Source of the DNA: Tenacibaculum singaporense | GTDB taxonomy: Bacteria; Bacteroidota; Bacteroidia; Flavobacteriales; Flavobacteriaceae | NCBI RefSeq assembly: GCF_003867015.1 | Contig: NZ_CP032548.1 | Span: 682,001-746,000 of the forward strand | DNA: 64,000 nucleotides | Direction of reading: 5' to 3' | Shown: positions 1-64,000 of the stretch, piece after piece | How the letters are laid out: each line of letters begins with the position of its first letter | How positions within the stretch are numbered: position 1 is the stretch's first letter | Position numbers and translations under genes: made by a program | Notes under the pieces: generated by a model | What the model saw: only the letters and a program-made list of their open reading frames with translations | Database searches by the model: none | What the model was told of the DNA's origin: nothing

Positions 1-69
1 AGATTCACCTAAACCAATTTTTTGTCCACGAATTTCTATGATTCCGTTTTTAAAATTTTGTTCGAACAT
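1..69 (-). CDS. 5' end of probable succinylglutamate desuccinylase/aspartoacylase-family gene (partial)
   Basis: Only the first 23 codons are inside the window; the rest lies beyond base 1. The ATG at 69-67 overlaps the 3' end of the rimK-type gene by 34 bases in another frame, which points to translational coupling. The visible peptide has the pattern IIEIRGQKIGLGES, which resembles the opening of COG3608 zinc deacylase-like proteins; from memory, these often follow rimK in flavobacteria. The family call is an inference from so short a piece and from its neighbour. It could be another protein with a similar beta-strand opening. Confidence 0.5.
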   Translation of the reverse strand, partial: MFEQNFKNGIIEIRGQKIGLGES

Positions 70-938
70 TTTTCTTCTAAAAATTTAACAATGGCTTTGG
101 CAATATTATCTTTGGTATATGCTTCAATTCCTTGTAAGCCAGGAGTTGAGTTAACTTCAATTAATAAAGGTCCTCTTTTTGATCGTATCATATCAACACC
201 AGCAATAGGTAGTTCTAAATATTGAGCTGCTTTAATAGCTATTTTTTCTTCTTCAGCAGTTAAAGTGACCTTATGTCCGCTGCCTCCTTTATGAATATTA
301 GAACGAAAATCACCCTCTAGTCCTTTACGTTTCATAGAAGAGACTATTTTACCATTTACAACAAAAGCACGAATATCTTCACTATTACTTTCTTTTATAA
401 ACTCTTGTAATAAAATACTGGTATTTGTTCCGTGCATGGTTTCAATAATAGACATAGCTGATTTTTTGCTTTCAGCTAAAATTACTCCAGAGCCATGTGT
501 TCCTTCTTGTAGTTTAATAATGACAGGAGAGCCACCTAATAAATCTATTTGCTCACTAATGTTTTCAGCGTCAACAGAAAAAACAGTCTGAGGAATAGGA
601 AGTCCATTTCTACTCATTATTTGCAAAGTACGAGCTTTGTTTTGCGCATTAACAATACCTAAATAACTAGCGGTACTGTAAACCCCATTTATTTCAAATT
701 CTTTTACAACTGTTGCTCCGTGTTTCATAGCAGAAACACCTATTCTAGGAATAATAACATCAGGAATATCAATAATATTTTTACCTTGATATAGAATAGC
801 AGGTTTACCATCGCCAAGTTTTATAGAGCATTTTAAATGGTTTATAATTTCAACTTTATGTCCACGACGACGAGCTTCTTTGTATATTCTTTGTGTTGAA
901 TAAATTTGGTCACTAACAGAAAGAATAAAAATAGTCAT
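36..938 (-). CDS. rimK: RimK-family ATP-grasp ligase (alpha-L-glutamate ligase type)
   Basis: A 300-residue protein, the same length as E. coli RimK. RimK-type enzymes are cytoplasmic ATP-grasp ligases that add glutamate to a peptide or small-molecule carboxylate, classically ribosomal protein S6. The N-terminal part (MTIFILS...) is the pre-ATP-grasp domain. The ATP-grasp core carries VIIKLQEGTHGSGVILAES (the phosphate-binding loop), LLQEFIKES and the metal-binding end IEVNSTPGLQGIE. The start at 938 fits a good promoter just upstream (962-988). The next gene overlaps its 3' end. The substrate in this organism cannot be read from the sequence; some family members modify other targets, so the S6 role is not certain. 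Confidence 0.85.
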   Translation of the reverse strand: MTIFILSVSDQIYSTQRIYKEARRRGHKVEIINHLKCSIKLGDGKPAILYQGKNIIDIPDVIIPRIGVSAMKHGATVVKEFEINGVYSTASYLGIVNAQNKARTLQIMSRNGLPIPQTVFSVDAENISEQIDLLGGSPVIIKLQEGTHGSGVILAESKKSAMSIIETMHGTNTSILLQEFIKESNSEDIRAFVVNGKIVSSMKRKGLEGDFRSNIHKGGSGHKVTLTAEEEKIAIKAAQYLELPIAGVDMIRSKRGPLLIEVNSTPGLQGIEAYTKDNIAKAIVKFLEEKCSNKILKTES

Positions 939-961
939 AGCCTAAAAATTTTGAGGTTAAA

Positions 962-988
962 CAAAGCTAATCATTTTTTTGTTTGACA
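962..988 (-). promoter_or_regulatory. Promoter of rimK-type gene
   Basis: On the minus strand TTG (988-986), a 16-base spacer, then TAGCTTTG (969-962) match the Bacteroidota TTG / TAnnTTTG consensus. The gene start is 23 bases downstream. Confidence 0.55.
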
Positions 989-1080
989 AGAACTTCAAAA
1001 AGAAGTCTCTCAATATTCTGTTAATTTTTTTGAAATAGTATTTGCTTACAGTATTTTCACTTCTTCTAAACCAAATTATA

Positions 1081-3897
1081 ATGAGAGTCTTAGCCAAAGT
1101 TTTTATTGCTTTATTTCCGTTTACAATAGTTGCACAGCAACCTACATCTTCAGAGAAAATAAAACAAGCTTTACAACAAAAGGAAGTATTAATTACAAAT
1201 TCTACAGTAAAAAATATACCGTTTAAAAGTATTGGACCTACAGTAATGAGTGGGCGTGTGGTGGATATTGATGTGAATCCAGCAAATACTACAGAGTTTT
1301 ATGTAGGATATGCTTCTGGAGGAGTATGGCATACTAACAACAACGGAACGACTTTTACTCCAATTTTAGATAATTCTCCTACACAAAATGTAGGTGATAT
1401 TGCTGTAGATTGGAAAAATGGAACAATTTGGGTAGGAACAGGAGAAAATAATTCTTCTCGTTCATCGTATGCAGGAATCGGAATTTTAAAATCTACTGAT
1501 AAAGGTAAAACTTGGACAAACGTAGGGTTACCTGATTCACATCATATTGGGCGAATTTTAATCAATCCGAAAAATCCAGAAGAGGTAATCGTTGGCTCAA
1601 TAGGACATTTATATTCTTCAAACAAAGAAAGAGGAATTTTTAAAACTTCTGATGGAGGAAAAACATGGATAAAAACCTTGTTTATTGATGAAAATACTGG
1701 AGTTATTGACATTCAACCGGTACCAAACAACTTCAATATTTTATATGCTGCTGCTTGGGAGCGTGAACGAAAAGCATGGAATTTTGATGGAGACGGAAAA
1801 AATTCTGCAATTTATAAATCGACAGATGCAGGAAATACGTGGACTAAAATTTCGGATAACAATGGTTTTCCAAATGGAGATGGAGTAGGTAGAATAGGGC
1901 TAGCTGTATATAATGAAAACACGGTATATGCTTTTCACGATAGTCAATTCCGAAGAAAAAAAGAGGCGAAAAAAGATGAAGATTCTAATGCTTTGACGAA
2001 AGAAGATTTTAAAACAATGTCGGTTGCTGAGTTTTTGGATTTAAAAGATAAAAAACTGAATACCTACTTAAAAATGAATGGTTTTCAAGAAAAGTACCGT
2101 GCTGAAAATGTAAAACAAATGGTACGATCAGGTTCCGTAAAACCAATTGATTTGGCAAAGTATTTAGAAGATGCAAATGCACTCTTGTTTGATACACCAG
2201 TAGTAGGTGCCGAGGTTTTTAAAACTAGCAATGGTGGGAAAACATGGAAAAAGACACACGAAGGATATTTAGATGACTTGTATTATTCATACGGCTATTA
2301 TTTCGGAGAGGTTCGCGTAGATCCGCAAGACGAAAATGGGATTTATGTTTTAGGAGTTCCTATTTTAAAATCAAAAGACGGCGGAAAAACGTTTACATCT
2401 ATCAGTAAAGAAAATGTACATGCCGACCATCAGGCGTTGTGGGTAAATCCAAAAAAACAAGGACATTTAATTGATGGAAATGATGGCGGATTGAATATTT
2501 CATATGATGATGGTGAAAGTTGGACGAAATTAAACCAACCAGCGGTAGGTCAGTTTTATACCGTATATGCTGACAATCAAAAAAATTATAAGGTGTATGG
2601 AGGATTACAAGACAATGGTGTTTGGGTAGCAAATCATAATGCAAAAATTGATAAAAGATGGCAGCAAACAGGAAAGAACCCTTATGAAAGCTTAATGGGT
2701 GGTGATGGTATGCAGGTAGCAGTTGATGATAGAAATCCGAACATTGTATATACAGGATATCAATTTGGAAATTACTATCGAATTGATAGAGCTAATGGAA
2801 AGCAAAAGTATATTCAGCCAAAGCACAAGTTAGGTGAGAGTCCTTTTCGATTTAATTGGCAAACACCTATTCACCTATCAAAACACAATCAAGATATTTT
2901 GTATTTAGGAGGAAATAAATTGCATCGTTCTTTGAACCAGGGAGATGATTGGGAAACTACTTCTGATGATTTAACTCAAGGAGGAAAAAAAGGAAATGTT
3001 GCTTACGGAACCTTAACTACGATTTCAGAAAGTCCATTCCAATTCGGGTTGATTTATGTGGGTTCTGACGATGGGCTAGTACATGTTACTAAAAATGGAG
3101 GAGGAAGCTGGGAGAAGATTTCCAATTCTTTTCCACAAAATTTATGGGTAAGTCGTGTAATAGCTTCAAAACATAAAAAAGAACGTGTGTATGTTACGTT
3201 AAACGGATACCGTTTTGATGATTTTACTCCTTATGTATACATGTCTGATGATTATGGAAAAACATGGAAAAACATCAGTAATAATATTCCAACTTCTGCG
3301 GTAAATGTGATTAAGGAAGATCCTAAAAAAGAGAATATACTATACCTAGGAACCGATAACGGATTGTATGTGTCTTTTGATAAAGGAGCAACATGGGAAG
3401 CTTTTAGCAACGGATTGCCAAATGTAGCAGTACATGATTTGGTAATTCAACCGAAAGCAAAACATTTAGTAGTGGGTACACATGGACGTAGTTTATACAA
3501 AGCCAATATTGCTTCGTTGCAAGAATTTAATAATAAAGAAGCTATTTTTAGTATTAAGGACATTAAGAAAAGAAAATCTTGGGGTAGTTCTTGGAGTAAA
3601 TGGTTGGAACCAAATACACCAAAAATTACAATTCCATTTTATGTAAATACCAATAAAGAAGTTGAGTTAGAAGTATATTCAGATAAAGTTTTGGTAAACA
3701 CTATAAAAACTAATGTAACAAAAGGATTTAATGAAGTAGTGTATGATGTTTCTTTTTCTGAAAAAGGAAGAAAAAATTACTTAAAGAAACACAAAGATAC
3801 TGAGATAAAAAAAGCAAAGAATGATAAATACTATTTACCAAAAGGAAAGTATAAAGTAACGATGGGTGAGTTGAATCAAACATTTGAAATAAAGTAG
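1081..3897 (+). CDS. Secreted BNR/Asp-box repeat protein (sortilin-like propeller)
   Basis: The ATG at 1081 is chosen over a TTG at 1042 because it puts a signal peptide (MRVLAKVFIALFPFTIVAQ) directly at the N-terminus; the product is 938 residues. At least nine Asp-box (SxDxGxTW) motifs are spread over the first three quarters, for example STDKGKTW, TSDGGKTW, STDAGNTW, TSNGGKTW, SKDGGKTF, SYDDGESW, SDDYGKTW and SFDKGATW. This is the pattern of VPS10/sortilin-like and WD40/YVTN/BNR beta-propellers. No catalytic residues of sialidases are evident and the C-terminus (GELNQTFEIK) does not look like a type IX sorting domain. The role is unknown; it is probably periplasmic or envelope-associated. 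A charged insert (KKEAKKDED region) interrupts one blade. Confidence 0.85.
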   Translation: MRVLAKVFIALFPFTIVAQQPTSSEKIKQALQQKEVLITNSTVKNIPFKSIGPTVMSGRVVDIDVNPANTTEFYVGYASGGVWHTNNNGTTFTPILDNSPTQNVGDIAVDWKNGTIWVGTGENNSSRSSYAGIGILKSTDKGKTWTNVGLPDSHHIGRILINPKNPEEVIVGSIGHLYSSNKERGIFKTSDGGKTWIKTLFIDENTGVIDIQPVPNNFNILYAAAWERERKAWNFDGDGKNSAIYKSTDAGNTWTKISDNNGFPNGDGVGRIGLAVYNENTVYAFHDSQFRRKKEAKKDEDSNALTKEDFKTMSVAEFLDLKDKKLNTYLKMNGFQEKYRAENVKQMVRSGSVKPIDLAKYLEDANALLFDTPVVGAEVFKTSNGGKTWKKTHEGYLDDLYYSYGYYFGEVRVDPQDENGIYVLGVPILKSKDGGKTFTSISKENVHADHQALWVNPKKQGHLIDGNDGGLNISYDDGESWTKLNQPAVGQFYTVYADNQKNYKVYGGLQDNGVWVANHNAKIDKRWQQTGKNPYESLMGGDGMQVAVDDRNPNIVYTGYQFGNYYRIDRANGKQKYIQPKHKLGESPFRFNWQTPIHLSKHNQDILYLGGNKLHRSLNQGDDWETTSDDLTQGGKKGNVAYGTLTTISESPFQFGLIYVGSDDGLVHVTKNGGGSWEKISNSFPQNLWVSRVIASKHKKERVYVTLNGYRFDDFTPYVYMSDDYGKTWKNISNNIPTSAVNVIKEDPKKENILYLGTDNGLYVSFDKGATWEAFSNGLPNVAVHDLVIQPKAKHLVVGTHGRSLYKANIASLQEFNNKEAIFSIKDIKKRKSWGSSWSKWLEPNTPKITIPFYVNTNKEVELEVYSDKVLVNTIKTNVTKGFNEVVYDVSFSEKGRKNYLKKHKDTEIKKAKNDKYYLPKGKYKVTMGELNQTFEIK

Positions 3898-3951
3898 TTT
3901 GTAACATTTTTTAATTTTTCGACTCTTATAAATAAAAAACTAAAAATATTT

Positions 3952-4164
3952 ATGAGTAAGCCATTAAATTATACCTGTCCGAAATGTGAGAATAAAACCT
4001 ATGAAGTAGCTGAAATGAGAGCAACGGGAGGAACGTTATCTAAAATTTTTGATGTTCAAAATAAAAAGTTTACGAGTGTAACCTGTAAAAGATGTAGTTA
4101 TACAGAGTTTTATAAGGCTAAAACAAGTGCTTTAAGTAATATATTCGATTTCTTTACGAATTAA
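3952..4164 (+). CDS. Small zinc-ribbon protein (COG3478-like)
   Basis: A 70-residue protein with two CxxC pairs: CPKC near residue 9 and CKRC near residue 45, separated by a segment with GGTLSKIFDVQNKKF. This is the layout of the YpzJ/COG3478 family of predicted nucleic-acid-binding zinc ribbons. The function is not known for the family. It sits alone, 54 bases after the BNR gene, and is followed by a palindromic repeat element instead of a clear terminator. Confidence 0.75.
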   Translation: MSKPLNYTCPKCENKTYEVAEMRATGGTLSKIFDVQNKKFTSVTCKRCSYTEFYKAKTSALSNIFDFFTN

Positions 4165-4168
4165 TAAA

Positions 4169-4202
4169 GACGTCATTTCGAACGAAGTGAGAAATCTTAT
4201 TC
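4169..4202. repeat. REP-like intergenic palindromic element
   Basis: The stretch contains CGTCATTTCGAACGAAGTGA followed by GAAATCTTATTC. ATTTC (4175-4179) and GAAAT (4191-4195) can pair, and TTCGAACGAA inside is also an inverted repeat. I recall very similar GTCATTTCG...GAGAAATCT units scattered between genes in many flavobacterial genomes, but only one copy was noticed in this window. Confidence 0.5.
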
Positions 4203-4285
4203 TTTTAAGAAATGAATAATATTGTTAAGGTCTTTTACGATTATTGAAAAAACACGAAGAATGCTTTTAAATAAGTAAACATTGC

Positions 4286-4293
4286 TATTTTTG
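4286..4293 (+). promoter_or_regulatory. -7 element of folB, leaderless arrangement
   Basis: TATTTTTG matches TAnnTTTG and ends four bases before the folB ATG at 4298. Transcription would be expected to begin at or next to the start codon. No clear TTG was found at the usual -33 distance. Confidence 0.5.
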
Positions 4294-4297
4294 CGGC

Positions 4298-4660
4298 ATG
4301 GGAATTATACGTGTAAACGACATTCGTGTTTTTACAAATCACGGATGCTTAGATGAGGAAGCAAGAATCGGTTCGGAATACCGAGTAGATATCGAAGTAA
4401 AAGCCGATTTACAAAAATCATCACAAACCGATGATTTGGTTGATACGGTAGATTATGTGCATTTGAATCAAATTGTAAAAGAAGAAATGGCGATTCGTTC
4501 TAAATTATTAGAGCATGTTGCTCAACGAATTTTAAGTAGAATTTTTAAAGAAATACAACTTGTTGATGAAGCAGAAGTTAGCGTAGCTAAAATTAATCCA
4601 CCCATTGGAGGAAATGTTGCTGAGGTAGCAATTGTTTTATCAGATGTGCGTAAAAAGTAA
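4298..4660 (+). CDS. folB: Dihydroneopterin aldolase
   Basis: A 120-residue protein of the family's normal length. FolB splits 7,8-dihydroneopterin into 6-hydroxymethyl-dihydropterin and glycolaldehyde in folate synthesis, in the cytoplasm as an oligomer. Recognisable features are NHGCLDEEARIG with the conserved glutamates at 20-21, DTVDYVHL with Tyr53, LLEHVAQRI, and the C-terminal AKINPPIGG with the catalytic Lys98. The -7 element four bases upstream suggests a leaderless message. The gene is immediately followed by the tRNA-Cys promoter. Confidence 0.92.
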   Translation: MGIIRVNDIRVFTNHGCLDEEARIGSEYRVDIEVKADLQKSSQTDDLVDTVDYVHLNQIVKEEMAIRSKLLEHVAQRILSRIFKEIQLVDEAEVSVAKINPPIGGNVAEVAIVLSDVRKK

Positions 4661-4667
4661 AAAAAGC

Positions 4668-4697
4668 TTGCAAAAAAAGATAAAAGCTGTAAATTTG
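4668..4697 (+). promoter_or_regulatory. Promoter of tRNA-Cys
   Basis: TTG (4668-4670), a 19-base spacer and TAAATTTG (4690-4697) match the Bacteroidota promoter well. The mature tRNA begins 19 bases downstream. Confidence 0.65.
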
Positions 4698-4715
4698 CAG
4701 TCCTTATCAATATAA

Positions 4716-4786
4716 GGTGTCGTGGCCGAGTGGCTAGGCAGTGGTCTGCAACACCATCTACAGCGGTTCGAATCCGCTCGACACCT
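4716..4786 (+). tRNA. tRNA-Cys (GCA)
   Basis: A full cloverleaf can be drawn by eye. The acceptor arm is GGTGTCG (4716-4722) pairing with CGACACC (4779-4785), with discriminator T4786, which is the identity base of tRNA-Cys. The D stem is GCC/GGC. The anticodon stem GTGGT/ACCAT (4741-4745, 4753-4757) encloses the loop CTGCAAC, giving anticodon GCA at 4748-4750. The T arm is AGCGG TTCGAAT CCGCT (4762-4778). The CCA end is not encoded (T, C, A follow). Confidence 0.96.
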
Positions 4787-4787
4787 C

Positions 4788-4820
4788 AAAAAGCTCAGCA
4801 ATAATCGCTGAGCTTTTTTT
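4788..4820 (+). terminator. Terminator after tRNA-Cys
   Basis: AGCTCAGC and GCTGAGCT pair around a 7-base loop, followed by a run of T. It directly follows the tRNA. Confidence 0.9.
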
Positions 4821-4866
4821 ATTTTGATTGAAATAAAAAAGAGAAAGAAAACAAATTGAAAAGTCA

Positions 4867-5400
4867 ATGAAAAACAAAATAATTAAGCTTTTATTAGTGT
4901 GTCTACTATTATCTATAGTCTATTATGTAGCCACTATTACATTGACAAATCATGGACAATTTGTGAATTATTATCATTATCCTTCGAATAGTATCTCAGA
5001 ATCTAAAAAGTATTCCAACTTTTTAAGGATTGTACCAAAAAAGAATGTAATAATAGTTGAAGGAGATGAAGAGTTTAAGAAACTTATAGAAAATGATTTA
5101 AGTTTATGGTTTGATAAATTTAAAGTTAATAAGTCTTTTGGACTGCTAAAACTTTTTTCATACAACACAATTAATGAAAAAAAAATATTTTTAAGAATAG
5201 GTTATAAAGACTCTTATAAAAGTCACTCATTAAGTTATGATGAATTAACATGGCTATCAATACAAAATAATGAAATAAAAAGTGTTTCAAATACCTATGG
5301 CATGTCTTCTAAGGTAGGTAGTACAGTAACTTTAAAGTTTTACGAAGACAAAAAGAAGAAAAAACCTTTGGGAGCTTTAGAAGTTTTAATTGATAAATAA
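4867..5400 (+). CDS. Hypothetical membrane-anchored protein
   Basis: The product has 177 residues and is not recognised. One hydrophobic helix at about residues 6-24 (IKLLLVCLLLSIVYYVATI) is a signal anchor; the rest is a hydrophilic, lysine-rich domain likely to lie outside the inner membrane. There is no lipobox. It lies in a stretch that is more AT-rich than its surroundings, six bases ahead of another orphan membrane gene, so the two are probably cotranscribed. The stretch sits between a tRNA gene and a core gene, a common place for acquired genes, but no integrase or att repeat was seen. Confidence 0.65.
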   Translation: MKNKIIKLLLVCLLLSIVYYVATITLTNHGQFVNYYHYPSNSISESKKYSNFLRIVPKKNVIIVEGDEEFKKLIENDLSLWFDKFKVNKSFGLLKLFSYNTINEKKIFLRIGYKDSYKSHSLSYDELTWLSIQNNEIKSVSNTYGMSSKVGSTVTLKFYEDKKKKKPLGALEVLIDK

Positions 5401-5406
5401 TAGGAT

Positions 5407-5922
5407 ATGAAAAACTTAGCTATAAGATTTATAATTTTTTTAGGTATATCATTATGTGTCAACTATAAAATTCCAGAGACTTTCTATGATATTATAATTG
5501 CTTTATTATTGTTGCTAGGGTTTATTATATCATATAAAGAAATTAGAGAGAATAATATCAACAATATTCTATCAAATTATTTATTTTGGATTGTTTGTTC
5601 ATATATTATTTTAATAGAAAAAAAAGAGGTTGTTTTTAGTCTCAGTAATGTATTTGTTATATTATTTATAATTAAATCAGTTTTGCTTGTTATAAACTAT
5701 TTTAAGTTTAAAAAATTAGAGACACCGAGTACAGTTTTAAGTAAAATGTGGGTTTTTACTTTATTTCTTTATTTAATTGAGTTGGTGTTAAATTCAACAC
5801 ATGGAACTAAATACTTGTTTTACTATATAGGTCTGATTTCTTCTATTGAACTTTTTATTATTCTTTTAGTTATAAAAGAATGGAAGCTAAAAATAAATTC
5901 AGTTATAAATGTATTCAAGTAA
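5407..5922 (+). CDS. Hypothetical polytopic membrane protein
   Basis: A 171-residue, very hydrophobic protein with about six predicted helices (roughly residues 5-20, 27-45, 56-72, 76-98, 113-131, 137-158). No family is recognised. It starts six bases after the preceding orphan gene and ends inside a short open frame that looks like the tail of another protein. An immunity or accessory role is conceivable from this arrangement but nothing in the protein itself shows it. Confidence 0.6.
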   Translation: MKNLAIRFIIFLGISLCVNYKIPETFYDIIIALLLLLGFIISYKEIRENNINNILSNYLFWIVCSYIILIEKKEVVFSLSNVFVILFIIKSVLLVINYFKFKKLETPSTVLSKMWVFTLFLYLIELVLNSTHGTKYLFYYIGLISSIELFIILLVIKEWKLKINSVINVFK

Positions 5923-5995
5923 AGATGCTATGGAAAATGGTATAACTTCAGTAAAAATGAATGCACCAAATGCTACTGTAGAAGATAATTCTTAG
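5909..5995 (+). pseudogene. Possible remnant: 28-codon C-terminal fragment
   Basis: An open frame overlapping the end of the preceding gene encodes MYSSKDAMENGITSVKMNAP and a further eight residues before TAG. Its small polar and Asn/Ala/Pro-rich composition resembles the C-terminal tail of a larger protein more than a free-standing gene. It may be what is left of a displaced gene, or chance. There is no promoter or ribosome site of its own. Confidence 0.3.
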
Positions 5996-6020
5996 TAGTA
6001 ATATAATTAAAACAAGCAAG

Positions 6021-6049
6021 AAGATGGACTTAGGTTCATCTTTTTGTTT
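6021..6049 (+). terminator. Terminator after the orphan gene pair
   Basis: AAGATGGAC and GTTCATCTT pair around the loop TTAG with one G-T pair, then TTTTTG. Apart from this and a promoter element, bases 5996-6183 hold nothing recognisable. Confidence 0.7.
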
Positions 6050-6170
6050 TTACTAGAATACAATAAATACTTAAAACTTGATGCTTACAATGCTTTAATT
6101 ATGGCAGATAGCATTTCTAGAAACTAGGCACTTTTTGTTTTCCTTAACAAAATAATTCGTTAAAATTCTG

Positions 6171-6178
6171 CATCTTTG
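6171..6178 (+). promoter_or_regulatory. -7-like element of the MBL hydrolase gene
   Basis: CATCTTTG differs from TAnnTTTG at one position and ends five bases before the ATG at 6184, again implying a very short or absent leader. Confidence 0.35.
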
Positions 6179-6183
6179 TAGCT

Positions 6184-7029
6184 ATGCGAATTTATCCGAT
6201 AGAAACAGGAAACTTTAAATTAGACGGAGGCGCTATGTTTGGCGTAGTTCCGAAAACGATTTGGCAGAAGACAAACCCTGCCGATGAAAACAACATGATC
6301 TCAATGGGCATGCGTTGTATGTTGATTGAAGATGGTGATCGTTTAACACTAATTGATACAGGTATTGGTAATAAGCAATCCGATAAGTTTTTTGGATATT
6401 ATTATTTATATGGAGACTTTTCATTAGATACTTCTTTGGCAAAACATGGTTTCCATAGAGATGATATTACAGATGTGTTTTTAACACACCTACATTTCGA
6501 TCATTGTGGAGGAGCAATTCAATGGAACAAAGATAGAACGGGGTATGAACCAGCTTTTAAAAACGCACGTTTTTGGAGTAACCAACGTCATTGGGATTGG
6601 GCAGTACACCCAAATGCGAGAGAAAAAGCATCTTTTTTAAAAGAAAACATCTTACCAATTGAAGAAAGCGGACAACTAAACTTTTTACATCTAAACGCAA
6701 AAGATTATGTTGGGTTTGATGTGTTGTTCAAAGATGGACATACCGAAAAACAAATGCTACCGAAAATAGAATATCAAGGAAAAACATTGGTGTTTATGGC
6801 AGATTTACTACCAACAGCAGGTCATATTCCTTTGCCTTATGTTATGGGGTACGATACAAGGCCACTACTTACCTTAAAAGAGAAAGAAGCTTTTTTAAAC
6901 GAAGCAGCAGATAAAGAATTTTACCTGTTTTTAGAACATGATGCTTACAACGAAGTAATAACCGTAAAGCATGCAGAAAAAGGAGTTCGTTTAAAGGAAA
7001 CATTTAAGTTTACAGATGTTTTTAATTAA
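6184..7029 (+). CDS. MBL-fold metallo-hydrolase
   Basis: A 281-residue protein with the complete metallo-beta-lactamase metal motif TxHLHFDHCGG: His102, His104, Asp106 and His107, preceded by LIDTGIGNK. Later metal ligands are DGHTEKQ (His near 218), MADLLPTAGHIP and the C-terminal LEHDAY. Proteins of this kind include quorum-quenching lactonases and many hydrolases of unknown substrate, so the reaction is not assigned. There is no signal peptide, so it is probably cytoplasmic. It is a single-gene unit ending in a strong terminator. Confidence 0.88.
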   Translation: MRIYPIETGNFKLDGGAMFGVVPKTIWQKTNPADENNMISMGMRCMLIEDGDRLTLIDTGIGNKQSDKFFGYYYLYGDFSLDTSLAKHGFHRDDITDVFLTHLHFDHCGGAIQWNKDRTGYEPAFKNARFWSNQRHWDWAVHPNAREKASFLKENILPIEESGQLNFLHLNAKDYVGFDVLFKDGHTEKQMLPKIEYQGKTLVFMADLLPTAGHIPLPYVMGYDTRPLLTLKEKEAFLNEAADKEFYLFLEHDAYNEVITVKHAEKGVRLKETFKFTDVFN

Positions 7030-7061
7030 AAAAGCATGTTTTTTAAAAAACATGCTTTTTG
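7028..7061. terminator. Bidirectional terminator between MBL hydrolase and GG-leader peptide genes
   Basis: AAAAAGCATGTTTTTT and AAAAAACATGCTTTTT form a near-perfect palindrome with T runs on both strands; it lies between two convergent genes. Confidence 0.85.
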
Positions 7062-7064
7062 TTT

Positions 7065-7262
7065 TTAACAATCACCCGTACAACCGTGTCTACTAGAATA
7101 TCTTTTAGTAGGACGAGTACGCGTACCTCCTCCGAAAAATTCTTCATATATTCCATCCATCTCACTTTTCATAACTGCATCCTGACCATTACTACCACCC
7201 TTAATTGTCTTAACTTTTTCTTTTGCTAATTCAAATGTTTTGAATCTTTCTAACTTTTTCAT
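7065..7262 (-). CDS. Double-glycine leader peptide (bacteriocin/RiPP-precursor-like)
   Basis: A 65-residue peptide. Residues 1-23 (MKKLERFKTFELAKEKVKTIKGG) have the layout of Bacteroidota GG-motif natural-product precursors: a lysine-rich amphipathic leader ending in IKGG. The 42 residues after the GG start SNGQDAV and end with Arg/Thr/Ser/Gly-rich sequence and CTGDC, holding the only two cysteines. Promoter-like TTG and TACTTTTA elements lie upstream on the minus strand, and a terminator follows. No C39-peptidase transporter, radical SAM or cyclodehydratase gene is in the window, so export and any maturation would need genes elsewhere. The family call is inferred from the leader. Confidence 0.6.
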   Translation of the reverse strand: MKKLERFKTFELAKEKVKTIKGGSNGQDAVMKSEMDGIYEEFFGGGTRTRPTKRYSSRHGCTGDC

Positions 7263-7344
7263 TATTTATAAAATTTTGTTAATAAAGCCTAAAAGTAGAA
7301 AAATAATAATAGTTTTACAAATGTTTTAAATTAAGATAGAGATT

Positions 7345-8985
7345 ATGAGAGTTTTAAAGCCCGTATTTTACTCGGCAATTGCAGTGGCTACCTTGGCTAG
7401 TTGTAAAACAGTAAGCAAAATCCCTGTGCCAGCAGGAAGTAATACCGTAGTGAACATTCCAGCGAAAAAAGCTGAATTAACAGACTATGAGCAAGAAAAC
7501 TGGCAACATTTAGACTTGGCTACAGATACAATTCCTGGAATGAGTGTAAATAAAGCCTATGAGTTTTTAAAAGGGAAAAAGAATGTAGAAGTTGTAGTTG
7601 GTGTCGTTGATTCTGGAACTGATTTAAAACATGAGGATTTAGTTGATGTAGCTTGGGTAAATACCAAGGAAATACCTGGAGATGGAATAGATAATGATAA
7701 AAATGGATATGTTGATGATATTAATGGATGGAACTTTTTAGGAGATTCTTACAAAGAGCACTTAGAATACGAGCGTATTCTAATGAAACCAGAAGTTGCA
7801 AGTGCAGAACTATTAGCTGAGGTGAAGAATTTTCATGCGAAAAAAGTTGAAGAAGCAAGAGTGAGAAAATTAAATATGGAAAACCGTTTAGCAAATGTTA
7901 AAAAAGCACAAGAACAAATAAAAAAGCACCTTGATAAGGATGCATACTCAGCTGAGGAGATAATGAGTATAAATACTAAAGATAAAAACGTAAAAGATGC
8001 AATTAGTATAGCTAAAATGTACTTTGGCTATGGTTTTTCTTCATTAAAAGAAACCAGTGATTATTTGTCTAGTGATATTAAAAAATCTATAGCTACGATA
8101 AATGAAGATAACTTAAAAACAGATTACCGTACTGTTGTTGGTGATAATGCGTATGATATTAACGATAAACCAGGATATGGAAATGGTAATATAGGTCATT
8201 CTGAAAAAGATGAAGCGCATGGTTCTCACGTTTCAGGTATCATTGGAGCAACAAGAAACAACGATAAAGGAATGAACGGGGTTGCCAATGTAAAAATCAT
8301 GGCTGTACGTTCAGTTTCTGAAGGAGATGAGTACGATAAGGATGTAGCCTTGGGTATTCGTTATGCAGTTGATAATGGAGCGAAAGTAATTAATACAAGT
8401 TTTGGAAAGGCTTTTTCACCAAACAAAGAGTGGGTTTACGATGCAATTAAATATGCAGCATCTAAAGATGTATTAATCGTAAATGCAGCAGGAAATGACG
8501 GTAAAAATATTGATGTTGAGAAGACTTTCCCTAACGATGCACCAGATTTAATGAATGAAGTTGCAGATAACTTTTTAACTATTGGAGCAATGAGTGCTAA
8601 TTATGATAAAACATTACCAGCAAACTTCTCTAATTACGGTAAAAAGAACGTAGACGTATTTGCTCCTGGAGTACAAGTATATTCAACTACTCCAGATAAT
8701 GAATACAAGAAGTTTAATGGAACTTCAATGGCTTCTCCAGCAGCAGCAGGAGTTGCAGCATTAGTACGTTCTTACTACCCTGAGTTAACGGCAAGTCAGG
8801 TAAAGCACATTTTAATGAACTCTGGAACTAAAATAGATTTAGAGGTTGTTAAACCAGGAACAGGAGCTAGATATGGTACTGCGCCTGTAAAAGTTCCTTT
8901 CTCAGAATTATCAGTATCAGGGCGTGTTGTAAATGCATACAATGCAGTAAGAATGGCTGATAGAATGGTAAACGGAAGAAAATAA
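7345..8985 (+). CDS. S8-family subtilisin-like serine protease, lipoprotein
   Basis: The product has 546 residues. The N-terminus is a lipoprotein signal with lipobox TLASC (Cys20). The catalytic triad is visible: Asp89 in VVDSGTD, His292 in AHGSHVSG and Ser461 in NGTSMASPAAAG, with the oxyanion Asn384 in AAGND. About 200 residues, charged and partly coiled-coil-like (140-260), separate Asp and His, far more than in subtilisin; such inserts are known in Bacteroidota S8 proteins. It is expected to be membrane-anchored and face the periplasm or outside. No inhibitor I9 propeptide is clear. It is divergent from the GG-leader peptide gene with 82 bases between; whether that is meaningful is not known. 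Confidence 0.92.
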   Translation: MRVLKPVFYSAIAVATLASCKTVSKIPVPAGSNTVVNIPAKKAELTDYEQENWQHLDLATDTIPGMSVNKAYEFLKGKKNVEVVVGVVDSGTDLKHEDLVDVAWVNTKEIPGDGIDNDKNGYVDDINGWNFLGDSYKEHLEYERILMKPEVASAELLAEVKNFHAKKVEEARVRKLNMENRLANVKKAQEQIKKHLDKDAYSAEEIMSINTKDKNVKDAISIAKMYFGYGFSSLKETSDYLSSDIKKSIATINEDNLKTDYRTVVGDNAYDINDKPGYGNGNIGHSEKDEAHGSHVSGIIGATRNNDKGMNGVANVKIMAVRSVSEGDEYDKDVALGIRYAVDNGAKVINTSFGKAFSPNKEWVYDAIKYAASKDVLIVNAAGNDGKNIDVEKTFPNDAPDLMNEVADNFLTIGAMSANYDKTLPANFSNYGKKNVDVFAPGVQVYSTTPDNEYKKFNGTSMASPAAAGVAALVRSYYPELTASQVKHILMNSGTKIDLEVVKPGTGARYGTAPVKVPFSELSVSGRVVNAYNAVRMADRMVNGRK

Positions 8986-9003
8986 AACCAGTATAAACAA
9001 GCT

Positions 9004-9037
9004 AAAAAAGAGCATTATTTTTTGATGCTCTTTTTTT
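9004..9037 (+). terminator. Terminator after the S8 protease gene
   Basis: AAAGAGCAT and ATGCTCTTT pair around a short T-rich loop, with seven T following. Confidence 0.88.
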
Positions 9038-9052
9038 GTTATAAGAAAACAC

Positions 9053-9457
9053 ATGCAACTAGAATTTAACAAAAAAACACAGGAATTAACAATTAAAGAT
9101 GAAGTGCCAATGCATTCATGGTTAATAATCTCTTTGATGTTAATTAATGGAATTAATATGGGAGTTCAGTTGTATTTAATGAGTTATAAAAACAATGAAA
9201 CTCTTTTTGTTTTTATGTTTTTACTTGCAGTAGTTTCTGTAGTAGTAATATTTTATTACGTGGTAAAAAGATCATGGAAATCTAAACACTTACTTAATGA
9301 AATTGAAGGAATAGAAACAAGAAAAGCCTACGGAAGAGAGCGGGTTTTTCTAAAATTACATAATGGAAAAAGACGTAGTTTTCCAGTATTAAAAAATGAA
9401 AAAGAACTAAGCGATTTTAAGAAAACACTAACCTCAATGGGAATTAAACCAGTTTAA
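9053..9457 (+). CDS. Hypothetical two-helix membrane protein
   Basis: A 134-residue protein with two transmembrane helices (about 22-44 and 50-72) and a cytoplasmic C-terminal domain containing LLNEIEGIETRKAYGRERVF and LHNGKRRSFPV, which has the beta-strand look of small PH-like domains. The family is not recognised. One base separates its stop codon from the M1 peptidase start, so the two are cotranscribed and probably coupled. Confidence 0.7.
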   Translation: MQLEFNKKTQELTIKDEVPMHSWLIISLMLINGINMGVQLYLMSYKNNETLFVFMFLLAVVSVVVIFYYVVKRSWKSKHLLNEIEGIETRKAYGRERVFLKLHNGKRRSFPVLKNEKELSDFKKTLTSMGIKPV

Positions 9458-9458
9458 T

Positions 9459-11309
9459 ATGAAGAAAATAATCTTAAGCCTTTTATTGTTACCGGTTATT
9501 TCTTGTGCTACCGTAAATAGTGCAAAAAACAAAACCGTAACAAAAACAAAAGTACACAAGCAATCTAGCCAAGGATATTGGCAGCAACATGTTGATTATA
9601 CTATGGATATTGATATGGATGTTAAAACATATCAATACAAAGGAACACAGAAATTGGTGTACACAAACAATTCACCAGATGCGTTAAATAAAGTATTCTA
9701 TCATTTATATTTCAATGCATTTCAACCAAACTCACAAATGGATGTTCGTTCAAGAAATATCCAAGACCCAGATAGAAGAGTAGGAGATCGTATTAGTAAA
9801 TTATCACCTTCAGAAATAGGATACATTAAAGTAAGTTCTTTAAAACAAAACGGTTCGATAGTAAAACACGAAACTGTTGGAACGATTTTAGAAGTTACAT
9901 TAAACAAACCAATTCAACCAGGAGAAAGTGTAACGTTTGATATGATTTTTGATGCGCAAGTACCAAAACAAATCCGTCGTTCAGGTCGTAATAGTGCTGA
10001 AGGAGTTGCTTTGTCAATGACACAATGGTATCCTAAAATGGCTGAATATGATTTTGAAGGTTGGCATACACCACCATACTTAGGAAGAGAATTCCATGGA
10101 GTTTGGGGTAATTTTGATGTAACACTTCATATTGATAAAAATTATGTAGTTGGAGGAACAGGATATGTACAAAACCCACAAGAAGTCGGTCATGGTTACG
10201 AAGACAAAATAAAACCGTTAAACCTTCCGTCAGGAGATAAATTAACATGGAAATTCACTGCGCCAAACGTACATGATTTTACTTGGGGAGCAGATCCTGA
10301 GTTTATTCATGATACCTATAAAATGGACAATGGAATCGACTTACATTTCCTTTACAAGAAAACATTAGATGCTGAGTATTTAGAAAACTGGAAAAAGTTA
10401 CAACCTAAAACAGCTGAACTAATGACGTATTTTAGTGAGCATATAGGTCAGTACCCATATAAGCAATACTCAGTTATTCAAGGAGGAGATGGAGGTATGG
10501 AATATGCAATGTGTACATTAATTACAGGACAACGTAAATGGGGAAGCTTATTTGGAGTAACAGCACACGAATTAGCACATACTTGGTTCCAATTCTTGTT
10601 AGCGACCAATGAAAGTAAGCATCCTTGGATGGATGAAGGGTTCACCACTTATATTTCAAACAAAGCAGAAAATGAAATTTTAGGAGAAGGAAAAGAAAAT
10701 CCACATGCAGGATCTTATCGAGGGTATAATTACGTGGTAAAAAATAATATTGAAGAGCCTTTAACAACACACGCTGATAGGTATCACACGAATACAGCGT
10801 ATGGAGTTGCGAGTTATTCAAAAGGAAACATTTTCTTATCTCAATTAGAATATATTATTGGAAAAGAAAATGTAGCAAAAACACTAAAGAAATATTTTGA
10901 AGACTTTTCTTTTAAGCATCCAACACCAAATGACATTAAACGTACAGCTGAAAAAGTTTCAGGACTTCAGTTAGACTGGTATTTAAATGAATGGACGCAG
11001 ACAACACATACTATCGATTACGGAATTAAATCAGTAAACGGAAAAGAAATTACCTTAGAACGTATTGGTCAAATGCCAATGCCTATTGATGTTGAAGTAA
11101 CGTATACAGACGGTTCAAAAGAATCATTTAATATTCCGTTACGTATGATGCGTGGAGAGAAACCAACCAACGCAACCATAATAACTGATTGGACTTTTGC
11201 ACATCCAACGTACACTTTTACAACAAAAAAAGAAGTGAAATCAGTTGAAATTGATCCTTCAAAACTAATGGCAGACGTAAATCAAGAAAACAATTCGTAC
11301 GGGAAGTAA
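9459..11309 (+). CDS. M1-family metallopeptidase, lipoprotein
   Basis: The product has 616 residues. A lipoprotein signal with lipobox VISC (Cys16) opens the protein. The zinc site is HELAH (His370, Glu371, His374) with the third ligand Glu393 in WMDEGFTTY, the HExxH-x18-E pattern of M1 aminopeptidases. The substrate-binding GxMEN motif appears as GGMEY (345-349), with Tyr in place of Asn. The N-terminal beta-sandwich domain is present; the long C-terminal helical domain of classical PepN is not. It is expected at the outer membrane or periplasmic face and probably trims peptides there. It ends in a clear terminator. Confidence 0.92.
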   Translation: MKKIILSLLLLPVISCATVNSAKNKTVTKTKVHKQSSQGYWQQHVDYTMDIDMDVKTYQYKGTQKLVYTNNSPDALNKVFYHLYFNAFQPNSQMDVRSRNIQDPDRRVGDRISKLSPSEIGYIKVSSLKQNGSIVKHETVGTILEVTLNKPIQPGESVTFDMIFDAQVPKQIRRSGRNSAEGVALSMTQWYPKMAEYDFEGWHTPPYLGREFHGVWGNFDVTLHIDKNYVVGGTGYVQNPQEVGHGYEDKIKPLNLPSGDKLTWKFTAPNVHDFTWGADPEFIHDTYKMDNGIDLHFLYKKTLDAEYLENWKKLQPKTAELMTYFSEHIGQYPYKQYSVIQGGDGGMEYAMCTLITGQRKWGSLFGVTAHELAHTWFQFLLATNESKHPWMDEGFTTYISNKAENEILGEGKENPHAGSYRGYNYVVKNNIEEPLTTHADRYHTNTAYGVASYSKGNIFLSQLEYIIGKENVAKTLKKYFEDFSFKHPTPNDIKRTAEKVSGLQLDWYLNEWTQTTHTIDYGIKSVNGKEITLERIGQMPMPIDVEVTYTDGSKESFNIPLRMMRGEKPTNATIITDWTFAHPTYTFTTKKEVKSVEIDPSKLMADVNQENNSYGK

Positions 11310-11332
11310 ATTCAAACGAAACATTAAATACC

Positions 11333-11368
11333 AAAAACGGAAAATCTATATAGGTTTTCCGTTTTTTT
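11333..11368 (+). terminator. Terminator after the M1 peptidase gene
   Basis: AAAAACGGAAAA pairs with TTTTCCGTTTTTTT around a 10-base loop. Confidence 0.88.
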
Positions 11369-11422
11369 ATTAAAAAAAATAATCCATAATTTTCTTTGTG
11401 TAATTATCTCATAGATTCTATG

Positions 11423-11430
11423 TAATTTTG
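11423..11430 (+). promoter_or_regulatory. Possible -7 element for glnS
   Basis: TAATTTTG fits TAnnTTTG exactly. The closest TTG upstream is about 24 bases away, slightly long. The leader to the glnS ATG would be about 90 bases. Confidence 0.35.
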
Positions 11431-11524
11431 TTGTTTAAACCTTTTAGGAAGCTCTTAATTGATTATGTTTTAAGAGAGAACAATAGAAGGTTGCAAAAAT
11501 AGAACACGTACATAATTTATAAAG

Positions 11525-13216
11525 ATGTCAGAAGAAAAGAAATCATTGAATTTTTTAGAGCAAATTGTTGAAGAAGATTTGGCAAACGGAATGCCAAAAG
11601 AAAATTTGCGTTTTCGTTTTCCACCAGAACCAAACGGATACTTACATATAGGACATACAAAAGCTATTGGTATTAGTTTTGGTTTAGGAGAAAAATACAA
11701 TGCTCCAGTAAACCTTCGTTTTGATGATACAAACCCAGCAAAAGAAGAGCAAGAATACGTAGATGCTATTAAGCGAGATGTAGCTTGGTTGGGGTATCAA
11801 TGGGAAAAAGAATGCTATTCTTCTGATTATTTCCAACAATTATATGATTGGGCAGTTCAATTAATTAAAGACGGAAAAGCATATGTAGACAACCAATCTT
11901 CTGAAGCAATGGCTGAACAGAAAGGAACGCCAACGCAACCAGGAGTAGCAGGTCCAAATAGAGATAGAAGTATTGAAGAAAATTTAGATTTATTTACACG
12001 TATGAAAAACGGTGAATTTGAAGAAGGTTCCCATGTGTTACGTGCTAAAATAGATATGGCTTCACCAAATATGTTAATGCGTGATCCTATCATGTATCGT
12101 ATTTTAAAGAAAGAGCATCACCGTACAGGAAGTGACTGGGTAATTTATCCAATGTACGACTGGACACACGGAGAAAGTGATTATATAGAGCAAATCTCCC
12201 ATTCACTATGTTCATTAGAGTTTAAACCTCACCGTGAACTATACAATTGGTTTAGAGATAATGTGTATGAATATAGTCAATCAGAATACCCATTACCACC
12301 AAAACAAAGAGAATTCTCACGTTTAAACTTAAGTTATACCGTAATGAGTAAACGTAAGTTAATGAAGTTGGTGGAAGAAGGAATCGTTTCAGGATGGGAT
12401 GATCCACGTATGCCAACTATTTCAGGATTACGTCGTCGTGGTTATACGCCTGCTTCTATACGTAGCTTTATTGAAACGGTAGGGGTTTCTAAACGTGAAA
12501 ACGTGATTGATGTAGCATTACTAGAGTTTAAAATCCGTGAAGATTTAAATAAAACAGCAAATCGTGTAATGGCTGTTTTAGATCCGGTAAAAGTGGTAAT
12601 AGATAATTATCCAGAAGATCAAGACGAGATTTTAATTGCTGAAAACAATCCAGAAGATGAAAACTCAGGAACAAGAGAAGTTCCATTTTCAAGAGAGATT
12701 TATATAGAGCGTGAAGATTTTAGAGAAGAAGCAAACAAAAAATTCTTCCGTTTAAAATTAGGAAAAGAAGTGCGTTTAAAGAATGCGTATTTCATCACGG
12801 CTAATAGTGTAGAAAAAGATGAAAATGGAAACATTACGGTAATTCACTGTACGTACGATCCATTAACAAAATCAGGAAGTGGAACAGAAGAAAGTAAACG
12901 TAAGGTGAAAGGAACCTTACACTGGGTTTCTATAAAACATGCGGTAAAAGCTGAGGTAAGAGCGTATGACAGATTGTTTTCAGATGAAGCACCGGACAGC
13001 CATAAAGACAAAGATTTTATGGAGTTTTTAAATCCGAATTCGCTAGAAAAAATTACGGCTTACGTTGAACCAAGCTTACAAACAGCAAAAATTGGAGATC
13101 GTTTTCAGTTCCAACGTTTAGGATATTTTAATGTAGATGATGATTCAACAGCTGAAAGCTTAGTATTCAATAAAACAGTTGGACTAAGAGATAACTGGGC
13201 AAAAAAGAACAAATAG
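11525..13216 (+). CDS. glnS: Glutamine--tRNA ligase
   Basis: A 563-residue class I aminoacyl-tRNA synthetase that charges tRNA-Gln. The PPEPNGYLHIGHTKA signature contains HIGH at residues 41-44, and VMSKR at 273-277 is the KMSKS-loop variant typical of GlnRS. The C-terminal half is the anticodon-binding beta-barrel pair seen in bacterial GlnRS. The discriminating DWVIYPMYDWTHG segment favours GlnRS over discriminating GluRS. Single-gene unit with its own terminator. Confidence 0.96.
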   Translation: MSEEKKSLNFLEQIVEEDLANGMPKENLRFRFPPEPNGYLHIGHTKAIGISFGLGEKYNAPVNLRFDDTNPAKEEQEYVDAIKRDVAWLGYQWEKECYSSDYFQQLYDWAVQLIKDGKAYVDNQSSEAMAEQKGTPTQPGVAGPNRDRSIEENLDLFTRMKNGEFEEGSHVLRAKIDMASPNMLMRDPIMYRILKKEHHRTGSDWVIYPMYDWTHGESDYIEQISHSLCSLEFKPHRELYNWFRDNVYEYSQSEYPLPPKQREFSRLNLSYTVMSKRKLMKLVEEGIVSGWDDPRMPTISGLRRRGYTPASIRSFIETVGVSKRENVIDVALLEFKIREDLNKTANRVMAVLDPVKVVIDNYPEDQDEILIAENNPEDENSGTREVPFSREIYIEREDFREEANKKFFRLKLGKEVRLKNAYFITANSVEKDENGNITVIHCTYDPLTKSGSGTEESKRKVKGTLHWVSIKHAVKAEVRAYDRLFSDEAPDSHKDKDFMEFLNPNSLEKITAYVEPSLQTAKIGDRFQFQRLGYFNVDDDSTAESLVFNKTVGLRDNWAKKNK

Positions 13217-13240
13217 TCCATGAAGACATAAAAACAAATA

Positions 13241-13279
13241 AAAAATGCTGCTTTTTAACTTAAAAGCAGCATTTTTTTT
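13241..13279 (+). terminator. Terminator after glnS
   Basis: AAAAATGCTGCTTTT pairs with AAAAGCAGCATTTTT around a short loop, with eight T at the end. The following 166 bases up to the ricT-like gene hold no recognised feature beyond AT-rich leader sequence. Confidence 0.9.
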
Positions 13280-13445
13280 AACAAAAAAATCAATTTTCAC
13301 TTTTCATTAGAATATGTATCTTTACAGATTAAGGATAGTTGTTATAAAGTAAATTTTATGCAGCTGAAAATCAAATAATAAAAATATTTTTTGATACTGT
13401 AAACACCACAGGTTTAAAAAATATTTCAAAAAAATATACTATTGT

Positions 13446-14882
13446 ATGAGTTGTAGCAGTTGCTCAACTAACAAAAGCGGTGTGCCAAATGGCTGTAAGA
13501 GTAACGGAAATTGTGCTACAGGCACATGTGGAAGTGGAAATAAGCTCGCTGTTTTTGATTGGTTATCAAATATGACTTTACCTTCAGGTGAAGCACCATT
13601 TAATATTTTTGAAGTCCGTTTTAAAAATGGACGAAAACACTTTTATAAAAACCCTGAAAACTTAACCCTTTCCATGGGAGATGTGGTTGCAGTTGAAGGA
13701 TCTTCAGGGCACGATGTTGGTATTGTTTCTTTAGCAGGCGAACTTGTAAGAGTTCAAATGAAAAAAAGGAAAATTACTGCAGATAGTGATGATGTAAAGA
13801 AAATTTACAGAAAAGCCTCTCAAAAAGATATTGATGTTTGGCAAGAAGCCAGAGGAAGAGAGTTAGAAACACAACGAAAAGGAAGAGAAATTATTAGCCG
13901 TTTAGGGTTAAAAATGAAACTTTCTGATGTTGAATATCAAGGAGACGGAACCAAAGCTACTTTTTATTACACAGCAGACGAACGTGTAGACTTTCGTCAG
14001 TTAATTCGTGACTTAGCTAGTGCTTTTTCTATACGAGTAGAAATGCGTCAGGTAGGAATGCGTCAAGAAGCAGCTCGTTTAGGTGGAATTGGTTCTTGCG
14101 GTAGAGAATTATGTTGTTCTACTTGGTTAACCGATTTTAGAAAAGTAAATACAGCAGCAGCCCGTTATCAGCAGCTATCATTAAACCCATTAAAGTTAGC
14201 AGGGCAGTGTGGCAAACTAAAATGTTGTTTAAACTACGAATTAGATACATATTTAGACGCCTTGCAAAGCTTTCCGAAGCAAGATAAAGTGCTAAAAACA
14301 GAAAAAGGAGACGCTGTCTTTGTTAAGATGGATATCTTTAAAAAACTACTTTGGTACACTTACAAAGAAGAAAGTTTTAAATGGTATAAACTATCGTTAG
14401 ATCAAGTTCAAGAGATTATAGAATTAAACAAAAATAATGAACTTGCTTTACCGTTAGAAGAATATGAATTGGAGATAACTGAAGAGGTCTCTGTCGATTT
14501 TGAGAATGTTGTTGGTCAAGATAGTTTAACGCGTTTTGATGCACCTAAAAAAAGTCGTAAAAACAGTAGGCGTAGAAAAAGAAAACCAGCAAATAAAGCG
14601 GAAGTAGATAAACAACCACAAACAAATAAAAGGCAAAAGAAAAAACCACAAGGGAAAACGGAAAAACCTGAAGGAGGCCAAAAAACAGAAAAGAAGAGGG
14701 TTGATAACAGGAAACCAAGACCTAAAAACAATCCAAAAACTAGAAAGCCAAAACCAGAAAGTAAAACAACTGATAAACCACAAGGGCAACAAAAAAAACC
14801 GAGAAACCCTAGAAGAAAAAACAACAATCAACGAAAAAGAAATAATAGCGATAATAAAAACAATACCAATAATGAGAAGTAA
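13446..14882 (+). CDS. ricT: RicT/YaaT-like PSP1-domain protein with basic tail
   Basis: The product has 478 residues. The PSP1 core is recognised by MGDVVAVEGSSGHDVGIVSL, the RxEMRQVGMRQEAARLGG stretch, GSCGRELCCSTW and QCGKLKCCLNYE, whose cysteines can bind metal or a cluster. In Bacillus, RicT acts with RicA and RicF on RNA maturation and development; no such partners are visible here. An N-terminal Cys-rich segment (Cys3, 6, 17, 23, 28) is added before the core. From about residue 365 the protein is a low-complexity Lys/Arg/Asn/Pro-rich tail, possibly nucleic-acid binding. Its stop overlaps the gldH start, so the two genes are coupled; I recall the same order in other flavobacteria. Confidence 0.85.
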   Translation: MSCSSCSTNKSGVPNGCKSNGNCATGTCGSGNKLAVFDWLSNMTLPSGEAPFNIFEVRFKNGRKHFYKNPENLTLSMGDVVAVEGSSGHDVGIVSLAGELVRVQMKKRKITADSDDVKKIYRKASQKDIDVWQEARGRELETQRKGREIISRLGLKMKLSDVEYQGDGTKATFYYTADERVDFRQLIRDLASAFSIRVEMRQVGMRQEAARLGGIGSCGRELCCSTWLTDFRKVNTAAARYQQLSLNPLKLAGQCGKLKCCLNYELDTYLDALQSFPKQDKVLKTEKGDAVFVKMDIFKKLLWYTYKEESFKWYKLSLDQVQEIIELNKNNELALPLEEYELEITEEVSVDFENVVGQDSLTRFDAPKKSRKNSRRRKRKPANKAEVDKQPQTNKRQKKKPQGKTEKPEGGQKTEKKRVDNRKPRPKNNPKTRKPKPESKTTDKPQGQQKKPRNPRRKNNNQRKRNNSDNKNNTNNEK

Positions 14883-15357
14883 AATTGGCATCATTTTTTT
14901 AGTAGCCATGCTATTAGCTTCATGTGATTCAAATAGTGAGTTTGACAATTATATTGCGCTTCCTAAAAGTTCATGGAATAAAAAAAATGCAATACAATTT
15001 ACATTTCCAATTAATGATTCTATTGGTAAGAAAAACCTTTTTATAAACCTTAGAAATAATAAAGATTATGCATACAGTAATCTTTTTTTAATTACGCAAA
15101 TGAATTTTCCTGATGGACAAATAATTATAGATACATTGGAGTATGATATGGCAGATGTTACAGGGAAATTTTTAGGGCAAGGTTTTACAGATATTAAAGA
15201 AAATAAACTTTTTTATAAAGAAAACATAACGTTTCCCCGAAAAGGAGAATATACTTTTAAAGTTCGACAAGCCATGCGTAAAAATGGAGAACTGGAAGGA
15301 ATTGAAGAATTAGAAGGAATAACTCACGTAGGGTTTAGAATAGAAAAAATAAAGTAA
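14872..15357 (+). CDS. gldH: Gliding motility lipoprotein GldH
   Basis: The ATG at 14872 is preferred over upstream in-frame starts because it yields a lipoprotein signal (MRSKIGIIFLVAMLLASC, lipobox Cys18) and the family length of about 160 residues (161 here). It overlaps ricT by 11 bases. GldH is a lipoprotein needed for gliding in Flavobacterium johnsoniae; its exact task is not established. Conserved-looking stretches are FTFPINDSIGKKNLFINLRN and the C-terminal GEYTFKVRQAMR. It is followed at once by the PBP1A gene with overlapping stop and start (TAATGA), giving a ricT-gldH-PBP operon. Confidence 0.85.
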   Translation: MRSKIGIIFLVAMLLASCDSNSEFDNYIALPKSSWNKKNAIQFTFPINDSIGKKNLFINLRNNKDYAYSNLFLITQMNFPDGQIIIDTLEYDMADVTGKFLGQGFTDIKENKLFYKENITFPRKGEYTFKVRQAMRKNGELEGIEELEGITHVGFRIEKIK

Positions 15358-17636
15358 TGACAGAGAAGAAAACAACAAATTTTAGTAAGTACATTAAATG
15401 GTTTTGGGGTATCATTTTAGGAGGATTTCTATTTGTTTGCCTGCTTTTTTTACTAGCTTCTTGGGGAGTGTTTGGAGCGCTACCTACTTTTGAGGAGTTA
15501 GAAAACCCAGAAAATAACTTAGCCACAGAAATTATTTCATCAGATGGTAAAACTCTAGGGAAATATGCTGTTGAAAATAGAACACCTATAAAGTACAAAG
15601 ACATACCAGAGAGTATGGTAAAAGCACTAGTAGCAACAGAAGATGAGCGCTTTTATGAACATTCAGGAATTGACTTTAGAGGAACAGCAAGAGCCGTTTT
15701 AAAACCAGGAAGTGGAGGAGCGAGTACAATAACCCAACAGCTAGCAAAAATGTTGTTCACAGGAAAAGCTTCTCGAAATATTTTCAAAAGAGTACTTCAA
15801 AAGGTAAAAGAATGGGTAGTAGCTGTAAAGCTAGAACGCCAATATACCAAAGAAGAGATCATAACCATGTATTTAAATAAATATGATTTCTTAAATCAAG
15901 CAGTAGGTGTTCGTTCAGCAGCTAGAATTTATTTTGGAAAAGAACCAAAAGAGTTGGATGTAGAAGAATCTGCAATGCTAGTAGGAATGCTTAAAAATTC
16001 TTCTCTTTTTAATCCTTTAAGGAGAAAAGAGATGGTAAAGCAACGAAGAAATGTTGTTTTAAAACAAATGAATAGAAATGGGTTTATCACTCAGCAACAA
16101 AAAGACTCATTACAAAAGTTAGGTTTAGGGCTTAATATAAATAGAGAGGGGCATAGTGATGGTTTAGCTACATACTTTAGAGAACACTTGAGAAGCATCT
16201 TGAAAGAATGGGTAAAAGAACATCCGAAGCCAAACGGAGAAGAGTATAATATTTATAGAGATGGATTAAAAATTTATACAACGATAGACTCTCGTATGCA
16301 AAAATATGCAGAAGAAGCTGTGTATGAACACATGGCCAACCTTCAAACATATTTTGATAAAGAACAAAAAAGAAATAAAAATGCTCCTTTCTATGACATA
16401 AACAAAAAGGAAATAGAGAAAATTATAAGAAGAGCAAAACAAAATTCAGACCGTTATAAGCAAATGAAAGCTGCTGGCAAGTCTGAAAAAGAAATAGATA
16501 AAGTATTTAATACAGCTACTGATATGCGTATTTTCACATGGAAAGGTGAACGCGATACGGTAATGACACCTTATGATTCAATACGTCATTATAAATATTT
16601 CTTACGTTCAGGTTTGGTATCTATTGAGCCTCAAACAGGTCATATTAAAGCTTGGGTTGGAGGAATAAACCACAGGTATTTTAAATATGATGCAGTAGAG
16701 CAACAAAAACGTCAAGTAGGTTCTACATTTAAACCTTTTGTATATGCAACAGCAATTAATCAGTTAAAAATGTCACCATGTGATAAGTTGCCAAATACAC
16801 CATATACTATTCCAAAGGAAAAATATGGAATGCCAGAAGATTGGACACCTAAAAATGCAGGAGGTAAATATGGAGGAGAACTTACGTTAAAAGAAGCCCT
16901 AGCAAAATCAATAAACGTAATTACAGCACAATTAATTGATAAAGTTTCACCTATAAATGTAGTTAGACTTGCAGAATCTTCAGGGATAACATCTAAATTA
17001 GAGGCAAATCCGTCTATTGCATTAGGAGCAATTGATTTATCATTATTAGAAATGGTAAGTGCTTATTCAACATTTGCTAATAAAGGACTACGTGTAAGTC
17101 CTTTAATGATTACCCGAATAGAAGATAAAAATGGAACTGTTTTAGAGGAGTTTGTACCAGAAACAAAAGAGGTATTAAGTGAAGAGTCTGCTTATGTAAT
17201 TTTAGACTTAATGCAAGGGGTAACAAAGTTAGGATCAGGAGCACGTTTAAGATCAACTTGGACTTCAGCAGGTGATGCAGCAACAGGCTTTCCTTATAAA
17301 TTTACCAATCCTATTGCAGGTAAAACGGGTACAACACAAAACCAATCAGATGGATGGTTTATGGGGATTGTTCCTAACTTAGCAACAGGTGTTTGGACAG
17401 GGGGAGAAGATAGAGCTACACACTTTGCAGGGTTAAAGTATGGTCAAGGAGCAACAATGTCGCTACCAACATGGGCTATATTCATGAGAAAATGTTATGA
17501 AGATAAAACATTAGAGATTAGTCAAGAAAGTTTTGAAAAACCTAAAGATATAAGTATAAACCTAGACTGTTCAAAAGCTGAGGAACCAAAAGAAGGAGAG
17601 GAAGAAGAAACAGCGCCAGACGATACAGATTTTTAG
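15357..17636 (+). CDS. Class A penicillin-binding protein (PBP1A type)
   Basis: A 759-residue bifunctional peptidoglycan synthase. One N-terminal membrane helix (about 16-38) is followed by the GT51 glycosyltransferase domain with ATEDERFYEHSGID (catalytic Glu95), GASTITQQLAK and TKEEIITMYLNK. The transpeptidase domain has all three motifs: STFK (Ser456, Lys459), SIN (518-520) and KTG (656-658). It polymerises and crosslinks glycan strands in the periplasm. The acidic C-terminal tail is disordered. The start overlaps the stop of gldH, so expression is coupled to ricT and gldH. Confidence 0.95.
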   Translation: MTEKKTTNFSKYIKWFWGIILGGFLFVCLLFLLASWGVFGALPTFEELENPENNLATEIISSDGKTLGKYAVENRTPIKYKDIPESMVKALVATEDERFYEHSGIDFRGTARAVLKPGSGGASTITQQLAKMLFTGKASRNIFKRVLQKVKEWVVAVKLERQYTKEEIITMYLNKYDFLNQAVGVRSAARIYFGKEPKELDVEESAMLVGMLKNSSLFNPLRRKEMVKQRRNVVLKQMNRNGFITQQQKDSLQKLGLGLNINREGHSDGLATYFREHLRSILKEWVKEHPKPNGEEYNIYRDGLKIYTTIDSRMQKYAEEAVYEHMANLQTYFDKEQKRNKNAPFYDINKKEIEKIIRRAKQNSDRYKQMKAAGKSEKEIDKVFNTATDMRIFTWKGERDTVMTPYDSIRHYKYFLRSGLVSIEPQTGHIKAWVGGINHRYFKYDAVEQQKRQVGSTFKPFVYATAINQLKMSPCDKLPNTPYTIPKEKYGMPEDWTPKNAGGKYGGELTLKEALAKSINVITAQLIDKVSPINVVRLAESSGITSKLEANPSIALGAIDLSLLEMVSAYSTFANKGLRVSPLMITRIEDKNGTVLEEFVPETKEVLSEESAYVILDLMQGVTKLGSGARLRSTWTSAGDAATGFPYKFTNPIAGKTGTTQNQSDGWFMGIVPNLATGVWTGGEDRATHFAGLKYGQGATMSLPTWAIFMRKCYEDKTLEISQESFEKPKDISINLDCSKAEEPKEGEEEETAPDDTDF

Positions 17637-17691
17637 TATATTATAAGATGTTTAATCACTTAGTGAGTAAAGCTTAAAAACAACAACTATA

Positions 17692-18393
17692 ATGATAAAT
17701 AAAAAAGTAAATAACGTACAAGAAGCATTGCAAGGTGTGCAAGATGGAATGACCTTTATGTTAGGAGGGTTCGGTTTATGCGGAATACCTGAAAATGCTA
17801 TTGCTGAGTTAGTAAAAATAGGAGTAAAAGATGTTACTTGTATTTCTAATAACGCAGGAGTTGATGATTTTGGCTTAGGGTTGTTATTGCAAAATCGTCA
17901 AATAAAGAAAATGATTTCTTCTTACGTAGGAGAAAATGATGAATTTGAGCGTCAAATGTTGTCTGGAGAATTAGAAGTAGAATTAACACCTCAAGGAACT
18001 TTAGCCGAAAAATGTAGAGCAGCACAAGCAGGATTTCCAGCATTTTACACTCCAGCAGGTTACGGAACGGAAGTAGCAGAAGGAAAAGAAACTCGTGAGT
18101 TTGACGGAAAAATGTATGTATTAGAACCAGCATTTAAAGCAGACTTTGCTTTTGTAAAGGCATGGAAAGGTGATGCTGCTGGAAACTTAATTTTCAAAGG
18201 AACTTCAAGAAACTTTAACCCAAATATGTGTGGAGCAGCTACTATTACGGTTGCTGAGGTTGAGGAGTTAGTCCCAGTAGGAGAATTAGACCCAAATCAA
18301 ATTCATATTCCAGGAATTTTTGTACAACGCATTTTCCAAGGAGAAAAGTATGAGAAGAGAATTGAGCAACGAACTGTAAGACAAAGAAGCTAG
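17692..18393 (+). CDS. scoA: 3-oxoacid CoA-transferase subunit A
   Basis: A 233-residue subunit of the SCOT type, which moves CoA from succinyl-CoA to acetoacetate or similar 3-oxoacids. [13 protein letters not shown] near residue 25 and [19 protein letters not shown] are family signatures. The next gene, two bases on, is subunit B with the catalytic glutamate, so the pair makes the complete enzyme. It is presumably cytoplasmic and used in ketone-body or branched-chain catabolism; the exact acyl pair cannot be told from sequence. Confidence 0.92.
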
Positions 18394-18395
18394 TT

Positions 18396-19049
18396 ATGTT
18401 AGATAAAAACGGAATAGCGAAGAGAATCGCAAAAGAAGTAAAAAACGGATATTATGTAAATCTTGGTATCGGAATTCCAACATTAGTAGCCAACTTTGTT
18501 CGTGATGATATTGAGGTAGAATTTCAATCAGAAAATGGAGTATTAGGTATGGGGCCTTTTCCTTTTGAAGGAGAAGAGGATGCTGATATTATCAATGCAG
18601 GAAAACAAACTATAACAACTATGCCAGGAGCTAGTTTTTTTGATTCTGCTACTAGCTTTTCAATGATTCGTGGGAAGCATGTTCACTTAACTATTTTAGG
18701 AGCTATGGAAGTAGCTGAAAATGGAGATATAGCAAACTGGAAAATACCAGGAAAAATGGTGAAAGGTATGGGGGGAGCAATGGATTTAGTAGCCTCTGCC
18801 GACAACATTATTGTAGCAATGATGCATACTAATAAAAGAGGAGAATCGAAGTTACTTAAAAAATGCTCATTACCATTAACAGGTGTAGGTTGTGTAACCA
18901 AAATTGTAACAAACCTAGCGGTATTAGAAATTAAAGACAATAAATTTCACTTATTAGAAAGAGCTCCAGGAGTATCTGTAGAAGAAATTCAAGCAGCTAC
19001 AGAAGGAACTTTAGTAGTCGAAGGAGACATTCCAGAAATGGATATTTAA
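18396..19049 (+). CDS. scoB: 3-oxoacid CoA-transferase subunit B
   Basis: A 217-residue subunit carrying the catalytic glutamate (Glu46) in the SENGVLGMG motif, where the covalent glutamyl-CoA intermediate forms. VNLGIGIPTLVANF and the closing VSVEEIQAATEGTLVV are family hallmarks. It starts two bases after the stop of scoA, an operon of two, and ends with a strong terminator. Confidence 0.93.
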   Translation: MLDKNGIAKRIAKEVKNGYYVNLGIGIPTLVANFVRDDIEVEFQSENGVLGMGPFPFEGEEDADIINAGKQTITTMPGASFFDSATSFSMIRGKHVHLTILGAMEVAENGDIANWKIPGKMVKGMGGAMDLVASADNIIVAMMHTNKRGESKLLKKCSLPLTGVGCVTKIVTNLAVLEIKDNKFHLLERAPGVSVEEIQAATEGTLVVEGDIPEMDI

Positions 19050-19072
19050 CAAAATTATAGGATTTAAAAAAG

Positions 19073-19099
19073 ACGTAAAGCACTATGCTTTACGTTTTT
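19073..19099 (+). terminator. Terminator after scoB
   Basis: ACGTAAAGCA pairs with TGCTTTACGT around CTA, followed by T residues. Confidence 0.9.
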
Positions 19100-19115
19100 G
19101 TATTTTAAGAAATAG

Positions 19116-19877
19116 ATGAAAATAATCTCATACAACGTAAACGGAATTAGAGCAGCATTAAAAAAAGGGTTTATCGATTGGTTACAAGCAGCGAACCCTG
19201 ATGTAATATGTATTCAAGAAACCAAAGCTCATAAAGAACAATTAGATGTAACTGAGTTTGAAAACGCTGGATATCCATACCATTATTGGTTTTCAGCAGA
19301 GAAAAAAGGGTATTCATCAGTAGCAATTTTTTGTAAAGAAGAACCAAACCATGTAGAGTATGGTACAGGAATAGAATCTATGGATTTTGAAGGAAGAAAT
19401 CTTCGTGTAGATTTCGATGAGGTCTCTGTAATGAGTATGTATTTACCTTCAGGAACTAATAGTGCTCGATTAGACTATAAGTTCAACTACATGGATGAAA
19501 TCTTAACCTATGCTACAGAGTTAAGAAAAGAAATTCCTAACTTGGTTATTTGTGGAGATTACAACATCTGTCATGAAGAAATAGATATTCACAACCCAAA
19601 AATGAAAGGAGTATCTGGGTTTTTACCAGAAGAGCGTGAATGGCTAGGGAAGTTTATCAATAGTGGATTTATTGATAGTTTTCGCCATTTACACCCAGAA
19701 AAACAAGAGTATTCTTGGTGGAGTTATCGAGCAAATGCAAGAGCAAATAACAAAGGTTGGCGTATTGATTATAACATGGTAACCGAACCATTAAAAGATA
19801 AAATTTCAAGAGCATATATTTTACCAGAAGCAAAACATTCTGATCATTGCCCAATTGCAGTTGAATTAGATTTATAA
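19116..19877 (+). CDS. xth: Exodeoxyribonuclease III / AP endonuclease
   Basis: A 253-residue enzyme of the exonuclease-endonuclease-phosphatase fold used in base-excision repair. Seen are ISYNVNGIRAA at the start (Asn7), IQETKA with the metal ligand Glu35, GDYNICHEEIDIHNPK, WWSYRANARANNKGWRIDY and the C-terminal HSDHCP with Asp243 and His244. Its stop is seven bases before the lytic transglycosylase gene, so these are probably cotranscribed. Confidence 0.95.
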   Translation: MKIISYNVNGIRAALKKGFIDWLQAANPDVICIQETKAHKEQLDVTEFENAGYPYHYWFSAEKKGYSSVAIFCKEEPNHVEYGTGIESMDFEGRNLRVDFDEVSVMSMYLPSGTNSARLDYKFNYMDEILTYATELRKEIPNLVICGDYNICHEEIDIHNPKMKGVSGFLPEEREWLGKFINSGFIDSFRHLHPEKQEYSWWSYRANARANNKGWRIDYNMVTEPLKDKISRAYILPEAKHSDHCPIAVELDL

Positions 19878-19884
19878 AACCAAC

Positions 19885-21393
19885 ATGAAGAAATTACTAA
19901 CACTACTACTTTTTACAACTTCAATTTTTGCACAACAACCTGTTGATAGCTTATTCGTAGCTAAAGACAGTATTGATGTCGTGGTAAATGACTCTATAAA
20001 CTTAGCGCAAAACCAAGAGCTATTTTCTACAGAAGATTTAAAGATGATTGATAGCTTATTGATTGAAGAAAAATTTAATTCATCGTTGTTTGACAGTATT
20101 CAATATGTAATTAATGATAAAGATATTTTAGGAAATACAACCACAATTCTAACAACTGATTTATTAAAGAAAAGATTACAAGATTTAAATGTAAAAACGC
20201 CGTTTCATTTAGAGTATAATCCTGCGTTAGAAAAAGTAATAAACAGTTACTTAAAATACCGAAAAAAATACTACCCAGCATTAATGGCTCGTGCTCAATA
20301 TTACTTTCCAATGTTTGAGCAATACTTAGATCAATACGACATTCCGTTAGAGATGAAATATTTGGCTATAGTTGAGTCAGCGTTAAGACCAGACGCTCGT
20401 TCTTGGGTAGGAGCTACAGGTTTATGGCAGTTTATGTATGGAACAGGTGTTCAGTTTGATTTGAAAGTAAATTCGTATGTAGATGAACGTCAAGATCCAG
20501 TAAAATCAACAAAAGCAGCTTGTCAATATTTAAGTCAACTATATAAAATTTTTGGTGATTGGGATTTAGCTTTAGCAGCATATAATTCAGGTCCAGGAAA
20601 TGTATCAAAGGCAATAAAACGTTCTGGAGGATATAAAAATTATTGGAATATTCGCCCTTTTTTACCTCGTGAAACAGCAGGGTATGTACCAGCGTTTTAT
20701 GCAACGATGTATATTTTTGAGTATGCAGAAAAGCACCATATTTACCCTGAAGCACCGAAAATCTTCAATTTTGAAACAGATACAGTTCGTGTAAAAAGAA
20801 CCATTAGTTTTGATCAGATTTCAGAAAAAACAGGGATAGATTCTGATTTATTAGCGTTTCTAAACCCGTCGTATAAGCTAGATATTATTCCATATGTAAA
20901 AGAAAAAAATTATGCAGTTCGATTACCTCGAAGAAACTTAATGGACTTCTTAGAAAAGGAAAAAGAAATTTATGCCCTGGCAAATGAAGATGATGCTAAA
21001 AGAGAGAAACCATTACCAAAGTACTTCGAAATGGATAAACGTATTCGTTACAGAGTTCGAAGTGGAGATTATTTAGGTAAAATAGCTAATAAATTTGGAG
21101 TACGAGTAAGTGATATTAAACGTTGGAATGGTTTACGAACTCACCATTTAAAAATAGGTCAAAGATTAAGTATTTATCCTAAGAGAATGGCTGTTCCAAA
21201 AAAGGTTTCGAAGAAAAAATATAAAGCACCAACAGGTAAGCATGAGGTGTATGTTGTTAAAGAAGGAGATTCATTATGGACCATCTCAAAAAAGTACCCA
21301 TCAGTTTCTGTTGAAGAAATTAAAAAATGGAACAATATTTGGAGTGTTAAGAGTTTGAAACCAGGAATGAAACTTAAAATATTTAAAAGCTAA
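19885..21393 (+). CDS. MltD-like lytic transglycosylase with two LysM domains
   Basis: A 502-residue secreted protein. Signal peptide MKKLLTLLLFTTSIFAQ, then an acidic linker, then an SLT domain with the catalytic Glu164 in AIVESALRPDARS, GLWQFM and AAYNSGPGNVSKAI. Two LysM peptidoglycan-binding repeats follow at about 388-431 (YRVRSGDYLGKIANKF) and 455-501 (YVVKEGDSLWTISKKY). Such enzymes cleave glycan strands with formation of 1,6-anhydro ends. It lies between xth and a DUF4837 lipoprotein gene, an order I recall from other Flavobacteriaceae. Confidence 0.92.
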   Translation: MKKLLTLLLFTTSIFAQQPVDSLFVAKDSIDVVVNDSINLAQNQELFSTEDLKMIDSLLIEEKFNSSLFDSIQYVINDKDILGNTTTILTTDLLKKRLQDLNVKTPFHLEYNPALEKVINSYLKYRKKYYPALMARAQYYFPMFEQYLDQYDIPLEMKYLAIVESALRPDARSWVGATGLWQFMYGTGVQFDLKVNSYVDERQDPVKSTKAACQYLSQLYKIFGDWDLALAAYNSGPGNVSKAIKRSGGYKNYWNIRPFLPRETAGYVPAFYATMYIFEYAEKHHIYPEAPKIFNFETDTVRVKRTISFDQISEKTGIDSDLLAFLNPSYKLDIIPYVKEKNYAVRLPRRNLMDFLEKEKEIYALANEDDAKREKPLPKYFEMDKRIRYRVRSGDYLGKIANKFGVRVSDIKRWNGLRTHHLKIGQRLSIYPKRMAVPKKVSKKKYKAPTGKHEVYVVKEGDSLWTISKKYPSVSVEEIKKWNNIWSVKSLKPGMKLKIFKS

Positions 21394-21421
21394 AAAAAAC
21401 AACTACTAAACACCATAAACT

Positions 21422-22414
21422 ATGAATAAACTAATAGCATTATTTGCCCTGATTTTTATAACAGTTTCGTGTAAAAATAAAGGAGGGAAGAGCGACTATA
21501 TTTTACCAACATCAAATGGAAATACTAATAAAATATTGGTAGTAATCAAAGGAAATGATTGGGAGGGTAAAATTGGAGACGAAATTCGCTCTGTTTTTGG
21601 AGAACATCAAGTAGGTTTACCGCAACCTGAAACATTGCTTTCTGTGAGTCAGATAGACCCTGTTGGGTTTAATGGGTTTATGAGGCATGCAAAAGCAGTT
21701 TTAATTCTTAGAGAAGGAGAGAAAGAAAAAATTGAGGTAGAAAAAAATAAATATGCTGATCCTCAGATATTAGTTTATGCAACAGCCAAAAGCAAAGGAG
21801 ATTTAGTAGATTTAATTCGTAACAGAGGAAAAGAAATAATTAAGTTATTTAAAGATGAAGATGTAAAGTTTACTCAGAGAATCTTTAAGAAAGAAAAACT
21901 AGATGAAAGTAAATTTGAAACAATTAAAAACTTAGGGATTACATTAACTATTCCTGAAAGATTTAGACTTGTTGAAGATACTGGAGACTTTTTATGGTTG
22001 CGTCAACACTTAAAAAGTGGAATTGCAAGAGGCGATGGAACGAATAATATTTTAATATACAGTTATCCGTTAGAAGATGAAAGTAAAGTAGCTGATAACA
22101 TTACAAGAATGAGAGATACAATAGGTAAAAAATATATTCCAGGAAGTAAAGAAGGAATGCATATGATTACCGAACAAGCATATACGCCATTTACTTTTGA
22201 TGCAGAAATAGATGGAAAAAAAGCTTATGAAACAAGAGGTAAGTGGGAAGTGAAGAATGATTTCATGGCAGGTCCATTTATTAATTACTCGATAATTGAT
22301 AAAGAAAATAATCGCGTTATTGTTTTTGAAGGCTTTACCTATGCGCCATCAGTAAATAAAAGAGACTTTATTTTTGAGTTAGAAGCGATAGCAAAGTCGT
22401 TAAAAATCAAATAA
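21422..22414 (+). CDS. DUF4837-family lipoprotein
   Basis: A 330-residue protein with a lipoprotein signal (MNKLIALFALIFITVSC, Cys17). The body contains VVIKGNDWEGKIGDEIRSVF and ITLTIPERFRLVEDTGDFLW, which I recognise as DUF4837, a Bacteroidota family without known function. It follows the lytic transglycosylase with 28 bases between and closes the unit at a terminator, so a cell-wall-related role is possible but only by association. Confidence 0.75.
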   Translation: MNKLIALFALIFITVSCKNKGGKSDYILPTSNGNTNKILVVIKGNDWEGKIGDEIRSVFGEHQVGLPQPETLLSVSQIDPVGFNGFMRHAKAVLILREGEKEKIEVEKNKYADPQILVYATAKSKGDLVDLIRNRGKEIIKLFKDEDVKFTQRIFKKEKLDESKFETIKNLGITLTIPERFRLVEDTGDFLWLRQHLKSGIARGDGTNNILIYSYPLEDESKVADNITRMRDTIGKKYIPGSKEGMHMITEQAYTPFTFDAEIDGKKAYETRGKWEVKNDFMAGPFINYSIIDKENNRVIVFEGFTYAPSVNKRDFIFELEAIAKSLKIK

Positions 22415-22440
22415 AAAAGATAATACCATAAGAAACAAGT

Positions 22441-22472
22441 AAAAGCATTAAACGTAAGTTTGATGCTTTTTT
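22441..22472 (+). terminator. Terminator after the DUF4837 gene
   Basis: AAAGCATTAAAC pairs with GTTTGATGCTTT (one wobble pair) and ends in six T. Confidence 0.85.
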
Positions 22473-22508
22473 GTTATATTTGATTGACAACCAAAACTTT
22501 ATAATCTT

Positions 22509-23009
22509 ATGAAATTTAATTTTTTAATCACAGCAATTGCCGCATTAATACCTATGGTAATGGGTTTTATTTGGTATGGACCTATGCTTTTTAAGAATGC
22601 ATGGATGAAAGAGGTCGGTTTTACCGATGAATCTATGAAGGGTTCAAATATGGGACTCATTTTTGGCTTAGCTTATGTATTTAGTTTTTTGTTAGCTTTT
22701 ATTTTACAAACGTTAGTAATCCATCAATGGGGAGTACAATCAACCTTAATGGGAGAAGCAGGTTTTATGGAACAAACAGGAGGAGCCTATGCTTACTTTC
22801 AAGAATTTATGGCAAACTTTGGAGATCGATTTAGAACATTTAAACACGGAGCTCTTCACGGAACTATGATAGGTTTACTAATTGGTTTACCTATTTTAGC
22901 TACTCAAGCACTGTTTGAAAGAAAAAGCGTTAAATATGTAGCTATTAATGCTGGGTATTGGATTATTACGTTAGCCTTAATGGGAGGAGTTATTTGTCAA
23001 TGGGCATAA
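22509..23009 (+). CDS. DUF1761-domain membrane protein
   Basis: The product has 166 residues. Four hydrophobic segments (about 5-22, 48-72, 116-135, 143-165) and the opening ALIPMVMGFIWYGPMLFKNAWM match DUF1761, a family of small integral membrane proteins of unknown function. A TATATTTG element at 22475-22482 may be its -7 box, with a leader of about 20 bases. Single-gene unit bounded by terminators on both sides. Confidence 0.75.
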   Translation: MKFNFLITAIAALIPMVMGFIWYGPMLFKNAWMKEVGFTDESMKGSNMGLIFGLAYVFSFLLAFILQTLVIHQWGVQSTLMGEAGFMEQTGGAYAYFQEFMANFGDRFRTFKHGALHGTMIGLLIGLPILATQALFERKSVKYVAINAGYWIITLALMGGVICQWA

Positions 23010-23032
23010 TAAATCTCCATAATAATATATTC

Positions 23033-23065
23033 AAAAGCATCAATTTTTAAATTGATGCTTTTTTT
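23033..23065 (+). terminator. Terminator after the DUF1761 gene
   Basis: AAAAGCATCAATT pairs with AATTGATGCTTTT around TTTA, with a further T run. Confidence 0.9.
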
Positions 23066-23123
23066 ATGTAACAAAAAACTGTAGAAAAAGACAAATAAGA
23101 TAATCAACCAAATACAAAACCAA

Positions 23124-24596
23124 ATGATTGCACATTTTTTAAAGTTAGAATGGAAGCAGTTTTTTCGCTCTTCTTATTTCGGAAAAAGTATTGCATTAAA
23201 AATTATCATGGGATTTTTTGCATTGTATATGCTAGTTTCATTTTTAATGATAGGAATAGGAGGATACTTTTTCATTAAAAAAGAATACCCAAATACAGAT
23301 CCACTTTTTTTTGTTAATGGATTTCTTGTTTTTTTATTAATTGGAGATTTAATTTTTCGCTATTTAATGCAAAAATTACCAGTATTAAACATCAAGCCAT
23401 TTCTAAACTTACCAGTAAAAAAAGAAAAACTTGTTCATTTTGTATTAGGAAAATCAGCTTTATCATTCTTCAATATAATGCCATTGTTTTTTTATGTGCC
23501 TTTTTCAATAGTGTTAATGGGGCAAGGATACAATGCCATGGGAGTTTTAGGGTGGTTGTTTTTAATGATTATGCTAGTATTAAGTGCTAACTATGTTAAC
23601 TTTTTAATCAATAAAAACAATTATGCATTAGGAGTAATGATTGCTGTACTAGCGATATTGTTTTTGGGAAATAAATACCAGCTGTTTAACGTAAACGATG
23701 TGTTTGCTCCTGTTTTTCAATCGGTATATAACTTTCCTGCTATGTCATTAATAGGAGTGGTTTTGTTGGTAGGGCTATACTATGTAAACTTTAAACTCTT
23801 AAGAGAAAAAGCATATTTAGATGATGCTATAAAAAGTAAAGAAGAAGTAGCCAAGGAATCTGATTTATCTTTTGTTGATAGGTTGGGAGATGTAGCACCA
23901 TTTATTAAAAACGATATTCGCCAAATTTGGAGGAATAAACGTACAAAAACAGTATTCTTTATGTCGTTTATATTTCTTTTTTACGGAGCTATCTTCTTTG
24001 GTGAAGAAACATATCGAGAGAAAATGCCAGCTTTCTTAGTATTTGCAGCAATTTTTGTAACGGGAGGTTTTACATTGAATTATGGACAGTTTATCCCAGC
24101 ATGGGATAGTGAGTATTACAACATGCTTATGAGTCAGAATATTCGTTATCGAAAATTCTTAGAAAGCAAGTGGTATTTAATGGTTGTAATGTCAGGAGCA
24201 TTGTACTTGTTAAGTATCCCTTATATTTATTTCTATGGATTAGATATTTTTTTAATGATAACCGCTGGGGCAATATTTAATATTGGATTTAATTCACTCT
24301 TTTTACTATTTGCAGGATCTTTTAACCGAAAACGTATTGACCTGAATAAAAGTGGGTTTTCAAACTATCAAGGTACGAGTGCAACACAATTTTTAATAAT
24401 TATTCCAATAATGGGGGTTCCTATGTTTCTGTTTTGGATTTTCAACAAGTTTGTAAGTTTCAATGCAGGTGTTTTAGCAATTGCAATTGCTGGAGCTTTA
24501 GCCTTAGCATTCAAAAACTACTTTATGAACATTATAGAAAAAAGATATATTAAAAGTAAGTACGCATCAATACACGCATTCAGCCAAAAATCATAA
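23124..24596 (+). CDS. DUF5687-like ABC transporter permease
   Basis: A 490-residue protein with about twelve hydrophobic helices in two groups separated by a cytoplasmic stretch (residues 230-270). It lies 20 bases ahead of the ABC ATPase gene, so it is the membrane half of an ABC-2-like exporter. The opening HFLKLEWKQFFRSSYFGKSI is, as I recall, typical of DUF5687 proteins. The transported substrate is unknown. Confidence 0.75.
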   Translation: MIAHFLKLEWKQFFRSSYFGKSIALKIIMGFFALYMLVSFLMIGIGGYFFIKKEYPNTDPLFFVNGFLVFLLIGDLIFRYLMQKLPVLNIKPFLNLPVKKEKLVHFVLGKSALSFFNIMPLFFYVPFSIVLMGQGYNAMGVLGWLFLMIMLVLSANYVNFLINKNNYALGVMIAVLAILFLGNKYQLFNVNDVFAPVFQSVYNFPAMSLIGVVLLVGLYYVNFKLLREKAYLDDAIKSKEEVAKESDLSFVDRLGDVAPFIKNDIRQIWRNKRTKTVFFMSFIFLFYGAIFFGEETYREKMPAFLVFAAIFVTGGFTLNYGQFIPAWDSEYYNMLMSQNIRYRKFLESKWYLMVVMSGALYLLSIPYIYFYGLDIFLMITAGAIFNIGFNSLFLLFAGSFNRKRIDLNKSGFSNYQGTSATQFLIIIPIMGVPMFLFWIFNKFVSFNAGVLAIAIAGALALAFKNYFMNIIEKRYIKSKYASIHAFSQKS

Positions 24597-24616
24597 TCAA
24601 CCAAAAACTAAGTAAA

Positions 24617-25312
24617 ATGATATTTATACATAATATTTCAAAAACATACGGAAGTACACAGGTTTTAAACCTAGAAGAGTTAAGAATACCCAGCGGACAA
24701 TCTTTTGGGTTAGTAGGGAATAATGGAGCAGGAAAAACAACCTTGTTTAACTTGCTGTTAGATTTAATTAGACCTACAACAGGAGAGATTGTAAATAATG
24801 AAGTAATTGTAAACAAAAGTGAGAACTGGAAAACGTTCACAGGTTCGTTTATAGATGAAACTTTTTTAATAGGGTACTTAACACCTGAAGAATATTTTGA
24901 TTTTGTTGGAGATTTACGTGGAATGAATAAAGCTGACGTAAAAGCTTTCTTAGCTCAATTTGATGAGTTTTTTAATGATGAAATTTTAGGAAAGAAAAAA
25001 TACTTACGAAGCTTAAGTAAAGGAAACCAAAAAAAAGTAGGTATTGTAGCTGCAATGATGGGGAATCCGCAAGTGGTAATTTTAGATGAACCTTTTGCAA
25101 ATTTAGACCCTACAACACAAATTCGACTTAAAAAAATAATCAAAAAACTAACAGAAAATAATGACGTAACTGTACTAGTTTCTAGTCACGATTTAAGTCA
25201 CGTAACTGAGGTTTGTGAGCGTATCGTAGTATTAGATAAAGGAAATATTGTAAAGGACATAAATACATCACAAGAGACCTTACAAGAGTTGGAAAGCTAT
25301 TTTTCTGCATAA
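24617..25312 (+). CDS. ABC transporter ATP-binding protein
   Basis: A 231-residue ATPase with Walker A GNNGAGKTT (34-42), the signature LSKGN (133-137) in place of LSGGQ, Walker B VVILDEP (153-159) and the switch His in SSHDLSH. It powers the permease encoded immediately upstream. The two-gene set looks like an ABC-2 exporter of the Bacteroidota type; the cargo cannot be inferred. Confidence 0.92.
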   Translation: MIFIHNISKTYGSTQVLNLEELRIPSGQSFGLVGNNGAGKTTLFNLLLDLIRPTTGEIVNNEVIVNKSENWKTFTGSFIDETFLIGYLTPEEYFDFVGDLRGMNKADVKAFLAQFDEFFNDEILGKKKYLRSLSKGNQKKVGIVAAMMGNPQVVILDEPFANLDPTTQIRLKKIIKKLTENNDVTVLVSSHDLSHVTEVCERIVVLDKGNIVKDINTSQETLQELESYFSA

Positions 25313-25317
25313 AACAA

Positions 25318-25350
25318 GGTAAAAATCATCTTATAATTATTATTTTTACC
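25318..25350 (+). terminator. Weak hairpin after the ABC ATPase gene
   Basis: GGTAAAAAT (25318-25326) and ATTTTTACC (25342-25350) can pair with a 15-base loop; TCTTT follows. The T run is short, so termination may be partial. Confidence 0.45.
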
Positions 25351-25406
25351 TCTTTACGTACAAAAAACACAATTATTACGTTGTTGTACTGTAAAAGTAA
25401 TAGTAT

Positions 25407-27638
25407 ATGAAAAAAGGGGTAAAGATAATAGTATTCAGTGTTTTAGCAGCTATCGTGTATTCGTGTAGCGTTAAAAAGGATGCTTTTTTAAATAGAAGTT
25501 ACCATGCCGTTACTACTAAATACAATGTGCTTTTTAATGGAGAGCAAGCGTATTTAAAAGGACTTGAAGAAATTCAAGAAAAGCACGAAGACAATTTCTG
25601 GAAACGCTTACAAATAGAACCTATAACTTTTGATGAGAGTAAGTTAGCTACAAAAGTACTTACCCCAGGTACAGGGTTTAAAGCGGACGAAGAAGAAGAA
25701 GACAAAAATCTAACACCTTTTGAAAAAGCAGAAGAAAAAGCTATAAAAGCAGTTCAAACACACTCAATGAACATTAATGGCTATGAAAGGAACAGTCAGA
25801 TAGATGATGCTTATTTATTATTAGGAAAATCAAGATACTACACTCAACGTTTCATTCCAGCTTTAGAAGCTTTTAATTACGTTATAGTTAATTACCCAAA
25901 AGCTGATTTAAACTATGAGACAAAAATTTGGAGAGCGAAAACGAATATTCGTTTAGGGAATGAGAAAAGAGCTATAGAGACATTGTTGCTGTTGTTAGAT
26001 GTTTTAGATGAGAAAGAAAAAATAAATAAATCGGTTAAAGAGCAAGCTTACACTGCAATGGCAATGGCTTATGAACAAACAGATACCATCCAAAAAATGG
26101 TAGACTATTTAAAATTAGCCACTAAAACACATTATAATAGAGAACAATCTGCCAGAAATATGTTTGTGTTAGGTCAGGTTTATAGCGAATTAGACAGAAA
26201 AGACTCAGCAAGAATGGTGTTTCGAAAATTATCAGAATTTAAAAGAGCACCAGACAAGTTCCGTATTCGAGCAAATATAGAACTTGCTAAAAACACTCCA
26301 AATGATTCAACATCAATATTAATGTTGGTAAGGTTAAGGAAACTGATTAAGAATTCTGATAACCGTAAGTTTTTAAACGAGTTATACTACCAAGCCGGGG
26401 TAATTCAAGAAGGGAGAAATAACCCTGAAGCAGCAGCAGAATATTATAAAAAGTCTTTACAAGCGAAGCATAACAACAATTACCAAAAAACCTATGCTTA
26501 TGAACGCTTAGCAAACATGGCTTTTGAAAAAGAGGACTATTTGTTAGCAGGTTCGTATTACGATAGTGTAATGCAAGTGGTTTCTAAAGAGTTTGATCAA
26601 GAAAAAAGAATCCGTAGAATTCGTAGAAAAAACAAAGGACTTACAACTTTAAGAAAGTACGAAGAAACCGTTAAAAATAACGATAGTATTCTTAGCTTGG
26701 TGGCTATGACCCCAGATGAAAGAACTTCTTTTTTTGAAGCGTATATTGAAAAAATTAAGAAAGAAGACGAGGAAAAAAGACAACAAATACTCAATGCTCA
26801 GAACTTTGGAAGTGGTTTTGGAGGTGGAGCATCTATAAATAATAGTGCAAATAAAGGGAAGTGGTACTTTTACAATACACAAGCATTAGGATTTGGAAGA
26901 GCAGAGTTTCAAAAAATATGGGGAACACGTCCACTAGAAGATAATTGGCGATTATCAGATAAATCTATTAGTGTTGCAGATAATGTGTCCAATGACACTG
27001 ATGGTGACAAAGTAAATAAGAGATATGAGATTTCAACATATCTTGATGCTATACCTACTGATGAAAATGTAATTAGTGACTTAGTAAAAGAACGTAACGA
27101 TGCATTATATCAGCTAGGGTTAATTTATAAAGAGCAGTTTACAAATGAAACATTAGCTATTAAGAACTTGGAGCGTTTAAGGAAAGTTAGCACAGATGAT
27201 AAACTAGAGTTACCTATAAGCTATCACTTGTATCAGATATATAAAAAGCAAGGAGAAATAACTAAAGCAAATGAGCATAAGGATATTATTTTACAGAAGT
27301 ATCCAGAAACAAGTTTTGCTAAAATAATTTTAAATCCTGATAAAAAACTTGTAGAAGAGAAAAAAGAAGATGAGGTTTTAAATAAATACAAAGAGATATA
27401 CTATTTATATAAAGAAAACAAGTTTGAAGAGGTTGTTAATGAGGTAGATAATTTTTCAGCAACACTAAAAAATTCAAATTTAATCCCTAAATTTGCGCTC
27501 CTAAAAGCCTTGGCTATAGGTAAATATCAAGATAAAGATACTTATAAAAAAGCATTAGAGTTTGTTGCGGTTAGTTATGCAACTAGTGAAGAAGGTAAGA
27601 AAGCAAAAGAAATCATAGAACAATTAAATAAAACATAA
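25407..27638 (+). CDS. sprE: Type IX secretion lipoprotein SprE/PorW, TPR-rich
   Basis: A 743-residue lipoprotein (lipobox YSC, Cys20) whose start, CSVKKDAFLNRSYHAVTTKYNVLFNG, resembles SprE of Flavobacterium johnsoniae and PorW of Porphyromonas, proteins needed for type IX secretion and gliding. Several tetratricopeptide-like helical repeats fill residues 130-440 (for example DAYLLLGKSRYYTQRFIPAL) and a second block lies near 560-640. It is shorter than F. johnsoniae SprE (about 870 residues by memory). It sits 21 bases ahead of the bactofilin gene in an arrangement that leads on to the ATP synthase cluster, an order I recall from related genomes. It is presumed periplasmic, attached to the outer membrane. 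Confidence 0.8.
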   Translation: MKKGVKIIVFSVLAAIVYSCSVKKDAFLNRSYHAVTTKYNVLFNGEQAYLKGLEEIQEKHEDNFWKRLQIEPITFDESKLATKVLTPGTGFKADEEEEDKNLTPFEKAEEKAIKAVQTHSMNINGYERNSQIDDAYLLLGKSRYYTQRFIPALEAFNYVIVNYPKADLNYETKIWRAKTNIRLGNEKRAIETLLLLLDVLDEKEKINKSVKEQAYTAMAMAYEQTDTIQKMVDYLKLATKTHYNREQSARNMFVLGQVYSELDRKDSARMVFRKLSEFKRAPDKFRIRANIELAKNTPNDSTSILMLVRLRKLIKNSDNRKFLNELYYQAGVIQEGRNNPEAAAEYYKKSLQAKHNNNYQKTYAYERLANMAFEKEDYLLAGSYYDSVMQVVSKEFDQEKRIRRIRRKNKGLTTLRKYEETVKNNDSILSLVAMTPDERTSFFEAYIEKIKKEDEEKRQQILNAQNFGSGFGGGASINNSANKGKWYFYNTQALGFGRAEFQKIWGTRPLEDNWRLSDKSISVADNVSNDTDGDKVNKRYEISTYLDAIPTDENVISDLVKERNDALYQLGLIYKEQFTNETLAIKNLERLRKVSTDDKLELPISYHLYQIYKKQGEITKANEHKDIILQKYPETSFAKIILNPDKKLVEEKKEDEVLNKYKEIYYLYKENKFEEVVNEVDNFSATLKNSNLIPKFALLKALAIGKYQDKDTYKKALEFVAVSYATSEEGKKAKEIIEQLNKT

Positions 27639-27659
27639 ATACCCTTAAATTCCCCGAAT

Positions 27660-28067
27660 ATGTTTGGTAAAGAGAGTAAAAAAACAGGAGAAAACAAAGT
27701 TGCAGAGAGAAACATTATAGGAAAAAATACTAAAATAACAGGTGAAATTATTTCTGAAGGAGATTTTAGAATCGATGGAACTTTAGAAGGAACCATAGAA
27801 ACTAATGGAAGAGTAATAATTGGTAACACTGGCCTTATTAAAGGAAAAGTAGAGTGTACTAATGCTGATGTAGAAGGAGAGTTTTCAGGTGAGTTGTTTG
27901 TATCAAACACATTAACAGTAAAATCTTCAGCAAACATCACAGGAGATGTAGTTATAGGAAAACTATCTGTAGAGCCAGGAGCTGAATTCAATGCTACTTG
28001 TGCCATGAAAGGAGCGGTAAAAGAATTAAATAAGAATGAGCAAGGACTCAAAGAAAAAACCGCTTAA
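27660..28067 (+). CDS. Bactofilin (polymer-forming cytoskeletal protein)
   Basis: A 135-residue protein with the bactofilin beta-helix: repeated short strands such as NIIGKNTKITGEIISEGDFRIDG, TNGRVIIGNTGLIKGKVEC and VKSSANITGDVVIGKLSVE, where hydrophobic residues alternate with Gly-rich turns. Bactofilins polymerise without nucleotide into membrane-associated filaments. Its 3' end overlaps the start of the AtpZ-like gene by 32 bases in another frame. Confidence 0.9.
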   Translation: MFGKESKKTGENKVAERNIIGKNTKITGEIISEGDFRIDGTLEGTIETNGRVIIGNTGLIKGKVECTNADVEGEFSGELFVSNTLTVKSSANITGDVVIGKLSVEPGAEFNATCAMKGAVKELNKNEQGLKEKTA

Positions 28068-28266
28068 TAAATACATACGATTCACAGGAATCGCACTTCA
28101 AATGGGACTAACTATTTACCTAGGAAGTTTACTAGGTGAATGGTTAGACCAAAAATATCCAAACGACAACCAACTTTACGTAAAAATTTGTACACTTGTG
28201 GCAGTTTTCGGAGCTATGCTTTCGGTAATTATACAAGTAACCAATCTAACAAAAAACGATGATTAA
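28036..28266 (+). CDS. atpZ: AtpZ/AtpI-family protein
   Basis: A 76-residue protein with two membrane helices (about 14-33 and 47-69) and the family-like GLTIYLGSLLGEWLDQKYP. AtpZ/AtpI proteins accompany F-type ATP synthase genes and are linked to c-ring assembly or cation supply. It overlaps both neighbours (32 bases with the bactofilin gene, 8 with the next gene), so it is tightly coupled. Confidence 0.82.
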   Translation: MSKDSKKKPLNKYIRFTGIALQMGLTIYLGSLLGEWLDQKYPNDNQLYVKICTLVAVFGAMLSVIIQVTNLTKNDD

Positions 28267-28639
28267 ACGTATTATAATTTTTACTATAGTTGTAGTTGTA
28301 TTAGCTGCTTTAGGATTCTTTATTAATAATTACTTCATAGAAAATAATGCTGTAAGTTTATCTTTTTCTTTACTATCAGTGTACGCGTTTAACTTAATAG
28401 CCTCGTTAGTGATTTACACTGCTATAGAAATAGTTATAAGTTATTTACCTAACGAAACAGGGTACTTGTATCTTGGTTTAATGTTGGTAAAGTTTGGGGT
28501 GTTTATTTTGTTATATCAAGATTCTATATTTTCTGAAACAGGTTTAACTAAACCTGAAAAAGTTTCGATACTACTTCCTGTTCTTACTTTTTTATTGGTT
28601 GAAGCTATTGGTGTTTCAAAGTTATTGAATAATAGATAG
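28259..28639 (+). CDS. DUF6168-like membrane protein (AtpI position)
   Basis: A 126-residue protein with four hydrophobic helices (about 4-24, 34-60, 67-85, 100-122). It overlaps atpZ by 8 bases and sits where many bacteria have the I-subunit of the ATP synthase operon. I recall DUF6168 for the flavobacterial version. It may act in assembly of the membrane sector but this is by position only. Confidence 0.65.
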   Translation: MIKRIIIFTIVVVVLAALGFFINNYFIENNAVSLSFSLLSVYAFNLIASLVIYTAIEIVISYLPNETGYLYLGLMLVKFGVFILLYQDSIFSETGLTKPEKVSILLPVLTFLLVEAIGVSKLLNNR

Positions 28640-28694
28640 TTTACTGTTTTTTGATGTCTTTGGAGGACTCAGAAAAACTAAATAAAAAAACCGT

Positions 28695-28723
28695 TTGTAG
28701 TTTTAATTTATTGTGTACCTTTG
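28695..28723 (+). promoter_or_regulatory. Promoter of the ATP synthase cluster
   Basis: TTG (28695-28697), an 18-base spacer and TACCTTTG (28716-28723) match the consensus closely. The atpB start is 40 bases downstream, so atpB-atpG can be transcribed apart from sprE, bactofilin and atpZ. Confidence 0.7.
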
Positions 28724-28763
28724 CACGGAAATTTAGAGACCATAATTCTATATTTAGTAAGGT

Positions 28764-29882
28764 ATGATGATAGCAAAAAAACCTATCTATTTTTTAACGG
28801 TACTAGCAATAGTATTTAGTTCATTTACAGCATTCGCTGGAGGAGGTGATACTTCAAACGGAGGTCAGATTAATACACGAGAGCAAATTGATGGATATAT
28901 TAAACATCACTTAGCAGATTCACATGATTTTACATTGTTTTCGTATACAAACGATGCAGGAGAACGTAAGCATGTTGGTTTTCCTTTGCCAGTAATTGTT
29001 TGGACGAGTCAAGGATTAAAAACTTTTATGTCTTCTGAATTTCACCATAACGACGACGGTCACGTTGTTGTAGAAAAAGGTGGTGTAAAACTTGTAAAAA
29101 TTCACAGTAAAATATACGAGTTAAACGAAGGAGAAACAGCTGTCTCTTTTGATGAAGCTCACCACGCTACTAATGCAAGTAAAGTTTTAGATTTTTCTAT
29201 TACTAAGAGTGTATTCGGTATGTTGTTCGCTGGTTTGTTAATGTTGTTAGGTTTTGGTTCGTTAGCTAAAAGTTATAAAAAAGGAGCAATTCCAACAGGA
29301 GTTGGTCGTGTGTTAGAGCCTTTAGTGCTTTACGTAAGAGATGAAATTGCAAGACCAAATATAGGTGAGAAAAAGTATATGAAGTTTATGCCTTACTTAT
29401 TAACGGTATTCTTCTTTATTTGGATATTAAACTTATTAGGATTGACACCATTTGGATTTAACGTTACAGGACAAATTGCAGTTACTGTTTGTTTGGCTGT
29501 ATTTACGTTAGTGATTTATTTAACAAATGGTAGTAAAGATTTCTGGGCGCATACATTATGGATGCCAGGTGTGCCAGTAATTTTAAGACCAATATTAGCA
29601 GTAATCGAATTAATAGGGTTTTTGTTAATTAAACCTTTCTCATTATTAGTGCGTTTATTTGCCAACATTACAGCGGGTCACTTCGTGGTAATGAGCTTAA
29701 TAGCATTAATGATTACTCTTAAGAAAGATTTTACGGTATATGGGTCTACAAGTATTTCATTATTGTTAGCATTGTTTATTACAGTAATCGAAATTTTAGT
29801 AGCGTTCTTACAAGCATTTATTTTTACAATGTTATCGTCATTATTTATTGGTATGGCGGTTGAAGAACACGAACATCATTAA
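28764..29882 (+). CDS. atpB: F0 ATP synthase subunit a, with signal peptide
   Basis: A 372-residue subunit, about 100 longer than E. coli subunit a. The first 25 residues are a signal peptide (ending SSFTAFA/GGG), followed by about 115 soluble residues with HHLADSHDFTLFSY that would lie in the periplasm; this extension is known from Bacteroidota. The proton-channel core follows with helices from about residue 150 and the essential arginine, Arg297, in KPFSLLVRLFANITAGH. The protein forms the stator half-channels next to the c-ring. Confidence 0.94.
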   Translation: MMIAKKPIYFLTVLAIVFSSFTAFAGGGDTSNGGQINTREQIDGYIKHHLADSHDFTLFSYTNDAGERKHVGFPLPVIVWTSQGLKTFMSSEFHHNDDGHVVVEKGGVKLVKIHSKIYELNEGETAVSFDEAHHATNASKVLDFSITKSVFGMLFAGLLMLLGFGSLAKSYKKGAIPTGVGRVLEPLVLYVRDEIARPNIGEKKYMKFMPYLLTVFFFIWILNLLGLTPFGFNVTGQIAVTVCLAVFTLVIYLTNGSKDFWAHTLWMPGVPVILRPILAVIELIGFLLIKPFSLLVRLFANITAGHFVVMSLIALMITLKKDFTVYGSTSISLLLALFITVIEILVAFLQAFIFTMLSSLFIGMAVEEHEHH

Positions 29883-29924
29883 TTTAGAATAAGAATTTGT
29901 TTAATTATATATAAATCAATTAGT

Positions 29925-30113
29925 ATGTACAATTTAATTGGAGCAGGATTAATCGTTATCGGAGGAGGATTAGGATTAGGTAAAATTGGTGGTAGTGCAA
30001 TGGAAGCTATCGCACGTCAACCAGAAGCAGCTGGTAAAATCCAAACAGCGATGATCATTATCGGAGCATTATTAGAAGGATTAGCATTTGGTGCTTTAAT
30101 CTTAGGAAAATAA
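29925..30113 (+). CDS. atpE: F0 ATP synthase subunit c
   Basis: A 62-residue two-helix hairpin, short for the family. The polar loop is ARQPEAAGK and the ion-binding carboxylate is Glu51 in GALLEGLAFG. The residues that mark sodium-binding rings (Gln in helix 1 and Ser-Thr after the Glu) are Leu and Gly-Leu here, so a proton-driven ring is inferred. It is followed by a strong hairpin before atpF. Confidence 0.95.
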   Translation: MYNLIGAGLIVIGGGLGLGKIGGSAMEAIARQPEAAGKIQTAMIIIGALLEGLAFGALILGK

Positions 30114-30133
30114 TTCCGAAACAAAACAGAAGT

Positions 30134-30173
30134 AAAACATTTTCCTGTAACGATTGGTTACAGGAAATGTTTT
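30134..30173 (+). promoter_or_regulatory. Strong intercistronic hairpin between atpE and atpF
   Basis: The 5' arm 30134-30151 pairs with the 3' arm 30157-30173 over 17 base pairs with one bulged T and a GATTG loop. It is not followed by a T run, so an RNA-processing or stabilising role is more likely than full termination. The position fits raising c-subunit output over the rest of the operon. Confidence 0.75.
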
Positions 30174-30221
30174 CAAATTAAACAAAAAACAAAACAGTAA
30201 AAAGATTAAATTTCAGATACA

Positions 30222-30722
30222 ATGGATCAGTTAATAAATGATTTTTCTCCAGGGCTATTTGCTATGCAAGCATTAATATTAGTAATCTTACTAGTTTTAT
30301 TGTTCAAGTTTGCATGGAAACCAATTATGGCTGCTTTAACAGAACGTGAAGAAGGTATTCAAAATGCATTAGATCAGGCAGAAAATGCTCGTAAAGAAAT
30401 GCAAAATTTACAAGCTGATAACGAGCGTTTATTAAAAGAAGCAAGAGCTGAGAGAGATGCAATGATGAAAGAAGCTCGTGAAATTAAAGATAAAATCATT
30501 GCTGATGCAAAGCAAGAAGCTGAAGAGCAAACTACTACTATGGTAGAAAACGCTAAAGCTACTATTAAGCAAGAGCAACAAGCAGCAATCGCTGAGTTAA
30601 AGAAGAAAGTAGGAGATTTATCTATTGAAATAGCTCAAAAGGTTGTAAGAAAAGAATTAGCTTCACAAGATGATCAATTAAAGCTTGTGGAAGGAATGTT
30701 AGAAGAGGTTACTTTAAACTAA
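30222..30722 (+). CDS. atpF: F0 ATP synthase subunit b
   Basis: A 166-residue peripheral-stalk subunit: one membrane helix (about 12-31, ALILVILLVLLFKFAWKPI) and a long charged coiled coil (40-140) rich in Glu, Lys, Ala and Gln. It binds subunit delta, which is encoded eight bases downstream. Confidence 0.94.
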   Translation: MDQLINDFSPGLFAMQALILVILLVLLFKFAWKPIMAALTEREEGIQNALDQAENARKEMQNLQADNERLLKEARAERDAMMKEAREIKDKIIADAKQEAEEQTTTMVENAKATIKQEQQAAIAELKKKVGDLSIEIAQKVVRKELASQDDQLKLVEGMLEEVTLN

Positions 30723-30729
30723 TCAGTAG

Positions 30730-31287
30730 ATGAAAGAATCAAGAGCAGCATTACGTTACGCAAAAGCAATTTTAAACTTAGCTAAAGAATCAGGAAATGA
30801 AACTTTAGTAAACGATAACATGAAGTTAATCGTTGATACAATTGCTGAAAGCGCTGATTTAGATGTTATGCTTAAAAGTCCTGTAATCAAAGCTGCAGAT
30901 AAGCGTAAAGTTTTAAATGCACTTTTTGGTGATAAACTAGATAACATCGTAAAAGGGTTGTTTAACTTATTAGAGGAAAATAAGCGTATGGTAATGTTAG
31001 AGCCTATTGCTAAGCAATATGCTGTTATATACGATTACCACAAGAACATGAAAGTTGCTAGAGTTACTACAGCAGTAGCTTTAACAAAAGAGTTAGAAGA
31101 TAAAATACAAGCTAAAATTGTAGCCCTTACAGGAAACAATGCAAGTATTGAGAATATAGTAAATCCTGATATTTTAGGAGGATTTATCTTACGAGTTGGA
31201 GATGTGCAGTACGATGCAAGCATCTCTAGCCAATTTAATGAGTTAAGGAGAGAGTTTGACAACGGTCATTACATTCCAAAAATTTAA
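30730..31287 (+). CDS. atpH: F1 ATP synthase subunit delta
   Basis: The product has 185 residues. The N-terminal helical bundle (SRAALRYAKAILNLAKE) and the C-terminal VNPDILGGFILRVGDVQYDASI are typical of the delta/OSCP subunit that links the peripheral stalk to F1. It lies between atpF and atpA as usual. Confidence 0.94.
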   Translation: MKESRAALRYAKAILNLAKESGNETLVNDNMKLIVDTIAESADLDVMLKSPVIKAADKRKVLNALFGDKLDNIVKGLFNLLEENKRMVMLEPIAKQYAVIYDYHKNMKVARVTTAVALTKELEDKIQAKIVALTGNNASIENIVNPDILGGFILRVGDVQYDASISSQFNELRREFDNGHYIPKI

Positions 31288-31308
31288 TTATACATCAAAA
31301 GAAATAAG

Positions 31309-32889
31309 ATGGCAGCAATTAAACCAGCTGAAGTATCAGCAATTTTAAAGGAACAATTAACAAATTTTGAGTCTAAGGCTTCATTAAATGAAGTAGGGAC
31401 AGTATTACAAGTAGGTGATGGTATTGCACGTGTTTATGGATTATCTAACGTACAATACGGAGAATTAGTAGAATTCGATAACGGATTAGAAGGTATCGTA
31501 TTAAACTTAGAAGAGGATAATGCAGGTGTTGTATTATTAGGAGCTTCTACTTCAGTAAGAGAAGGATCTACTGTAAAACGTACAGAAAGAATTGCTTCTT
31601 TAAAAGCTGGAGAAGGAATTGTAGGACGTGTTGTTAACACTTTAGGGCAACCAATCGATGGTAAAGGACCAATCGAAGGTGAAACTTTTGAAATGCCTTT
31701 AGAGCGTAAAGCACCAGGAGTTATCTTCCGTGAGCCTGTAACTGAGCCAATGCAAACAGGTATCAAATCTATCGATGCAATGATTCCAGTAGGACGTGGT
31801 CAACGTGAGTTAATCATTGGAGACCGTCAAACAGGTAAATCAACTGTTGCTATTGATACGATCTTAAATCAAAAAGAATTTTATGATGCAGGACAACCAG
31901 TTTACTGTATCTACGTAGCTATCGGTCAAAAAGCTTCAACAGTAGCAGCTATTGCTAACATGTTAGAAGAAAAAGGTGCGTTAGCATATACAACTATTGT
32001 TGCTGCAAATGCATCTGATCCTGCACCTATGCAGGTATATGCACCATTTGCAGGAGCTGCAATTGGAGAATATTTCCGTGATACTGGTAGACCAGCTTTA
32101 ATTGTTTATGATGATTTATCTAAGCAAGCAGTAGCTTACCGTGAGGTGTCTTTATTATTAAGAAGACCACCAGGACGTGAGGCTTACCCAGGGGATGTAT
32201 TCTACTTACACTCAAGATTATTAGAACGTGCTGCTAAGGTAATTGCTGATGATTCTATTGCAAAAGATATGAATGATTTACCAGAATCATTAAAATCTAA
32301 AGTAAAAGGAGGAGGATCTTTAACTGCATTACCAATTATTGAAACTCAAGCAGGAGACGTTTCAGCATATATTCCAACAAACGTAATTTCGATTACTGAT
32401 GGTCAGATTTTCTTAGAGTCTGATTTATTCAACTCAGGGGTTCGTCCAGCGATTAACGTAGGTATCTCTGTATCACGTGTAGGAGGTTCGGCTCAGATTA
32501 AATCAATGAAGAAAGTATCTGGTACATTAAAGTTAGATCAAGCTCAGTACCGTGAATTAGAAGCATTCGCTAAGTTTGGTTCTGATTTAGATGCTGCAAC
32601 TTTAAATGTAATTGAAAAGGGTAAGCGTAACGTAGAGATCTTAAAGCAAGCGCAAAACGATCCTTATACTGTAGAAGATCAGGTAGCTATTATTTATGCA
32701 GGTTCTAAGAACTTGTTAAAAGATGTGCCTGTAAACAAGGTAAAAGAATTTGAAAAAGATTATTTAGAGTACTTAAACGCGAAGCATAGAGATACTTTAG
32801 ATACTTTAAAAGCAGGAAAATTAACTGATGAAGTAATTGATACTTTAAGAGACGCTGCTAAAGAAATTTCAGCTAAATTTTCAGCTTAA
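31309..32889 (+). CDS. atpA: F1 ATP synthase subunit alpha
   Basis: A 526-residue subunit with the non-catalytic nucleotide site: Walker [10 protein letters not shown] near residue 172 and [12 protein letters not shown] as Walker B. The signature [17 protein letters not shown] is present near residue 385. It forms the F1 hexamer with beta, whose gene is not in this cluster. Confidence 0.97.
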
Positions 32890-32907
32890 TAAAAACAAAA
32901 AAGGCAT

Positions 32908-32930
32908 CCCCGTGTAACAACGGGGGTTTT
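32908..32930 (+). promoter_or_regulatory. Hairpin between atpA and atpG
   Basis: CCCCG (32908-32912) pairs with CGGGG (32921-32925), with a further T-A pair inside, followed by TTTTAT. It could be a weak terminator or an RNA-stability element inside the operon. Confidence 0.45.
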
Positions 32931-32951
32931 ATAAATTTTAAGTTCAATTAA

Positions 32952-33812
32952 ATGGCAAACTTAAAAGAAATACGTAATAGAATTACTTCGATTAAATCAA
33001 CAATGCAGATTACTTCTGCCATGAAAATGGTATCGGCTGCAAAGTTGAAAAAAGCTCAAGATGCAATTACAGCAATGCGTCCGTATTCATCTAAGCTTAC
33101 CGAATTATTACAAAGCTTAAGTGCTACATTAGATAGCGATGCAGGTGGAGTATATTCAACAGAAAGAGAGGTAAATAAAGTATTGTTAGTTACTATAACT
33201 TCAAACAGAGGTTTATGTGGAGGTTTTAACTCATCTATAATCAAAGAAACAGTTAAAACAATCAACGAAAAATATAACAATGCAGCTGTTGAATTATTAA
33301 CAATTGGTAAAAAAGGAGACGATATTTTATCAAAAGAGTACACAGTAATTGAAAACAGAAATGATGTTTTTGACGACTTAACTTTTGATAATGTTGCTGT
33401 AATTGCAGAGCAGTTAATGAATTTATTTGTAGATGGTTCTTATGATAAAATTGAAATCATTTATAACAGATTTAAAAACGCAGCTACTCAAATTCCACAA
33501 GTAGAGCAATTCTTACCAATTCAACCTGTAGAAGGAGAATCAAATGCTAATTCAGATTACATTTTTGAACCTTCTAAAGAAGAAATTATTTTAGAGTTAA
33601 TTCCTAAGTCATTAAAAACGCAATTATACAAAGCAATTCGTGATTCATTTGCTGCCGAACACGGTGCTCGTATGACTGCAATGCACAAAGCAACTGATAA
33701 TGCTACGGAATTACGTGATGAGTTATTATTAACATACAACAAAGCACGTCAAGCTGCTATTACAAATGAAATTTTAGAAATCGTTGGTGGAGCAGAAGCT
33801 TTAAATAACTAA
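32952..33812 (+). CDS. atpG: F1 ATP synthase subunit gamma
   Basis: The product has 286 residues. Family signatures are the N-terminal IRNRITSIKSTMQITSAMKM, TSNRGLCGGFNSSI and the C-terminal NKARQAAITNEILEIVGGAEAL, which together form the central-shaft coiled coil. It is the last gene of the cluster; atpD and atpC do not follow. Confidence 0.96.
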   Translation: MANLKEIRNRITSIKSTMQITSAMKMVSAAKLKKAQDAITAMRPYSSKLTELLQSLSATLDSDAGGVYSTEREVNKVLLVTITSNRGLCGGFNSSIIKETVKTINEKYNNAAVELLTIGKKGDDILSKEYTVIENRNDVFDDLTFDNVAVIAEQLMNLFVDGSYDKIEIIYNRFKNAATQIPQVEQFLPIQPVEGESNANSDYIFEPSKEEIILELIPKSLKTQLYKAIRDSFAAEHGARMTAMHKATDNATELRDELLLTYNKARQAAITNEILEIVGGAEALNN

Positions 33813-33850
33813 GAAAAGAGAATTTCTCAAAACATTTTGAGAATTATCAT

Positions 33851-33887
33851 AAAAAAAGCGAACCAATTTGGTTCGCTTTTCTTTTTA
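33851..33887. terminator. Bidirectional terminator after atpG
   Basis: GCGAACCAATTTGGTTCGC forms an 8-bp stem with a 3-base loop, flanked by A and T runs on both sides. It serves atpG and the convergent protease gene. The same core recurs at 38856-38886. Confidence 0.92.
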
Positions 33888-33897
33888 TGCTATTTTT

Positions 33898-34959
33898 TTA
33901 TTCAAAATCAGATGACATATAATAGTTTTCTAAGGTTACTGGATATAAATTATTTTCAAAAAACTGATTCATAATTCGTGTAGTAACAGGGCTAATTCCA
34001 GTACTTACACCATCTACTTCATGAGGGTACGTCATATTTGAAGAATGGTTATAACCAATAGTATGTCCTATTTCATGCGCAGTTATAAAACCAGTTTCTT
34101 TACGAATATAATCTCTAAGTACATGTTCAGCTAAACCAAAGGTAGAACCTCCCCCTAAACCAGAAACATTAACAACTTTACCACAATTATAGCGTGGCTT
34201 GTTTAAAATAATATTATAAGCTTCTTTCTTTTCGCTTTCTGTTAAAGGAGTTGTACCATCATTTCCAATAATATTTTCATTAATAAATTCATTTTTAAAA
34301 TCATCAGAAGCAAACACTAATCCTAGATTAATCATTAATCCGGTAAATCGGCGGATGTCTTTTGCAGTAATATCTTCAGCCCAATTATTATCAGGATTAT
34401 TTTCAGCATCGAAGTCGTGGTATTTTATCACCCAATTTAGCTTACGTAAACCTTTAAGCTTTTGGATAATTTCATTGTCACCAGTAAAATCAAATACAAT
34501 ATTATTAGGATCTATACCTGTATCCTTAAAAATAGAAAGATCAACTTCTTGGTTGCTTGTGTTTAAAAATACTGAAGAGTTATCTATAAAAGGATAGCTA
34601 ATCTCTTGCTTTCCATGAGCTCTTATTTTATCAATCTTAAATAATTTAATCGGTTTAAGGAAACCTTCAGCTTCAATCGTGGCTGTAATAGTTATATCTT
34701 CTATATCTATAGGAGCAAAATTAGCAACTTCAATAGTTTTATTATCAATAGGCTTAACTCTTATTACCTTGCTTATTTCGTACATACGAGATTCAGAAGT
34801 CATTACTTCTTGAGGTTCTTCATCTTGAAACATTAAGGTAGAATTGGTTTCAGAATCAAATGAATAAGTTTTAAGCTCAATGTTAGGAATATTTTCCTTG
34901 TCGCTACATGAAAGGAATAAAAAAGAAGAACAAACTAACGTTTTAAATAATAGTTTCAT
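33898..34959 (-). CDS. M57-like HEIGH metalloprotease lipoprotein
   Basis: A 353-residue lipoprotein (lipobox LSC, Cys18). HEIGHTIGYNH (His295, Glu296, His299, His305) is the metzincin zinc motif HExxHxxGxxH in the form typical of peptidase family M57. Possible Met-turn methionines are Met309 and Met330. Right after the lipid cysteine comes SDKEN, similar to the acidic export signal that sends flavobacterial lipoproteins to the cell surface, so surface exposure is likely but inferred. The N-terminal 170 residues are of unknown fold. It is convergent with atpG and shares its terminator. Confidence 0.82.
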   Translation of the reverse strand: MKLLFKTLVCSSFLFLSCSDKENIPNIELKTYSFDSETNSTLMFQDEEPQEVMTSESRMYEISKVIRVKPIDNKTIEVANFAPIDIEDITITATIEAEGFLKPIKLFKIDKIRAHGKQEISYPFIDNSSVFLNTSNQEVDLSIFKDTGIDPNNIVFDFTGDNEIIQKLKGLRKLNWVIKYHDFDAENNPDNNWAEDITAKDIRRFTGLMINLGLVFASDDFKNEFINENIIGNDGTTPLTESEKKEAYNIILNKPRYNCGKVVNVSGLGGGSTFGLAEHVLRDYIRKETGFITAHEIGHTIGYNHSSNMTYPHEVDGVSTGISPVTTRIMNQFFENNLYPVTLENYYMSSDFE

Positions 34960-35069
34960 TTTTGAAATTTTGGGGGTTATTTTTCGCGAATATAAAACTT
35001 ACAAACCATTAGTTCCTGAAAGTTGAATAAAACAACTTGAGATTTGTTATTAAGTATGGTACTATATAT

Positions 35070-35966
35070 TTAAGATGAAACTAAGTTGTTAACAGTCTTA
35101 CTTTTTTCCAAACTATTTTTATTTAGGTATAAGTATACTAATAAAGGAATTAACCCATGAGGAAGCCTATATATTGTTAAGTACAAGTATTGGTGTATAA
35201 TACTCAAAGAAAAATCATAGTGAAAAGCGCTAAAAATTCTAGTCAAAGCAGTTACAAGGCCCCAAAAACAAGCATATAACAAGGCTGGTTTTGAAAGTTT
35301 AGGAATGAATATAGCAATAGCAATAATGAAATCTAAAACACCAGCTACAAATAATAGGTTTTTAGCCATTTCTTCTTGTACAGGTAAGATGTTTAAGGTC
35401 ATGGTAACAAAATTACCTGGTAACGGATAAAAAATACCAATAGCGTACATTCCATGACATATAAAAGCTAAGGCGATAAAAACCTTAAGATAAAAAAGTA
35501 AAAGAGATGCGTTTTTGTGTTTTAAGAAATATAATAAAGCAATAGGAACTCCAAACTGAATAGTGTGCTCAAAAAACATTATAAGGTGATAAAACTTATT
35601 TTTAGTAATCATTAAAGCTAAAAAAACTAAACTTACTGCACCTAGTTTTAAGATACTACGCATCCATTTTTTTGAATCTTCATTTATTATTATTGAAATG
35701 ATTGCACATGCTAAGTATAAAACACCAATACTTCTAGTTAAAACTTGGATAGCAAAATCTGTATTTAGGTTAGTAACATACGACTGCCAACTAATGTCAA
35801 AAACAAAATTAATTATGGGTTCTAATAAGTGTTGGTCCCAAAAGAAACTTCTGTATGGAGCATCCCAAAATAAATGTTGGTAAGCTCTGCCGGAAAAAAT
35901 AAAAAAAGAAGAAATTTTTAAAAAAGTAAGAAGGGTTCTAGTATTCATAAAGTAAGGTTTAAACAA
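35070..35966 (-). CDS. Hypothetical polytopic membrane protein
   Basis: A 298-residue protein with about eight hydrophobic helices. ATG codons at 35966 and 35948 are both possible; the second gives MNTRTLLTFLKISSFF. No motif of a known transporter or enzyme was recognised; the helix pattern and SGRAYQHLFWDAPYR recall proteins annotated as DoxX-like, but this is weak. It is monocistronic and divergent from the secreted phosphatase gene. Confidence 0.65.
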   Translation of the reverse strand: MFKPYFMNTRTLLTFLKISSFFIFSGRAYQHLFWDAPYRSFFWDQHLLEPIINFVFDISWQSYVTNLNTDFAIQVLTRSIGVLYLACAIISIIINEDSKKWMRSILKLGAVSLVFLALMITKNKFYHLIMFFEHTIQFGVPIALLYFLKHKNASLLLFYLKVFIALAFICHGMYAIGIFYPLPGNFVTMTLNILPVQEEMAKNLLFVAGVLDFIIAIAIFIPKLSKPALLYACFWGLVTALTRIFSAFHYDFSLSIIHQYLYLTIYRLPHGLIPLLVYLYLNKNSLEKSKTVNNLVSS

Positions 35967-36100
35967 AAGTAAAAATAGGGGGTATGTAGTTTGTTAAACT
36001 AAGATTAGTAAACCATAAAACAATAGTTAGGTTAATGTTAGTCAGGTTATTATATGATTAATTTTAATAAAAATAATCTATTAATTTGAAAGGGAAAAAA

Positions 36101-36108
36101 TATATTTG
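36101..36108 (+). promoter_or_regulatory. -7 element of the secreted phosphatase gene
   Basis: TATATTTG fits TAnnTTTG and lies 35 bases before the ATG. A TTG at 36086-36088 is too close (12 bases) to be the usual partner. Confidence 0.45.
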
Positions 36109-36143
36109 TGGTAACTAACTAGTAAACTTTAAAGTCCCTCACC

Positions 36144-38837
36144 ATGAAAAAAATTATTTTAACACTGTTATTCTTAGCAGTTCTTAGTACTTATGCCTCT
36201 AATGATAAGTATCGATTAATCATCACAGACAATCCAGCAACCACTATAATGATTGGTTGGAACCAAATTTCAGGATCTAACCCAGTTGTGTATTATGGAA
36301 CGACAGATAATGGAACCAACTGGTCAAATTATCCAAACTCTAAATCTGTAGACCGTTCAGTTTCTTACAAAGGAATGAGTAACACTTTTGCTAAACTAAC
36401 AGGTTTAAGTCCTAATACTAACTATTATTTTGTAATTAAAGACAGCCAAGGAGTAAGTAGTCGTTTTTGGTTTAAAACAGCTCCAAGCACCAATGATAAA
36501 ATGTCGTTTATTGCAGGAGGAGATTCAAGAAACAATAGAACACCGAGAAGAGATGCTAACTTATTAGTTTCTAAATTAAAACCAACTGCTGTGTTTTTTG
36601 GAGGAGATATGACTAACGGAGACTCAAGCTCTGAATGGCAAGGTTGGTTTAACGATTGGCAATATACAACTGCAAGTGACGGAAGAATGTTTCCTATTGT
36701 ACCAACGAGAGGAAACCACGAAGGTTCAAATAATAGTATTTATAATTTATTTAATGTTCCTTCAACGAGTGTTTATTACGATATCACATTTGGAAACAAC
36801 TTATATACAATTTATACATTGAACTCTGAGATTTCTGCAGGAGGGAGTCAGTATTCATGGTTAAGTCAAAAGTTGAATGCTAATAACTCTATTTGGAAAT
36901 CTGCTCAATACCATAAACCGATGCGCCCACACGTATCATCAAAATCAGAAGGTAATGATGAGTATTCAAGTTGGGCTCAATTATTTTATGACAAAGGAGT
37001 GAATTTAGTATTTGAATCGGATTCTCACACAGTAAAAACTACATGGCCAGTAAAACCTTGTTCCAGCGGAAGTAATTGCGATGAAGGTTTTGTTAGAGAT
37101 GATGTAAACGGAACCGTTTATGTAGGAGAAGGTTGCTGGGGTGCTCCTTTACGTTCATCCAATGATTCAAAAAACTGGACGAGAGATGCGAGTACCTTTA
37201 ATCAATTTAAATGGATTTTTGTTGAAGAATCTAAAATAGAGGTTAGAACGATTAAGGTAGATAATGCGAGTAGTGTAGGTTCAGTTTCAAATCAAAACCC
37301 ATTCACAATACCTTCTAATTTAGATATATGGAGCCCATCTAATGGTAGTGTGGTAACAATTATAAGTAGTAACGTTAGCTATCCAGAAGTTGCAATTACA
37401 AGTCCATCATCAGGCTCATCACATACCGTAAACACTCCAGTAACAATTTCTGCTACTGCAACCGATAGTGATGGAACTATTTCAAGTGTTAAGTTTTACG
37501 TAAATAATACTTTAGTAGAAACTGATATGAGTGCTCCTTATTCTTATAACTGGACACCAACAAATGATAACCAATCATACATTCTGAAAGCAATAGCAAC
37601 AGATAATGATGGATATGAAACTACTTCTGAAGAAGTTTCAGTTTTTGTAGGAAACGTTTCTAAAACAGTCACTTCAACAATCAATAGTACCAATGATGAT
37701 GCTGAGCAATACGAGTCGTCAGGGCAAATGTATATGAACAGTTCTGATTTAGAATTGGTTTATGATGGAAGCTCAAAAGGAAACCAGCATGTAGGAATGC
37801 TATTTAGAAACTTAAATATACCGGCAAATGCTACAGTAACGAATGCATATATACAATTTACCACAGATGAAACAAATTCAGGAAGTACATCATTAGCAAT
37901 CAAAGTTCAAGATTCGTCAAATGCACCAGACATTACTTCTCAGAGCTATAATATAACTTCAAGAAGTTATTATAGTCAATCGGTTGCTTGGAACCCTAGT
38001 TCTTGGAGTTCTGTTGGAGCATCTGGAACAGCACAAAGAACGCCTGATTTAAAATCACTGGTACAATACGTTGTGAACAAGTCCAATTGGAGTTCTGGTA
38101 ACTCTATGATGTTTTATATTTCTGGAACAGGAGAACGTACAGCAGAATCATATGATGGAAGTAGTGCTAGTGCTCCAAAATTGATGGTTACTTATAGTAC
38201 AGGATCTCCTGATAATGGAGGAGGAGAGACTCCAGAATGTGAGGATATAAACGTAACAATTACTTTTGATAAATATTCTTATGAAACTTCTTGGACTTTG
38301 AAGGATAGCAATGGACAAACGGTGATGAGTGGAGGTGATTATACCCAAGGAAATGGAGAGTCTATTACTGTGTCAAAATGTGTACCTGTTGGGTGTTATG
38401 ATTTTACAATTAATGACGAATATGGTGATGGTATATGTTGCAGTTATGGAAGTGGTTCATATGAAATAACAAATAGCAAAAGTGACATATTAGCTTCAGG
38501 AGGAAGTTTTGGCTCTTCTGAAACCAAACAAATTTGTTTGAATACTTCTACTGCTGCAAAGGAGCAACTAAGAAGTAAAAAAATAGAAGAAACAAACAAT
38601 TCGGAAATGAGTATTTATCCAAACCCAGCTGTTGATAGGATTTATATTAAAGGAGGGAAGAATACAATTTTATGGATCGCAAAAATAGTAGATGTATCAG
38701 GAAGAAAAGTAATAGAAGTACCTGTAATTAATAACTCAATAGATGTTTCTACAGTTTCAAGTAACTTAATTTACATTGTTGAAATATATGATGAATTAGG
38801 ACAAAAGAAACTTTCTGAAAAGATAATGAAGAAATAA
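36144..38837 (+). CDS. T9SS-sorted purple-acid-phosphatase-like protein, multidomain
   Basis: The product has 897 residues. Order: signal peptide (1-19, ending TYAS), fibronectin-III-like domain (22-113) as in purple acid phosphatases, metallophosphoesterase domain (120-385), a bacterial Ig-like domain (411-502, PEVAITSPSSGSSHTV), a CBM96/DNRLRE-like beta-sandwich (508-690), a Cys-containing beta domain (697-800, DEYGDGICCSYGSG) and a type A T9SS sorting domain (822-897, SIYPNPAVDRIYI to the basic end). Metal motifs seen: Asp127 (GDSR), GGDM (Asp155), GNHE (Asn191, His192) and His257. The last motif, usually GHxH, reads SDSH (Asp293, His295). It is exported through the outer membrane and probably anchored at the surface. 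Confidence 0.88.
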   Translation: MKKIILTLLFLAVLSTYASNDKYRLIITDNPATTIMIGWNQISGSNPVVYYGTTDNGTNWSNYPNSKSVDRSVSYKGMSNTFAKLTGLSPNTNYYFVIKDSQGVSSRFWFKTAPSTNDKMSFIAGGDSRNNRTPRRDANLLVSKLKPTAVFFGGDMTNGDSSSEWQGWFNDWQYTTASDGRMFPIVPTRGNHEGSNNSIYNLFNVPSTSVYYDITFGNNLYTIYTLNSEISAGGSQYSWLSQKLNANNSIWKSAQYHKPMRPHVSSKSEGNDEYSSWAQLFYDKGVNLVFESDSHTVKTTWPVKPCSSGSNCDEGFVRDDVNGTVYVGEGCWGAPLRSSNDSKNWTRDASTFNQFKWIFVEESKIEVRTIKVDNASSVGSVSNQNPFTIPSNLDIWSPSNGSVVTIISSNVSYPEVAITSPSSGSSHTVNTPVTISATATDSDGTISSVKFYVNNTLVETDMSAPYSYNWTPTNDNQSYILKAIATDNDGYETTSEEVSVFVGNVSKTVTSTINSTNDDAEQYESSGQMYMNSSDLELVYDGSSKGNQHVGMLFRNLNIPANATVTNAYIQFTTDETNSGSTSLAIKVQDSSNAPDITSQSYNITSRSYYSQSVAWNPSSWSSVGASGTAQRTPDLKSLVQYVVNKSNWSSGNSMMFYISGTGERTAESYDGSSASAPKLMVTYSTGSPDNGGGETPECEDINVTITFDKYSYETSWTLKDSNGQTVMSGGDYTQGNGESITVSKCVPVGCYDFTINDEYGDGICCSYGSGSYEITNSKSDILASGGSFGSSETKQICLNTSTAAKEQLRSKKIEETNNSEMSIYPNPAVDRIYIKGGKNTILWIAKIVDVSGRKVIEVPVINNSIDVSTVSSNLIYIVEIYDELGQKKLSEKIMKK

Positions 38838-38855
38838 ATTTTGAAATAAAGAGTT

Positions 38856-38886
38856 AAAAAGCGAACCAATTTGGTTCGCTTTTTTT
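38856..38886. terminator. Bidirectional terminator, second copy of the same hairpin
   Basis: The core GCGAACCAATTTGGTTCGC is identical to that at 33851-33887 and is again flanked by A and T runs. It serves the phosphatase gene and the convergent dxs. Confidence 0.92.
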
Positions 38887-40654
38887 ATAATAAGTCTTGA
38901 ATTATTTTTTTAATTGAATTAACATCTATTCCACAAACTTCTTGTAGTTGTTGAATGGTTCCATGATGGATAAATTCATCAGGAATTCCTAATAGTTTAA
39001 TATTTCCTTGGTAGTTTACTTCGGAAGCATATTCTAATACTTCACTTCCAAATCCACCTTTGATAGTGCCATCCTCAACAGTGATAATGGTATCAAATTT
39101 GTCGAAAATAGTATCTAAAAGTTGGGTGTCTAAAGGTTTTACAAAGCGTAAATCGTAATGTGCAACCAATTCTTTGTTTTCAAGTTGATTGATTGCTTCT
39201 GAAACATTGTCGGCAATGGTTCCGATAGATAATACTGCTAATTGTGCTCCTTCTTTTAAACAAGCTCCTTTTCCAACTTCTATGGTTTCGAATGGGAGTT
39301 GCCAGTGCTCTACTTTGCCTTTCCCTCTTGGGTAACGAATTGCAATTGGATGCTCTAACCCTTGTTGAGCGGTAAACATTATGTTACGTAACTCACTTTC
39401 GTTACGAGGAGCAAAAACAATTAAATTCGGAATAGAACGTAAGTAGGCTAAATCAAAAACACCGTGATGTGTTGCTCCGTCTTCACCTACTAATCCAGCC
39501 CTGTCTAAGCAGAAAATTACAGGTAAGTTTTGCAAAGCTACATCGTGAATTACTTGGTCATAAGCACGTTGTAAAAAGGTAGAATAAATGTTACAAAAAG
39601 GAATTAGTCCTTGAGTTGCCATACCAGCAGCTAAGGTTACAGCATGTTGTTCAGCAATACCTACATCAAATGTTCTATCAGGAAACTCTTGCATCATAAA
39701 TTTTAACGAACTTCCAGTTAACATAGCAGGCGTAATTCCTACGATTTTTTCGTTTTGTTGTGCTAGTTCAACAATGGTTTTTCCAAAAACATCTTGAAAT
39801 TTGGTGTATTTACTTTCTTCTTTAGGTAATACATCCCCAGAAACTTTATCAAATTTTCCAGGAGCATGGTATTTTACTTGATCTTGTTCTGCTTGTCGTA
39901 ACCCTTTTCCTTTGGTAGTGATTACATGTAGAAATTTCGGACCTTGAATCTTTTTTAATCGATCTAGTTCACGTAGTAACTCTTCAAAATTATGTCCGTC
40001 TATAGGTCCTGAATAATCGAAGTTTAATGCTTCAAAAATATTATGCTGTTCAATCTCTAATCGAGGAGCTTTGATTTTTGTTAAATAATCTTTTAACGCA
40101 CCTACCGATGGATCAATTCCAATCGCATTATCATTGAGAATAACCAACAAATTAGCATTAGTGTCTCCCGCATGGTTTAACGCTTCAAAAGCCATTCCAC
40201 TTGCGATAGAGGCATCTCCAATCACCGCAATGTGATGTTTTTCAAAACCTTGTAATTTTGAAGCAATTGCCATTCCTAAAGCTGCAGAAATAGCGGTAGA
40301 GGAATGCCCAACACCAAAGGTATCGTATTCAGTTTCTGAACGTTTAGGAAAACCTGAAATTCCATCAAACTGACGATTGGTGTGAAAAACATCTTTCCTT
40401 CCTGTTAAAATTTTATGTCCATACGCTTGATGTCCCACATCCCAAACTAGCAAATCGTTAGGAGTATCAAATAAATAATGAAGAGCAATGGTAAGTTCAA
40501 CGACTCCTAAACTTGCACCTAAATGTCCTTCTTTTGTTGAAACTACATCAATAATAAACTCACGCAATTCCTTTGCTAGTTGTGGTAGGTTTTCAGGTGT
40601 TAATTTCTTTACATCCGAAGGAAAATCAATATTTTTTAACAGCTTTTTTGGCAT
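38885..40654 (-). CDS. dxs: 1-deoxy-D-xylulose-5-phosphate synthase
   Basis: A 589-residue thiamine-diphosphate enzyme that joins pyruvate and glyceraldehyde 3-phosphate, the first step of the MEP isoprenoid pathway. Seen are WDVGHQAYGHKILTGR, the ThDP motif GDASIASGMAFEALN (GDA in place of the more common GDG), DVGIAEQHAVTLAAGMA and RAGLVGEDGATHHGVFD. It is somewhat shorter than E. coli Dxs (620). The ATG follows the -7 element by four bases. It is divergent from rsmI with 38 bases between. Confidence 0.95.
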   Translation of the reverse strand: MPKKLLKNIDFPSDVKKLTPENLPQLAKELREFIIDVVSTKEGHLGASLGVVELTIALHYLFDTPNDLLVWDVGHQAYGHKILTGRKDVFHTNRQFDGISGFPKRSETEYDTFGVGHSSTAISAALGMAIASKLQGFEKHHIAVIGDASIASGMAFEALNHAGDTNANLLVILNDNAIGIDPSVGALKDYLTKIKAPRLEIEQHNIFEALNFDYSGPIDGHNFEELLRELDRLKKIQGPKFLHVITTKGKGLRQAEQDQVKYHAPGKFDKVSGDVLPKEESKYTKFQDVFGKTIVELAQQNEKIVGITPAMLTGSSLKFMMQEFPDRTFDVGIAEQHAVTLAAGMATQGLIPFCNIYSTFLQRAYDQVIHDVALQNLPVIFCLDRAGLVGEDGATHHGVFDLAYLRSIPNLIVFAPRNESELRNIMFTAQQGLEHPIAIRYPRGKGKVEHWQLPFETIEVGKGACLKEGAQLAVLSIGTIADNVSEAINQLENKELVAHYDLRFVKPLDTQLLDTIFDKFDTIITVEDGTIKGGFGSEVLEYASEVNYQGNIKLLGIPDEFIHHGTIQQLQEVCGIDVNSIKKIIQDLL

Positions 40655-40658
40655 AGGA

Positions 40659-40666
40659 CAAATGTA
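40659..40666 (-). promoter_or_regulatory. -7 element of dxs, leaderless arrangement
   Basis: On the minus strand TACATTTG fits TAnnTTTG and ends four bases before the dxs ATG. No TTG was found at the -33 distance. Confidence 0.5.
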
Positions 40667-40680
40667 AGAAAACTTTGTTG

Positions 40681-40688
40681 TAGCTTTG
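40681..40688 (+). promoter_or_regulatory. -7 element of rsmI, leaderless arrangement
   Basis: TAGCTTTG fits TAnnTTTG and ends four bases before the rsmI ATG at 40693. It is back to back with the dxs element, so the two transcripts would start 38 bases apart. Confidence 0.5.
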
Positions 40689-40692
40689 TTGT

Positions 40693-41364
40693 ATGAGTAA
40701 ATTGTATTTGGTACCTACACCGATTGGAAATTTAGAAGATATTACGCTAAGAGCACTGAATATTTTAAAAGAAGTAGATTATATTTTGGCGGAAGATACA
40801 CGTACAAGTGGGAAGTTGTTAAAGCACTATGATATTGCTACACCTATGCAATCTCATCATATGCATAATGAGCATAAAACGGTTGAAACGATTGTAAAAC
40901 GTTTGCAAAGTGGAGAAACGTTTGCGTTAATTTCGGATGCAGGAACTCCTGCAATTTCAGATCCTGGTTTTTTACTTACCAGAGCTTGTGTACAAAACAA
41001 TATTGAGGTGGAGTGTTTACCAGGAGCTACCGCTTTTATACCTGCATTGGTAAACTCAGGTTTACCGAATGATAAATTTGTTTTTGAAGGCTTTTTACCT
41101 GTAAAAAAGGGACGTCAAACACGATTAAAGTTCTTGGCAGAGGAAACTCGCACCATGATTTTTTATGAGAGTCCGCATAAACTATTAAAAACCTTAGCAA
41201 ACTTTGCAGAGTATTTTGGAGAGGGTAGACAAATATCCGTTTCTAGAGAATTGACAAAATTATTTGAAGAAACCAAACGAGGAAGTGCAAAAGAAGTGCT
41301 AGCATATTATACTGAAAAACCTGCCAAAGGCGAAATAGTGATTGTGGTTGAAGGGAAAAGGTAG
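40693..41364 (+). CDS. rsmI: 16S rRNA (cytidine-1402-2'-O)-methyltransferase
   Basis: A 223-residue SAM-dependent tetrapyrrole-methylase-fold enzyme that methylates the ribose of C1402 in 16S rRNA. Signatures: LYLVPTPIGNLEDITLRAL, LAEDTRTSGKLL, LISDAGTPAISDPG and FYESPHKL. It lacks the C-terminal extension of the E. coli enzyme (286 residues), as often in Bacteroidota. It ends six bases from a convergent gene, with no hairpin between. Confidence 0.95.
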   Translation: MSKLYLVPTPIGNLEDITLRALNILKEVDYILAEDTRTSGKLLKHYDIATPMQSHHMHNEHKTVETIVKRLQSGETFALISDAGTPAISDPGFLLTRACVQNNIEVECLPGATAFIPALVNSGLPNDKFVFEGFLPVKKGRQTRLKFLAEETRTMIFYESPHKLLKTLANFAEYFGEGRQISVSRELTKLFEETKRGSAKEVLAYYTEKPAKGEIVIVVEGKR

Positions 41365-41370
41365 ATTATA

Positions 41371-42066
41371 TTAATTATTAGCTAATTTATATTCAGGGTA
41401 ATGTTCTTCGAGTAGCTTTTCAGCTTTTTTAGGAATAACAAAAAGAGTAACATATGAGTAAATAATAGCTATAGTTAATAAAAATGAAATTAACAAAGCC
41501 CCTAAATTAGAAGGAATATTTTTGGCGTAATTAAATAATTGAGGAAGGTTAGAAGCTACCATTACACCTCCAAAAGAAGCTACATTAAAAATCATTTCTT
41601 CAAGCATCCATTTTTTATTATTTTCTTTGGCTCTTGTATTAAAATCTTTTTTCAATTTGGTTACTAAGTATATATCAAGTATAGCAAATAAAAAAAGTGA
41701 AGCTCCTATAACATATGTGCCGATAGGAATTTGTATAAAATAATAGAAAAAAAGAAAGACACTTGCAGTAAGGATTATTTTAGGAAGTCTAAACCACTCT
41801 TTTGTATGCTTCCATAAAATCGTACGGTATTTTTTGCCAAGTTGTTTTTGTTTTTCCTCTACTACATCCATAAACCCAAAGATTCCAAATTTTTTAAACG
41901 ATTTATCACGTGCTTGCTCAAAAGTAAGTGTTGGGTTTTCCATCCAAATTTGTTCTATATCGTTTGCAAGGTGATCTACTAACTCAGTTTGTACATCATA
42001 ATGCTCAACAAAATGTTGACGTGTAAATTTGTATAGTTGTTCTATATGTTGGTCAGTTAATTTCAT
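41371..42066 (-). CDS. PadR-associated membrane protein with HAAS-like N-terminus (A)
   Basis: The ATG at 42066 (MKLTDQHIEQLYKF) is chosen over a further upstream start because it matches the start of the neighbouring paralogue; the product has 231 residues. The N-terminal about 75 residues are helical with VDHLANDIEQIW, and are followed by four hydrophobic helices. This layout recalls HAAS signalling-type proteins that accompany PadR regulators. The function is unknown. It is the last gene of a padR-membrane-membrane operon. Confidence 0.7.
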   Translation of the reverse strand: MKLTDQHIEQLYKFTRQHFVEHYDVQTELVDHLANDIEQIWMENPTLTFEQARDKSFKKFGIFGFMDVVEEKQKQLGKKYRTILWKHTKEWFRLPKIILTASVFLFFYYFIQIPIGTYVIGASLFLFAILDIYLVTKLKKDFNTRAKENNKKWMLEEMIFNVASFGGVMVASNLPQLFNYAKNIPSNLGALLISFLLTIAIIYSYVTLFVIPKKAEKLLEEHYPEYKLANN

Positions 42067-42076
42067 AGTTATTGAA

Positions 42077-42733
42077 TTAAATACTGATATTTTTTTCAAT
42101 AAAATCTCTTTTTTCCAGAAAGCTTTGAGTAAGTAAGTAATTAAAAACAAAAGCTAATAAATGAATATAAATAGTGCTTTCTTGATAATTACCATTGTAA
42201 AAAACATCTAAAAAATTAGGAAAGTTTAAAGCGATAATAACAAAAAGTGAGCTTACAAAAGAATAAGTTTTTACAATTTTAATAAGCTTATGCTTTTTTG
42301 TGAATTTATAAGAAAGATATGAAGTGTATACAAGATTTAGCATTAATAAGCTAAAAATAAAAATGGAAGTTTCTTTAATATATTTAGAGCCCAAAAATAA
42401 GCTGATAAAAGAAGGTAAAATTATAACGAGTAAATTTTTAGGGTGTATAGCTTTTTTTAGGGTGTCTTTTAAGATAACTTTTGTATAGTGCCAATGTAAT
42501 TTTTTGGTCTGCTTTTCATATCGGCTTTTAAGAGCCTTTTTTCTGCTCAACATATACTTTATAAAAGGTACTTGAAAACCTTTGCCTTCAAAAAAAGTAG
42601 TAGTATCGTCGATGTTATTTTTAATTTCAGTAGCAATATGATCTACCATTTCAAAACGGATGTCTATATATTCAATTCCTATTCCTTCTAAGAAGAGATC
42701 TATTCTTTTAATTTGTTCTTTTGTTAATTCCAT
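42077..42733 (-). CDS. PadR-associated membrane protein with HAAS-like N-terminus (B)
   Basis: A 218-residue protein. Its N-terminus MELTKEQIKRIDLFLEGI and MVDHIATEIKNN match the same positions of the downstream gene product (VDHLANDIEQ), so the two are diverged paralogues. After the helical domain come about five hydrophobic helices. It lies 11 bases after padR. Such pairs are usually under PadR control and may sense or respond to membrane stress; this is inference. Confidence 0.7.
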   Translation of the reverse strand: MELTKEQIKRIDLFLEGIGIEYIDIRFEMVDHIATEIKNNIDDTTTFFEGKGFQVPFIKYMLSRKKALKSRYEKQTKKLHWHYTKVILKDTLKKAIHPKNLLVIILPSFISLFLGSKYIKETSIFIFSLLMLNLVYTSYLSYKFTKKHKLIKIVKTYSFVSSLFVIIALNFPNFLDVFYNGNYQESTIYIHLLAFVFNYLLTQSFLEKRDFIEKNISI

Positions 42734-42744
42734 AGCGAGAAATT

Positions 42745-43083
42745 TTATTCTAAACTAAATTTTGGATTTACTAGTTGCTGCATAGTACTTAAAAACTCTT
42801 GCATTTCAGAAAGACGATGAGCTGTTTCTTTCGTGCCGATTTCGGTGAGTTTATAATATTTACGTAAGCGATTGCCAACCTTAGTAACTTCAACATCTAA
42901 TAAGCCCTCAGCTTCTAATTTATGTAGGGCAGGGTACAAAGCACCTTCGGTAATTTTTAATTCACCCTTGGTAAGTTCTTTTACTTTTTGTGTGATTTCA
43001 TACCCGTACATTTTGTCATTTTGAGCTAATAACTTCAAAATAATTGTTTGTAAAGAACCTTTATATAATTTCTGATTTCCCAT
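42745..43083 (-). CDS. PadR-family transcriptional regulator
   Basis: A 112-residue winged-helix protein. The opening KGSLQTIILKLLAQNDKMYGYEI and ITEGALYPALHKLEAEGL are the standard PadR signatures, with a C-terminal dimerisation helix (RLSEMQEFLSTMQQL). It leads the operon with two membrane genes. A palindrome next to its -7 element (43145-43165) is a good candidate for its own operator. Confidence 0.92.
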   Translation of the reverse strand: MGNQKLYKGSLQTIILKLLAQNDKMYGYEITQKVKELTKGELKITEGALYPALHKLEAEGLLDVEVTKVGNRLRKYYKLTEIGTKETAHRLSEMQEFLSTMQQLVNPKFSLE

Positions 43084-43139
43084 TTTGTATCTGTTAAATG
43101 GTTTATTTTTTAGACGCGTTTTATTTTTGCGACTCGCAA

Positions 43140-43180
43140 CAAATATACATAATTTTCTTATGTATAAAATTCTTAGGTAT
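43140..43180 (-). promoter_or_regulatory. Promoter and putative PadR operator
   Basis: The minus-strand -7 element TATATTTG (43147-43140) touches the perfect inverted repeat ATACATAA-N5-TTATGTAT (43145-43165). On the plus strand the arm TTCTTATGTAT (43155-43165) recurs as TTCTTAGGTAT (43170-43180), a direct repeat with a 15-base period. The position would let a dimer block polymerase. Confidence 0.6.
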
Positions 43181-43203
43181 ATATTTTATAAAAACCCTAA
43201 CTT

Positions 43204-43230
43204 TTGTTCTTTTTGAGTTTCTTATTTTTG
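43204..43230 (+). promoter_or_regulatory. Promoter of the FAD/2Fe-2S reductase gene
   Basis: TTG (43204-43206), a 16-base spacer and TATTTTTG (43223-43230). The ATG is 20 bases downstream. Confidence 0.55.
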
Positions 43231-43250
43231 TAGTTCTTTAAAAAGATCAC

Positions 43251-44300
43251 ATGTCTACATTTCATAAATTACGTATTGAAAAAATAATAAAGGAAACAGC
43301 GGATGCTGTGTCTATTTTATTTGATATTCCAGCAGAATTAAAAGATAATTATACTTTTATTGCAGGGCAATATATTACCATAAAAGCTACTTTAGACGAT
43401 AAGGAAATAAGAAGAGCCTATTCTATTTGTGCTTCGCCTAATAGCAAACAAATAAAAGTAGCTGTAAAAGCAGTTGATCATGGAAAATTTTCAACCTATG
43501 CAACTACCAAGTTAAAAGAAGGTACTTTTTTAGAGGTTTCTGAACCAGAAGGGAAGTTTATTTTAGAGCCTCAAGCGCAAAAAAACTATCTAGCATTTGC
43601 TGCAGGAAGTGGAATTACCCCAGTTTTATCAATGGTAAAAACGGTGTTAGAAAATGAATCAACTTCAACAATTACACTTGTTTTTGGAAATAAAAGAGCT
43701 GAAAGTACTATTTTTTATGCTGAATTAAATGAGTTAGCAGAAAAGCACCCTTCTCAATTAAACTTACATTATGTGTTTAGTCAAGAGGTGAGAACCAATA
43801 CTAAGTTTGGTAGAATTGATAAAGGGCATGTAAACTATTTCGTAAAAAATATACATAAAGATATTTCTTTCGATTCAGCATATTTATGTGGACCAGAAGA
43901 AATGATTCAAACAGTTTCTGAAACACTTCAGGAAAATGGGTTTGATGAAAGAGATATTTACTTTGAATTATTTACTGCTACCATTTCAGATGAAGAAGCA
44001 GCACTACATATTCCTGATGGGAAATCGGAAATTAAAGTAGTGTTAGATGATGAAGAACATGCTTTTATGATGGAAAAAACCGATACGGTTTTAGCAGCTT
44101 CTTTACGTAATAAGTTAGACGCTCCATATTCTTGTCAAGGAGGGGTTTGTAGTAGTTGTATTGCAAAAGTTACGGAAGGGAAGGCTGTAATGGCAAAAAA
44201 CTCTATTTTAACCGATGATGAATTAGAAGAAGGGTTAATACTTACATGTCAAGCGCATCCAACAACACAGAAAATAGTAGTAGATTTTGATGATGTATAG
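43251..44300 (+). CDS. FAD/NAD(P)-binding reductase with C-terminal 2Fe-2S ferredoxin domain (PaaE-like)
   Basis: A 349-residue three-domain protein. FAD-binding barrel with RRAYSICASP (54-63), NAD(P)-binding domain with AAGSGITPVLSM (117-128) and CGPEEMI, then a plant-type ferredoxin domain with cluster ligands Cys295, Cys300, Cys303 and Cys333. This is the layout of PaaE, the reductase of phenylacetyl-CoA epoxidase, but none of the other paa genes are nearby, so it may supply electrons to another oxygenase. It is a single-gene unit followed 21 bases later by the LysE gene. Confidence 0.88.
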   Translation: MSTFHKLRIEKIIKETADAVSILFDIPAELKDNYTFIAGQYITIKATLDDKEIRRAYSICASPNSKQIKVAVKAVDHGKFSTYATTKLKEGTFLEVSEPEGKFILEPQAQKNYLAFAAGSGITPVLSMVKTVLENESTSTITLVFGNKRAESTIFYAELNELAEKHPSQLNLHYVFSQEVRTNTKFGRIDKGHVNYFVKNIHKDISFDSAYLCGPEEMIQTVSETLQENGFDERDIYFELFTATISDEEAALHIPDGKSEIKVVLDDEEHAFMMEKTDTVLAASLRNKLDAPYSCQGGVCSSCIAKVTEGKAVMAKNSILTDDELEEGLILTCQAHPTTQKIVVDFDDV

Positions 44301-44321
44301 GTAAAAGCGTAACTTTATAGA

Positions 44322-44999
44322 ATGGATTTTTACGACTTTAAAAACGCTTTTTTCGTAGGTGTTTTCATGGCTTTTATGATAGGGCCGGTTTTTTTTATGC
44401 TAATTAAAACAAGTATTTTAAAAGGCGCTCGTGCAGCTATTGCCTTTGATATAGGTGTGATTTTAGGTGATATTTCATTTATGTTAATAGCCTATTTTGG
44501 AAGTAGAAGTCTGTTGGAAAAAATAAAAGATGATCCGCGCTTGTTTCTTATTGGAGGGTTGGTACTTATTATTTATGGGTTAATTACTTATTTAGATAAA
44601 AATAATAGGAAAGAAGCTAAAGCTCCTGATGTTGTTTTGCCAGAGAGTAATAATTACCTAAAACTCCTTCTTAAAGGTTTTTTCTTAAACTTTATAAATA
44701 TAGGGGTGTTGGCTTTTTGGTTAGGTTTAATCGTGGTTATAGGCCCTACGTACGATATGAATCCGAAGTATTTAGTTTGGTATTTTGGTACTGTAATAGC
44801 AGGCTATGCAATTACAGATTTAGGAAAAATATTACTTGCTAAACAATTAAAAAGTAGACTAACTCCATTAGTGATTTATAGAATAAAACGAGGAATGGGA
44901 GTATTGTTAATTGTTTTCGGTGCTGTATTAATGCTAAAAGGATTTATTCCTGAAAGCAAGATTGATAATCTGATAGAGAAAGTAGAATCAATTGATTAA
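44322..44999 (+). CDS. LysE-family translocator
   Basis: A 225-residue protein with six hydrophobic helices. The N-terminal FFVGVFMAFMIGPVFFMLIKTSILKGAR and FDIGVILGDISFML match the LysE/RhtB fold, a group of amino-acid or small-metabolite exporters. The cargo is unknown. Its last four bases overlap the stop of the convergent mgtE, with no terminator between the two genes. Confidence 0.82.
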   Translation: MDFYDFKNAFFVGVFMAFMIGPVFFMLIKTSILKGARAAIAFDIGVILGDISFMLIAYFGSRSLLEKIKDDPRLFLIGGLVLIIYGLITYLDKNNRKEAKAPDVVLPESNNYLKLLLKGFFLNFINIGVLAFWLGLIVVIGPTYDMNPKYLVWYFGTVIAGYAITDLGKILLAKQLKSRLTPLVIYRIKRGMGVLLIVFGAVLMLKGFIPESKIDNLIEKVESID

Positions 45000-46345
45000 A
45001 ATCCAATAATCATTTTTGCTATCCAGAAATAGATTAAAATCCCAAAAATATCATTACTTGTTGTAATAAAAGGTCCGGTAGCAATGGCAGGATCAACTCC
45101 TTTTTTATCTAAAAATAAAGGAATAAAAGTACCTACTAAACCGGCTACAATAATTACTGCAAATAATGAAGATGAAATGGCAGAGGCAATTGTTATATCT
45201 CCTTTCCAAACCCAGATAAAGAAAAATAAAATAATAGCTAAAACAAGTCCGTTTACAGCAGCTAAAGACATTTCTTTTAATAACCTATTAGTAACACTTC
45301 CTTTTACATCGTCGTTAGCCAATCCTTGAACAATAATTGCTGATGACTGTACACCAACATTACCAGCCATAGCGGCAATAAGAGGAGTAAACATAAAAAG
45401 AATAGCATTTTCTTCTAAGGCACCTTCGAAAAAGCCCATAATTCTTGCGGCTCCTATACCCCCAATTAAACCTAAGAATAACCACGGTAATCGAGCTTTG
45501 GTTAATTGTAAAATACTATCTTCAGAATCAACATCTTGTGTAATACCTGCTGCTAATTGATAATCTTTTTCAGCTTCTTCTTTAATTACATCAACAATAT
45601 CATCAATGGTAATTCTACCTACCAAAACGCCTAATTCATCTACAACAGGAATAGCTTCTAAGTCATACTTACGCATAATGTTAGCTACATCCTCAGCATC
45701 ATCGTGTACATGAACAAAATCTACTTTTGGAATGTAAACATCTGAAATTTTAGCACGAGTAGATGCCATTAACAAGTCTTTCAAAGACAAACGTCCTTTT
45801 AGCTTACCTTCATCATCAACAACATAAATAGAATGAACACGGGTAACCTCTTCAGCTTGCTGACGCATTTTTTTTACACAAGTAAGTACATTCCAGTTTT
45901 CATTTACTTTTACAAGCTCTTTTGCCATTAATCCACCTGCAGAATCTTCGTCATAACGAAGTAACTCTACAATTTCTTTGGCATGTTCTCGGTCTTCGAT
46001 TTTCTGAATAACGTCTTGCTTTCGTTCTTCAGGAAGTTCAGCAATAACATCGGCAGCGTCATCAGTATCAAGTTCATTAACCTCTTCGGCAATTTCTTTG
46101 GCAGAAAGTTGTTCAAAAACTTTTTCACGAACCTCTTCATCAACTTCCATTAACACATCAGAAGTTGTTTCACTATCTAATAAACGTATGATGTAAACAG
46201 CGTCTTCAAAAGACAGTTCATCTAAAACTTCTGCAATATCAGCATAGTGAATGTCAGAAAAAACCTCAGAAAGAGCCGTGTCTTTTTGATGTTGAATCAG
46301 TTCTTTTACGTTTTCTAATAAGTCTTTTGTGATTTCTAATGCCAT
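44996..46345 (-). CDS. mgtE: Magnesium transporter MgtE
   Basis: The product has 449 residues. N-terminal helical domain with repeated LDELSFEDAVYIIRLLD-like units (1-125), two CBS domains (about 130-255, with GRLSLKDLLMAS and GRITIDDIVDVI), then five transmembrane helices beginning near 285 (RLPWLFLGLIGGIGAARIMGFFE) with PLIAAMAGNVGVQSS lining the Mg path. The cytosolic domains close the channel when Mg is high. Convergent with the LysE gene. Confidence 0.95.
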   Translation of the reverse strand: MALEITKDLLENVKELIQHQKDTALSEVFSDIHYADIAEVLDELSFEDAVYIIRLLDSETTSDVLMEVDEEVREKVFEQLSAKEIAEEVNELDTDDAADVIAELPEERKQDVIQKIEDREHAKEIVELLRYDEDSAGGLMAKELVKVNENWNVLTCVKKMRQQAEEVTRVHSIYVVDDEGKLKGRLSLKDLLMASTRAKISDVYIPKVDFVHVHDDAEDVANIMRKYDLEAIPVVDELGVLVGRITIDDIVDVIKEEAEKDYQLAAGITQDVDSEDSILQLTKARLPWLFLGLIGGIGAARIMGFFEGALEENAILFMFTPLIAAMAGNVGVQSSAIIVQGLANDDVKGSVTNRLLKEMSLAAVNGLVLAIILFFFIWVWKGDITIASAISSSLFAVIIVAGLVGTFIPLFLDKKGVDPAIATGPFITTSNDIFGILIYFWIAKMIIGF

Positions 46346-46431
46346 CGCTTGCGATTTTGCTTGATTATCGAGGTTTTGAATATGTTGAAATCTAATTCAA
46401 AAAGAAGACTTGTTTTATTAAAAATAAGCTT

Positions 46432-47235
46432 TTAACTATTGTTTTGAGCTATTTTATGTGTCAACTCAATGAATTTTTGCACCGATAATTGTTCGGGACG
46501 CATCGCAAATATAGGGTCTTCTTTTAAGGTATCCGAAAGATTAAAAGATTTTAAACTCGAACGTAACATTTTTCTTCGTTGATTGAAAGCTGTTTTTACA
46601 ACTCTAAAAAATAATTTTTCATCAACAGGAAGTGTGTAGTTCTCTTTTCTGATAAGTCTAATAACTCCAGAATCTACTTTTGGTGGTGGATTGAATACAG
46701 AAGGAGGTACTGTAAATAAGTATTCGGCATCGTAAAAAGCTTGTGTTAATACTGAGAGTATTCCGTAGGTTTTGCTTCCTTCTTTTTCTGCAATTCGTTG
46801 AGCAACTTCCTTTTGAAACATTCCTGAAAACTCAGGAACAAATTCACGGTTTTCAATAGCTTTAAAAACGATTTGAGAAGAAATGTTATAAGGAAAGTTA
46901 CCAATTATGGCTACTTGTTGCTTATCAAATATTTCGGTAAAGTCTTTTTTTAAAAAATCTCCTTCAATAATGGTAAACTTCTCTTTTGAAGTGTTTAGTT
47001 TGATATGTTCAACAGGAAATGTTTCTTGTAAATAGGTTACCGATTCTGAATCTAGCTCCATTACTGTTACTTTTGGATTTTTTTCCAATAAGTACTTGGT
47101 TAAAACGCCCATTCCAGGACCAATTTCCAATACATTATCATATCCTTTTTCGGTTAGTGTATCAGCTATTTTTTTAGCGATGTTTTCATCGTTTAAAAAA
47201 TGTTGTCCTAAATGTTTTTTTGCTTTTACAGTCAT
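46432..47235 (-). CDS. rsmA: 16S rRNA (adenine-1518/1519-N6)-dimethyltransferase
   Basis: The product has 267 residues. SAM motif [26 protein letters not shown] at the start and the active-site motif [10 protein letters not shown] (NLPY type). The C-terminal [13 protein letters not shown] is the family's rRNA-binding signature. It dimethylates two adjacent adenines near the 3' end of 16S rRNA. It lies between mgtE and a DUF4286 gene, all on the minus strand. Confidence 0.96.
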
Positions 47236-47294
47236 GGATTTAGATTGATAGACTTTAGACGTTATACGCCTATAATCTTGTTTCTTGATATTAA

Positions 47295-47624
47295 CTAATT
47301 ACTATTTACTGCTGGAAAAAACTCATTTACTACTTTTAATTCGGTACGGAAAGCAAGCATTTTATCAGCAAACTTTTTTAGTCCGTCGTTACGTAGTTTG
47401 TCTGCGCTATGTTTATAATAGTTATCTAAATCTTCACGTGTTTTCGCGGTATATTGAATAGAGTAGGTAATACCTCCCATTTCTTCCTCAACCAACACTT
47501 GTGTCATTTTAGCACTTAAAAAGTGTCCTGTAGCTAATACTTCTGGTATATGGCTTTCAATCCATGTTAACCATTCAGAGTGTATACTTTCGTCTATATT
47601 TATTGTTACGTTGTATATGTACAT
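47295..47624 (-). CDS. DUF4286-family protein
   Basis: A 109-residue soluble protein, [20 protein letters not shown], with the ferredoxin-like beta-alpha-beta look of DUF4286. Function unknown. It is commonly found next to rsmA and a TPR gene in flavobacteria, as here, from memory. Confidence 0.78.
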
Positions 47625-47641
47625 TTCTTCTAATTTGGAAG

Positions 47642-47689
47642 TTTGAAAGTTTGAAAATATATCAATTACTTTATTTTCAAACTTTCAAA
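47642..47689. repeat. Perfect 17-bp inverted repeat between DUF4286 and TPR genes
   Basis: TTTGAAAGTTTGAAAAT (47642-47658) and ATTTTCAAACTTTCAAA (47673-47689) are exact reverse complements with a 14-base loop. No T run follows, so it is not a classical terminator; it may act as an RNA processing or stability hairpin between the two cotranscribed genes. Confidence 0.65.
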
Positions 47690-47698
47690 ATTGATTTA

Positions 47699-49474
47699 TT
47701 AAATATCGTCTCCTCTTAATTTTCTAAACTTTTTTCGAGCTTCTACTAGATATATACTCGATGGGAGGTCAAAAATAATCTTTTGATAGTATTCTTTAGC
47801 CTTTTCTGGGTTATTTAATTCGTTGTTGTATAATTCAGCCATGTGATAATATACATCGTCAATATAAATTCCTTCTTTATCCAAGGCAATTATCTTAGCA
47901 TAATTTAAAATAGCCTCATCATATTGTTTCTTTTTAACGAATAACTGGGCTTGTTTAAATAAGGCTTCATCTTCAATAGATTGCCCTCTATAATTAGTAA
48001 TTATATCGTTTAAAATAGCAATTGCTTCGTCATTTTTATTTTGATAAGCTAATAAATCAGCTTTCGCATATTCTTTTAAACCTGTATCAATGCTGTCTTT
48101 TGGCTCGTTATCGGAAATTGTTAAGAACAAATCTGCAGCATCATTGGCAATAAGTTGTGTAGCAGATCCTTTTAGAATTTTTAGTTGAGCTTTTGCCCAA
48201 GTAAAATCATTTTTAAAGTAGGAGGCTTGCGCTACTTTAAAGCGAGCTTCTTGACCTATGTAATTATTTTTGAACAGTGTTTGAACTTGCGAAAAATAAA
48301 TTAGTCCTTTGTTAAACTTTCCCATGTAAACAAAAACATCACCAAGTTTAAGTTTTATGGAAGCTTTTATAAATTTTGAATTGGTAAAGTTTAAAGCGTT
48401 TTTTAAAACAGTAGCTGCTTCTTCTGGGGTGTTCTTTGTAAAAGTTAGATAATTAGCATATTCTACCTGTGTGAAAAGTGTTTTTGAGTTAATTCCATAT
48501 TCTTTGAAGATGGAATTAAAACGTTCTTCTACATCAGGTTGTTTTGTCTCAATTGCTATTTTTAGGTTGTTGTTTATGGCATTGAACTTATCTCTTGGGT
48601 AATTCGTTTTCTCAATAATAAGATTAAAACATTCTTTTGCAGTCTCATAGTCTTTATTCTCTAGAGCTATTTTACCTAAATCATTAATTTTACCCAAATT
48701 ATCAGGATTTCTTGCAAGTAATGCTTTGTTTTGGATAAGAGCTTTGTTATACTGTTTTTGTCTAATAAATAACCAAGAAAGTAGATCGTTCCAAATATCT
48801 TTAGGATTACTTATTGACTTTCGCAATAGTGCTTTTTTAAACAAAATGTTATTTTCATCTTCGCTATCATCAGTTAAATATTTACCAGCGTAGCGTTTAA
48901 CGTTGTTAAGGTAACCTTCATTTTTATCAACCAAATCAACATAGGATTTAAACATTTGTTCAAAGTTTCCTTTTTCACCATAAATTTGTGCTAATTGAAA
49001 CCCATAATTGGCTTTAGGGTTAATTTCCATTACTTTATTAAATGCTTCAATGGCTAAATCTAACTTGCTGTAATTTTTAAACAAACCAGCTATTAAAGAA
49101 CCATAGTTTGCTTTTTTATTAATGGACTCTATTGCTTTTTGATAGTATTTATTAGCATCCTCAATTTTTTCTTGACGTTCAAAATTATAACCAAGAACTA
49201 CATATAAATAAGATAAGTTAGGTTTTTCTTTTAGTTTTTGTGTAAGTAAATTTTCAGCAACTGTAAATTGTTCTGTTTCTTGATAACAAGTAATTAATTT
49301 TTTTAAGTAGGTTGTATTATAAGGGCTTTGATCGTATAATCTTTTGTACAACTGAATTGCTTTTTCATATTCATTATTTCTAAAATAATTTTCAGCAATA
49401 ATAAACTCGTTTTGTTGTGCGTGACAAAACAAGCTTAAAATCAATAAATTAAATAGAATGATGATTTTTTTCAT
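47699..49474 (-). CDS. Secreted tetratricopeptide-repeat protein
   Basis: The ATG at 49474 (MKKIIILFNLLILSLFCHAQ) gives a signal peptide and is preferred over a TTG at 49537, which lies inside the -7 element of the promoter. The product has 591 residues. It is built almost entirely of TPR helices, e.g. AENYFRNNEYEKAIQLYKRLY and AKEYYQKIIFDLPSSIYLV at the C-terminus. It is probably periplasmic and a binding scaffold; no specific family name was recognised. Confidence 0.82.
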   Translation of the reverse strand: MKKIIILFNLLILSLFCHAQQNEFIIAENYFRNNEYEKAIQLYKRLYDQSPYNTTYLKKLITCYQETEQFTVAENLLTQKLKEKPNLSYLYVVLGYNFERQEKIEDANKYYQKAIESINKKANYGSLIAGLFKNYSKLDLAIEAFNKVMEINPKANYGFQLAQIYGEKGNFEQMFKSYVDLVDKNEGYLNNVKRYAGKYLTDDSEDENNILFKKALLRKSISNPKDIWNDLLSWLFIRQKQYNKALIQNKALLARNPDNLGKINDLGKIALENKDYETAKECFNLIIEKTNYPRDKFNAINNNLKIAIETKQPDVEERFNSIFKEYGINSKTLFTQVEYANYLTFTKNTPEEAATVLKNALNFTNSKFIKASIKLKLGDVFVYMGKFNKGLIYFSQVQTLFKNNYIGQEARFKVAQASYFKNDFTWAKAQLKILKGSATQLIANDAADLFLTISDNEPKDSIDTGLKEYAKADLLAYQNKNDEAIAILNDIITNYRGQSIEDEALFKQAQLFVKKKQYDEAILNYAKIIALDKEGIYIDDVYYHMAELYNNELNNPEKAKEYYQKIIFDLPSSIYLVEARKKFRKLRGDDI

Positions 49475-49534
49475 TTTGAAAAATTTTGAGCATTGCGCTT
49501 TTAAGCCTAATTCAGTAAAGAGGATTTCATCTAT

Positions 49535-49542
49535 CAAAAATA
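49535..49542 (-). promoter_or_regulatory. -7 element of the TPR gene
   Basis: Minus-strand TATTTTTG fits TAnnTTTG. It overlaps the farther possible start codon (TTG at 49537), which supports the downstream ATG with a leader of about 57 bases. Confidence 0.45.
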
Positions 49543-49603
49543 CAGAACAAAATTGTTAAAATACTATTAAAAGGAGGGCTTTTTTGAAAAGCTATGTAAC
49601 ATT

Positions 49604-49620
49604 TTGGCACGAACTTTGTT
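49604..49620 (+). promoter_or_regulatory. Sigma-54-type (-24/-12) promoter
   Basis: TTGGCACGAACTTTGTT closely matches the sigma-54 consensus TTGGCACG-N4-TTGC: GG at 49606-49607, ten bases, then GT (consensus GC) at 49618-49619. It points to the 47-residue gene whose ATG is 32 bases downstream. No other site like this was noticed in the window. Confidence 0.6.
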
Positions 49621-49651
49621 TTATTAGTAAAACAACTAAACAATGTAAACT

Positions 49652-49795
49652 ATGAGAAACTTTACGACACAATATGAAATAGCGAAGCAGAATGCAAATG
49701 AGTTTATGAGAAAAGGTCAAATACCTCAATATTTTGAAGCTTTGTTAGAAATGAATAAATACAAGAGATTAATGGTAGCAGTAGTTGCCAACTAA
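49652..49795 (+). CDS. 47-residue small protein under sigma-54-like promoter
   Basis: A short open frame starting MRNFTTQYEIAKQNANEFM and ending KYKRLMVAVVAN. It is hydrophilic and mostly helical in appearance, with no signal peptide or cysteines. It is framed by a sigma-54-like promoter 32 bases upstream and a strong terminator downstream, and codon use is like its neighbours, so it is likely a real gene. Function unknown; a stress or regulatory peptide is possible. It is divergent from the TPR gene and convergent with serS. Confidence 0.6.
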   Translation: MRNFTTQYEIAKQNANEFMRKGQIPQYFEALLEMNKYKRLMVAVVAN

Positions 49796-49827
49796 ACATA
49801 TTTTTTTCAATGGGGATTGATTAATTA

Positions 49828-49866
49828 AAAATCCCAAGCATCGTAATTGAGGCTTGGGATTTTTTC
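49828..49866. terminator. Terminator between the small gene and serS
   Basis: ATCCCAAGC (49831-49839) pairs with GCTTGGGAT (49852-49860) around 12 bases, with six T on the plus strand and A-rich sequence on the other side, so it can serve both convergent genes. Confidence 0.88.
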
Positions 49867-49885
49867 ATTTTTATTTAAAGATTGA

Positions 49886-51160
49886 TTAATCAATCATATC
49901 AAAACCACAGTAAGGAACCAACACCTCAGGAATTTTAATTCCGTTTTCAGTTTGGTAGTTTTCTAAAATTCCAGCTAACACACGAGGAAGAGCTAAAGAA
50001 CTTCCGTTTAAAGTGTGTACCAATTGACTTTTACCTTCTTTGTTTTTAAAACGTAGTTTTAAGCGATTTGCTTGAAAAGTTTCAAAATTTGAAGCCGAAC
50101 TAATTTCTAACCAACGTTCTTGTGCCGTAGAATACAATTCAAAATCAAAGGTTAAGGCAGAGGTGAAACCAGTATCTCCACCACATAAGCGTAAAATACG
50201 ATAAGGTAATTTTAATTCACGTAAAATTTCTTTAATGTGTTCTACCATTCCGTTTAAAGCGTTGTATGAATTATCAGGATGCTCAACACGAACAATTTCA
50301 ACTTTATCAAATTGGTGTAAACGATTTAGTCCACGAACGTGTGCTCCGTAACTACCAGCTTCACGACGGAAACAAGGAGTGTAACCCGTAACTGCAATAG
50401 GTAAATCAGCTTCTTTAACTAAATCGCCTCTAAACATATTAGTTACAGGAACTTCAGCTGTTGGAATTAAGTACAAATCGTCACCAGTTACAAGGTACAT
50501 TTGTCCTTCTTTGTCAGGTAATTGACCTGTTCCAAAACCAGAAGCTTCATTTACTAAATGAGGAACCTGTACTTCGTTATATCCAGCAGCGGTATTTTTA
50601 TCTAAGAAATAGTTAATTAAAGCACGCTGTAAACGAGCTCCTTTTCCTTTATATACAGGAAAACCAGCACCCGTAATTTTTGCACCTAAGTCAAAATCGA
50701 TAATATCATATTTCTTCGCTAATTCCCAGTGAGGTAATGCATTTTCTCCTAAGTCAGGAACAATTCCTTCTTTAAAAACCTCTTCATTATCTTCTTCATT
50801 CTTTCCTGCTTTTACTGACGGGTGAGGAACATTAGGGATTTGATATAATAATTCGTTTAATTTCTCTGCAGCTGAATTTAATTCTTCTGTTAACTGTTTT
50901 GATTGCTCTTTTAATTCACCTGTTTTTGCTTTAAGTTGATTTGCTTCTTCAACTTTACCAGACTTAAAAAGACCTCCGATTTCTTTGGATATTTTGTTCG
51001 ATTCAGCTAAAATAGTATCTAAAGAAACTTGTGTAGCTCTACGCGTTTCATCAGCAGTTAATACTTCTTCAATAATTGTTTCGGCATTAGCAAAATTACG
51101 TTTTGCCAATCCGTCTAAAACAGTTTGTTTGTTTTCTCTAATAAACTGAACCTGTAACAT
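49886..51160 (-). CDS. serS: Serine--tRNA ligase
   Basis: A 424-residue class II synthetase. The N-terminal coiled-coil arm (about 30-105) that reaches the tRNA is followed by the catalytic domain with the motif 2 region TGYTPCFRREAGSYG and motif 3 SNFETFQANRLKLRFK, LNGSSLALPRVLAGILENYQ. It charges tRNA-Ser. It has a good promoter upstream (51183-51213). Confidence 0.96.
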   Translation of the reverse strand: MLQVQFIRENKQTVLDGLAKRNFANAETIIEEVLTADETRRATQVSLDTILAESNKISKEIGGLFKSGKVEEANQLKAKTGELKEQSKQLTEELNSAAEKLNELLYQIPNVPHPSVKAGKNEEDNEEVFKEGIVPDLGENALPHWELAKKYDIIDFDLGAKITGAGFPVYKGKGARLQRALINYFLDKNTAAGYNEVQVPHLVNEASGFGTGQLPDKEGQMYLVTGDDLYLIPTAEVPVTNMFRGDLVKEADLPIAVTGYTPCFRREAGSYGAHVRGLNRLHQFDKVEIVRVEHPDNSYNALNGMVEHIKEILRELKLPYRILRLCGGDTGFTSALTFDFELYSTAQERWLEISSASNFETFQANRLKLRFKNKEGKSQLVHTLNGSSLALPRVLAGILENYQTENGIKIPEVLVPYCGFDMID

Positions 51161-51182
51161 CTTTTTAATTTTTTAAGAAAAG

Positions 51183-51213
51183 CAAAGATAAAAGAAGCTA
51201 TAGACTTAAGCAA
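51183..51213 (-). promoter_or_regulatory. Promoter of serS
   Basis: Minus strand TTG (51213-51211), a 20-base spacer and TATCTTTG (51190-51183). The leader to the ATG at 51160 is about 19 bases. Confidence 0.65.
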
Positions 51214-51226
51214 TGTGTTTTGTATA

Positions 51227-51451
51227 CTAAATTTCTTCAAGCATCATAAAGAAGTCAGATAAAGTAATGTTGAAATAATCGCATATTTTTTGAAGAGTAG
51301 TAATAGTAACATTTGTTTTTCCTTGTTCTATTCTTGCCAAATGTATTCCAGTATCAATATAAAACTCACTTGAAGTAATATGATACTCTTCTCTTAAAGT
51401 TTTTACGCAAAGGGCTACCTTTTTTAAGGTCACCTCATTTTTTGACAGCAT
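51227..51451 (-). CDS. XRE-family HTH regulator
   Basis: The ATG at 51451 is chosen over in-frame ATGs at 51511 and 51502, because those lie inside a palindrome and upstream of the likely transcription start; the product has 74 residues. The helix-turn-helix spans about 14-65 (VKTLREEYHITSSEFYIDTG, IARIEQGK-like LARIEQGK, ITTLQKICDYFNITLSDFF), the Cro/CI type. It is a stand-alone regulator with no adjacent toxin. The palindrome at 51493-51514 suggests self-regulation. Confidence 0.85.
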   Translation of the reverse strand: MLSKNEVTLKKVALCVKTLREEYHITSSEFYIDTGIHLARIEQGKTNVTITTLQKICDYFNITLSDFFMMLEEI

Positions 51452-51485
51452 TATTCTTTTTCGATACAAAATCTTAAAAACATAT

Positions 51486-51514
51486 GAAATATATAATGAC
51501 ATACTTGTCATTAT
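51486..51514 (-). promoter_or_regulatory. Putative XRE operator overlapping its -7 element
   Basis: ATAATGACA-TACT-TGTCATTAT (51493-51514) is a perfect inverted repeat with 9-base arms. It abuts TATATTTC (51493-51486 on the minus strand), a near match to the -7 element, so a bound dimer would cover the promoter spacer. Confidence 0.55.
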
Positions 51515-51610
51515 GTAAGGTTTAAAAAAATTAACTTTGTATGTAGTTACGTCAATAATACTAATTCTAAAGCTATTTGAAACCGGGGGGCTTTAAGTAT
51601 GATTTTAAGG

Positions 51611-52549
51611 TTAGAGCTTGGCGTAACTTTTTAAAAAAAGCATAGCGTTTTGCTCGTCTTTTTTTAATTGAGAAATTAAGCCAGAAACAGAATCGAACTT
51701 TTGTTCGTCTCTTAAATAGTAAAGTAACTCAATAGTTAATTCTTTACCATATAAATTTTGGTTGAAATTGAAATAATGTACTTCAATTGTTTGGTGTTCA
51801 CCATCAACTGTTGGTCGGTTACCAATATTCATCATTCCATAAATAGTAGTATTATCAATAATAGATTTTACTATATAAACACCTGTTTTAGGAATTAATT
51901 TATAATCTTCAGGGATGTCAATATTTGCGGTAGGAAAGCCTATTTTTCCACCCAGCTGTTTTCCATTTACAACTTTTCCCGTAAGTGAAAAGTTATAACC
52001 TAAATAATTATTAGCAGTTTTTAAATGTCCATTGGCAAGAGCTTTTCTAATTTTAGTAGAGCTAACCGATACTTCATCAATATCTTGAGCAGGAATTTCT
52101 TCAACAGTAAAATCATATAAGTGAGAATACTCCGTTAATTGCTCAATATTACCTTCTCTATTTTTTCCAAAATGATGATCGTAACCAATAATCAATTTAG
52201 AAATGTTTAGTTGATTTACTAAAATATCACGAACAAAATCTAAAGCGGTTAGTCTTGAAAATTCTCTACTAAAAGGATGGATAATTAAATAATCTAATCC
52301 TAATTTTTCGAGATGTTGAGCTCTTTCGTCAATAGTGTTGATTAGCTTAATGGAAACATCTTTTTGTAACACCATTCTTGGATGAGGGAAAAATGTTAGC
52401 AAAACCGATTTTTTATTACTAGCTTTTGCTTCACTAACTAACTTTTCAATAATCTTTTGATGCCCAATATGCACTCCATCAAAAGTACCGATGGTGACCA
52501 TTGTTTTTTGAGAAGGAGTAAAATCAAAAATAGAATGTATAATTTCCAA
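51611..52549 (-). CDS. ribF: Bifunctional riboflavin kinase / FAD synthetase
   Basis: Start taken as TTG at 52549, giving MEIIHSIFDFTPSQK; a farther TTG at 52579 is upstream of the likely transcription start because the -7 element covers 52569-52576. The product has 312 residues. The N-terminal nucleotidyltransferase domain has TIGTFDGVHIGHQKI and SSTKIRKAL; the C-terminal riboflavin kinase domain has GKQLGGKIGFPTANI, KTGVYIV and NIGNRPTV. It turns riboflavin into FMN and FAD in the cytoplasm. Confidence 0.92.
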   Translation of the reverse strand: MEIIHSIFDFTPSQKTMVTIGTFDGVHIGHQKIIEKLVSEAKASNKKSVLLTFFPHPRMVLQKDVSIKLINTIDERAQHLEKLGLDYLIIHPFSREFSRLTALDFVRDILVNQLNISKLIIGYDHHFGKNREGNIEQLTEYSHLYDFTVEEIPAQDIDEVSVSSTKIRKALANGHLKTANNYLGYNFSLTGKVVNGKQLGGKIGFPTANIDIPEDYKLIPKTGVYIVKSIIDNTTIYGMMNIGNRPTVDGEHQTIEVHYFNFNQNLYGKELTIELLYYLRDEQKFDSVSGLISQLKKDEQNAMLFLKSYAKL

Positions 52550-52568
52550 GACAACTAATAAATTTAGG

Positions 52569-52576
52569 CAAAAATA
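52569..52576 (-). promoter_or_regulatory. -7 element of ribF
   Basis: Minus-strand TATTTTTG fits TAnnTTTG and sets the ribF start downstream, at TTG 52549, with a leader of roughly 15 bases. Confidence 0.5.
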
Positions 52577-52687
52577 CAATTTGTATAAGATGATAAATAA
52601 TAAATTAAGAAATAAAAGCTAAAATTAGTTTTTGGTAAGTTTTTCTCTTTATAATTAGTATAATTACAAAAAAGCAGGGTAAATATT

Positions 52688-52714
52688 TTGCAAATGAAAA
52701 AAAATTGTATTTTG
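52688..52714 (+). promoter_or_regulatory. Probable promoter of the TonB-receptor gene
   Basis: TTG (52688-52690), a 17-base spacer and TATTTTG (52708-52714), one base shorter than the TAnnTTTG consensus. The leader to the ATG is about 25 bases. Confidence 0.4.
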
Positions 52715-52742
52715 CACTACAGTTAACAAATTATTTTACATT

Positions 52743-55451
52743 ATGATGAAAAAACTATTACTTGTTGCATTTGTGCTATTTGGTACAGCAATGATGGTTG
52801 CTCAAACTACCATTACAGGTACGGTTAATGATGCTTCGCTTGGTGGACCACTACCAGGAGCAAACATTAAAGTTTCGAGAAAAGCAGTAGGAACGTCTAC
52901 TGATTTTGATGGTAAGTTTACAATGACGGTAACAGATATCCCTCCGTTTACCATTGAAATTTCTTCTTTAGGATATCAAACAAAAACAGTTGAGATAACA
53001 AAAAACAACCAAGTTGTTGAGGTTAGCTTAACAGAAAATGCAACATCTTTAGATGAGGTAGTTGTATCGGCTTCGAGAACTCCAGAACGTGTTATGGAAT
53101 CACCTGTAACAATTGAACGTTTTGATTCAAGGGCGATAAAGAATACAGCTTCTGCTTCATATTACGATGGATTAGAAAATTTAAAAGGAGTTGATATCAA
53201 CTCAGGAGGTTTAACGTTTAAAACGGTAAACACGCGTGGTTTTGCTACATTTGGTAACGAGCGTTTTGTACAGTTAGTTGATGGTATGGATAACGCTTCT
53301 CCAGCATTAAACTTTGCTATTGGAAACTTATTAGGAATTTCTGAAGTAGATGTGAAAAGTGTTGAAATTTTACCAGGAGCAGCTTCGGCTTTATATGGGG
53401 CTAATGCATTTAACGGTATTATGTTAATGCGTAGTGAAAACCCGTTTAATGAACAAGGTATTAGCGTTGGTTTAAAAACTGGTTTAACAAGTCAAGAAGC
53501 AGCAGGAGATAATGGATATTATGATGCTACAATTAAAATGGCACATGCTTTTGATGATTATTTTGCAGTTAAAGCTAGTTTTTCTTACTTAAAAGGAGAA
53601 GAGTGGCATGCAACTGATTATAGAAATACAACAGGTATTGGTGGTACATACATTCCAGGAATGAGTCATAACGATGACCCTAACTATGATGGGGCAAATG
53701 TATATGGAGATGAAGTTTCTGTTAATTTAGGAGGAGCCATTGGAAAGGTTAGTAGAACAGGATATAGAGAAGTAGACTTAATGTCTAACGAAGCTAAAAG
53801 TGTAAAATTCAATGGAGCTATTCATTATCGTCCTTTAGGTAATGACCGTGTTGAAATTATTTGGAATTCTAAATACGGTACAGGTAATACCATTTATCAA
53901 GGACAAAACCGTTATAACTTAGCTAACTTCTTTATGGAACAACATAAATTAGAAGTAAGAGGTAAAAATTTCTTCATAAGAGGGTATTATGCAGGTGAAG
54001 ATGCTGGAGATTCTTATGATACTCGTTTTGCTGCAATTAACATTAATAGCAAATGGAAATCTAATACAGACTGGTTTGGAGATTATGCAAAAGCTTATTT
54101 AGGTGCAGTTCCTGATGTTGAAGCTTCAAATCATGCAGCAGCGAGAATTTATGCTGATAAGGGTCGTGCTGTACCAGGTACGCCTGAATTTACAAGACTG
54201 TTTAACGAAGTAACCGCTGATCCAGATTTACTAACTGGTTCAAAGTTTAGAGATAATACAAGCTATTATCATGCTGATGGAAATTTAAACTTACGTGATT
54301 ACATTGATTGGGCAGAGGTTCAAGTAGGAGGTTCTTACAGACAGTATAGATTAAATTCTTTTGGAACAATTTATACAGATGCTAATGGTCCTATTAAGTA
54401 TGGAGAATACGGTGTTTATACACAGCTTCAAAAGAAAATGATGGATGATCGTTTAAAATTAACGTTATCTGGTCGTTTTGATAAGTCAGATAATTTTGAT
54501 GGTAACTTTACACCAAGAGTATCGTTGGCATATGCTGCAGGGGAAAACAAGAACCATAACTTTAGAGCATCTTTCCAAACAGGTTTCCGTAATCCAACGA
54601 CTCAAGATCAGTACATCGGATTAGCTACTGGTGCAGGATTCATTTTAGGAACAGCTCCAGATAACGCTGATCGTTTTTCTGCTACTGCCGTAACAACAAC
54701 AGGAACATTTACTTTAACAGGAAATGATGTATTTACAAGAGGGTATTCTGCTAATTCTATAGCAAGCGGAAATCCTACTTTGGCAACTACAGATTTAGTA
54801 GAGCCAGAAAAAGTAAAATCTTTTGAAGTTGGTTATCGTGCAGCAGTTCCGTTAGGGGATAATAAATTATCTGTTGATTTTAGTACATACTATAATATGT
54901 ATTCAAACTTCATTTCTAATAAAGATGTAGTTGTTTTGGTAGATCCAAATACACCAGTAACCGTTGGGAACTTAACGAATAGAGATTTAGTAAGAACATT
55001 TAGTGTAAAAACTAATTCAACAGTTGATGTAGATTCTTATGGAGTAGGTTTAGGATTAAACACGAAGGTATTTAATGGGTTTGATGTTGGATTAAACTAT
55101 ACATGGTCTAAGTTTGATTTTGATCAAGCAGCTGACCCTGATTTTGAAGCTGGGTTTAATACACCAGAGCACAAAGTGAAAATGCAATTTGGTCATTCAA
55201 ATCTATTTGAAAACTTCGGATTTAACGTGAGTGCTCGTTGGCAAAATGAGTTCTATTGGCAGTCTACTTTCTTAGAAGGTACTGTAGAAGAAAGAACAGT
55301 TCTTGATGCTCAAATTAACTATTCTGTTCCTTCAATTAAATCAGTGTTTAAAGTAGGAGGGTCTAATTTAACAGGTGAAGAATACTTAAGTGCACCTGGA
55401 GTAGGAGCGGTAGGTTCTCAGTACTACATTTCTTGGACTATCAACAACTAA
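52743..55451 (+). CDS. TonB-dependent outer-membrane receptor with carboxypeptidase-like domain
   Basis: The product has 902 residues. Signal peptide MMKKLLLVAFVLFGTAMMVAQ, then a CarboxypepD_reg-like domain (22-100, ITGTVNDASLGGPLPGANI), plug domain (about 110-220, SLDEVVVSASRTPERVMESP and GAASALYGANAFNGIMLM) and a 22-stranded barrel ending in the aromatic YYISWTINN. It would import a bulky ligand with TonB energy. It has no SusD partner; the next gene, 11 bases on, is a GDSL-hydrolase lipoprotein, which may act on or deliver the ligand. The ligand is unknown. Confidence 0.93.
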   Translation: MMKKLLLVAFVLFGTAMMVAQTTITGTVNDASLGGPLPGANIKVSRKAVGTSTDFDGKFTMTVTDIPPFTIEISSLGYQTKTVEITKNNQVVEVSLTENATSLDEVVVSASRTPERVMESPVTIERFDSRAIKNTASASYYDGLENLKGVDINSGGLTFKTVNTRGFATFGNERFVQLVDGMDNASPALNFAIGNLLGISEVDVKSVEILPGAASALYGANAFNGIMLMRSENPFNEQGISVGLKTGLTSQEAAGDNGYYDATIKMAHAFDDYFAVKASFSYLKGEEWHATDYRNTTGIGGTYIPGMSHNDDPNYDGANVYGDEVSVNLGGAIGKVSRTGYREVDLMSNEAKSVKFNGAIHYRPLGNDRVEIIWNSKYGTGNTIYQGQNRYNLANFFMEQHKLEVRGKNFFIRGYYAGEDAGDSYDTRFAAININSKWKSNTDWFGDYAKAYLGAVPDVEASNHAAARIYADKGRAVPGTPEFTRLFNEVTADPDLLTGSKFRDNTSYYHADGNLNLRDYIDWAEVQVGGSYRQYRLNSFGTIYTDANGPIKYGEYGVYTQLQKKMMDDRLKLTLSGRFDKSDNFDGNFTPRVSLAYAAGENKNHNFRASFQTGFRNPTTQDQYIGLATGAGFILGTAPDNADRFSATAVTTTGTFTLTGNDVFTRGYSANSIASGNPTLATTDLVEPEKVKSFEVGYRAAVPLGDNKLSVDFSTYYNMYSNFISNKDVVVLVDPNTPVTVGNLTNRDLVRTFSVKTNSTVDVDSYGVGLGLNTKVFNGFDVGLNYTWSKFDFDQAADPDFEAGFNTPEHKVKMQFGHSNLFENFGFNVSARWQNEFYWQSTFLEGTVEERTVLDAQINYSVPSIKSVFKVGGSNLTGEEYLSAPGVGAVGSQYYISWTINN

Positions 55452-55462
55452 AAAAAGAAACA

Positions 55463-57115
55463 ATGAAAAATACAATTAAATATACTTTTTTGTCTGCATT
55501 ATTTCTAGGTTTAGCCGCCTGTGATGTAGATAATACATTACCTGAAATTAAAGGAGAAGCAGAGAGTACTGTAGCATTAGAAGCAGGTAGTGCAGACTTT
55601 TCAAAATATGTTGCTATTGGAGCTTCTTTTACAGCAGGTTTCACAGATAACGCTTTGTTTAAAGCAGGGCAAGAAAATTCTTTTCCAAATACGTTGGCAA
55701 AGAAGTTTGCTTTAATTGGTGGAGGAACATTTACTCAACCGTTAATGAATGATAATTATGGAGGGTTAATCTTAGCAGGAAACCCTGTACTACATCCGGT
55801 AACAGGAGAAAGGTTGTTTGATGTAAGATTAACTTTCAATGGTGACGGTCCAACCTCTTTAAGTAACGTTAATCCAATGGCAATGTCTACTACAGATTTT
55901 GCATTGAATAATCCAACAGGACCATTTAATAATGTAGGGGTGCCAGGAGCAAAAAGTACGCATTTTATTGCACCAGGATATGGTAATTTAGCTAATTTCC
56001 CAGCAGCTGCGAATCCTTATGCTATAAGAGTAGCTGGAAATACAAATGCTTCTATTATTGAATTGGCAGTTGGTCAAAACCCAACATTTTTTACTTTGTC
56101 TGAGTTTGGAGGGAACGATGTTTTAGGTTATGCTATCTCTGGAGGAGATGATTCTAGTCCAATTACACCTACAGCAACTTTTGATTTTGCCTTAGGTACA
56201 GTTGAAGGAGCCTTAAAATTAACAGGAGCAAAAGGTGTAGTGGCAAACTTACCATATATTACAAGTTTGCCTCACTTTACAACAGTTCCACACGCACCAT
56301 TAGATCCTAGTAACCCTGATTTTGGGGCGCAAATACCAACATTAAATAATGTTTTTGGAGCGATAAATGGAGTTTTTGAAGCTATTGGTGTTCCAGAAAG
56401 ATCAATTGTGTTTGCTACAGATGCTGCAAGTGCTGTTGTGATTAAAGATGAATCGTTAGAAAATAAAACTGCTCAAATCGTTGGTGCTCTATTGGCAAGT
56501 CCTACTTTCCCTCCTTTTGTAGCGAGTTTTGGATTACCTACTGATGCAACTACATTGCAAAAAGTAGCAGGTTTATTAGGTACTTATTATGGTCAAGCAA
56601 GACAAGCTACTGCTGATGATTTGTTAGTGTTACCAAGTATGAATGTGATAGGAGAGGTGAATACTGATTCAGTTGCATTTTTAATGTCTCAAGGTTTACC
56701 ACAACAATTGGCAGGAATGTTTTCTGTAGAGGGTGTGTCTTTGCCTTTGGAAGATAAGTGGGTTCTGATTCCTAGTGAACAGGCAGAAATAAAAGTAGCA
56801 ACGGACGCTTATAACACAAGCCTTAAAACAATGGCAGATGCAAACGGATATGCTTTTGTTGACTTTAAAGCTATTTTACAAGAAGCTTCTACAGTTGGTT
56901 TAGAATTTGGAAATTACAATATGAATACTAGTTTAGTAACTGGTGGTTTAGTTGGTTTAGATGGAATTCATTTAACTGGTAGAGGATATGCTTTAATGGC
57001 TAATAAAATGTTAGCTGCTATTGATGCTACCTACGGATCTAATTTTACTATAGGTAAAGACGGTTTAGCTAAACCAGATGATTATCCAACAAATTACTCA
57101 CCTACTTTACAATAG
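55463..57115 (+). CDS. GDSL/SGNH-hydrolase-family lipoprotein
   Basis: The ATG at 55463 is preferred over an in-frame start 30 bases earlier that lies inside the receptor gene; it gives a lipoprotein signal (lipobox LAAC, Cys20). The product has 550 residues. SGNH blocks are seen: GASFTAG with the nucleophile Ser55 (block I), GGND at 216-219 (block III) and DGIHLTGRGY with Asp500 and His503 (block V). It is much longer than typical GDSL esterases (about 200), with long inserts. It pairs with the TonB receptor upstream; a surface lipid or ester hydrolase is likely but the substrate is not known. Confidence 0.85.
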   Translation: MKNTIKYTFLSALFLGLAACDVDNTLPEIKGEAESTVALEAGSADFSKYVAIGASFTAGFTDNALFKAGQENSFPNTLAKKFALIGGGTFTQPLMNDNYGGLILAGNPVLHPVTGERLFDVRLTFNGDGPTSLSNVNPMAMSTTDFALNNPTGPFNNVGVPGAKSTHFIAPGYGNLANFPAAANPYAIRVAGNTNASIIELAVGQNPTFFTLSEFGGNDVLGYAISGGDDSSPITPTATFDFALGTVEGALKLTGAKGVVANLPYITSLPHFTTVPHAPLDPSNPDFGAQIPTLNNVFGAINGVFEAIGVPERSIVFATDAASAVVIKDESLENKTAQIVGALLASPTFPPFVASFGLPTDATTLQKVAGLLGTYYGQARQATADDLLVLPSMNVIGEVNTDSVAFLMSQGLPQQLAGMFSVEGVSLPLEDKWVLIPSEQAEIKVATDAYNTSLKTMADANGYAFVDFKAILQEASTVGLEFGNYNMNTSLVTGGLVGLDGIHLTGRGYALMANKMLAAIDATYGSNFTIGKDGLAKPDDYPTNYSPTLQ

Positions 57116-57132
57116 TGAACAAAATATAAAGT

Positions 57133-57168
57133 AAAAAAAGCTGAAGATTAATCTTCAGCTTTTTTTTT
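57133..57168. terminator. Terminator after the GDSL gene, overlapping the end of the convergent gene
   Basis: AAAAAAAGCTGAAGATT pairs with AATCTTCAGCTTTTTTT; T runs are on both strands. The hairpin contains the stop codon and last codons of the convergent 75-residue gene. Confidence 0.9.
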
Positions 57169-57375
57169 GTCTTTATCGGAGTTCATAACATATTTTTTAT
57201 ACTTACCATCTTTGTACCTATAGTATATAAATAATGGCATTAATATAAATGACATGTACAAAACGCCTAAGCCCATTACTACTTGTGCTTTAGGGTGTTC
57301 TGTGTTTAAAAGATAAGCTCCTGCTATCATCCAAAGTAAAAAGATGACAAATAATATTTTAAGTACAGTTTTCAT
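57148..57375 (-). CDS. Hypothetical small two-helix membrane protein
   Basis: A 75-residue protein with two hydrophobic helices (about 6-24 and 31-51) and a charged C-terminus (DKDKKKAED). The function is not known. Its last codons (for KAED) and stop lie inside the terminator hairpin shared with the GDSL gene. Bases 57376-57519 upstream hold the glyS terminator and little else. Confidence 0.7.
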   Translation of the reverse strand: MKTVLKILFVIFLLWMIAGAYLLNTEHPKAQVVMGLGVLYMSFILMPLFIYYRYKDGKYKKYVMNSDKDKKKAED

Positions 57376-57457
57376 CTGTTTTTATATTTTTCTTAGTTGT
57401 GGTCTAATGTTGCTTCTATTACTTGATATTAAGATTTGTAAAAGTTATTTACTATTG

Positions 57458-57494
57458 CAAAAATAAAAATCCTAAACAGTTACGTTTAGGATTC
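57458..57494 (-). terminator. Terminator of glyS
   Basis: AATCCTAAAC and GTTTAGGATT pair around a 6-base loop; on the minus strand a T-rich run (TTTTTATTTTT) follows. It is 26 bases after the glyS stop. Confidence 0.85.
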
Positions 57495-57519
57495 TTACTT
57501 TATTTTGTTGTTTTTAGAT

Positions 57520-59067
57520 TTATGCTTCCATTTTTTTTAACCAAGATCGTACATCTACCTCTTGTTTAATAATATTGCTTAATTCTTCTATTTTAACACG
57601 TTTTTGTTCCATAGTATCTCTATGACGAATGGTAACAGTATTGTCTTCTAAAGTATCATGATCTACCGTAATACAGTAAGGTGTACCAACAGCATCTTGA
57701 CGACGATACCTTCTTCCAACAGCATCTTTTTCATCATAAACAACATTGAAATCCCATTTTAAATCGTCAACAATTTTACGAGCAATTTCTGGTAAACCGT
57801 CTTTTTTTACCAACGGTAAAATAGCTGCTTTGGTAGGTGCTAAAACTGCAGGTAATTTTAAAACGGTTCTTGTTGAACCGTTTTCAAGCTCTTCTTCTTG
57901 TAAAGAGTTTGAGAAAACAGCTAAGAACATTCTATCTAAACCGATTGAAGTTTCAATTACGTATGGTACATAACTAGTATTGTCTTCATGATCGAAGTAT
58001 TGTAGTTTTTTACCAGAAAACTTTTCATGTTGACTTAAATCGAAGTTAGTACGAGAATGGATTCCTTCTAACTCTTTAAACCCAAATGGAAATTTAAATT
58101 CAATATCAGCAGCTGCATCAGCATAATGCGCTAACTTATCATGGTCGTGAAAACGATAATTTTCTTCTCCCATTCCTAAAGACATATGCCATTTTAAACG
58201 AGTTTCTTTCCATTCTTCATACCATTCTTTTTGAGTTCCTGGTTTTACAAAAAATTGCATTTCCATTTGCTCAAACTCACGCATTCTAAAAATAAACTGA
58301 CGTGCTACAATTTCATTACGGAAGGCCTTACCGGTTTGTGCAATTCCAAAAGGAATTTTCATACGCCCAGTTTTTTGTACGTTTAAGAAGTTTACAAAAA
58401 TACCTTGCGCAGTTTCAGGACGTAAATACACTTGTGTAGAACTATCTGCTGACGCTCCTAATTGCGTTCCAAACATCAAGTTAAATTGCTTAACTTCTGT
58501 CCAGTTTTTAGAGCCTGAAACAGGACATGTAATGCCTAAGTCTATAATTAAATTTCTAAATCCTTCTAAATCATTTTCTTCTTGAACTCTTGTTAATTCA
58601 ACTGTTATTTCGTCAATTTGTTTTTGACGTCTTAAAACGTTAGGATTTGTACTTCTAAATTCATTTTCATCAAAAGCATCACCAAAACGTTTTTTTGCTT
58701 TGGTTATGTCTTTTTGAATTTTTTCGTTGATTTTTTCTCTGAAATCCTCAACTAAAACATCAGCTCTATAACGTTTTTTAGAGTCTTTGTTATCAATTAA
58801 AGGATCGTTGAAAGCGTCAACGTGGCCTGAGGCTTTCCAAGTAGTTGGGTGCATTAGTATTGAAGCATCAATACCTACAATGTTTTCGTGCATTTGCACC
58901 ATTGCTTTCCACCAATAATCACGAATATTTTTCTTTAATTCTACTCCGTTTTGAGCATAATCATACACTGCGCTTAAACCATCGTAAATTTCAGATGATT
59001 GAAATACATAACCGTATTCTTTTGCGTGTGATAATACTTTTTTAAATTGATCTTCTTGTTTTGCCAT
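57520..59067 (-). CDS. glyS: Glycine--tRNA ligase (dimeric type)
   Basis: A 515-residue class II synthetase of the single-chain alpha2 type, not the alpha2-beta2 glyQ/glyS type. Signatures: RPETAQGIFVNFLNVQKTGR, PFGIAQTGKAFRNEI (motif 2 region), MREFEQMEMQFF and the C-terminal anticodon-binding domain with GRRYRRQDAVGTPYC. The ATG is four bases after the -7 element, so the message may be leaderless. Confidence 0.95.
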   Translation of the reverse strand: MAKQEDQFKKVLSHAKEYGYVFQSSEIYDGLSAVYDYAQNGVELKKNIRDYWWKAMVQMHENIVGIDASILMHPTTWKASGHVDAFNDPLIDNKDSKKRYRADVLVEDFREKINEKIQKDITKAKKRFGDAFDENEFRSTNPNVLRRQKQIDEITVELTRVQEENDLEGFRNLIIDLGITCPVSGSKNWTEVKQFNLMFGTQLGASADSSTQVYLRPETAQGIFVNFLNVQKTGRMKIPFGIAQTGKAFRNEIVARQFIFRMREFEQMEMQFFVKPGTQKEWYEEWKETRLKWHMSLGMGEENYRFHDHDKLAHYADAAADIEFKFPFGFKELEGIHSRTNFDLSQHEKFSGKKLQYFDHEDNTSYVPYVIETSIGLDRMFLAVFSNSLQEEELENGSTRTVLKLPAVLAPTKAAILPLVKKDGLPEIARKIVDDLKWDFNVVYDEKDAVGRRYRRQDAVGTPYCITVDHDTLEDNTVTIRHRDTMEQKRVKIEELSNIIKQEVDVRSWLKKMEA

Positions 59068-59071
59068 GTTG

Positions 59072-59079
59072 CAAAAATA
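59072..59079 (-). promoter_or_regulatory. -7 element of glyS, leaderless arrangement
   Basis: Minus-strand TATTTTTG fits TAnnTTTG and ends four bases before the glyS ATG, the same spacing as at folB, dxs and rsmI. Confidence 0.5.
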
Positions 59080-59112
59080 AAATAAGGATTTAAACTAAGG
59101 GTATGGAAAAAG

Positions 59113-59150
59113 AAAAAAGTGAAGAGTTTAATTAAACTCTTCACTTTTTA
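59113..59150. terminator. Terminator between coiled-coil gene B and glyS
   Basis: AAAAAGTGAAGAGTTT pairs with AAACTCTTCACTTTTT around AATT; the palindrome has T runs on both strands. It ends the coiled-coil gene unit ahead of the glyS promoter. Confidence 0.9.
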
Positions 59151-59176
59151 TTTACATTTTGTGCTTATTAAAGCTT

Positions 59177-60055
59177 TTATCTTAGTTTTATCGTTGTATT
59201 TCCAGAGTAAACACCATCCACAAAAGCACTAATTACATACTTTCCTTTTTTAATATCATCTCTGTTAACCAAAACAAGAGAAACAAGGCTTAAACGGTTA
59301 TTGTTGTAGTTAACCTCAAGAGAGTCTGTATACTGAACTTTTTGCCCGTTTTTTAAGTCAGTCTTTCCCTTTGGAGCAACTACATTTTTGTTTTCATCAA
59401 TAATTTGAATGTATACGCGTTTTTCACCAGCACTAGTAATTGGATTTTCTAATAAATCAAAATTAATTCTAAATGCATCAGTTCTACTAGATCTACTAGT
59501 AGATGTTAGTTTTCCACTACTACGTTCTTTCATTGCAACAGCTTTTACTGGGCTAGTTTTAATAATTCCACCAATAGCTACTTTTGCTTCTAATTCTTTA
59601 TTTTTTTCTGTTAGAGTCTCATTTACACTATCTTTTTGCTGTAAAATTTCGTTAGCAATAACATTTTCTTGTGTTAAAGCATCATTCGCACTATTTAAAG
59701 AATCTATCTGAATGAAAAGTTTTTTGTTTTCACGCTCTAAGCTAGCAATTCTACTTCTATATTTTCTTATAAGTCCAAAGTTGTCAGATTTTAAGAGTTT
59801 TATTGAATCTCTTAAATTTTTCATTTTTATTAGCTCTACTTCTAATCTGTCAGCCAAACGTTTTTTACCTACAACTACATCTGTATAATCTTTAATCATT
59901 TCGTCAAGATCTTGCTGTAACTCAGCTTTTTCTTCTAAGAAAATGTTTTGAAGGTTTTTATTTTCATTTGATTTTTGAAACGAGTAATAAAAAAGGAAAA
60001 GAGATAAAATAATTAATACTAAAATTGAAACATTTTTGGTTTTTTGTTGATTCAT
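59177..60055 (-). CDS. Membrane-anchored coiled-coil protein, paralogue B
   Basis: The product has 292 residues. One membrane helix near the N-terminus (about 9-26, VSILVLIILSLFLFYYSF), a long coiled coil (30-165, with IASLERENKKLFIQIDSLNS) and a C-terminal domain of about 100 residues of beta strands (FRINFDLLENPITSAGEKRVYIQI). The order and many residues match the next gene upstream, so they are tandem paralogues. The coiled coil would place the terminal domain far from the membrane, probably in the periplasm. The function is unknown. It ends at a strong terminator. Confidence 0.75.
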   Translation of the reverse strand: MNQQKTKNVSILVLIILSLFLFYYSFQKSNENKNLQNIFLEEKAELQQDLDEMIKDYTDVVVGKKRLADRLEVELIKMKNLRDSIKLLKSDNFGLIRKYRSRIASLERENKKLFIQIDSLNSANDALTQENVIANEILQQKDSVNETLTEKNKELEAKVAIGGIIKTSPVKAVAMKERSSGKLTSTSRSSRTDAFRINFDLLENPITSAGEKRVYIQIIDENKNVVAPKGKTDLKNGQKVQYTDSLEVNYNNNRLSLVSLVLVNRDDIKKGKYVISAFVDGVYSGNTTIKLR

Positions 60056-60107
60056 AGTTTAGGGGGATTGATTTATATTAAGTTTTATTAATTTAAGGGG
60101 GTTCTTT

Positions 60108-61010
60108 TTATTTTAGGGCTAGATATTTTTTACCTGCTTGAATACCGTTTACAAATGTATTTATTTGATAAGTTCCTGAACTAATTTTGCTATCTACACT
60201 AACAAAAGAAATCATAGATAGTTGTTTGTTATTGTACTCAGCAATTAAAATATCGCTACACCATATCTTTTTTTTGTTTTGTAAACTTACTTCTTTAAAT
60301 GGAGTAATAACTTTTTTATTTGTATCCATTACTTGGATATAAACTTCCTTAGGGCCAGGGGATGCTACTTTGTTTTCTAGTAAATCAAATTCTATTTTAA
60401 AGGCGTTTACCTTATTAGATCTTGTTGTTGAGGTAAACTTTCCATTTTTTTTCTTTTTCATGGCTTCTGCTTTTATGGTAGAAATCTCAATAACTTCTGC
60501 AGTAGCTATTTTTTTCTTTAAGGCTTGTTTTTCTTTACTTAAAAAACGATTTATATTGGTAAGTTTAACGTTTTGTTTTTCTTTAACTAATAAAGCTTCC
60601 TGTACACTATCATTTTTTGTGATTAATTCATTATTTATGGTATTAAGATGGTTTATTTGAGTAAAAAGCTTTTCGTTTTCTTCAATAAGTATCCCTGTTC
60701 TTTTTCTGTAGTATCTAATAAATTTATAGTCTACTTCTTTTAAATTTTTAACAGAATCTCTAAGTTGAATCACTTTATGAAGTTCATCTCTTAACTTTAA
60801 TGAATATTCACTTTTCTTATAGTTTACTTCTTCATAATCTTCAATAATATTTGTTAACTCGTTTTCCAGCTCTTTTTTTTCCAGCTCAAAAACAGCTTTG
60901 AGTTCAGAATAGTCTCTAGCATTTTCATAGGATAAAAACCCAATAACAAGTATTAGTAAAATTAAAAAGGCAACGAAGCCATTGTTTTTTATTTTTGAGG
61001 CAGGCATCAT
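60108..61010 (-). CDS. Membrane-anchored coiled-coil protein, paralogue A
   Basis: A 300-residue protein with the same layout as its downstream neighbour: membrane helix (about 10-26, GFVAFLILLILVIGFLSY), coiled coil (30-175) and beta-rich C-terminal domain (FKIEFDLLENKVASPGPKEVYIQVMD). Shared blocks are FDLLEN, a KRSSGKLTSTSRS/KKNGKFTSTTRS linker, and YNN(R/K)QLS-type endings. 52 bases separate the two genes; they are likely one transcript. The repeated arrangement suggests both copies are kept for a purpose. No known family is recognised. Confidence 0.75.
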   Translation of the reverse strand: MMPASKIKNNGFVAFLILLILVIGFLSYENARDYSELKAVFELEKKELENELTNIIEDYEEVNYKKSEYSLKLRDELHKVIQLRDSVKNLKEVDYKFIRYYRKRTGILIEENEKLFTQINHLNTINNELITKNDSVQEALLVKEKQNVKLTNINRFLSKEKQALKKKIATAEVIEISTIKAEAMKKKKNGKFTSTTRSNKVNAFKIEFDLLENKVASPGPKEVYIQVMDTNKKVITPFKEVSLQNKKKIWCSDILIAEYNNKQLSMISFVSVDSKISSGTYQINTFVNGIQAGKKYLALK

Positions 61011-61042
61011 TTTAGGGGTTATGCTCCGTGCTAATATACTAT

Positions 61043-61603
61043 TTATTTTTTAACACATTTGTAAATAAAAGCAGGGGGAAAATTTAGAGGTTCAAAGCTT
61101 AAATCGATTGCATTACCAAAAACTTCTTTTAGTTTTTTGTAGTAGGTTAAACTGTATTGATATTGAATAAAAAGCCCAGTAGTAGTTAAAAAGTTGTAGC
61201 TTTTTGTTAAGATAGAGTGTGATATTTCTTTAGGAATTATAGTTAGAGGTAAACTAGAAACAATATAATCAGCTTTAGAGTATCCTAGTTTTTCTATTTC
61301 TAATTTTATGTTTTCTGCAGAGGCTTTTAAAACTACCAATTGAGGATGTTTAATCTTTTTTAATTCTTTAAAAAAAGCATCATTTATTTCAAAACAAATT
61401 AATACAGTATTAGGGTGAAGTTTTTTTAAAATGTATTGTGTTATAGCTCCATTTCCAGGACCTAGTTCTACAATAACTTCAGCAGTTTTAAAATCAATTT
61501 CTTTTAGCATTTTATTTGCCAAGTATCTTGAACTTGGAACAACTGTACCCGATGTTTTGTAGTTTTTTACGGCTTCTTTGAAAAAATTAAACTTTTTACT
61601 CAA
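61043..61603 (-). CDS. Class I SAM-dependent methyltransferase, RsmA/PmtA-like
   Basis: A 186-residue protein starting at TTG 61603 (no closer ATG gives the conserved start KNYKTSGTVVPSSRYLANKML). SAM motif VELGPGNGAITQYIL (45-59) and SSLPLTIIP resemble rRNA adenine dimethylases and phospholipid N-methyltransferases. The NLPY-like site is SLPL here, which fits the lipid or unknown type better than the rRNA enzymes. It is divergent from comF with a short shared promoter region. Confidence 0.75.
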   Translation of the reverse strand: MSKKFNFFKEAVKNYKTSGTVVPSSRYLANKMLKEIDFKTAEVIVELGPGNGAITQYILKKLHPNTVLICFEINDAFFKELKKIKHPQLVVLKASAENIKLEIEKLGYSKADYIVSSLPLTIIPKEISHSILTKSYNFLTTTGLFIQYQYSLTYYKKLKEVFGNAIDLSFEPLNFPPAFIYKCVKK

Positions 61604-61656
61604 AATATAACTTCTGTTGTTTTTTGTATCTTTCTGTTAAAAAAAGGCTTGTAAAG

Positions 61657-62349
61657 ATGCAATTTTTAAAAGAGATATTCTACTTATTCTATCCCAATTT
61701 ATGTGTAAACTGTGAAATAACGTTGTTACAAAACGAAACATTCCTGTGTACTATCTGTAAAAACGACTTACCAATTATAGACGATAATAAGCATACAAAT
61801 GTTACATTAATGTCAAATTTTTATGGAAAAGTACCAATACAAGCCGTACATTCTTTTCTTTTTTATAAAAAGAAAGGAGTTACCCAAAAATTGATCCATC
61901 AATTAAAGTATAAGAATCAGCCAGAAATTGGAATATTCATAGCCGATTGGTTTGGAGAGAGGTTAAAAGCATTAAATACTTTTGTAGATGTAGATTGCAT
62001 TATTCCAGTACCATTACATTCAAAAAAGCTTAAAAATAGAGGATACAACCAAGTAACCATGTTTGGAGAACGATTAAGTGATATTTTGAATGTTGAGTAT
62101 AAGCCAGATATTCTTATAAGAACTTCCAAAACTAAAACGCAAACATTAAAACAACGATTTGAACGGTTTTCTAATAACAAAACAAAGTTTAAACTTGTTG
62201 ACACCACACTTTTTGAAAATAAACATGTTTTACTTATTGATGATGTTATTACTACAGGAGCAACATTAGAAGCTTGTGCAAATGAACTTTTAAAAGCGCA
62301 AAACATAAAGATAAGTGTTGCTACAATGGCGTATACACAAAAAGACTAA
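61657..62349 (+). CDS. comF: ComF-family phosphoribosyltransferase-like protein
   Basis: The ATG at 61657 is preferred over a TTG at 61624 that lies within a -7-like TATCTTTC. The product has 230 residues. Zinc-finger CVNC and CTIC (Cys16, 19, 31, 34) and the PRPP-binding loop VLLIDDVITTGAT (191-203) identify ComF, a protein linked to DNA uptake during natural transformation; the enzyme activity is not shown. It is alone, without other competence genes nearby. Confidence 0.9.
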   Translation: MQFLKEIFYLFYPNLCVNCEITLLQNETFLCTICKNDLPIIDDNKHTNVTLMSNFYGKVPIQAVHSFLFYKKKGVTQKLIHQLKYKNQPEIGIFIADWFGERLKALNTFVDVDCIIPVPLHSKKLKNRGYNQVTMFGERLSDILNVEYKPDILIRTSKTKTQTLKQRFERFSNNKTKFKLVDTTLFENKHVLLIDDVITTGATLEACANELLKAQNIKISVATMAYTQKD

Positions 62350-62403
62350 TACCATTCCATCTTAATTCACTACTTTTGAAAATGGATTTTAAACCATTAA
62401 TTT

Positions 62404-64000
62404 GTGAAAAATAAACACTTTATTTTAGTAACTCTTTTCGCTTTTTTAGTAAGTAGTTGTGCACGTAAGGGACGACCAGAGGGAGGTCCAAAAGATGAAG
62501 CTGCACCAATAATGGTTACAGCAAATCCTCCTTATGAAACTATTCATTTTAAAGATGATAACATTCGTATTTATTTTGATGAGTATATTGTTTTAAAAGA
62601 CCTACAAAAACAGTTGGTAGTTTCTCCGCCAATGAAAAATCCACCGTTAATTACACCACAAGGAACACCAAGTAAGTATATTAATATTAAAATATTAGAC
62701 ACGCTACAGAAAAATACTACTTATACTTTTAACTTTGGAAATGCAGTTCAAGATAACAACGAAAACAATAAGTTGGAGAGCTTTAAGTATGTGTTTTCAA
62801 CAGGAAATTATATTGACTCTTTAAAAATTAAAGGTGCGGTAGCTGATGCTTTTGATAAAAAAGAGGTGAAAGAAGTTAGTGTTTTGTTGTATAAGCTTGA
62901 TAGTACCTACAACGATTCTATTATTTTTAAGAAAAAGCCAAATTATGTAACAAGTACGTTAGATTCTACAAATTTTGAGTTTAGTAACCTGCGTGAAGGA
63001 AAGTATTTAATGTTAGCATTAAAAGAACCATCAAACGATTATATTTTTAATAGTAGAACAGATAAAATTGGTTTTGTAGTAGATACAATTACGTTACCAA
63101 AAGATACTTTGCTAAACAAACCTATTCGTTTTTTTAAAGAAATTCAGCCATATGAGTTTAAAAGAGGAAAAGAAGTAACAAAAGGAAAAATTCAGTTTGG
63201 TTTTGAAGGTAAGCAGGAAGATATGAGTATTGAACTGTTATCGGAAGTTCCACAAAACTACAAGTCATTCACTCAGTTTGAGGAAGATAAAGATACACTC
63301 AATTATTGGTATACACCTATAGAGAGAGATTCATTGAATTTTATAGTGAATAATCAGAATTTTAAAGATACTGTAACTGTGTTTTTAAGAAAAAAGAAAA
63401 TTGACTCTTTATCTGTGTCATCTAGTGTAAGTGGAGTTCTAAACCTAAAAGACACCATGTTTATCAAAACAAACAACCCAATTGTTTCTTTTGATAAATC
63501 TAAATTCTCATTAATTGATAAAGATACTGTTGATGTAGCTTTTGAGTTGAAAAAGCAGTCGATTAATAAACTAGCTGTATTGTTTGAAAAGAAACCTAAA
63601 TATGGCTACATCTTTAAGGGATTACCTAAAGGAATAACTGATATTTATGAAACTACGAACGATACGTTAGATTATAAATTCACAACGCGTACAGTAGAAG
63701 ATTATGCAAGTATTGTGTTGGATGTTAAAAACGAAACAGAATCTCCTGTTATTATTGAACTATTAAGCCAAGATAAGGTAGTAGAAAAAAGATATATTAC
63801 TTCGTCTAAAAAAATAGAATTTACCTTATTAGAACCCAAAGAATATAGTGTTAGAGCTATAGTTGATGAAAATAACAATCGTATGTGGGATACTGGAGAT
63901 TTCTTATTAAGAAAACAGCCAGAGAAAATCATCTATTATGGAACAGTATTTAAATTAAGGGCTAATTGGGTGGTAGAAAATGAAACATTTGTAATTAAGT
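62404..64000 (+). CDS. Ig-like-domain lipoprotein, 3' end outside the window
   Basis: A GTG start at 62404 opens a frame that stays open to the end of the window (532 codons). The first residues MKNKHFILVTLFAFLVSSC are a lipoprotein signal (Cys19). Residues about 40-140 look like a bacterial Ig-like domain of the SbsA/Big_5 type (IRIYFDEYIVLKDLQKQLVV ... NAVQDNNENNKL), followed by repeated beta-rich segments. No ATG is in frame upstream, so GTG is the start. A TACTTTTG element at 62371-62378 may be its promoter. Function unknown; it is probably surface- or periplasm-facing. Confidence 0.8.
   Translation, partial: MKNKHFILVTLFAFLVSSCARKGRPEGGPKDEAAPIMVTANPPYETIHFKDDNIRIYFDEYIVLKDLQKQLVVSPPMKNPPLITPQGTPSKYINIKILDTLQKNTTYTFNFGNAVQDNNENNKLESFKYVFSTGNYIDSLKIKGAVADAFDKKEVKEVSVLLYKLDSTYNDSIIFKKKPNYVTSTLDSTNFEFSNLREGKYLMLALKEPSNDYIFNSRTDKIGFVVDTITLPKDTLLNKPIRFFKEIQPYEFKRGKEVTKGKIQFGFEGKQEDMSIELLSEVPQNYKSFTQFEEDKDTLNYWYTPIERDSLNFIVNNQNFKDTVTVFLRKKKIDSLSVSSSVSGVLNLKDTMFIKTNNPIVSFDKSKFSLIDKDTVDVAFELKKQSINKLAVLFEKKPKYGYIFKGLPKGITDIYETTNDTLDYKFTTRTVEDYASIVLDVKNETESPVIIELLSQDKVVEKRYITSSKKIEFTLLEPKEYSVRAIVDENNNRMWDTGDFLLRKQPEKIIYYGTVFKLRANWVVENETFVIK

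What the first reader, a model, noticed from the sequence alone, without database searches (positions are those of the whole stretch)
7065..7262. Double-glycine leader peptide without a local transporter
The 65-residue product has a lysine-rich leader ending IKGG at residue 23 and a 42-residue remainder with only two cysteines, both in CTGDC at the very end. This matches the shape of Bacteroidota GG-motif natural-product or bacteriocin-type precursors. No C39 peptidase exporter or tailoring enzyme is within the window, so it would be an orphan precursor, and the core sequence is not one I recognise.
Basis: partly seen in the sequence, partly recalled or inferred. Interest (0 to 1): 0.6.

Follow-up and report, generated by a model that had tools for sequence, protein, structure and literature searches.

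The report
Solitary exported-peptide gene, swapped at fixed site
In a marine Tenacibaculum bacterium a single small gene for a peptide that is probably cut and exported at a double-glycine signal sits alone between two unrelated genes, where a few related species carry different peptides and most carry none, so it looks like a movable one-gene weapon or signal that borrows its export machine from elsewhere in the genome.

Summary
The ORF is real and on the minus strand (7065-7262): a 23-residue leader ending in IKGG and a 42-residue core ending in CTGDC. The genome (Tenacibaculum, one 3.51-Mb contig) has no C39 exporter inside the window but four elsewhere, plus three grasp-with-spasm clusters.

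The peptide is conserved. T. aiptasiae has a homologue (leader and core) at the same place, between a metallo-hydrolase gene and a subtilase gene. T. agarivorans and a MAG carry peptides with the same leader but an unrelated core there. Most other genomes have only 0-62 bp between the two genes. The window's extra 305 bp hold a likely bidirectional terminator, the gene and its upstream region, and repeat 21 bp of the hydrolase gene's 3' end.

The leader belongs to a class of about 15 solitary peptides whose cores all have an even cysteine number, as in peptides of the C39 exporter/VKOR-oxidase module, and unlike grasp-with-spasm precursors. T. aiptasiae lacks the grasp-with-spasm maturase but has that oxidase.

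Best reading: a solitary, horizontally swapped precursor of a small disulfide-bonded bacteriocin or signal, cleaved and exported in trans by a C39 transporter. Export partner and activity are inferred.

The parts
7065..7262 (-). precursor peptide gene, 65 aa
   Evidence: ORF; homologue at the same site in T. aiptasiae, L183:1570-1773
7194..7262 (-). leader, residues 1-23, MKKLERFKTFELAKEKVKTIKGG
   Evidence: solitary-leader class, held-out score 34.7 bits; 57% identical to the leaders of L183 and L172, which were found by position
7068..7193 (-). core, residues 24-65, two Cys in CTGDC; GGG..P..R[YF]S.RH shared with T. aiptasiae
7029..7060 (.). 14-bp-stem hairpin with T/A tails on both sides, likely bidirectional terminator for the hydrolase gene (+) and the peptide gene (-)
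   Evidence: + strand hit; shuffles mean 0.2; folds at -14.5 and -14.0 kcal/mol, z -4.05 and -4.76
7270..7293 (-). upstream block AAAATTTTGTTAATAAAGsCTAAA (written on +) also present upstream of the T. aiptasiae peptide
   Evidence: read directly from the two sequences printed; promoter role inferred
7030..7334 (.). 305-bp insertion relative to sister species
   Evidence: 315-bp spacer here against 10 bp in T. larymnensis, T. discolor, T. lutimaris and T. gallaicum
7009..7029 (+). left copy of a 21-bp direct repeat (3' end of the hydrolase gene)
   Evidence: 19 of 21 identical to 7314-7334; 0 of 5000 shuffles reach the score
7314..7334 (+). right copy of the 21-bp direct repeat, ending exactly where the sister species' 10-bp spacer begins
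6184..7029 (+). metallo-beta-lactamase-superfamily hydrolase, left neighbour
   Evidence: PF00753 71.1 bits
7345..8985 (+). subtilase (peptidase S8), right neighbour
   Evidence: PF00082 161.9 bits

Best explanation
The gene encodes a solitary precursor of a small secreted peptide. A C39-peptidase ABC exporter encoded elsewhere in the chromosome cuts after GG at residue 23 and exports the 42-residue core, whose two C-terminal cysteines are probably joined as a disulfide. The most likely partner is the module at C1:~1.36-1.37 Mb (C39 ABC exporter, HlyD adaptor, C39-like/VKOR/thioredoxin fusion and more than a dozen GG peptides). The mature peptide most likely acts on other bacteria (bacteriocin-like) or as a signal. 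The gene came as a 305-bp unit with its own terminator and upstream region into the hydrolase-subtilase pair, a site where other Tenacibaculum species have received other peptides. Shown: ORF, leader conservation, insertion, direct repeat, site reuse, and presence of the exporters. Inferred: cleavage, partner, disulfide, activity and transfer mechanism. My odds: C39 processing in trans about 0.8; this particular module about 0.5; antibacterial rather than signalling about 0.6.
For: Four C39 ABC exporters in the genome. P0001 fits the solitary-leader class (34.7 bits, held out) better than grasp-with-spasm leaders (24.9) or the exporter-module leaders (-2.8). Cys parity in cores: solitary class 15 of 15 even, module peptides 95 of 97 even, grasp-with-spasm-type precursors 9 of 40 even and non-zero (23 odd, 8 without Cys). 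Of the 8 in-panel carriers counted, 7 have the VKOR fusion (27 of 97 overall, Fisher p 4.5e-4) and 7 have a C39 domain (40 of 97, p 0.008); the VKOR miss is a 67%-complete genome. T. aiptasiae, with the only homologous core, has no TIGR04192 match (99% complete) but has a VKOR fusion 74% identical to the window genome's and, at a contig end, a module-type exporter fragment 94% identical over 105 aa. Site reuse and scattered distribution.
Against: The exporter-module leader profile does not recognise P0001 at all (-2.8 bits), so recognition by that exporter is inferred from co-occurrence and Cys parity, not from leader likeness. Grasp-with-spasm is associated with carriers at least as strongly (6 of 8 carriers against 12 of 97, p 2.3e-5), and 11 of 12 grasp-with-spasm genomes also have the VKOR fusion, so the two cannot be cleanly separated. 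Fisher tests ignore shared ancestry. One carrier (G099, 70% complete) has no C39 match. P0001 has only two Cys, while most of the class has four. No expression, peptide or activity data exist.
Confidence: 0.6

Rival explanations
1. It is an orphan substrate of a grasp-with-spasm system: one of the three GwsG/GwsS pairs in the genome installs ester/amide or radical-SAM-made links on the core before export.
For: Three TIGR04192 genes over cut-off in this genome; P0001 scores 24.9 bits with a profile of 24 leaders next to GwsG genes, 0 of 2000 shuffles reach it, and 24.2 with the nearest leader left out; the G003 peptide directly upstream of GwsG/GwsS-like genes has a similar leader; 6 of 8 carriers have GwsG against 12 of 97. 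[quoted passage not shown]
Against: T. aiptasiae, with the only homologous core, has no TIGR04192 match at E<=1e-20 and is 99% complete; G110 (100% complete), a carrier, has none. Leader fits the solitary class better (34.7 bits). Core similarity to the precursors of the C1:480 kb cluster and its G116 counterpart is not significant (122-288 of 2000 shuffles as good). Cys parity differs.
Confidence: 0.2
2. It is a secreted signal (pheromone-like) rather than an antibacterial peptide, using the same export route.
For: Single gene, no adjacent immunity gene; variable cores with a conserved leader also suit strain-specific signals.
Against: No sensor gene next to it (neighbours are a hydrolase and a subtilase). 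Bacteroidetocin loci also show no immunity gene (PMC6671954 passages), so absence of immunity is no argument for a signal.
Confidence: 0.2
3. It is a decaying or non-functional gene left by insertion, with no export.
For: Confined to 2 of 166 genus genomes as a core and absent from the nearest sisters.
Against: Intact ORF with terminator and conserved upstream block; leader motif and core motif kept against T. aiptasiae.
Confidence: 0.1

Closest known systems
Bacteroidetocins and class II GG-leader bacteriocins of Bacteroidota (PMC6671954, passages seen)
   Same: Leader ending in GG, small Cys-containing core, C39 ABC exporter and thiol oxidoreductase in the genome, no obvious immunity gene.
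   Different: Bacteroidetocins have 15-16-residue leaders, four Cys and a linked four-gene locus; here the leader is 23 residues, there are two Cys, and the gene stands alone. Two loci in this genome (L029, L031) look like the linked type.
TIGR04149 / PF14406 / NF047798 GG-leader families of Bacteroidota
   Same: Lys-rich leader with FxxF-like hydrophobics and GG. Class member L144 scores 18.1 bits (TIGR04149), 15.9 (PF14406) and 12.7 (NF047798).
   Different: P0001 and the class members tested fall below the curated cut-offs (not all members were tested).
Grasp-with-spasm precursors (TIGR04192/TIGR04193 systems)
   Same: GG leader of similar length and hydrophobic pattern; enzymes present in the genome.
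   Different: No enzyme in 64 kb; nearest homologue's genome lacks GwsG; even Cys parity; core unrelated.
Peptides of the C39/VKOR-fusion module (L030; leader MKKSILNLGKxLxKxEQKxINGG)
   Same: GG leader, almost always even Cys count, same genomes.
   Different: Leader N-half and overall profile differ (-2.8 bits); those peptides lie in arrays next to the exporter.

Membership tests
C39-processed GG-leader peptides (class II bacteriocin type) | GG (or GA/GS) at the leader end with hydrophobic spacing residues | tested here: met
   IKGG at 20-23; class alignment with invariant I20 and nearly invariant G22, G23
C39-processed GG-leader peptides (class II bacteriocin type) | C39-peptidase ABC exporter in the genome | tested here: met
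   four PF03412 matches in G000, best E 2.6e-38
C39-processed GG-leader peptides (class II bacteriocin type) | exporter linked to the peptide gene | tested here: not met
   none in the 64-kb window
C39-processed GG-leader peptides (class II bacteriocin type) | leader actually cleaved and core exported | not testable with these tools
   needs mass spectrometry
Bacteroidetocins | 15-16-residue leader, four Cys, linked TM protein, thiol oxidoreductase and exporter | tested here: not met
   23-residue leader, two Cys, solitary; definition from PMC6671954 passages
TIGR04149 rSAM-modified GG precursors | score above curated cut-off of 25 bits | tested here: not met
   6.5 bits
Grasp-with-spasm precursors | gene next to GwsG and GwsS | tested here: not met
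   GwsG genes at C1:481281, 782453 and 2685496; peptide at 689 kb
Grasp-with-spasm precursors | leader like those next to GwsG | tested here: inconclusive
   24.9 bits, 0 of 2000 shuffles, but 34.7 bits with the solitary class
Grasp-with-spasm precursors | ATP-grasp or SPASM-made crosslinks on the core | not testable with these tools
   needs mass spectrometry

The most novel reading that the evidence does not exclude
Solitary GG-leader peptide genes in Tenacibaculum are a mobile one-gene cassette system. Units of about 300-420 bp (terminator, peptide, upstream region) enter fixed intergenic sites, possibly by a recombination that duplicates about 21 bp of a gene's 3' end. Core types are exchanged between sites and species, while one resident exporter serves them all: a diversifying arsenal without clusters.
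Probability: 0.3. Interest if true: 0.75.

Novelty: new variant of a known kind. Interest (0 to 1): 0.5.

Why it matters
Genome mining for bacteriocins and RiPPs commonly looks for precursors next to exporters or tailoring enzymes. Here a class of peptides with a shared leader stands alone at scattered sites, below the cut-off of every curated family model tried. If exported in trans they are an unseen part of the arsenal of marine flavobacteria, and the hydrolase-subtilase site gives a clean natural experiment (empty, P0001-type and RCPxGC-type alleles in related species) for how such peptides move and diversify. The question of which exporter serves orphan GG peptides becomes directly testable, since this genome has only four candidates.

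Tried and rejected
Chance ORF: rejected (T. aiptasiae homologue). Non-coding RNA: no Rfam match. Plasmid or phage origin: no tblastn match to P0001 in 72,556 plasmid and 50,697 phage records at E<=1. Solved structures: none. Pfam: none.

Grasp-with-spasm was my first main hypothesis and looked strong. It was demoted after the homologue's genome proved to lack GwsG, the solitary-leader profile scored higher and Cys parity differed. A C-terminal RY...C resemblance to the precursors at C1:480 kb was tested as whole-core similarity and is not significant.

Direct repeats: clear in the window (0 of 5000 shuffles with its own gene end, 6 of 5000 with a sister's), weaker in L172 (40 and 26 of 5000), not significant in L183 (1452 and 794) or L175 (2117; with a sister's gene tail 209). 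So a common insertion mechanism is not shown. A second site (downstream of an E2 acyltransferase gene, G027 and G141) is too variable in other genomes to define an empty allele.

Circularity to note: the nine leaders of the solitary profile were partly found with P0001 itself or with profile A1, which contained P0001 and the L032 leader. L183 and L172 were found by position instead. The A1 search E-value of P0001 itself is therefore not independent. Group limits are score thresholds that I set, and related members count separately. The carriers were listed by hand as 8 panel genomes; L248 (G112), a weak later member with VKOR fusion and C39 but no TIGR04192, was left out of that count, and T. 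aiptasiae and T. agarivorans were not in the 97-genome panel. LanB/LanC and other radical SAM enzymes were not searched for. No structure was predicted (too few relatives).

Papers: 'grasp-with-spasm' gave 0 papers; 'Tenacibaculum' with 'double-glycine' gave 1 paper, on other bacteria by its title; double-glycine/Bacteroidetes/orphan/precursor peptide gave 0. Searches listed nothing on solitary Tenacibaculum peptides that I saw in titles or abstract starts. PMC8939145, PMC6671954 and PMC10352776: passages only. PMC13097080: abstract and outline only.

Full report
What is there. The stretch 7065-7262 holds, on the minus strand, a 65-codon ORF whose product has a 23-residue leader ending IKGG and a 42-residue core with two cysteines, both in the terminal CTGDC. 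The plus strand in the same register has stops. Left is a metallo-beta-lactamase-superfamily hydrolase (6184-7029, +, PF00753) and right a subtilase (7345-8985, +, PF00082). A 14-bp-stem hairpin with T/A tails lies between the hydrolase stop and the peptide stop and folds well on both strands (z -4.05 and -4.76). It is found as a terminator on the plus strand and should serve both genes.

Organism. The window lies at C1:682001-746000 of a one-contig 3.51-Mb genome. The nearest named relatives of the hydrolase are Tenacibaculum larymnensis and T. discolor (99% identical protein), so the genus is Tenacibaculum.

Exporters and maturases in the genome. There are four C39-peptidase ABC exporters. 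One lies in a grasp-with-spasm cluster with GwsG 301.6 bits and GwsS 344.9 bits. One stands among more than a dozen peptides with the leader MKKSILNLGKxLxKxEQKxINGG next to a C39-like/VKOR/thioredoxin fusion. Two lie in loci with a 15-residue GG leader peptide, a membrane protein and a thioredoxin-like protein (the last two names are my reading of the sequences), the layout that PMC6671954 (passages) gives for bacteroidetocins. Two further GwsG genes lie at C1:782453 and 2685496. None of the C39 or GwsG matches is inside the window.

The insertion. In 80 named loci of the hydrolase gene the subtilase start could be placed by script in 62 of 80. Of these 62, 58 have 0-62 bp between the two genes, and four have 115, 367, 379 and 432 bp; the 115-bp one holds no peptide. 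A separate set of 22 loci from the genome search gives 7-21 bp in 20 of 21 non-window loci; the 21st (L117) was misplaced by the script, and its printed sequence shows a 12-bp spacer. In the window the spacer is 315 bp, against 10 bp in its sisters. The 10 bp before the subtilase start (GATAGAGATT) are unchanged, so 305 bp (7030-7334) are extra. The last 21 bp of the insert repeat the last 21 bp of the hydrolase gene at 19 of 21 positions, in exact register with the empty-site junction; 0 of 5000 shuffles reach the score.

The same site elsewhere. The three other long spacers each hold one GG-leader peptide on the opposite strand, with its own hairpin. T. aiptasiae (L183) has MKSIENLKAFEISKEKRKNINGG followed by a core that shares GGG..P..R[YF]S.RH with P0001 (cores: score 47 against a shuffle mean of 23, 1 of 2000 as good). 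The region upstream of the gene also shares a near-identical 24-base block (read). T. agarivorans (L172) and MAG-161 (L175) have the same leader type but another core type (RCPxGC or RCPxNC; the two cores match each other, 0 of 2000 shuffles), without significant likeness to P0001's (203 and 1406 of 2000). The T. agarivorans core also matches strongly the core of a peptide at a different site (between an EamA-type transporter and an M16-type peptidase, names by my reading) in genome G110 (score 114, 0 of 2000). So one site has hosted different cores, and one core type occurs at different sites. On a tree of the hydrolase plus subtilase genes (41 rows), the four carriers need four changes of state, at least three of them forced by well-supported branches; the window groups with non-carriers (T. 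discolor and relatives) and T. aiptasiae with a non-carrier. Such counts cannot tell gain from loss, but the short spacer in outgroup genera makes insertion the derived state.

The leader class. A profile of nine solitary leaders without P0001 scores P0001 at 34.7 bits; a profile of 24 leaders next to GwsG genes gives 24.9, and the exporter-module profile -2.8. With the GwsG profile 0 of 2000 shuffled leaders do as well, so resemblance to that class is real but weaker. Fifteen peptides fall in the solitary class at my threshold. None of those scanned (P0001, L183, L172, L175, L139, L144 and L145) passes a curated NCBIfam or Pfam cut-off. Over 166 genomes of the genus, a profile of P0001 plus the T. 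aiptasiae peptide finds the full peptide only in those two, and leader-only matches in four more genomes.

What it most likely does. All 15 solitary cores have an even, non-zero number of cysteines, as do 95 of 97 peptides of the exporter-module type, but only 9 of 40 grasp-with-spasm-type peptides. This points to disulfides rather than to ATP-grasp or SPASM tailoring. Among 8 carriers in a 97-genome panel, 7 have the VKOR fusion (27 of 97 overall), 7 a C39 domain (40 of 97) and 6 a GwsG (12 of 97). The GwsG association is thus numerically at least as strong, and I cannot correct it for ancestry. But T. aiptasiae, whose peptide is the only full homologue, has no GwsG match at E<=1e-20 (99% complete), while it has a VKOR fusion 74% identical to the window genome's and an exporter fragment 94% identical over 105 residues at a contig end. 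G110, 100% complete, also carries a class member without GwsG. I therefore read the peptide as an orphan substrate of a C39 exporter encoded elsewhere, most likely the VKOR-linked one, yielding a 42-residue, probably disulfide-closed peptide of bacteriocin or signal type. Cleavage, partner and activity are inference.

How known it is. GG leaders, C39 exporters and Bacteroidota bacteriocins are well known (PMC6671954, PMC10352776 and PMC8939145, passages seen). PMC10352776 notes clusters whose precursors carry GG motifs without a local exporter, so an orphan GG precursor is not itself new. A solitary precursor class reusing fixed intergenic sites with exchanged cores was not met in the paper searches that I ran, which cover open-licence papers only.

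Noticed in passing
G000:C1:475000-494900 (L028), 772500-792400 (L064), 2675500-2695400 (L061): Three separate grasp-with-spasm clusters in one genome, each with its own GG precursors; the first includes a C39 exporter and a VKOR-like protein.
   Followed up: partly
G000:C1:~1360000-1370000 (L030): Array of about 15 Cys-rich GG peptides around one C39 exporter, HlyD-like adaptor and a C39-like/VKOR/thioredoxin fusion.
   Followed up: partly
L029:9185-13700 and L031:8916-12470: Two bacteroidetocin-like loci (15-residue GG leader peptide, membrane protein, thioredoxin-like protein, C39 ABC) in a marine Tenacibaculum.
   Followed up: no
L135, L136, L137, L138 (own genome): Further GG peptides without an exporter within about 3 kb; the L137 site has related peptides at the same place in G116 and G027.
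   Followed up: partly
G110 L139 and G045 L143; G118 L144, G035 L148 and G130 L152: Other intergenic sites reused by solitary GG peptides: between an EamA-type transporter and an M16-type peptidase, and next to an RNA-methyltransferase-like gene (in L152 my ORF filter printed no peptide, only the profile match).
   Followed up: partly
L074 (G002): A grasp-with-spasm locus with at least nine tandem precursors, most of them near-repeats with DSRRNDS..DCKK cores.
   Followed up: no

Follow-up and report, generated by a model that had tools for sequence, protein, structure and literature searches.

The block at 49595-49630 of the window, by which is meant the whole 64,000-nt stretch of Tenacibaculum singaporense DNA analysed here, probably holds two interleaved promoters, one for sigma-54 (TTTTGGCAYR-N4-TTG) and one for a stress-type ECF sigma factor (GTAAC-N17-GTCT), which would share one G and one start. 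From the sequence we infer that the site is actually used by both holoenzymes. With less assurance, though still on balance, it is suggested that selection keeps a 26-bp element legible to both sigma-54 and ECF, sigma families unrelated to each other, as a signal integrator serving the new small stress protein, and that lineages repeatedly resolve it to a single promoter. The features concerned are collected in Table 1.

Table 1. Features of the putative dual promoter and of the small gene downstream (window coordinates).
Feature	Position	Strand	Basis or remark
Upstream AT-rich element TTGTTAAAATACTATTAAAA	49553..49572	+	columns -50, -48, -37 and -36 at >=95% conservation
ECF-type -35 element TGTAAC	49595..49600	+	conservation; kept at exact N17 spacing where GG is lost
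Sigma-54 -24/-12 element TTTTGGCACGAACTTTGT	49602..49619	+	GG 49606-49607, N10, GT 49618-49619
ECF-type -10 element GTTT (GTCT in sister strains)	49618..49621	+	its G is the -12 G of sigma-54
Predicted common transcription start	49628..49630	+	conserved TA 49628-49629; positions of -12 G and -10 GTC
47-aa small protein gene MRNFTTQYEIAKQNANEFMRKGQIPQYFEALLEMNKYKRLMVAVVAN	49652..49795	+	homologues, dN/dS, AlphaFold2 helical hairpin
Intrinsic terminator hairpin	49827..49864	both (small gene +, convergent serS -)	folding

The frame behind this block begins 31 nt downstream of the 17-mer TTGGCACGAACTTTGTT, read at 49604-49620. The preliminary description had made its proposal depend on conservation of frame and promoter in related genomes, and both were borne out by the comparison: the 47-codon frame is carried by more than 100 Flavobacteriaceae loci, and the sigma-54 element is intact in 93 of 102 (at least 10 of the 11 tested bases), typically lying 27-33 nt upstream of the ATG. 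Of the 59 nearest genomes, 31 had a homologue of the small gene, and every one of these belongs to its own genus; homologues were also found in 14 of the 237 genera sampled across the family, and as 97 candidate stretches in named genomes, chiefly of Tenacibaculum and Polaribacter. Where neighbours were inspected, the gene mostly had a divergent TPR protein gene on one side and a convergent serS on the other. The frame measured 44-48 codons in the relatives that were read, synonymous change far exceeded amino-acid change (pS 0.62 vs pN 0.15), and the median dN/dS was 0.21 over 1180 pairs; as judged from these sequences, it is under purifying selection. AlphaFold2 gave a mean pLDDT of 95.5, with helices at residues 2-21 and 24-46, so that the product is confidently predicted to be an alpha-helical hairpin.

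That the peptide has no recognised family, as had been stated earlier, held in profile searches, since no convincing match was obtained in Pfam, NCBIfam or PDB. The PDB profile matches were short and partial only, and fold comparison returned generic helical hairpins only (best E 1.5). The protein would represent a new, undescribed family of 47-residue helical-hairpin proteins. Its regulation and shape allow the guess that it probably serves in the cytosol as a small factor against envelope or proteostasis stress, and that it probably acts by partner binding or self-association. It is very improbable that the unit is a conserved small RNA or leader in which the frame is incidental: such a reading would suit a short unit with a strong terminator, but the preponderance of synonymous change, the frame length kept in relatives and the confident fold prediction all argue against it, and the lack of an Rfam match for the unit is neutral in this respect.

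The strong terminator on which the preliminary description closed the unit is only in part what it had seemed. The hairpin has a 13-bp outer stem, a folding energy of -20.2 kcal/mol (z -6.0) and a U-rich 3′ flank, and it was missing from the listing of a simple terminator scan. It is real, yet it is not a defining part of the unit, because the convergent serS shares it and most relatives have other sequences in its place, only close relatives having kept it.

The GG, exactly ten bases and GT described earlier at 49606-49619 are present as stated, and on comparison of the loci this block is a conserved sigma-54 promoter, the TGGCAY-N5-TTGY context with GG and G(C/T) ten bases apart being found at 49602-49619. 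Among 59 non-redundant loci, in which the block TTGTAACATTTTGGCACGAAACTTGTCT is conserved, GG...TTG was the best-conserved portion: GG and TTG scarcely vary, and GG, C and TTG each reach 98-100%. The rpoN gene was found in all 23 family genomes tested and in 34 of the 36 genomes of the genus, and the host genome holds rpoN and four strong activators (AAA+). A motif match by itself is weak evidence for a promoter, loose matches being near chance in the window and in the genome. With up to two mismatches allowed, the sigma-54 motif had 26 matches in the window vs 23 expected; TTGGCAYRN4TTGY occurred six times genome-wide vs three for the reversed pattern, and sigma-54-like sites showed no overall excess in the genome. 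The site nonetheless stands above chance, because all 24 genomes having the extended block GTAACNTTTTGGCAYN5TTG carry a single copy of it, always at this locus, and because the frame is conserved.

Sigma-54-like sites were also seen in intergenic positions 28-52 nt before other host genes (L031, L032, L057, L058, L063, L067 and L068). The genes behind them, named by eye, are of envelope type (outer membrane, TonB-like, lipoprotein, BON-like). As for heat-shock genes with such sites, only lon was recognised in the sampled part of the genome, and it had none.

The preliminary description proposed sigma-54 control, and the conserved -24/-12 element, rpoN and the activators agree with it; it overlooked a second, ECF-type code, GTAAC-N17-GTCT, in the same block. 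In the 59 non-redundant loci TGTAAC is conserved at 88-100% per base. The same code appears to be in use elsewhere in the host genome, judging by its spacing and placement. In 1.2 Mb, a sample of genome stretches chosen in part around known matches, GTAAC-N17-GTC gave 33 matches, 17 of them intergenic, vs about 12 and 1 for other spacings; in the 0.8 Mb picked without reference to known matches, spacing 17 again came first with 17 matches, 6 intergenic, vs 5-11 and 1 for spacings 15, 16, 18 and 19. Over the whole genome TGTAAC-N17-GTCT occurred 14 times vs once for the reversed pattern, mostly 17-97 nt upstream of open reading frames. An AAC-type -35 and a GTC-type -10 at a fixed 16-17 bp, recurring regulon-wide, were thus found in the clade and in the genome, the copy in the window having one mismatch. 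The genes following ECF-type sites (L176-L189), which would form a regulon, include those for a GFO_1090-like protein (the match being weak) and for two membrane proteins, a small one of 51 aa and one of 166 aa. One ECF sigma factor was found in the sampled part of the host genome, and its own upstream region had no ECF-type site obvious by eye.

The mismatch of the window strain is a C-to-T change in the ECF -10, which reads GTTT; GTCT stands in sister strains whose protein is identical. The ECF -10 is probably weaker in this strain for that reason, and sigma-54 may therefore dominate there, so that a reading by sigma-54 alone may be close to complete for the window strain. Across the whole clade, control by sigma-54 alone is unlikely, because the ECF-type code accounts for both the GT at -12 and the upstream TGTAAC. 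The GT stands in place of GC because the GTC of the ECF -10 overlaps the -12 G of sigma-54, and where the ECF code is lost the base after that G becomes A, T, C or G.

The distribution of the two codes bears on how the block is to be read. When 102 loci were placed on a serS tree, 78 had both codes, 15 sigma-54 only, 6 ECF only and 3 neither. In at least six lineages GTAAC and GTCT were lost jointly while GG...TTG was kept (L081, L082/L167, L103/L110, L130, L151, L170/L192, L197 and L199). Within sigma-54-intact loci the two losses were coupled (Fisher p 1e-9, a value not corrected for relatedness), and phylogenetically independent pairs on the tree gave 5.4 same and 0.1 opposite of 6, a borderline result (median p 0.03-0.06). 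A promoter of sigma-54 alone, with TGTAAC and TCT in an accessory role, for instance as a contact for an activator or of IHF-like kind, would suit the survival of the best-conserved GG...TTG in these lineages and the deviating ECF -10 of the window. It is considered unlikely, since five ECF-only loci in three genera (g42, g146 and g223) hold GTAAC-N17-GTCT at the exact spacing without GG, the spacer being otherwise unrelated, and gene starts elsewhere in the genome are enriched in this code at this spacing.

The existence of such loci, together with the enrichment of the ECF code over a genome in which sigma-54-like matches are not, would in turn favour an ECF promoter alone, the GG-N10-G in its spacer being accidental or serving a repressor or other DNA-binding protein. 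This is less likely still: the spacer bases TTTTGGCA and the TTG are at least 95% conserved at the locus and are retained where the ECF bases are gone, intergenic matches before genes peak at the GG-N10-GY spacing (small counts), and similar sites precede the other host genes mentioned above. The expectation that ECF-only genomes lack rpoN was ruled out, as all of them have it; loss of GG is therefore not explained by loss of the sigma factor. In three related, partly incomplete genomes (L027-L029), the small gene lies beside serS with both codes gone, and rpoN remains.

Under two interleaved promoters, the sigma-54 and ECF polymerases would exclude each other at the 26 bp, because both would occupy the same bases. 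The sigma-54 polymerase, waiting in closed form, would need an activator to set it off; the same transcript could be started by the ECF polymerase whenever its own signal is present and the site unoccupied. A short DNA segment may in this way join two stress signals at a single start.

Promoter classes of both kinds are described in the same bacterial family. According to the start sites mapped in Flavobacterium psychrophilum, as given in the main text, the sigma-54 regulon comprises chaperones, envelope stress and gliding genes, and an ECF motif has a CGT box; these classes, SM4 (sigma-54) and SM6 (ECF), resemble the present codes and likewise concern envelope and proteostasis genes, but among the promoter selections of the main text no gene stands under the two motifs at once (PMC9723704). 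Overlapping sigma-54 promoters are rarely documented, and the literature cases found pair sigma-54 with sigma-70. In enterobacteria, glmY and rpoEP2/P3 are likewise served by two sigma factors including sigma-54 at the same start and are linked to envelope stress; the partner there is the housekeeping sigma-70, whereas here it would be an ECF-type code whose -10 shares a base with the -12 (PMC6358824). At competing sigma-54/sigma-70 promoters of Escherichia coli, a bound sigma-54 polymerase can occlude another at an overlapping site; in that case sigma-54 acts as a repressor at experimentally found sites, whereas here both codes are conserved at the promoter of one gene (PMC4551910). The natural series of loci with both codes, sigma-54 only or ECF only offers a test bed for exclusive polymerases at one site and for sigma switching in evolution. 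A small-protein family not described before is also gained, its regulatory setting defined, in a family of bacteria of environmental importance.

Both promoters are predicted to start near 49630, as placed by the -12 G and the -10 GTC, and the TA at 49628-49629 is conserved at 86% and 98% in the 59 non-redundant loci. Further upstream, the conserved AT-rich TGTTAA-ATTAAA element (TTGTTAAAATACTATTAAAA) may be a site for an activator or of UP-like kind, or it may belong to the promoter of the divergent TPR gene. The probable promoter of that TPR gene is TATTTTTG at 49535-49542 on the minus strand (TATCTTTG in relatives), a sequence in agreement with the Bacteroidetes -7 box TAnnTTTG.
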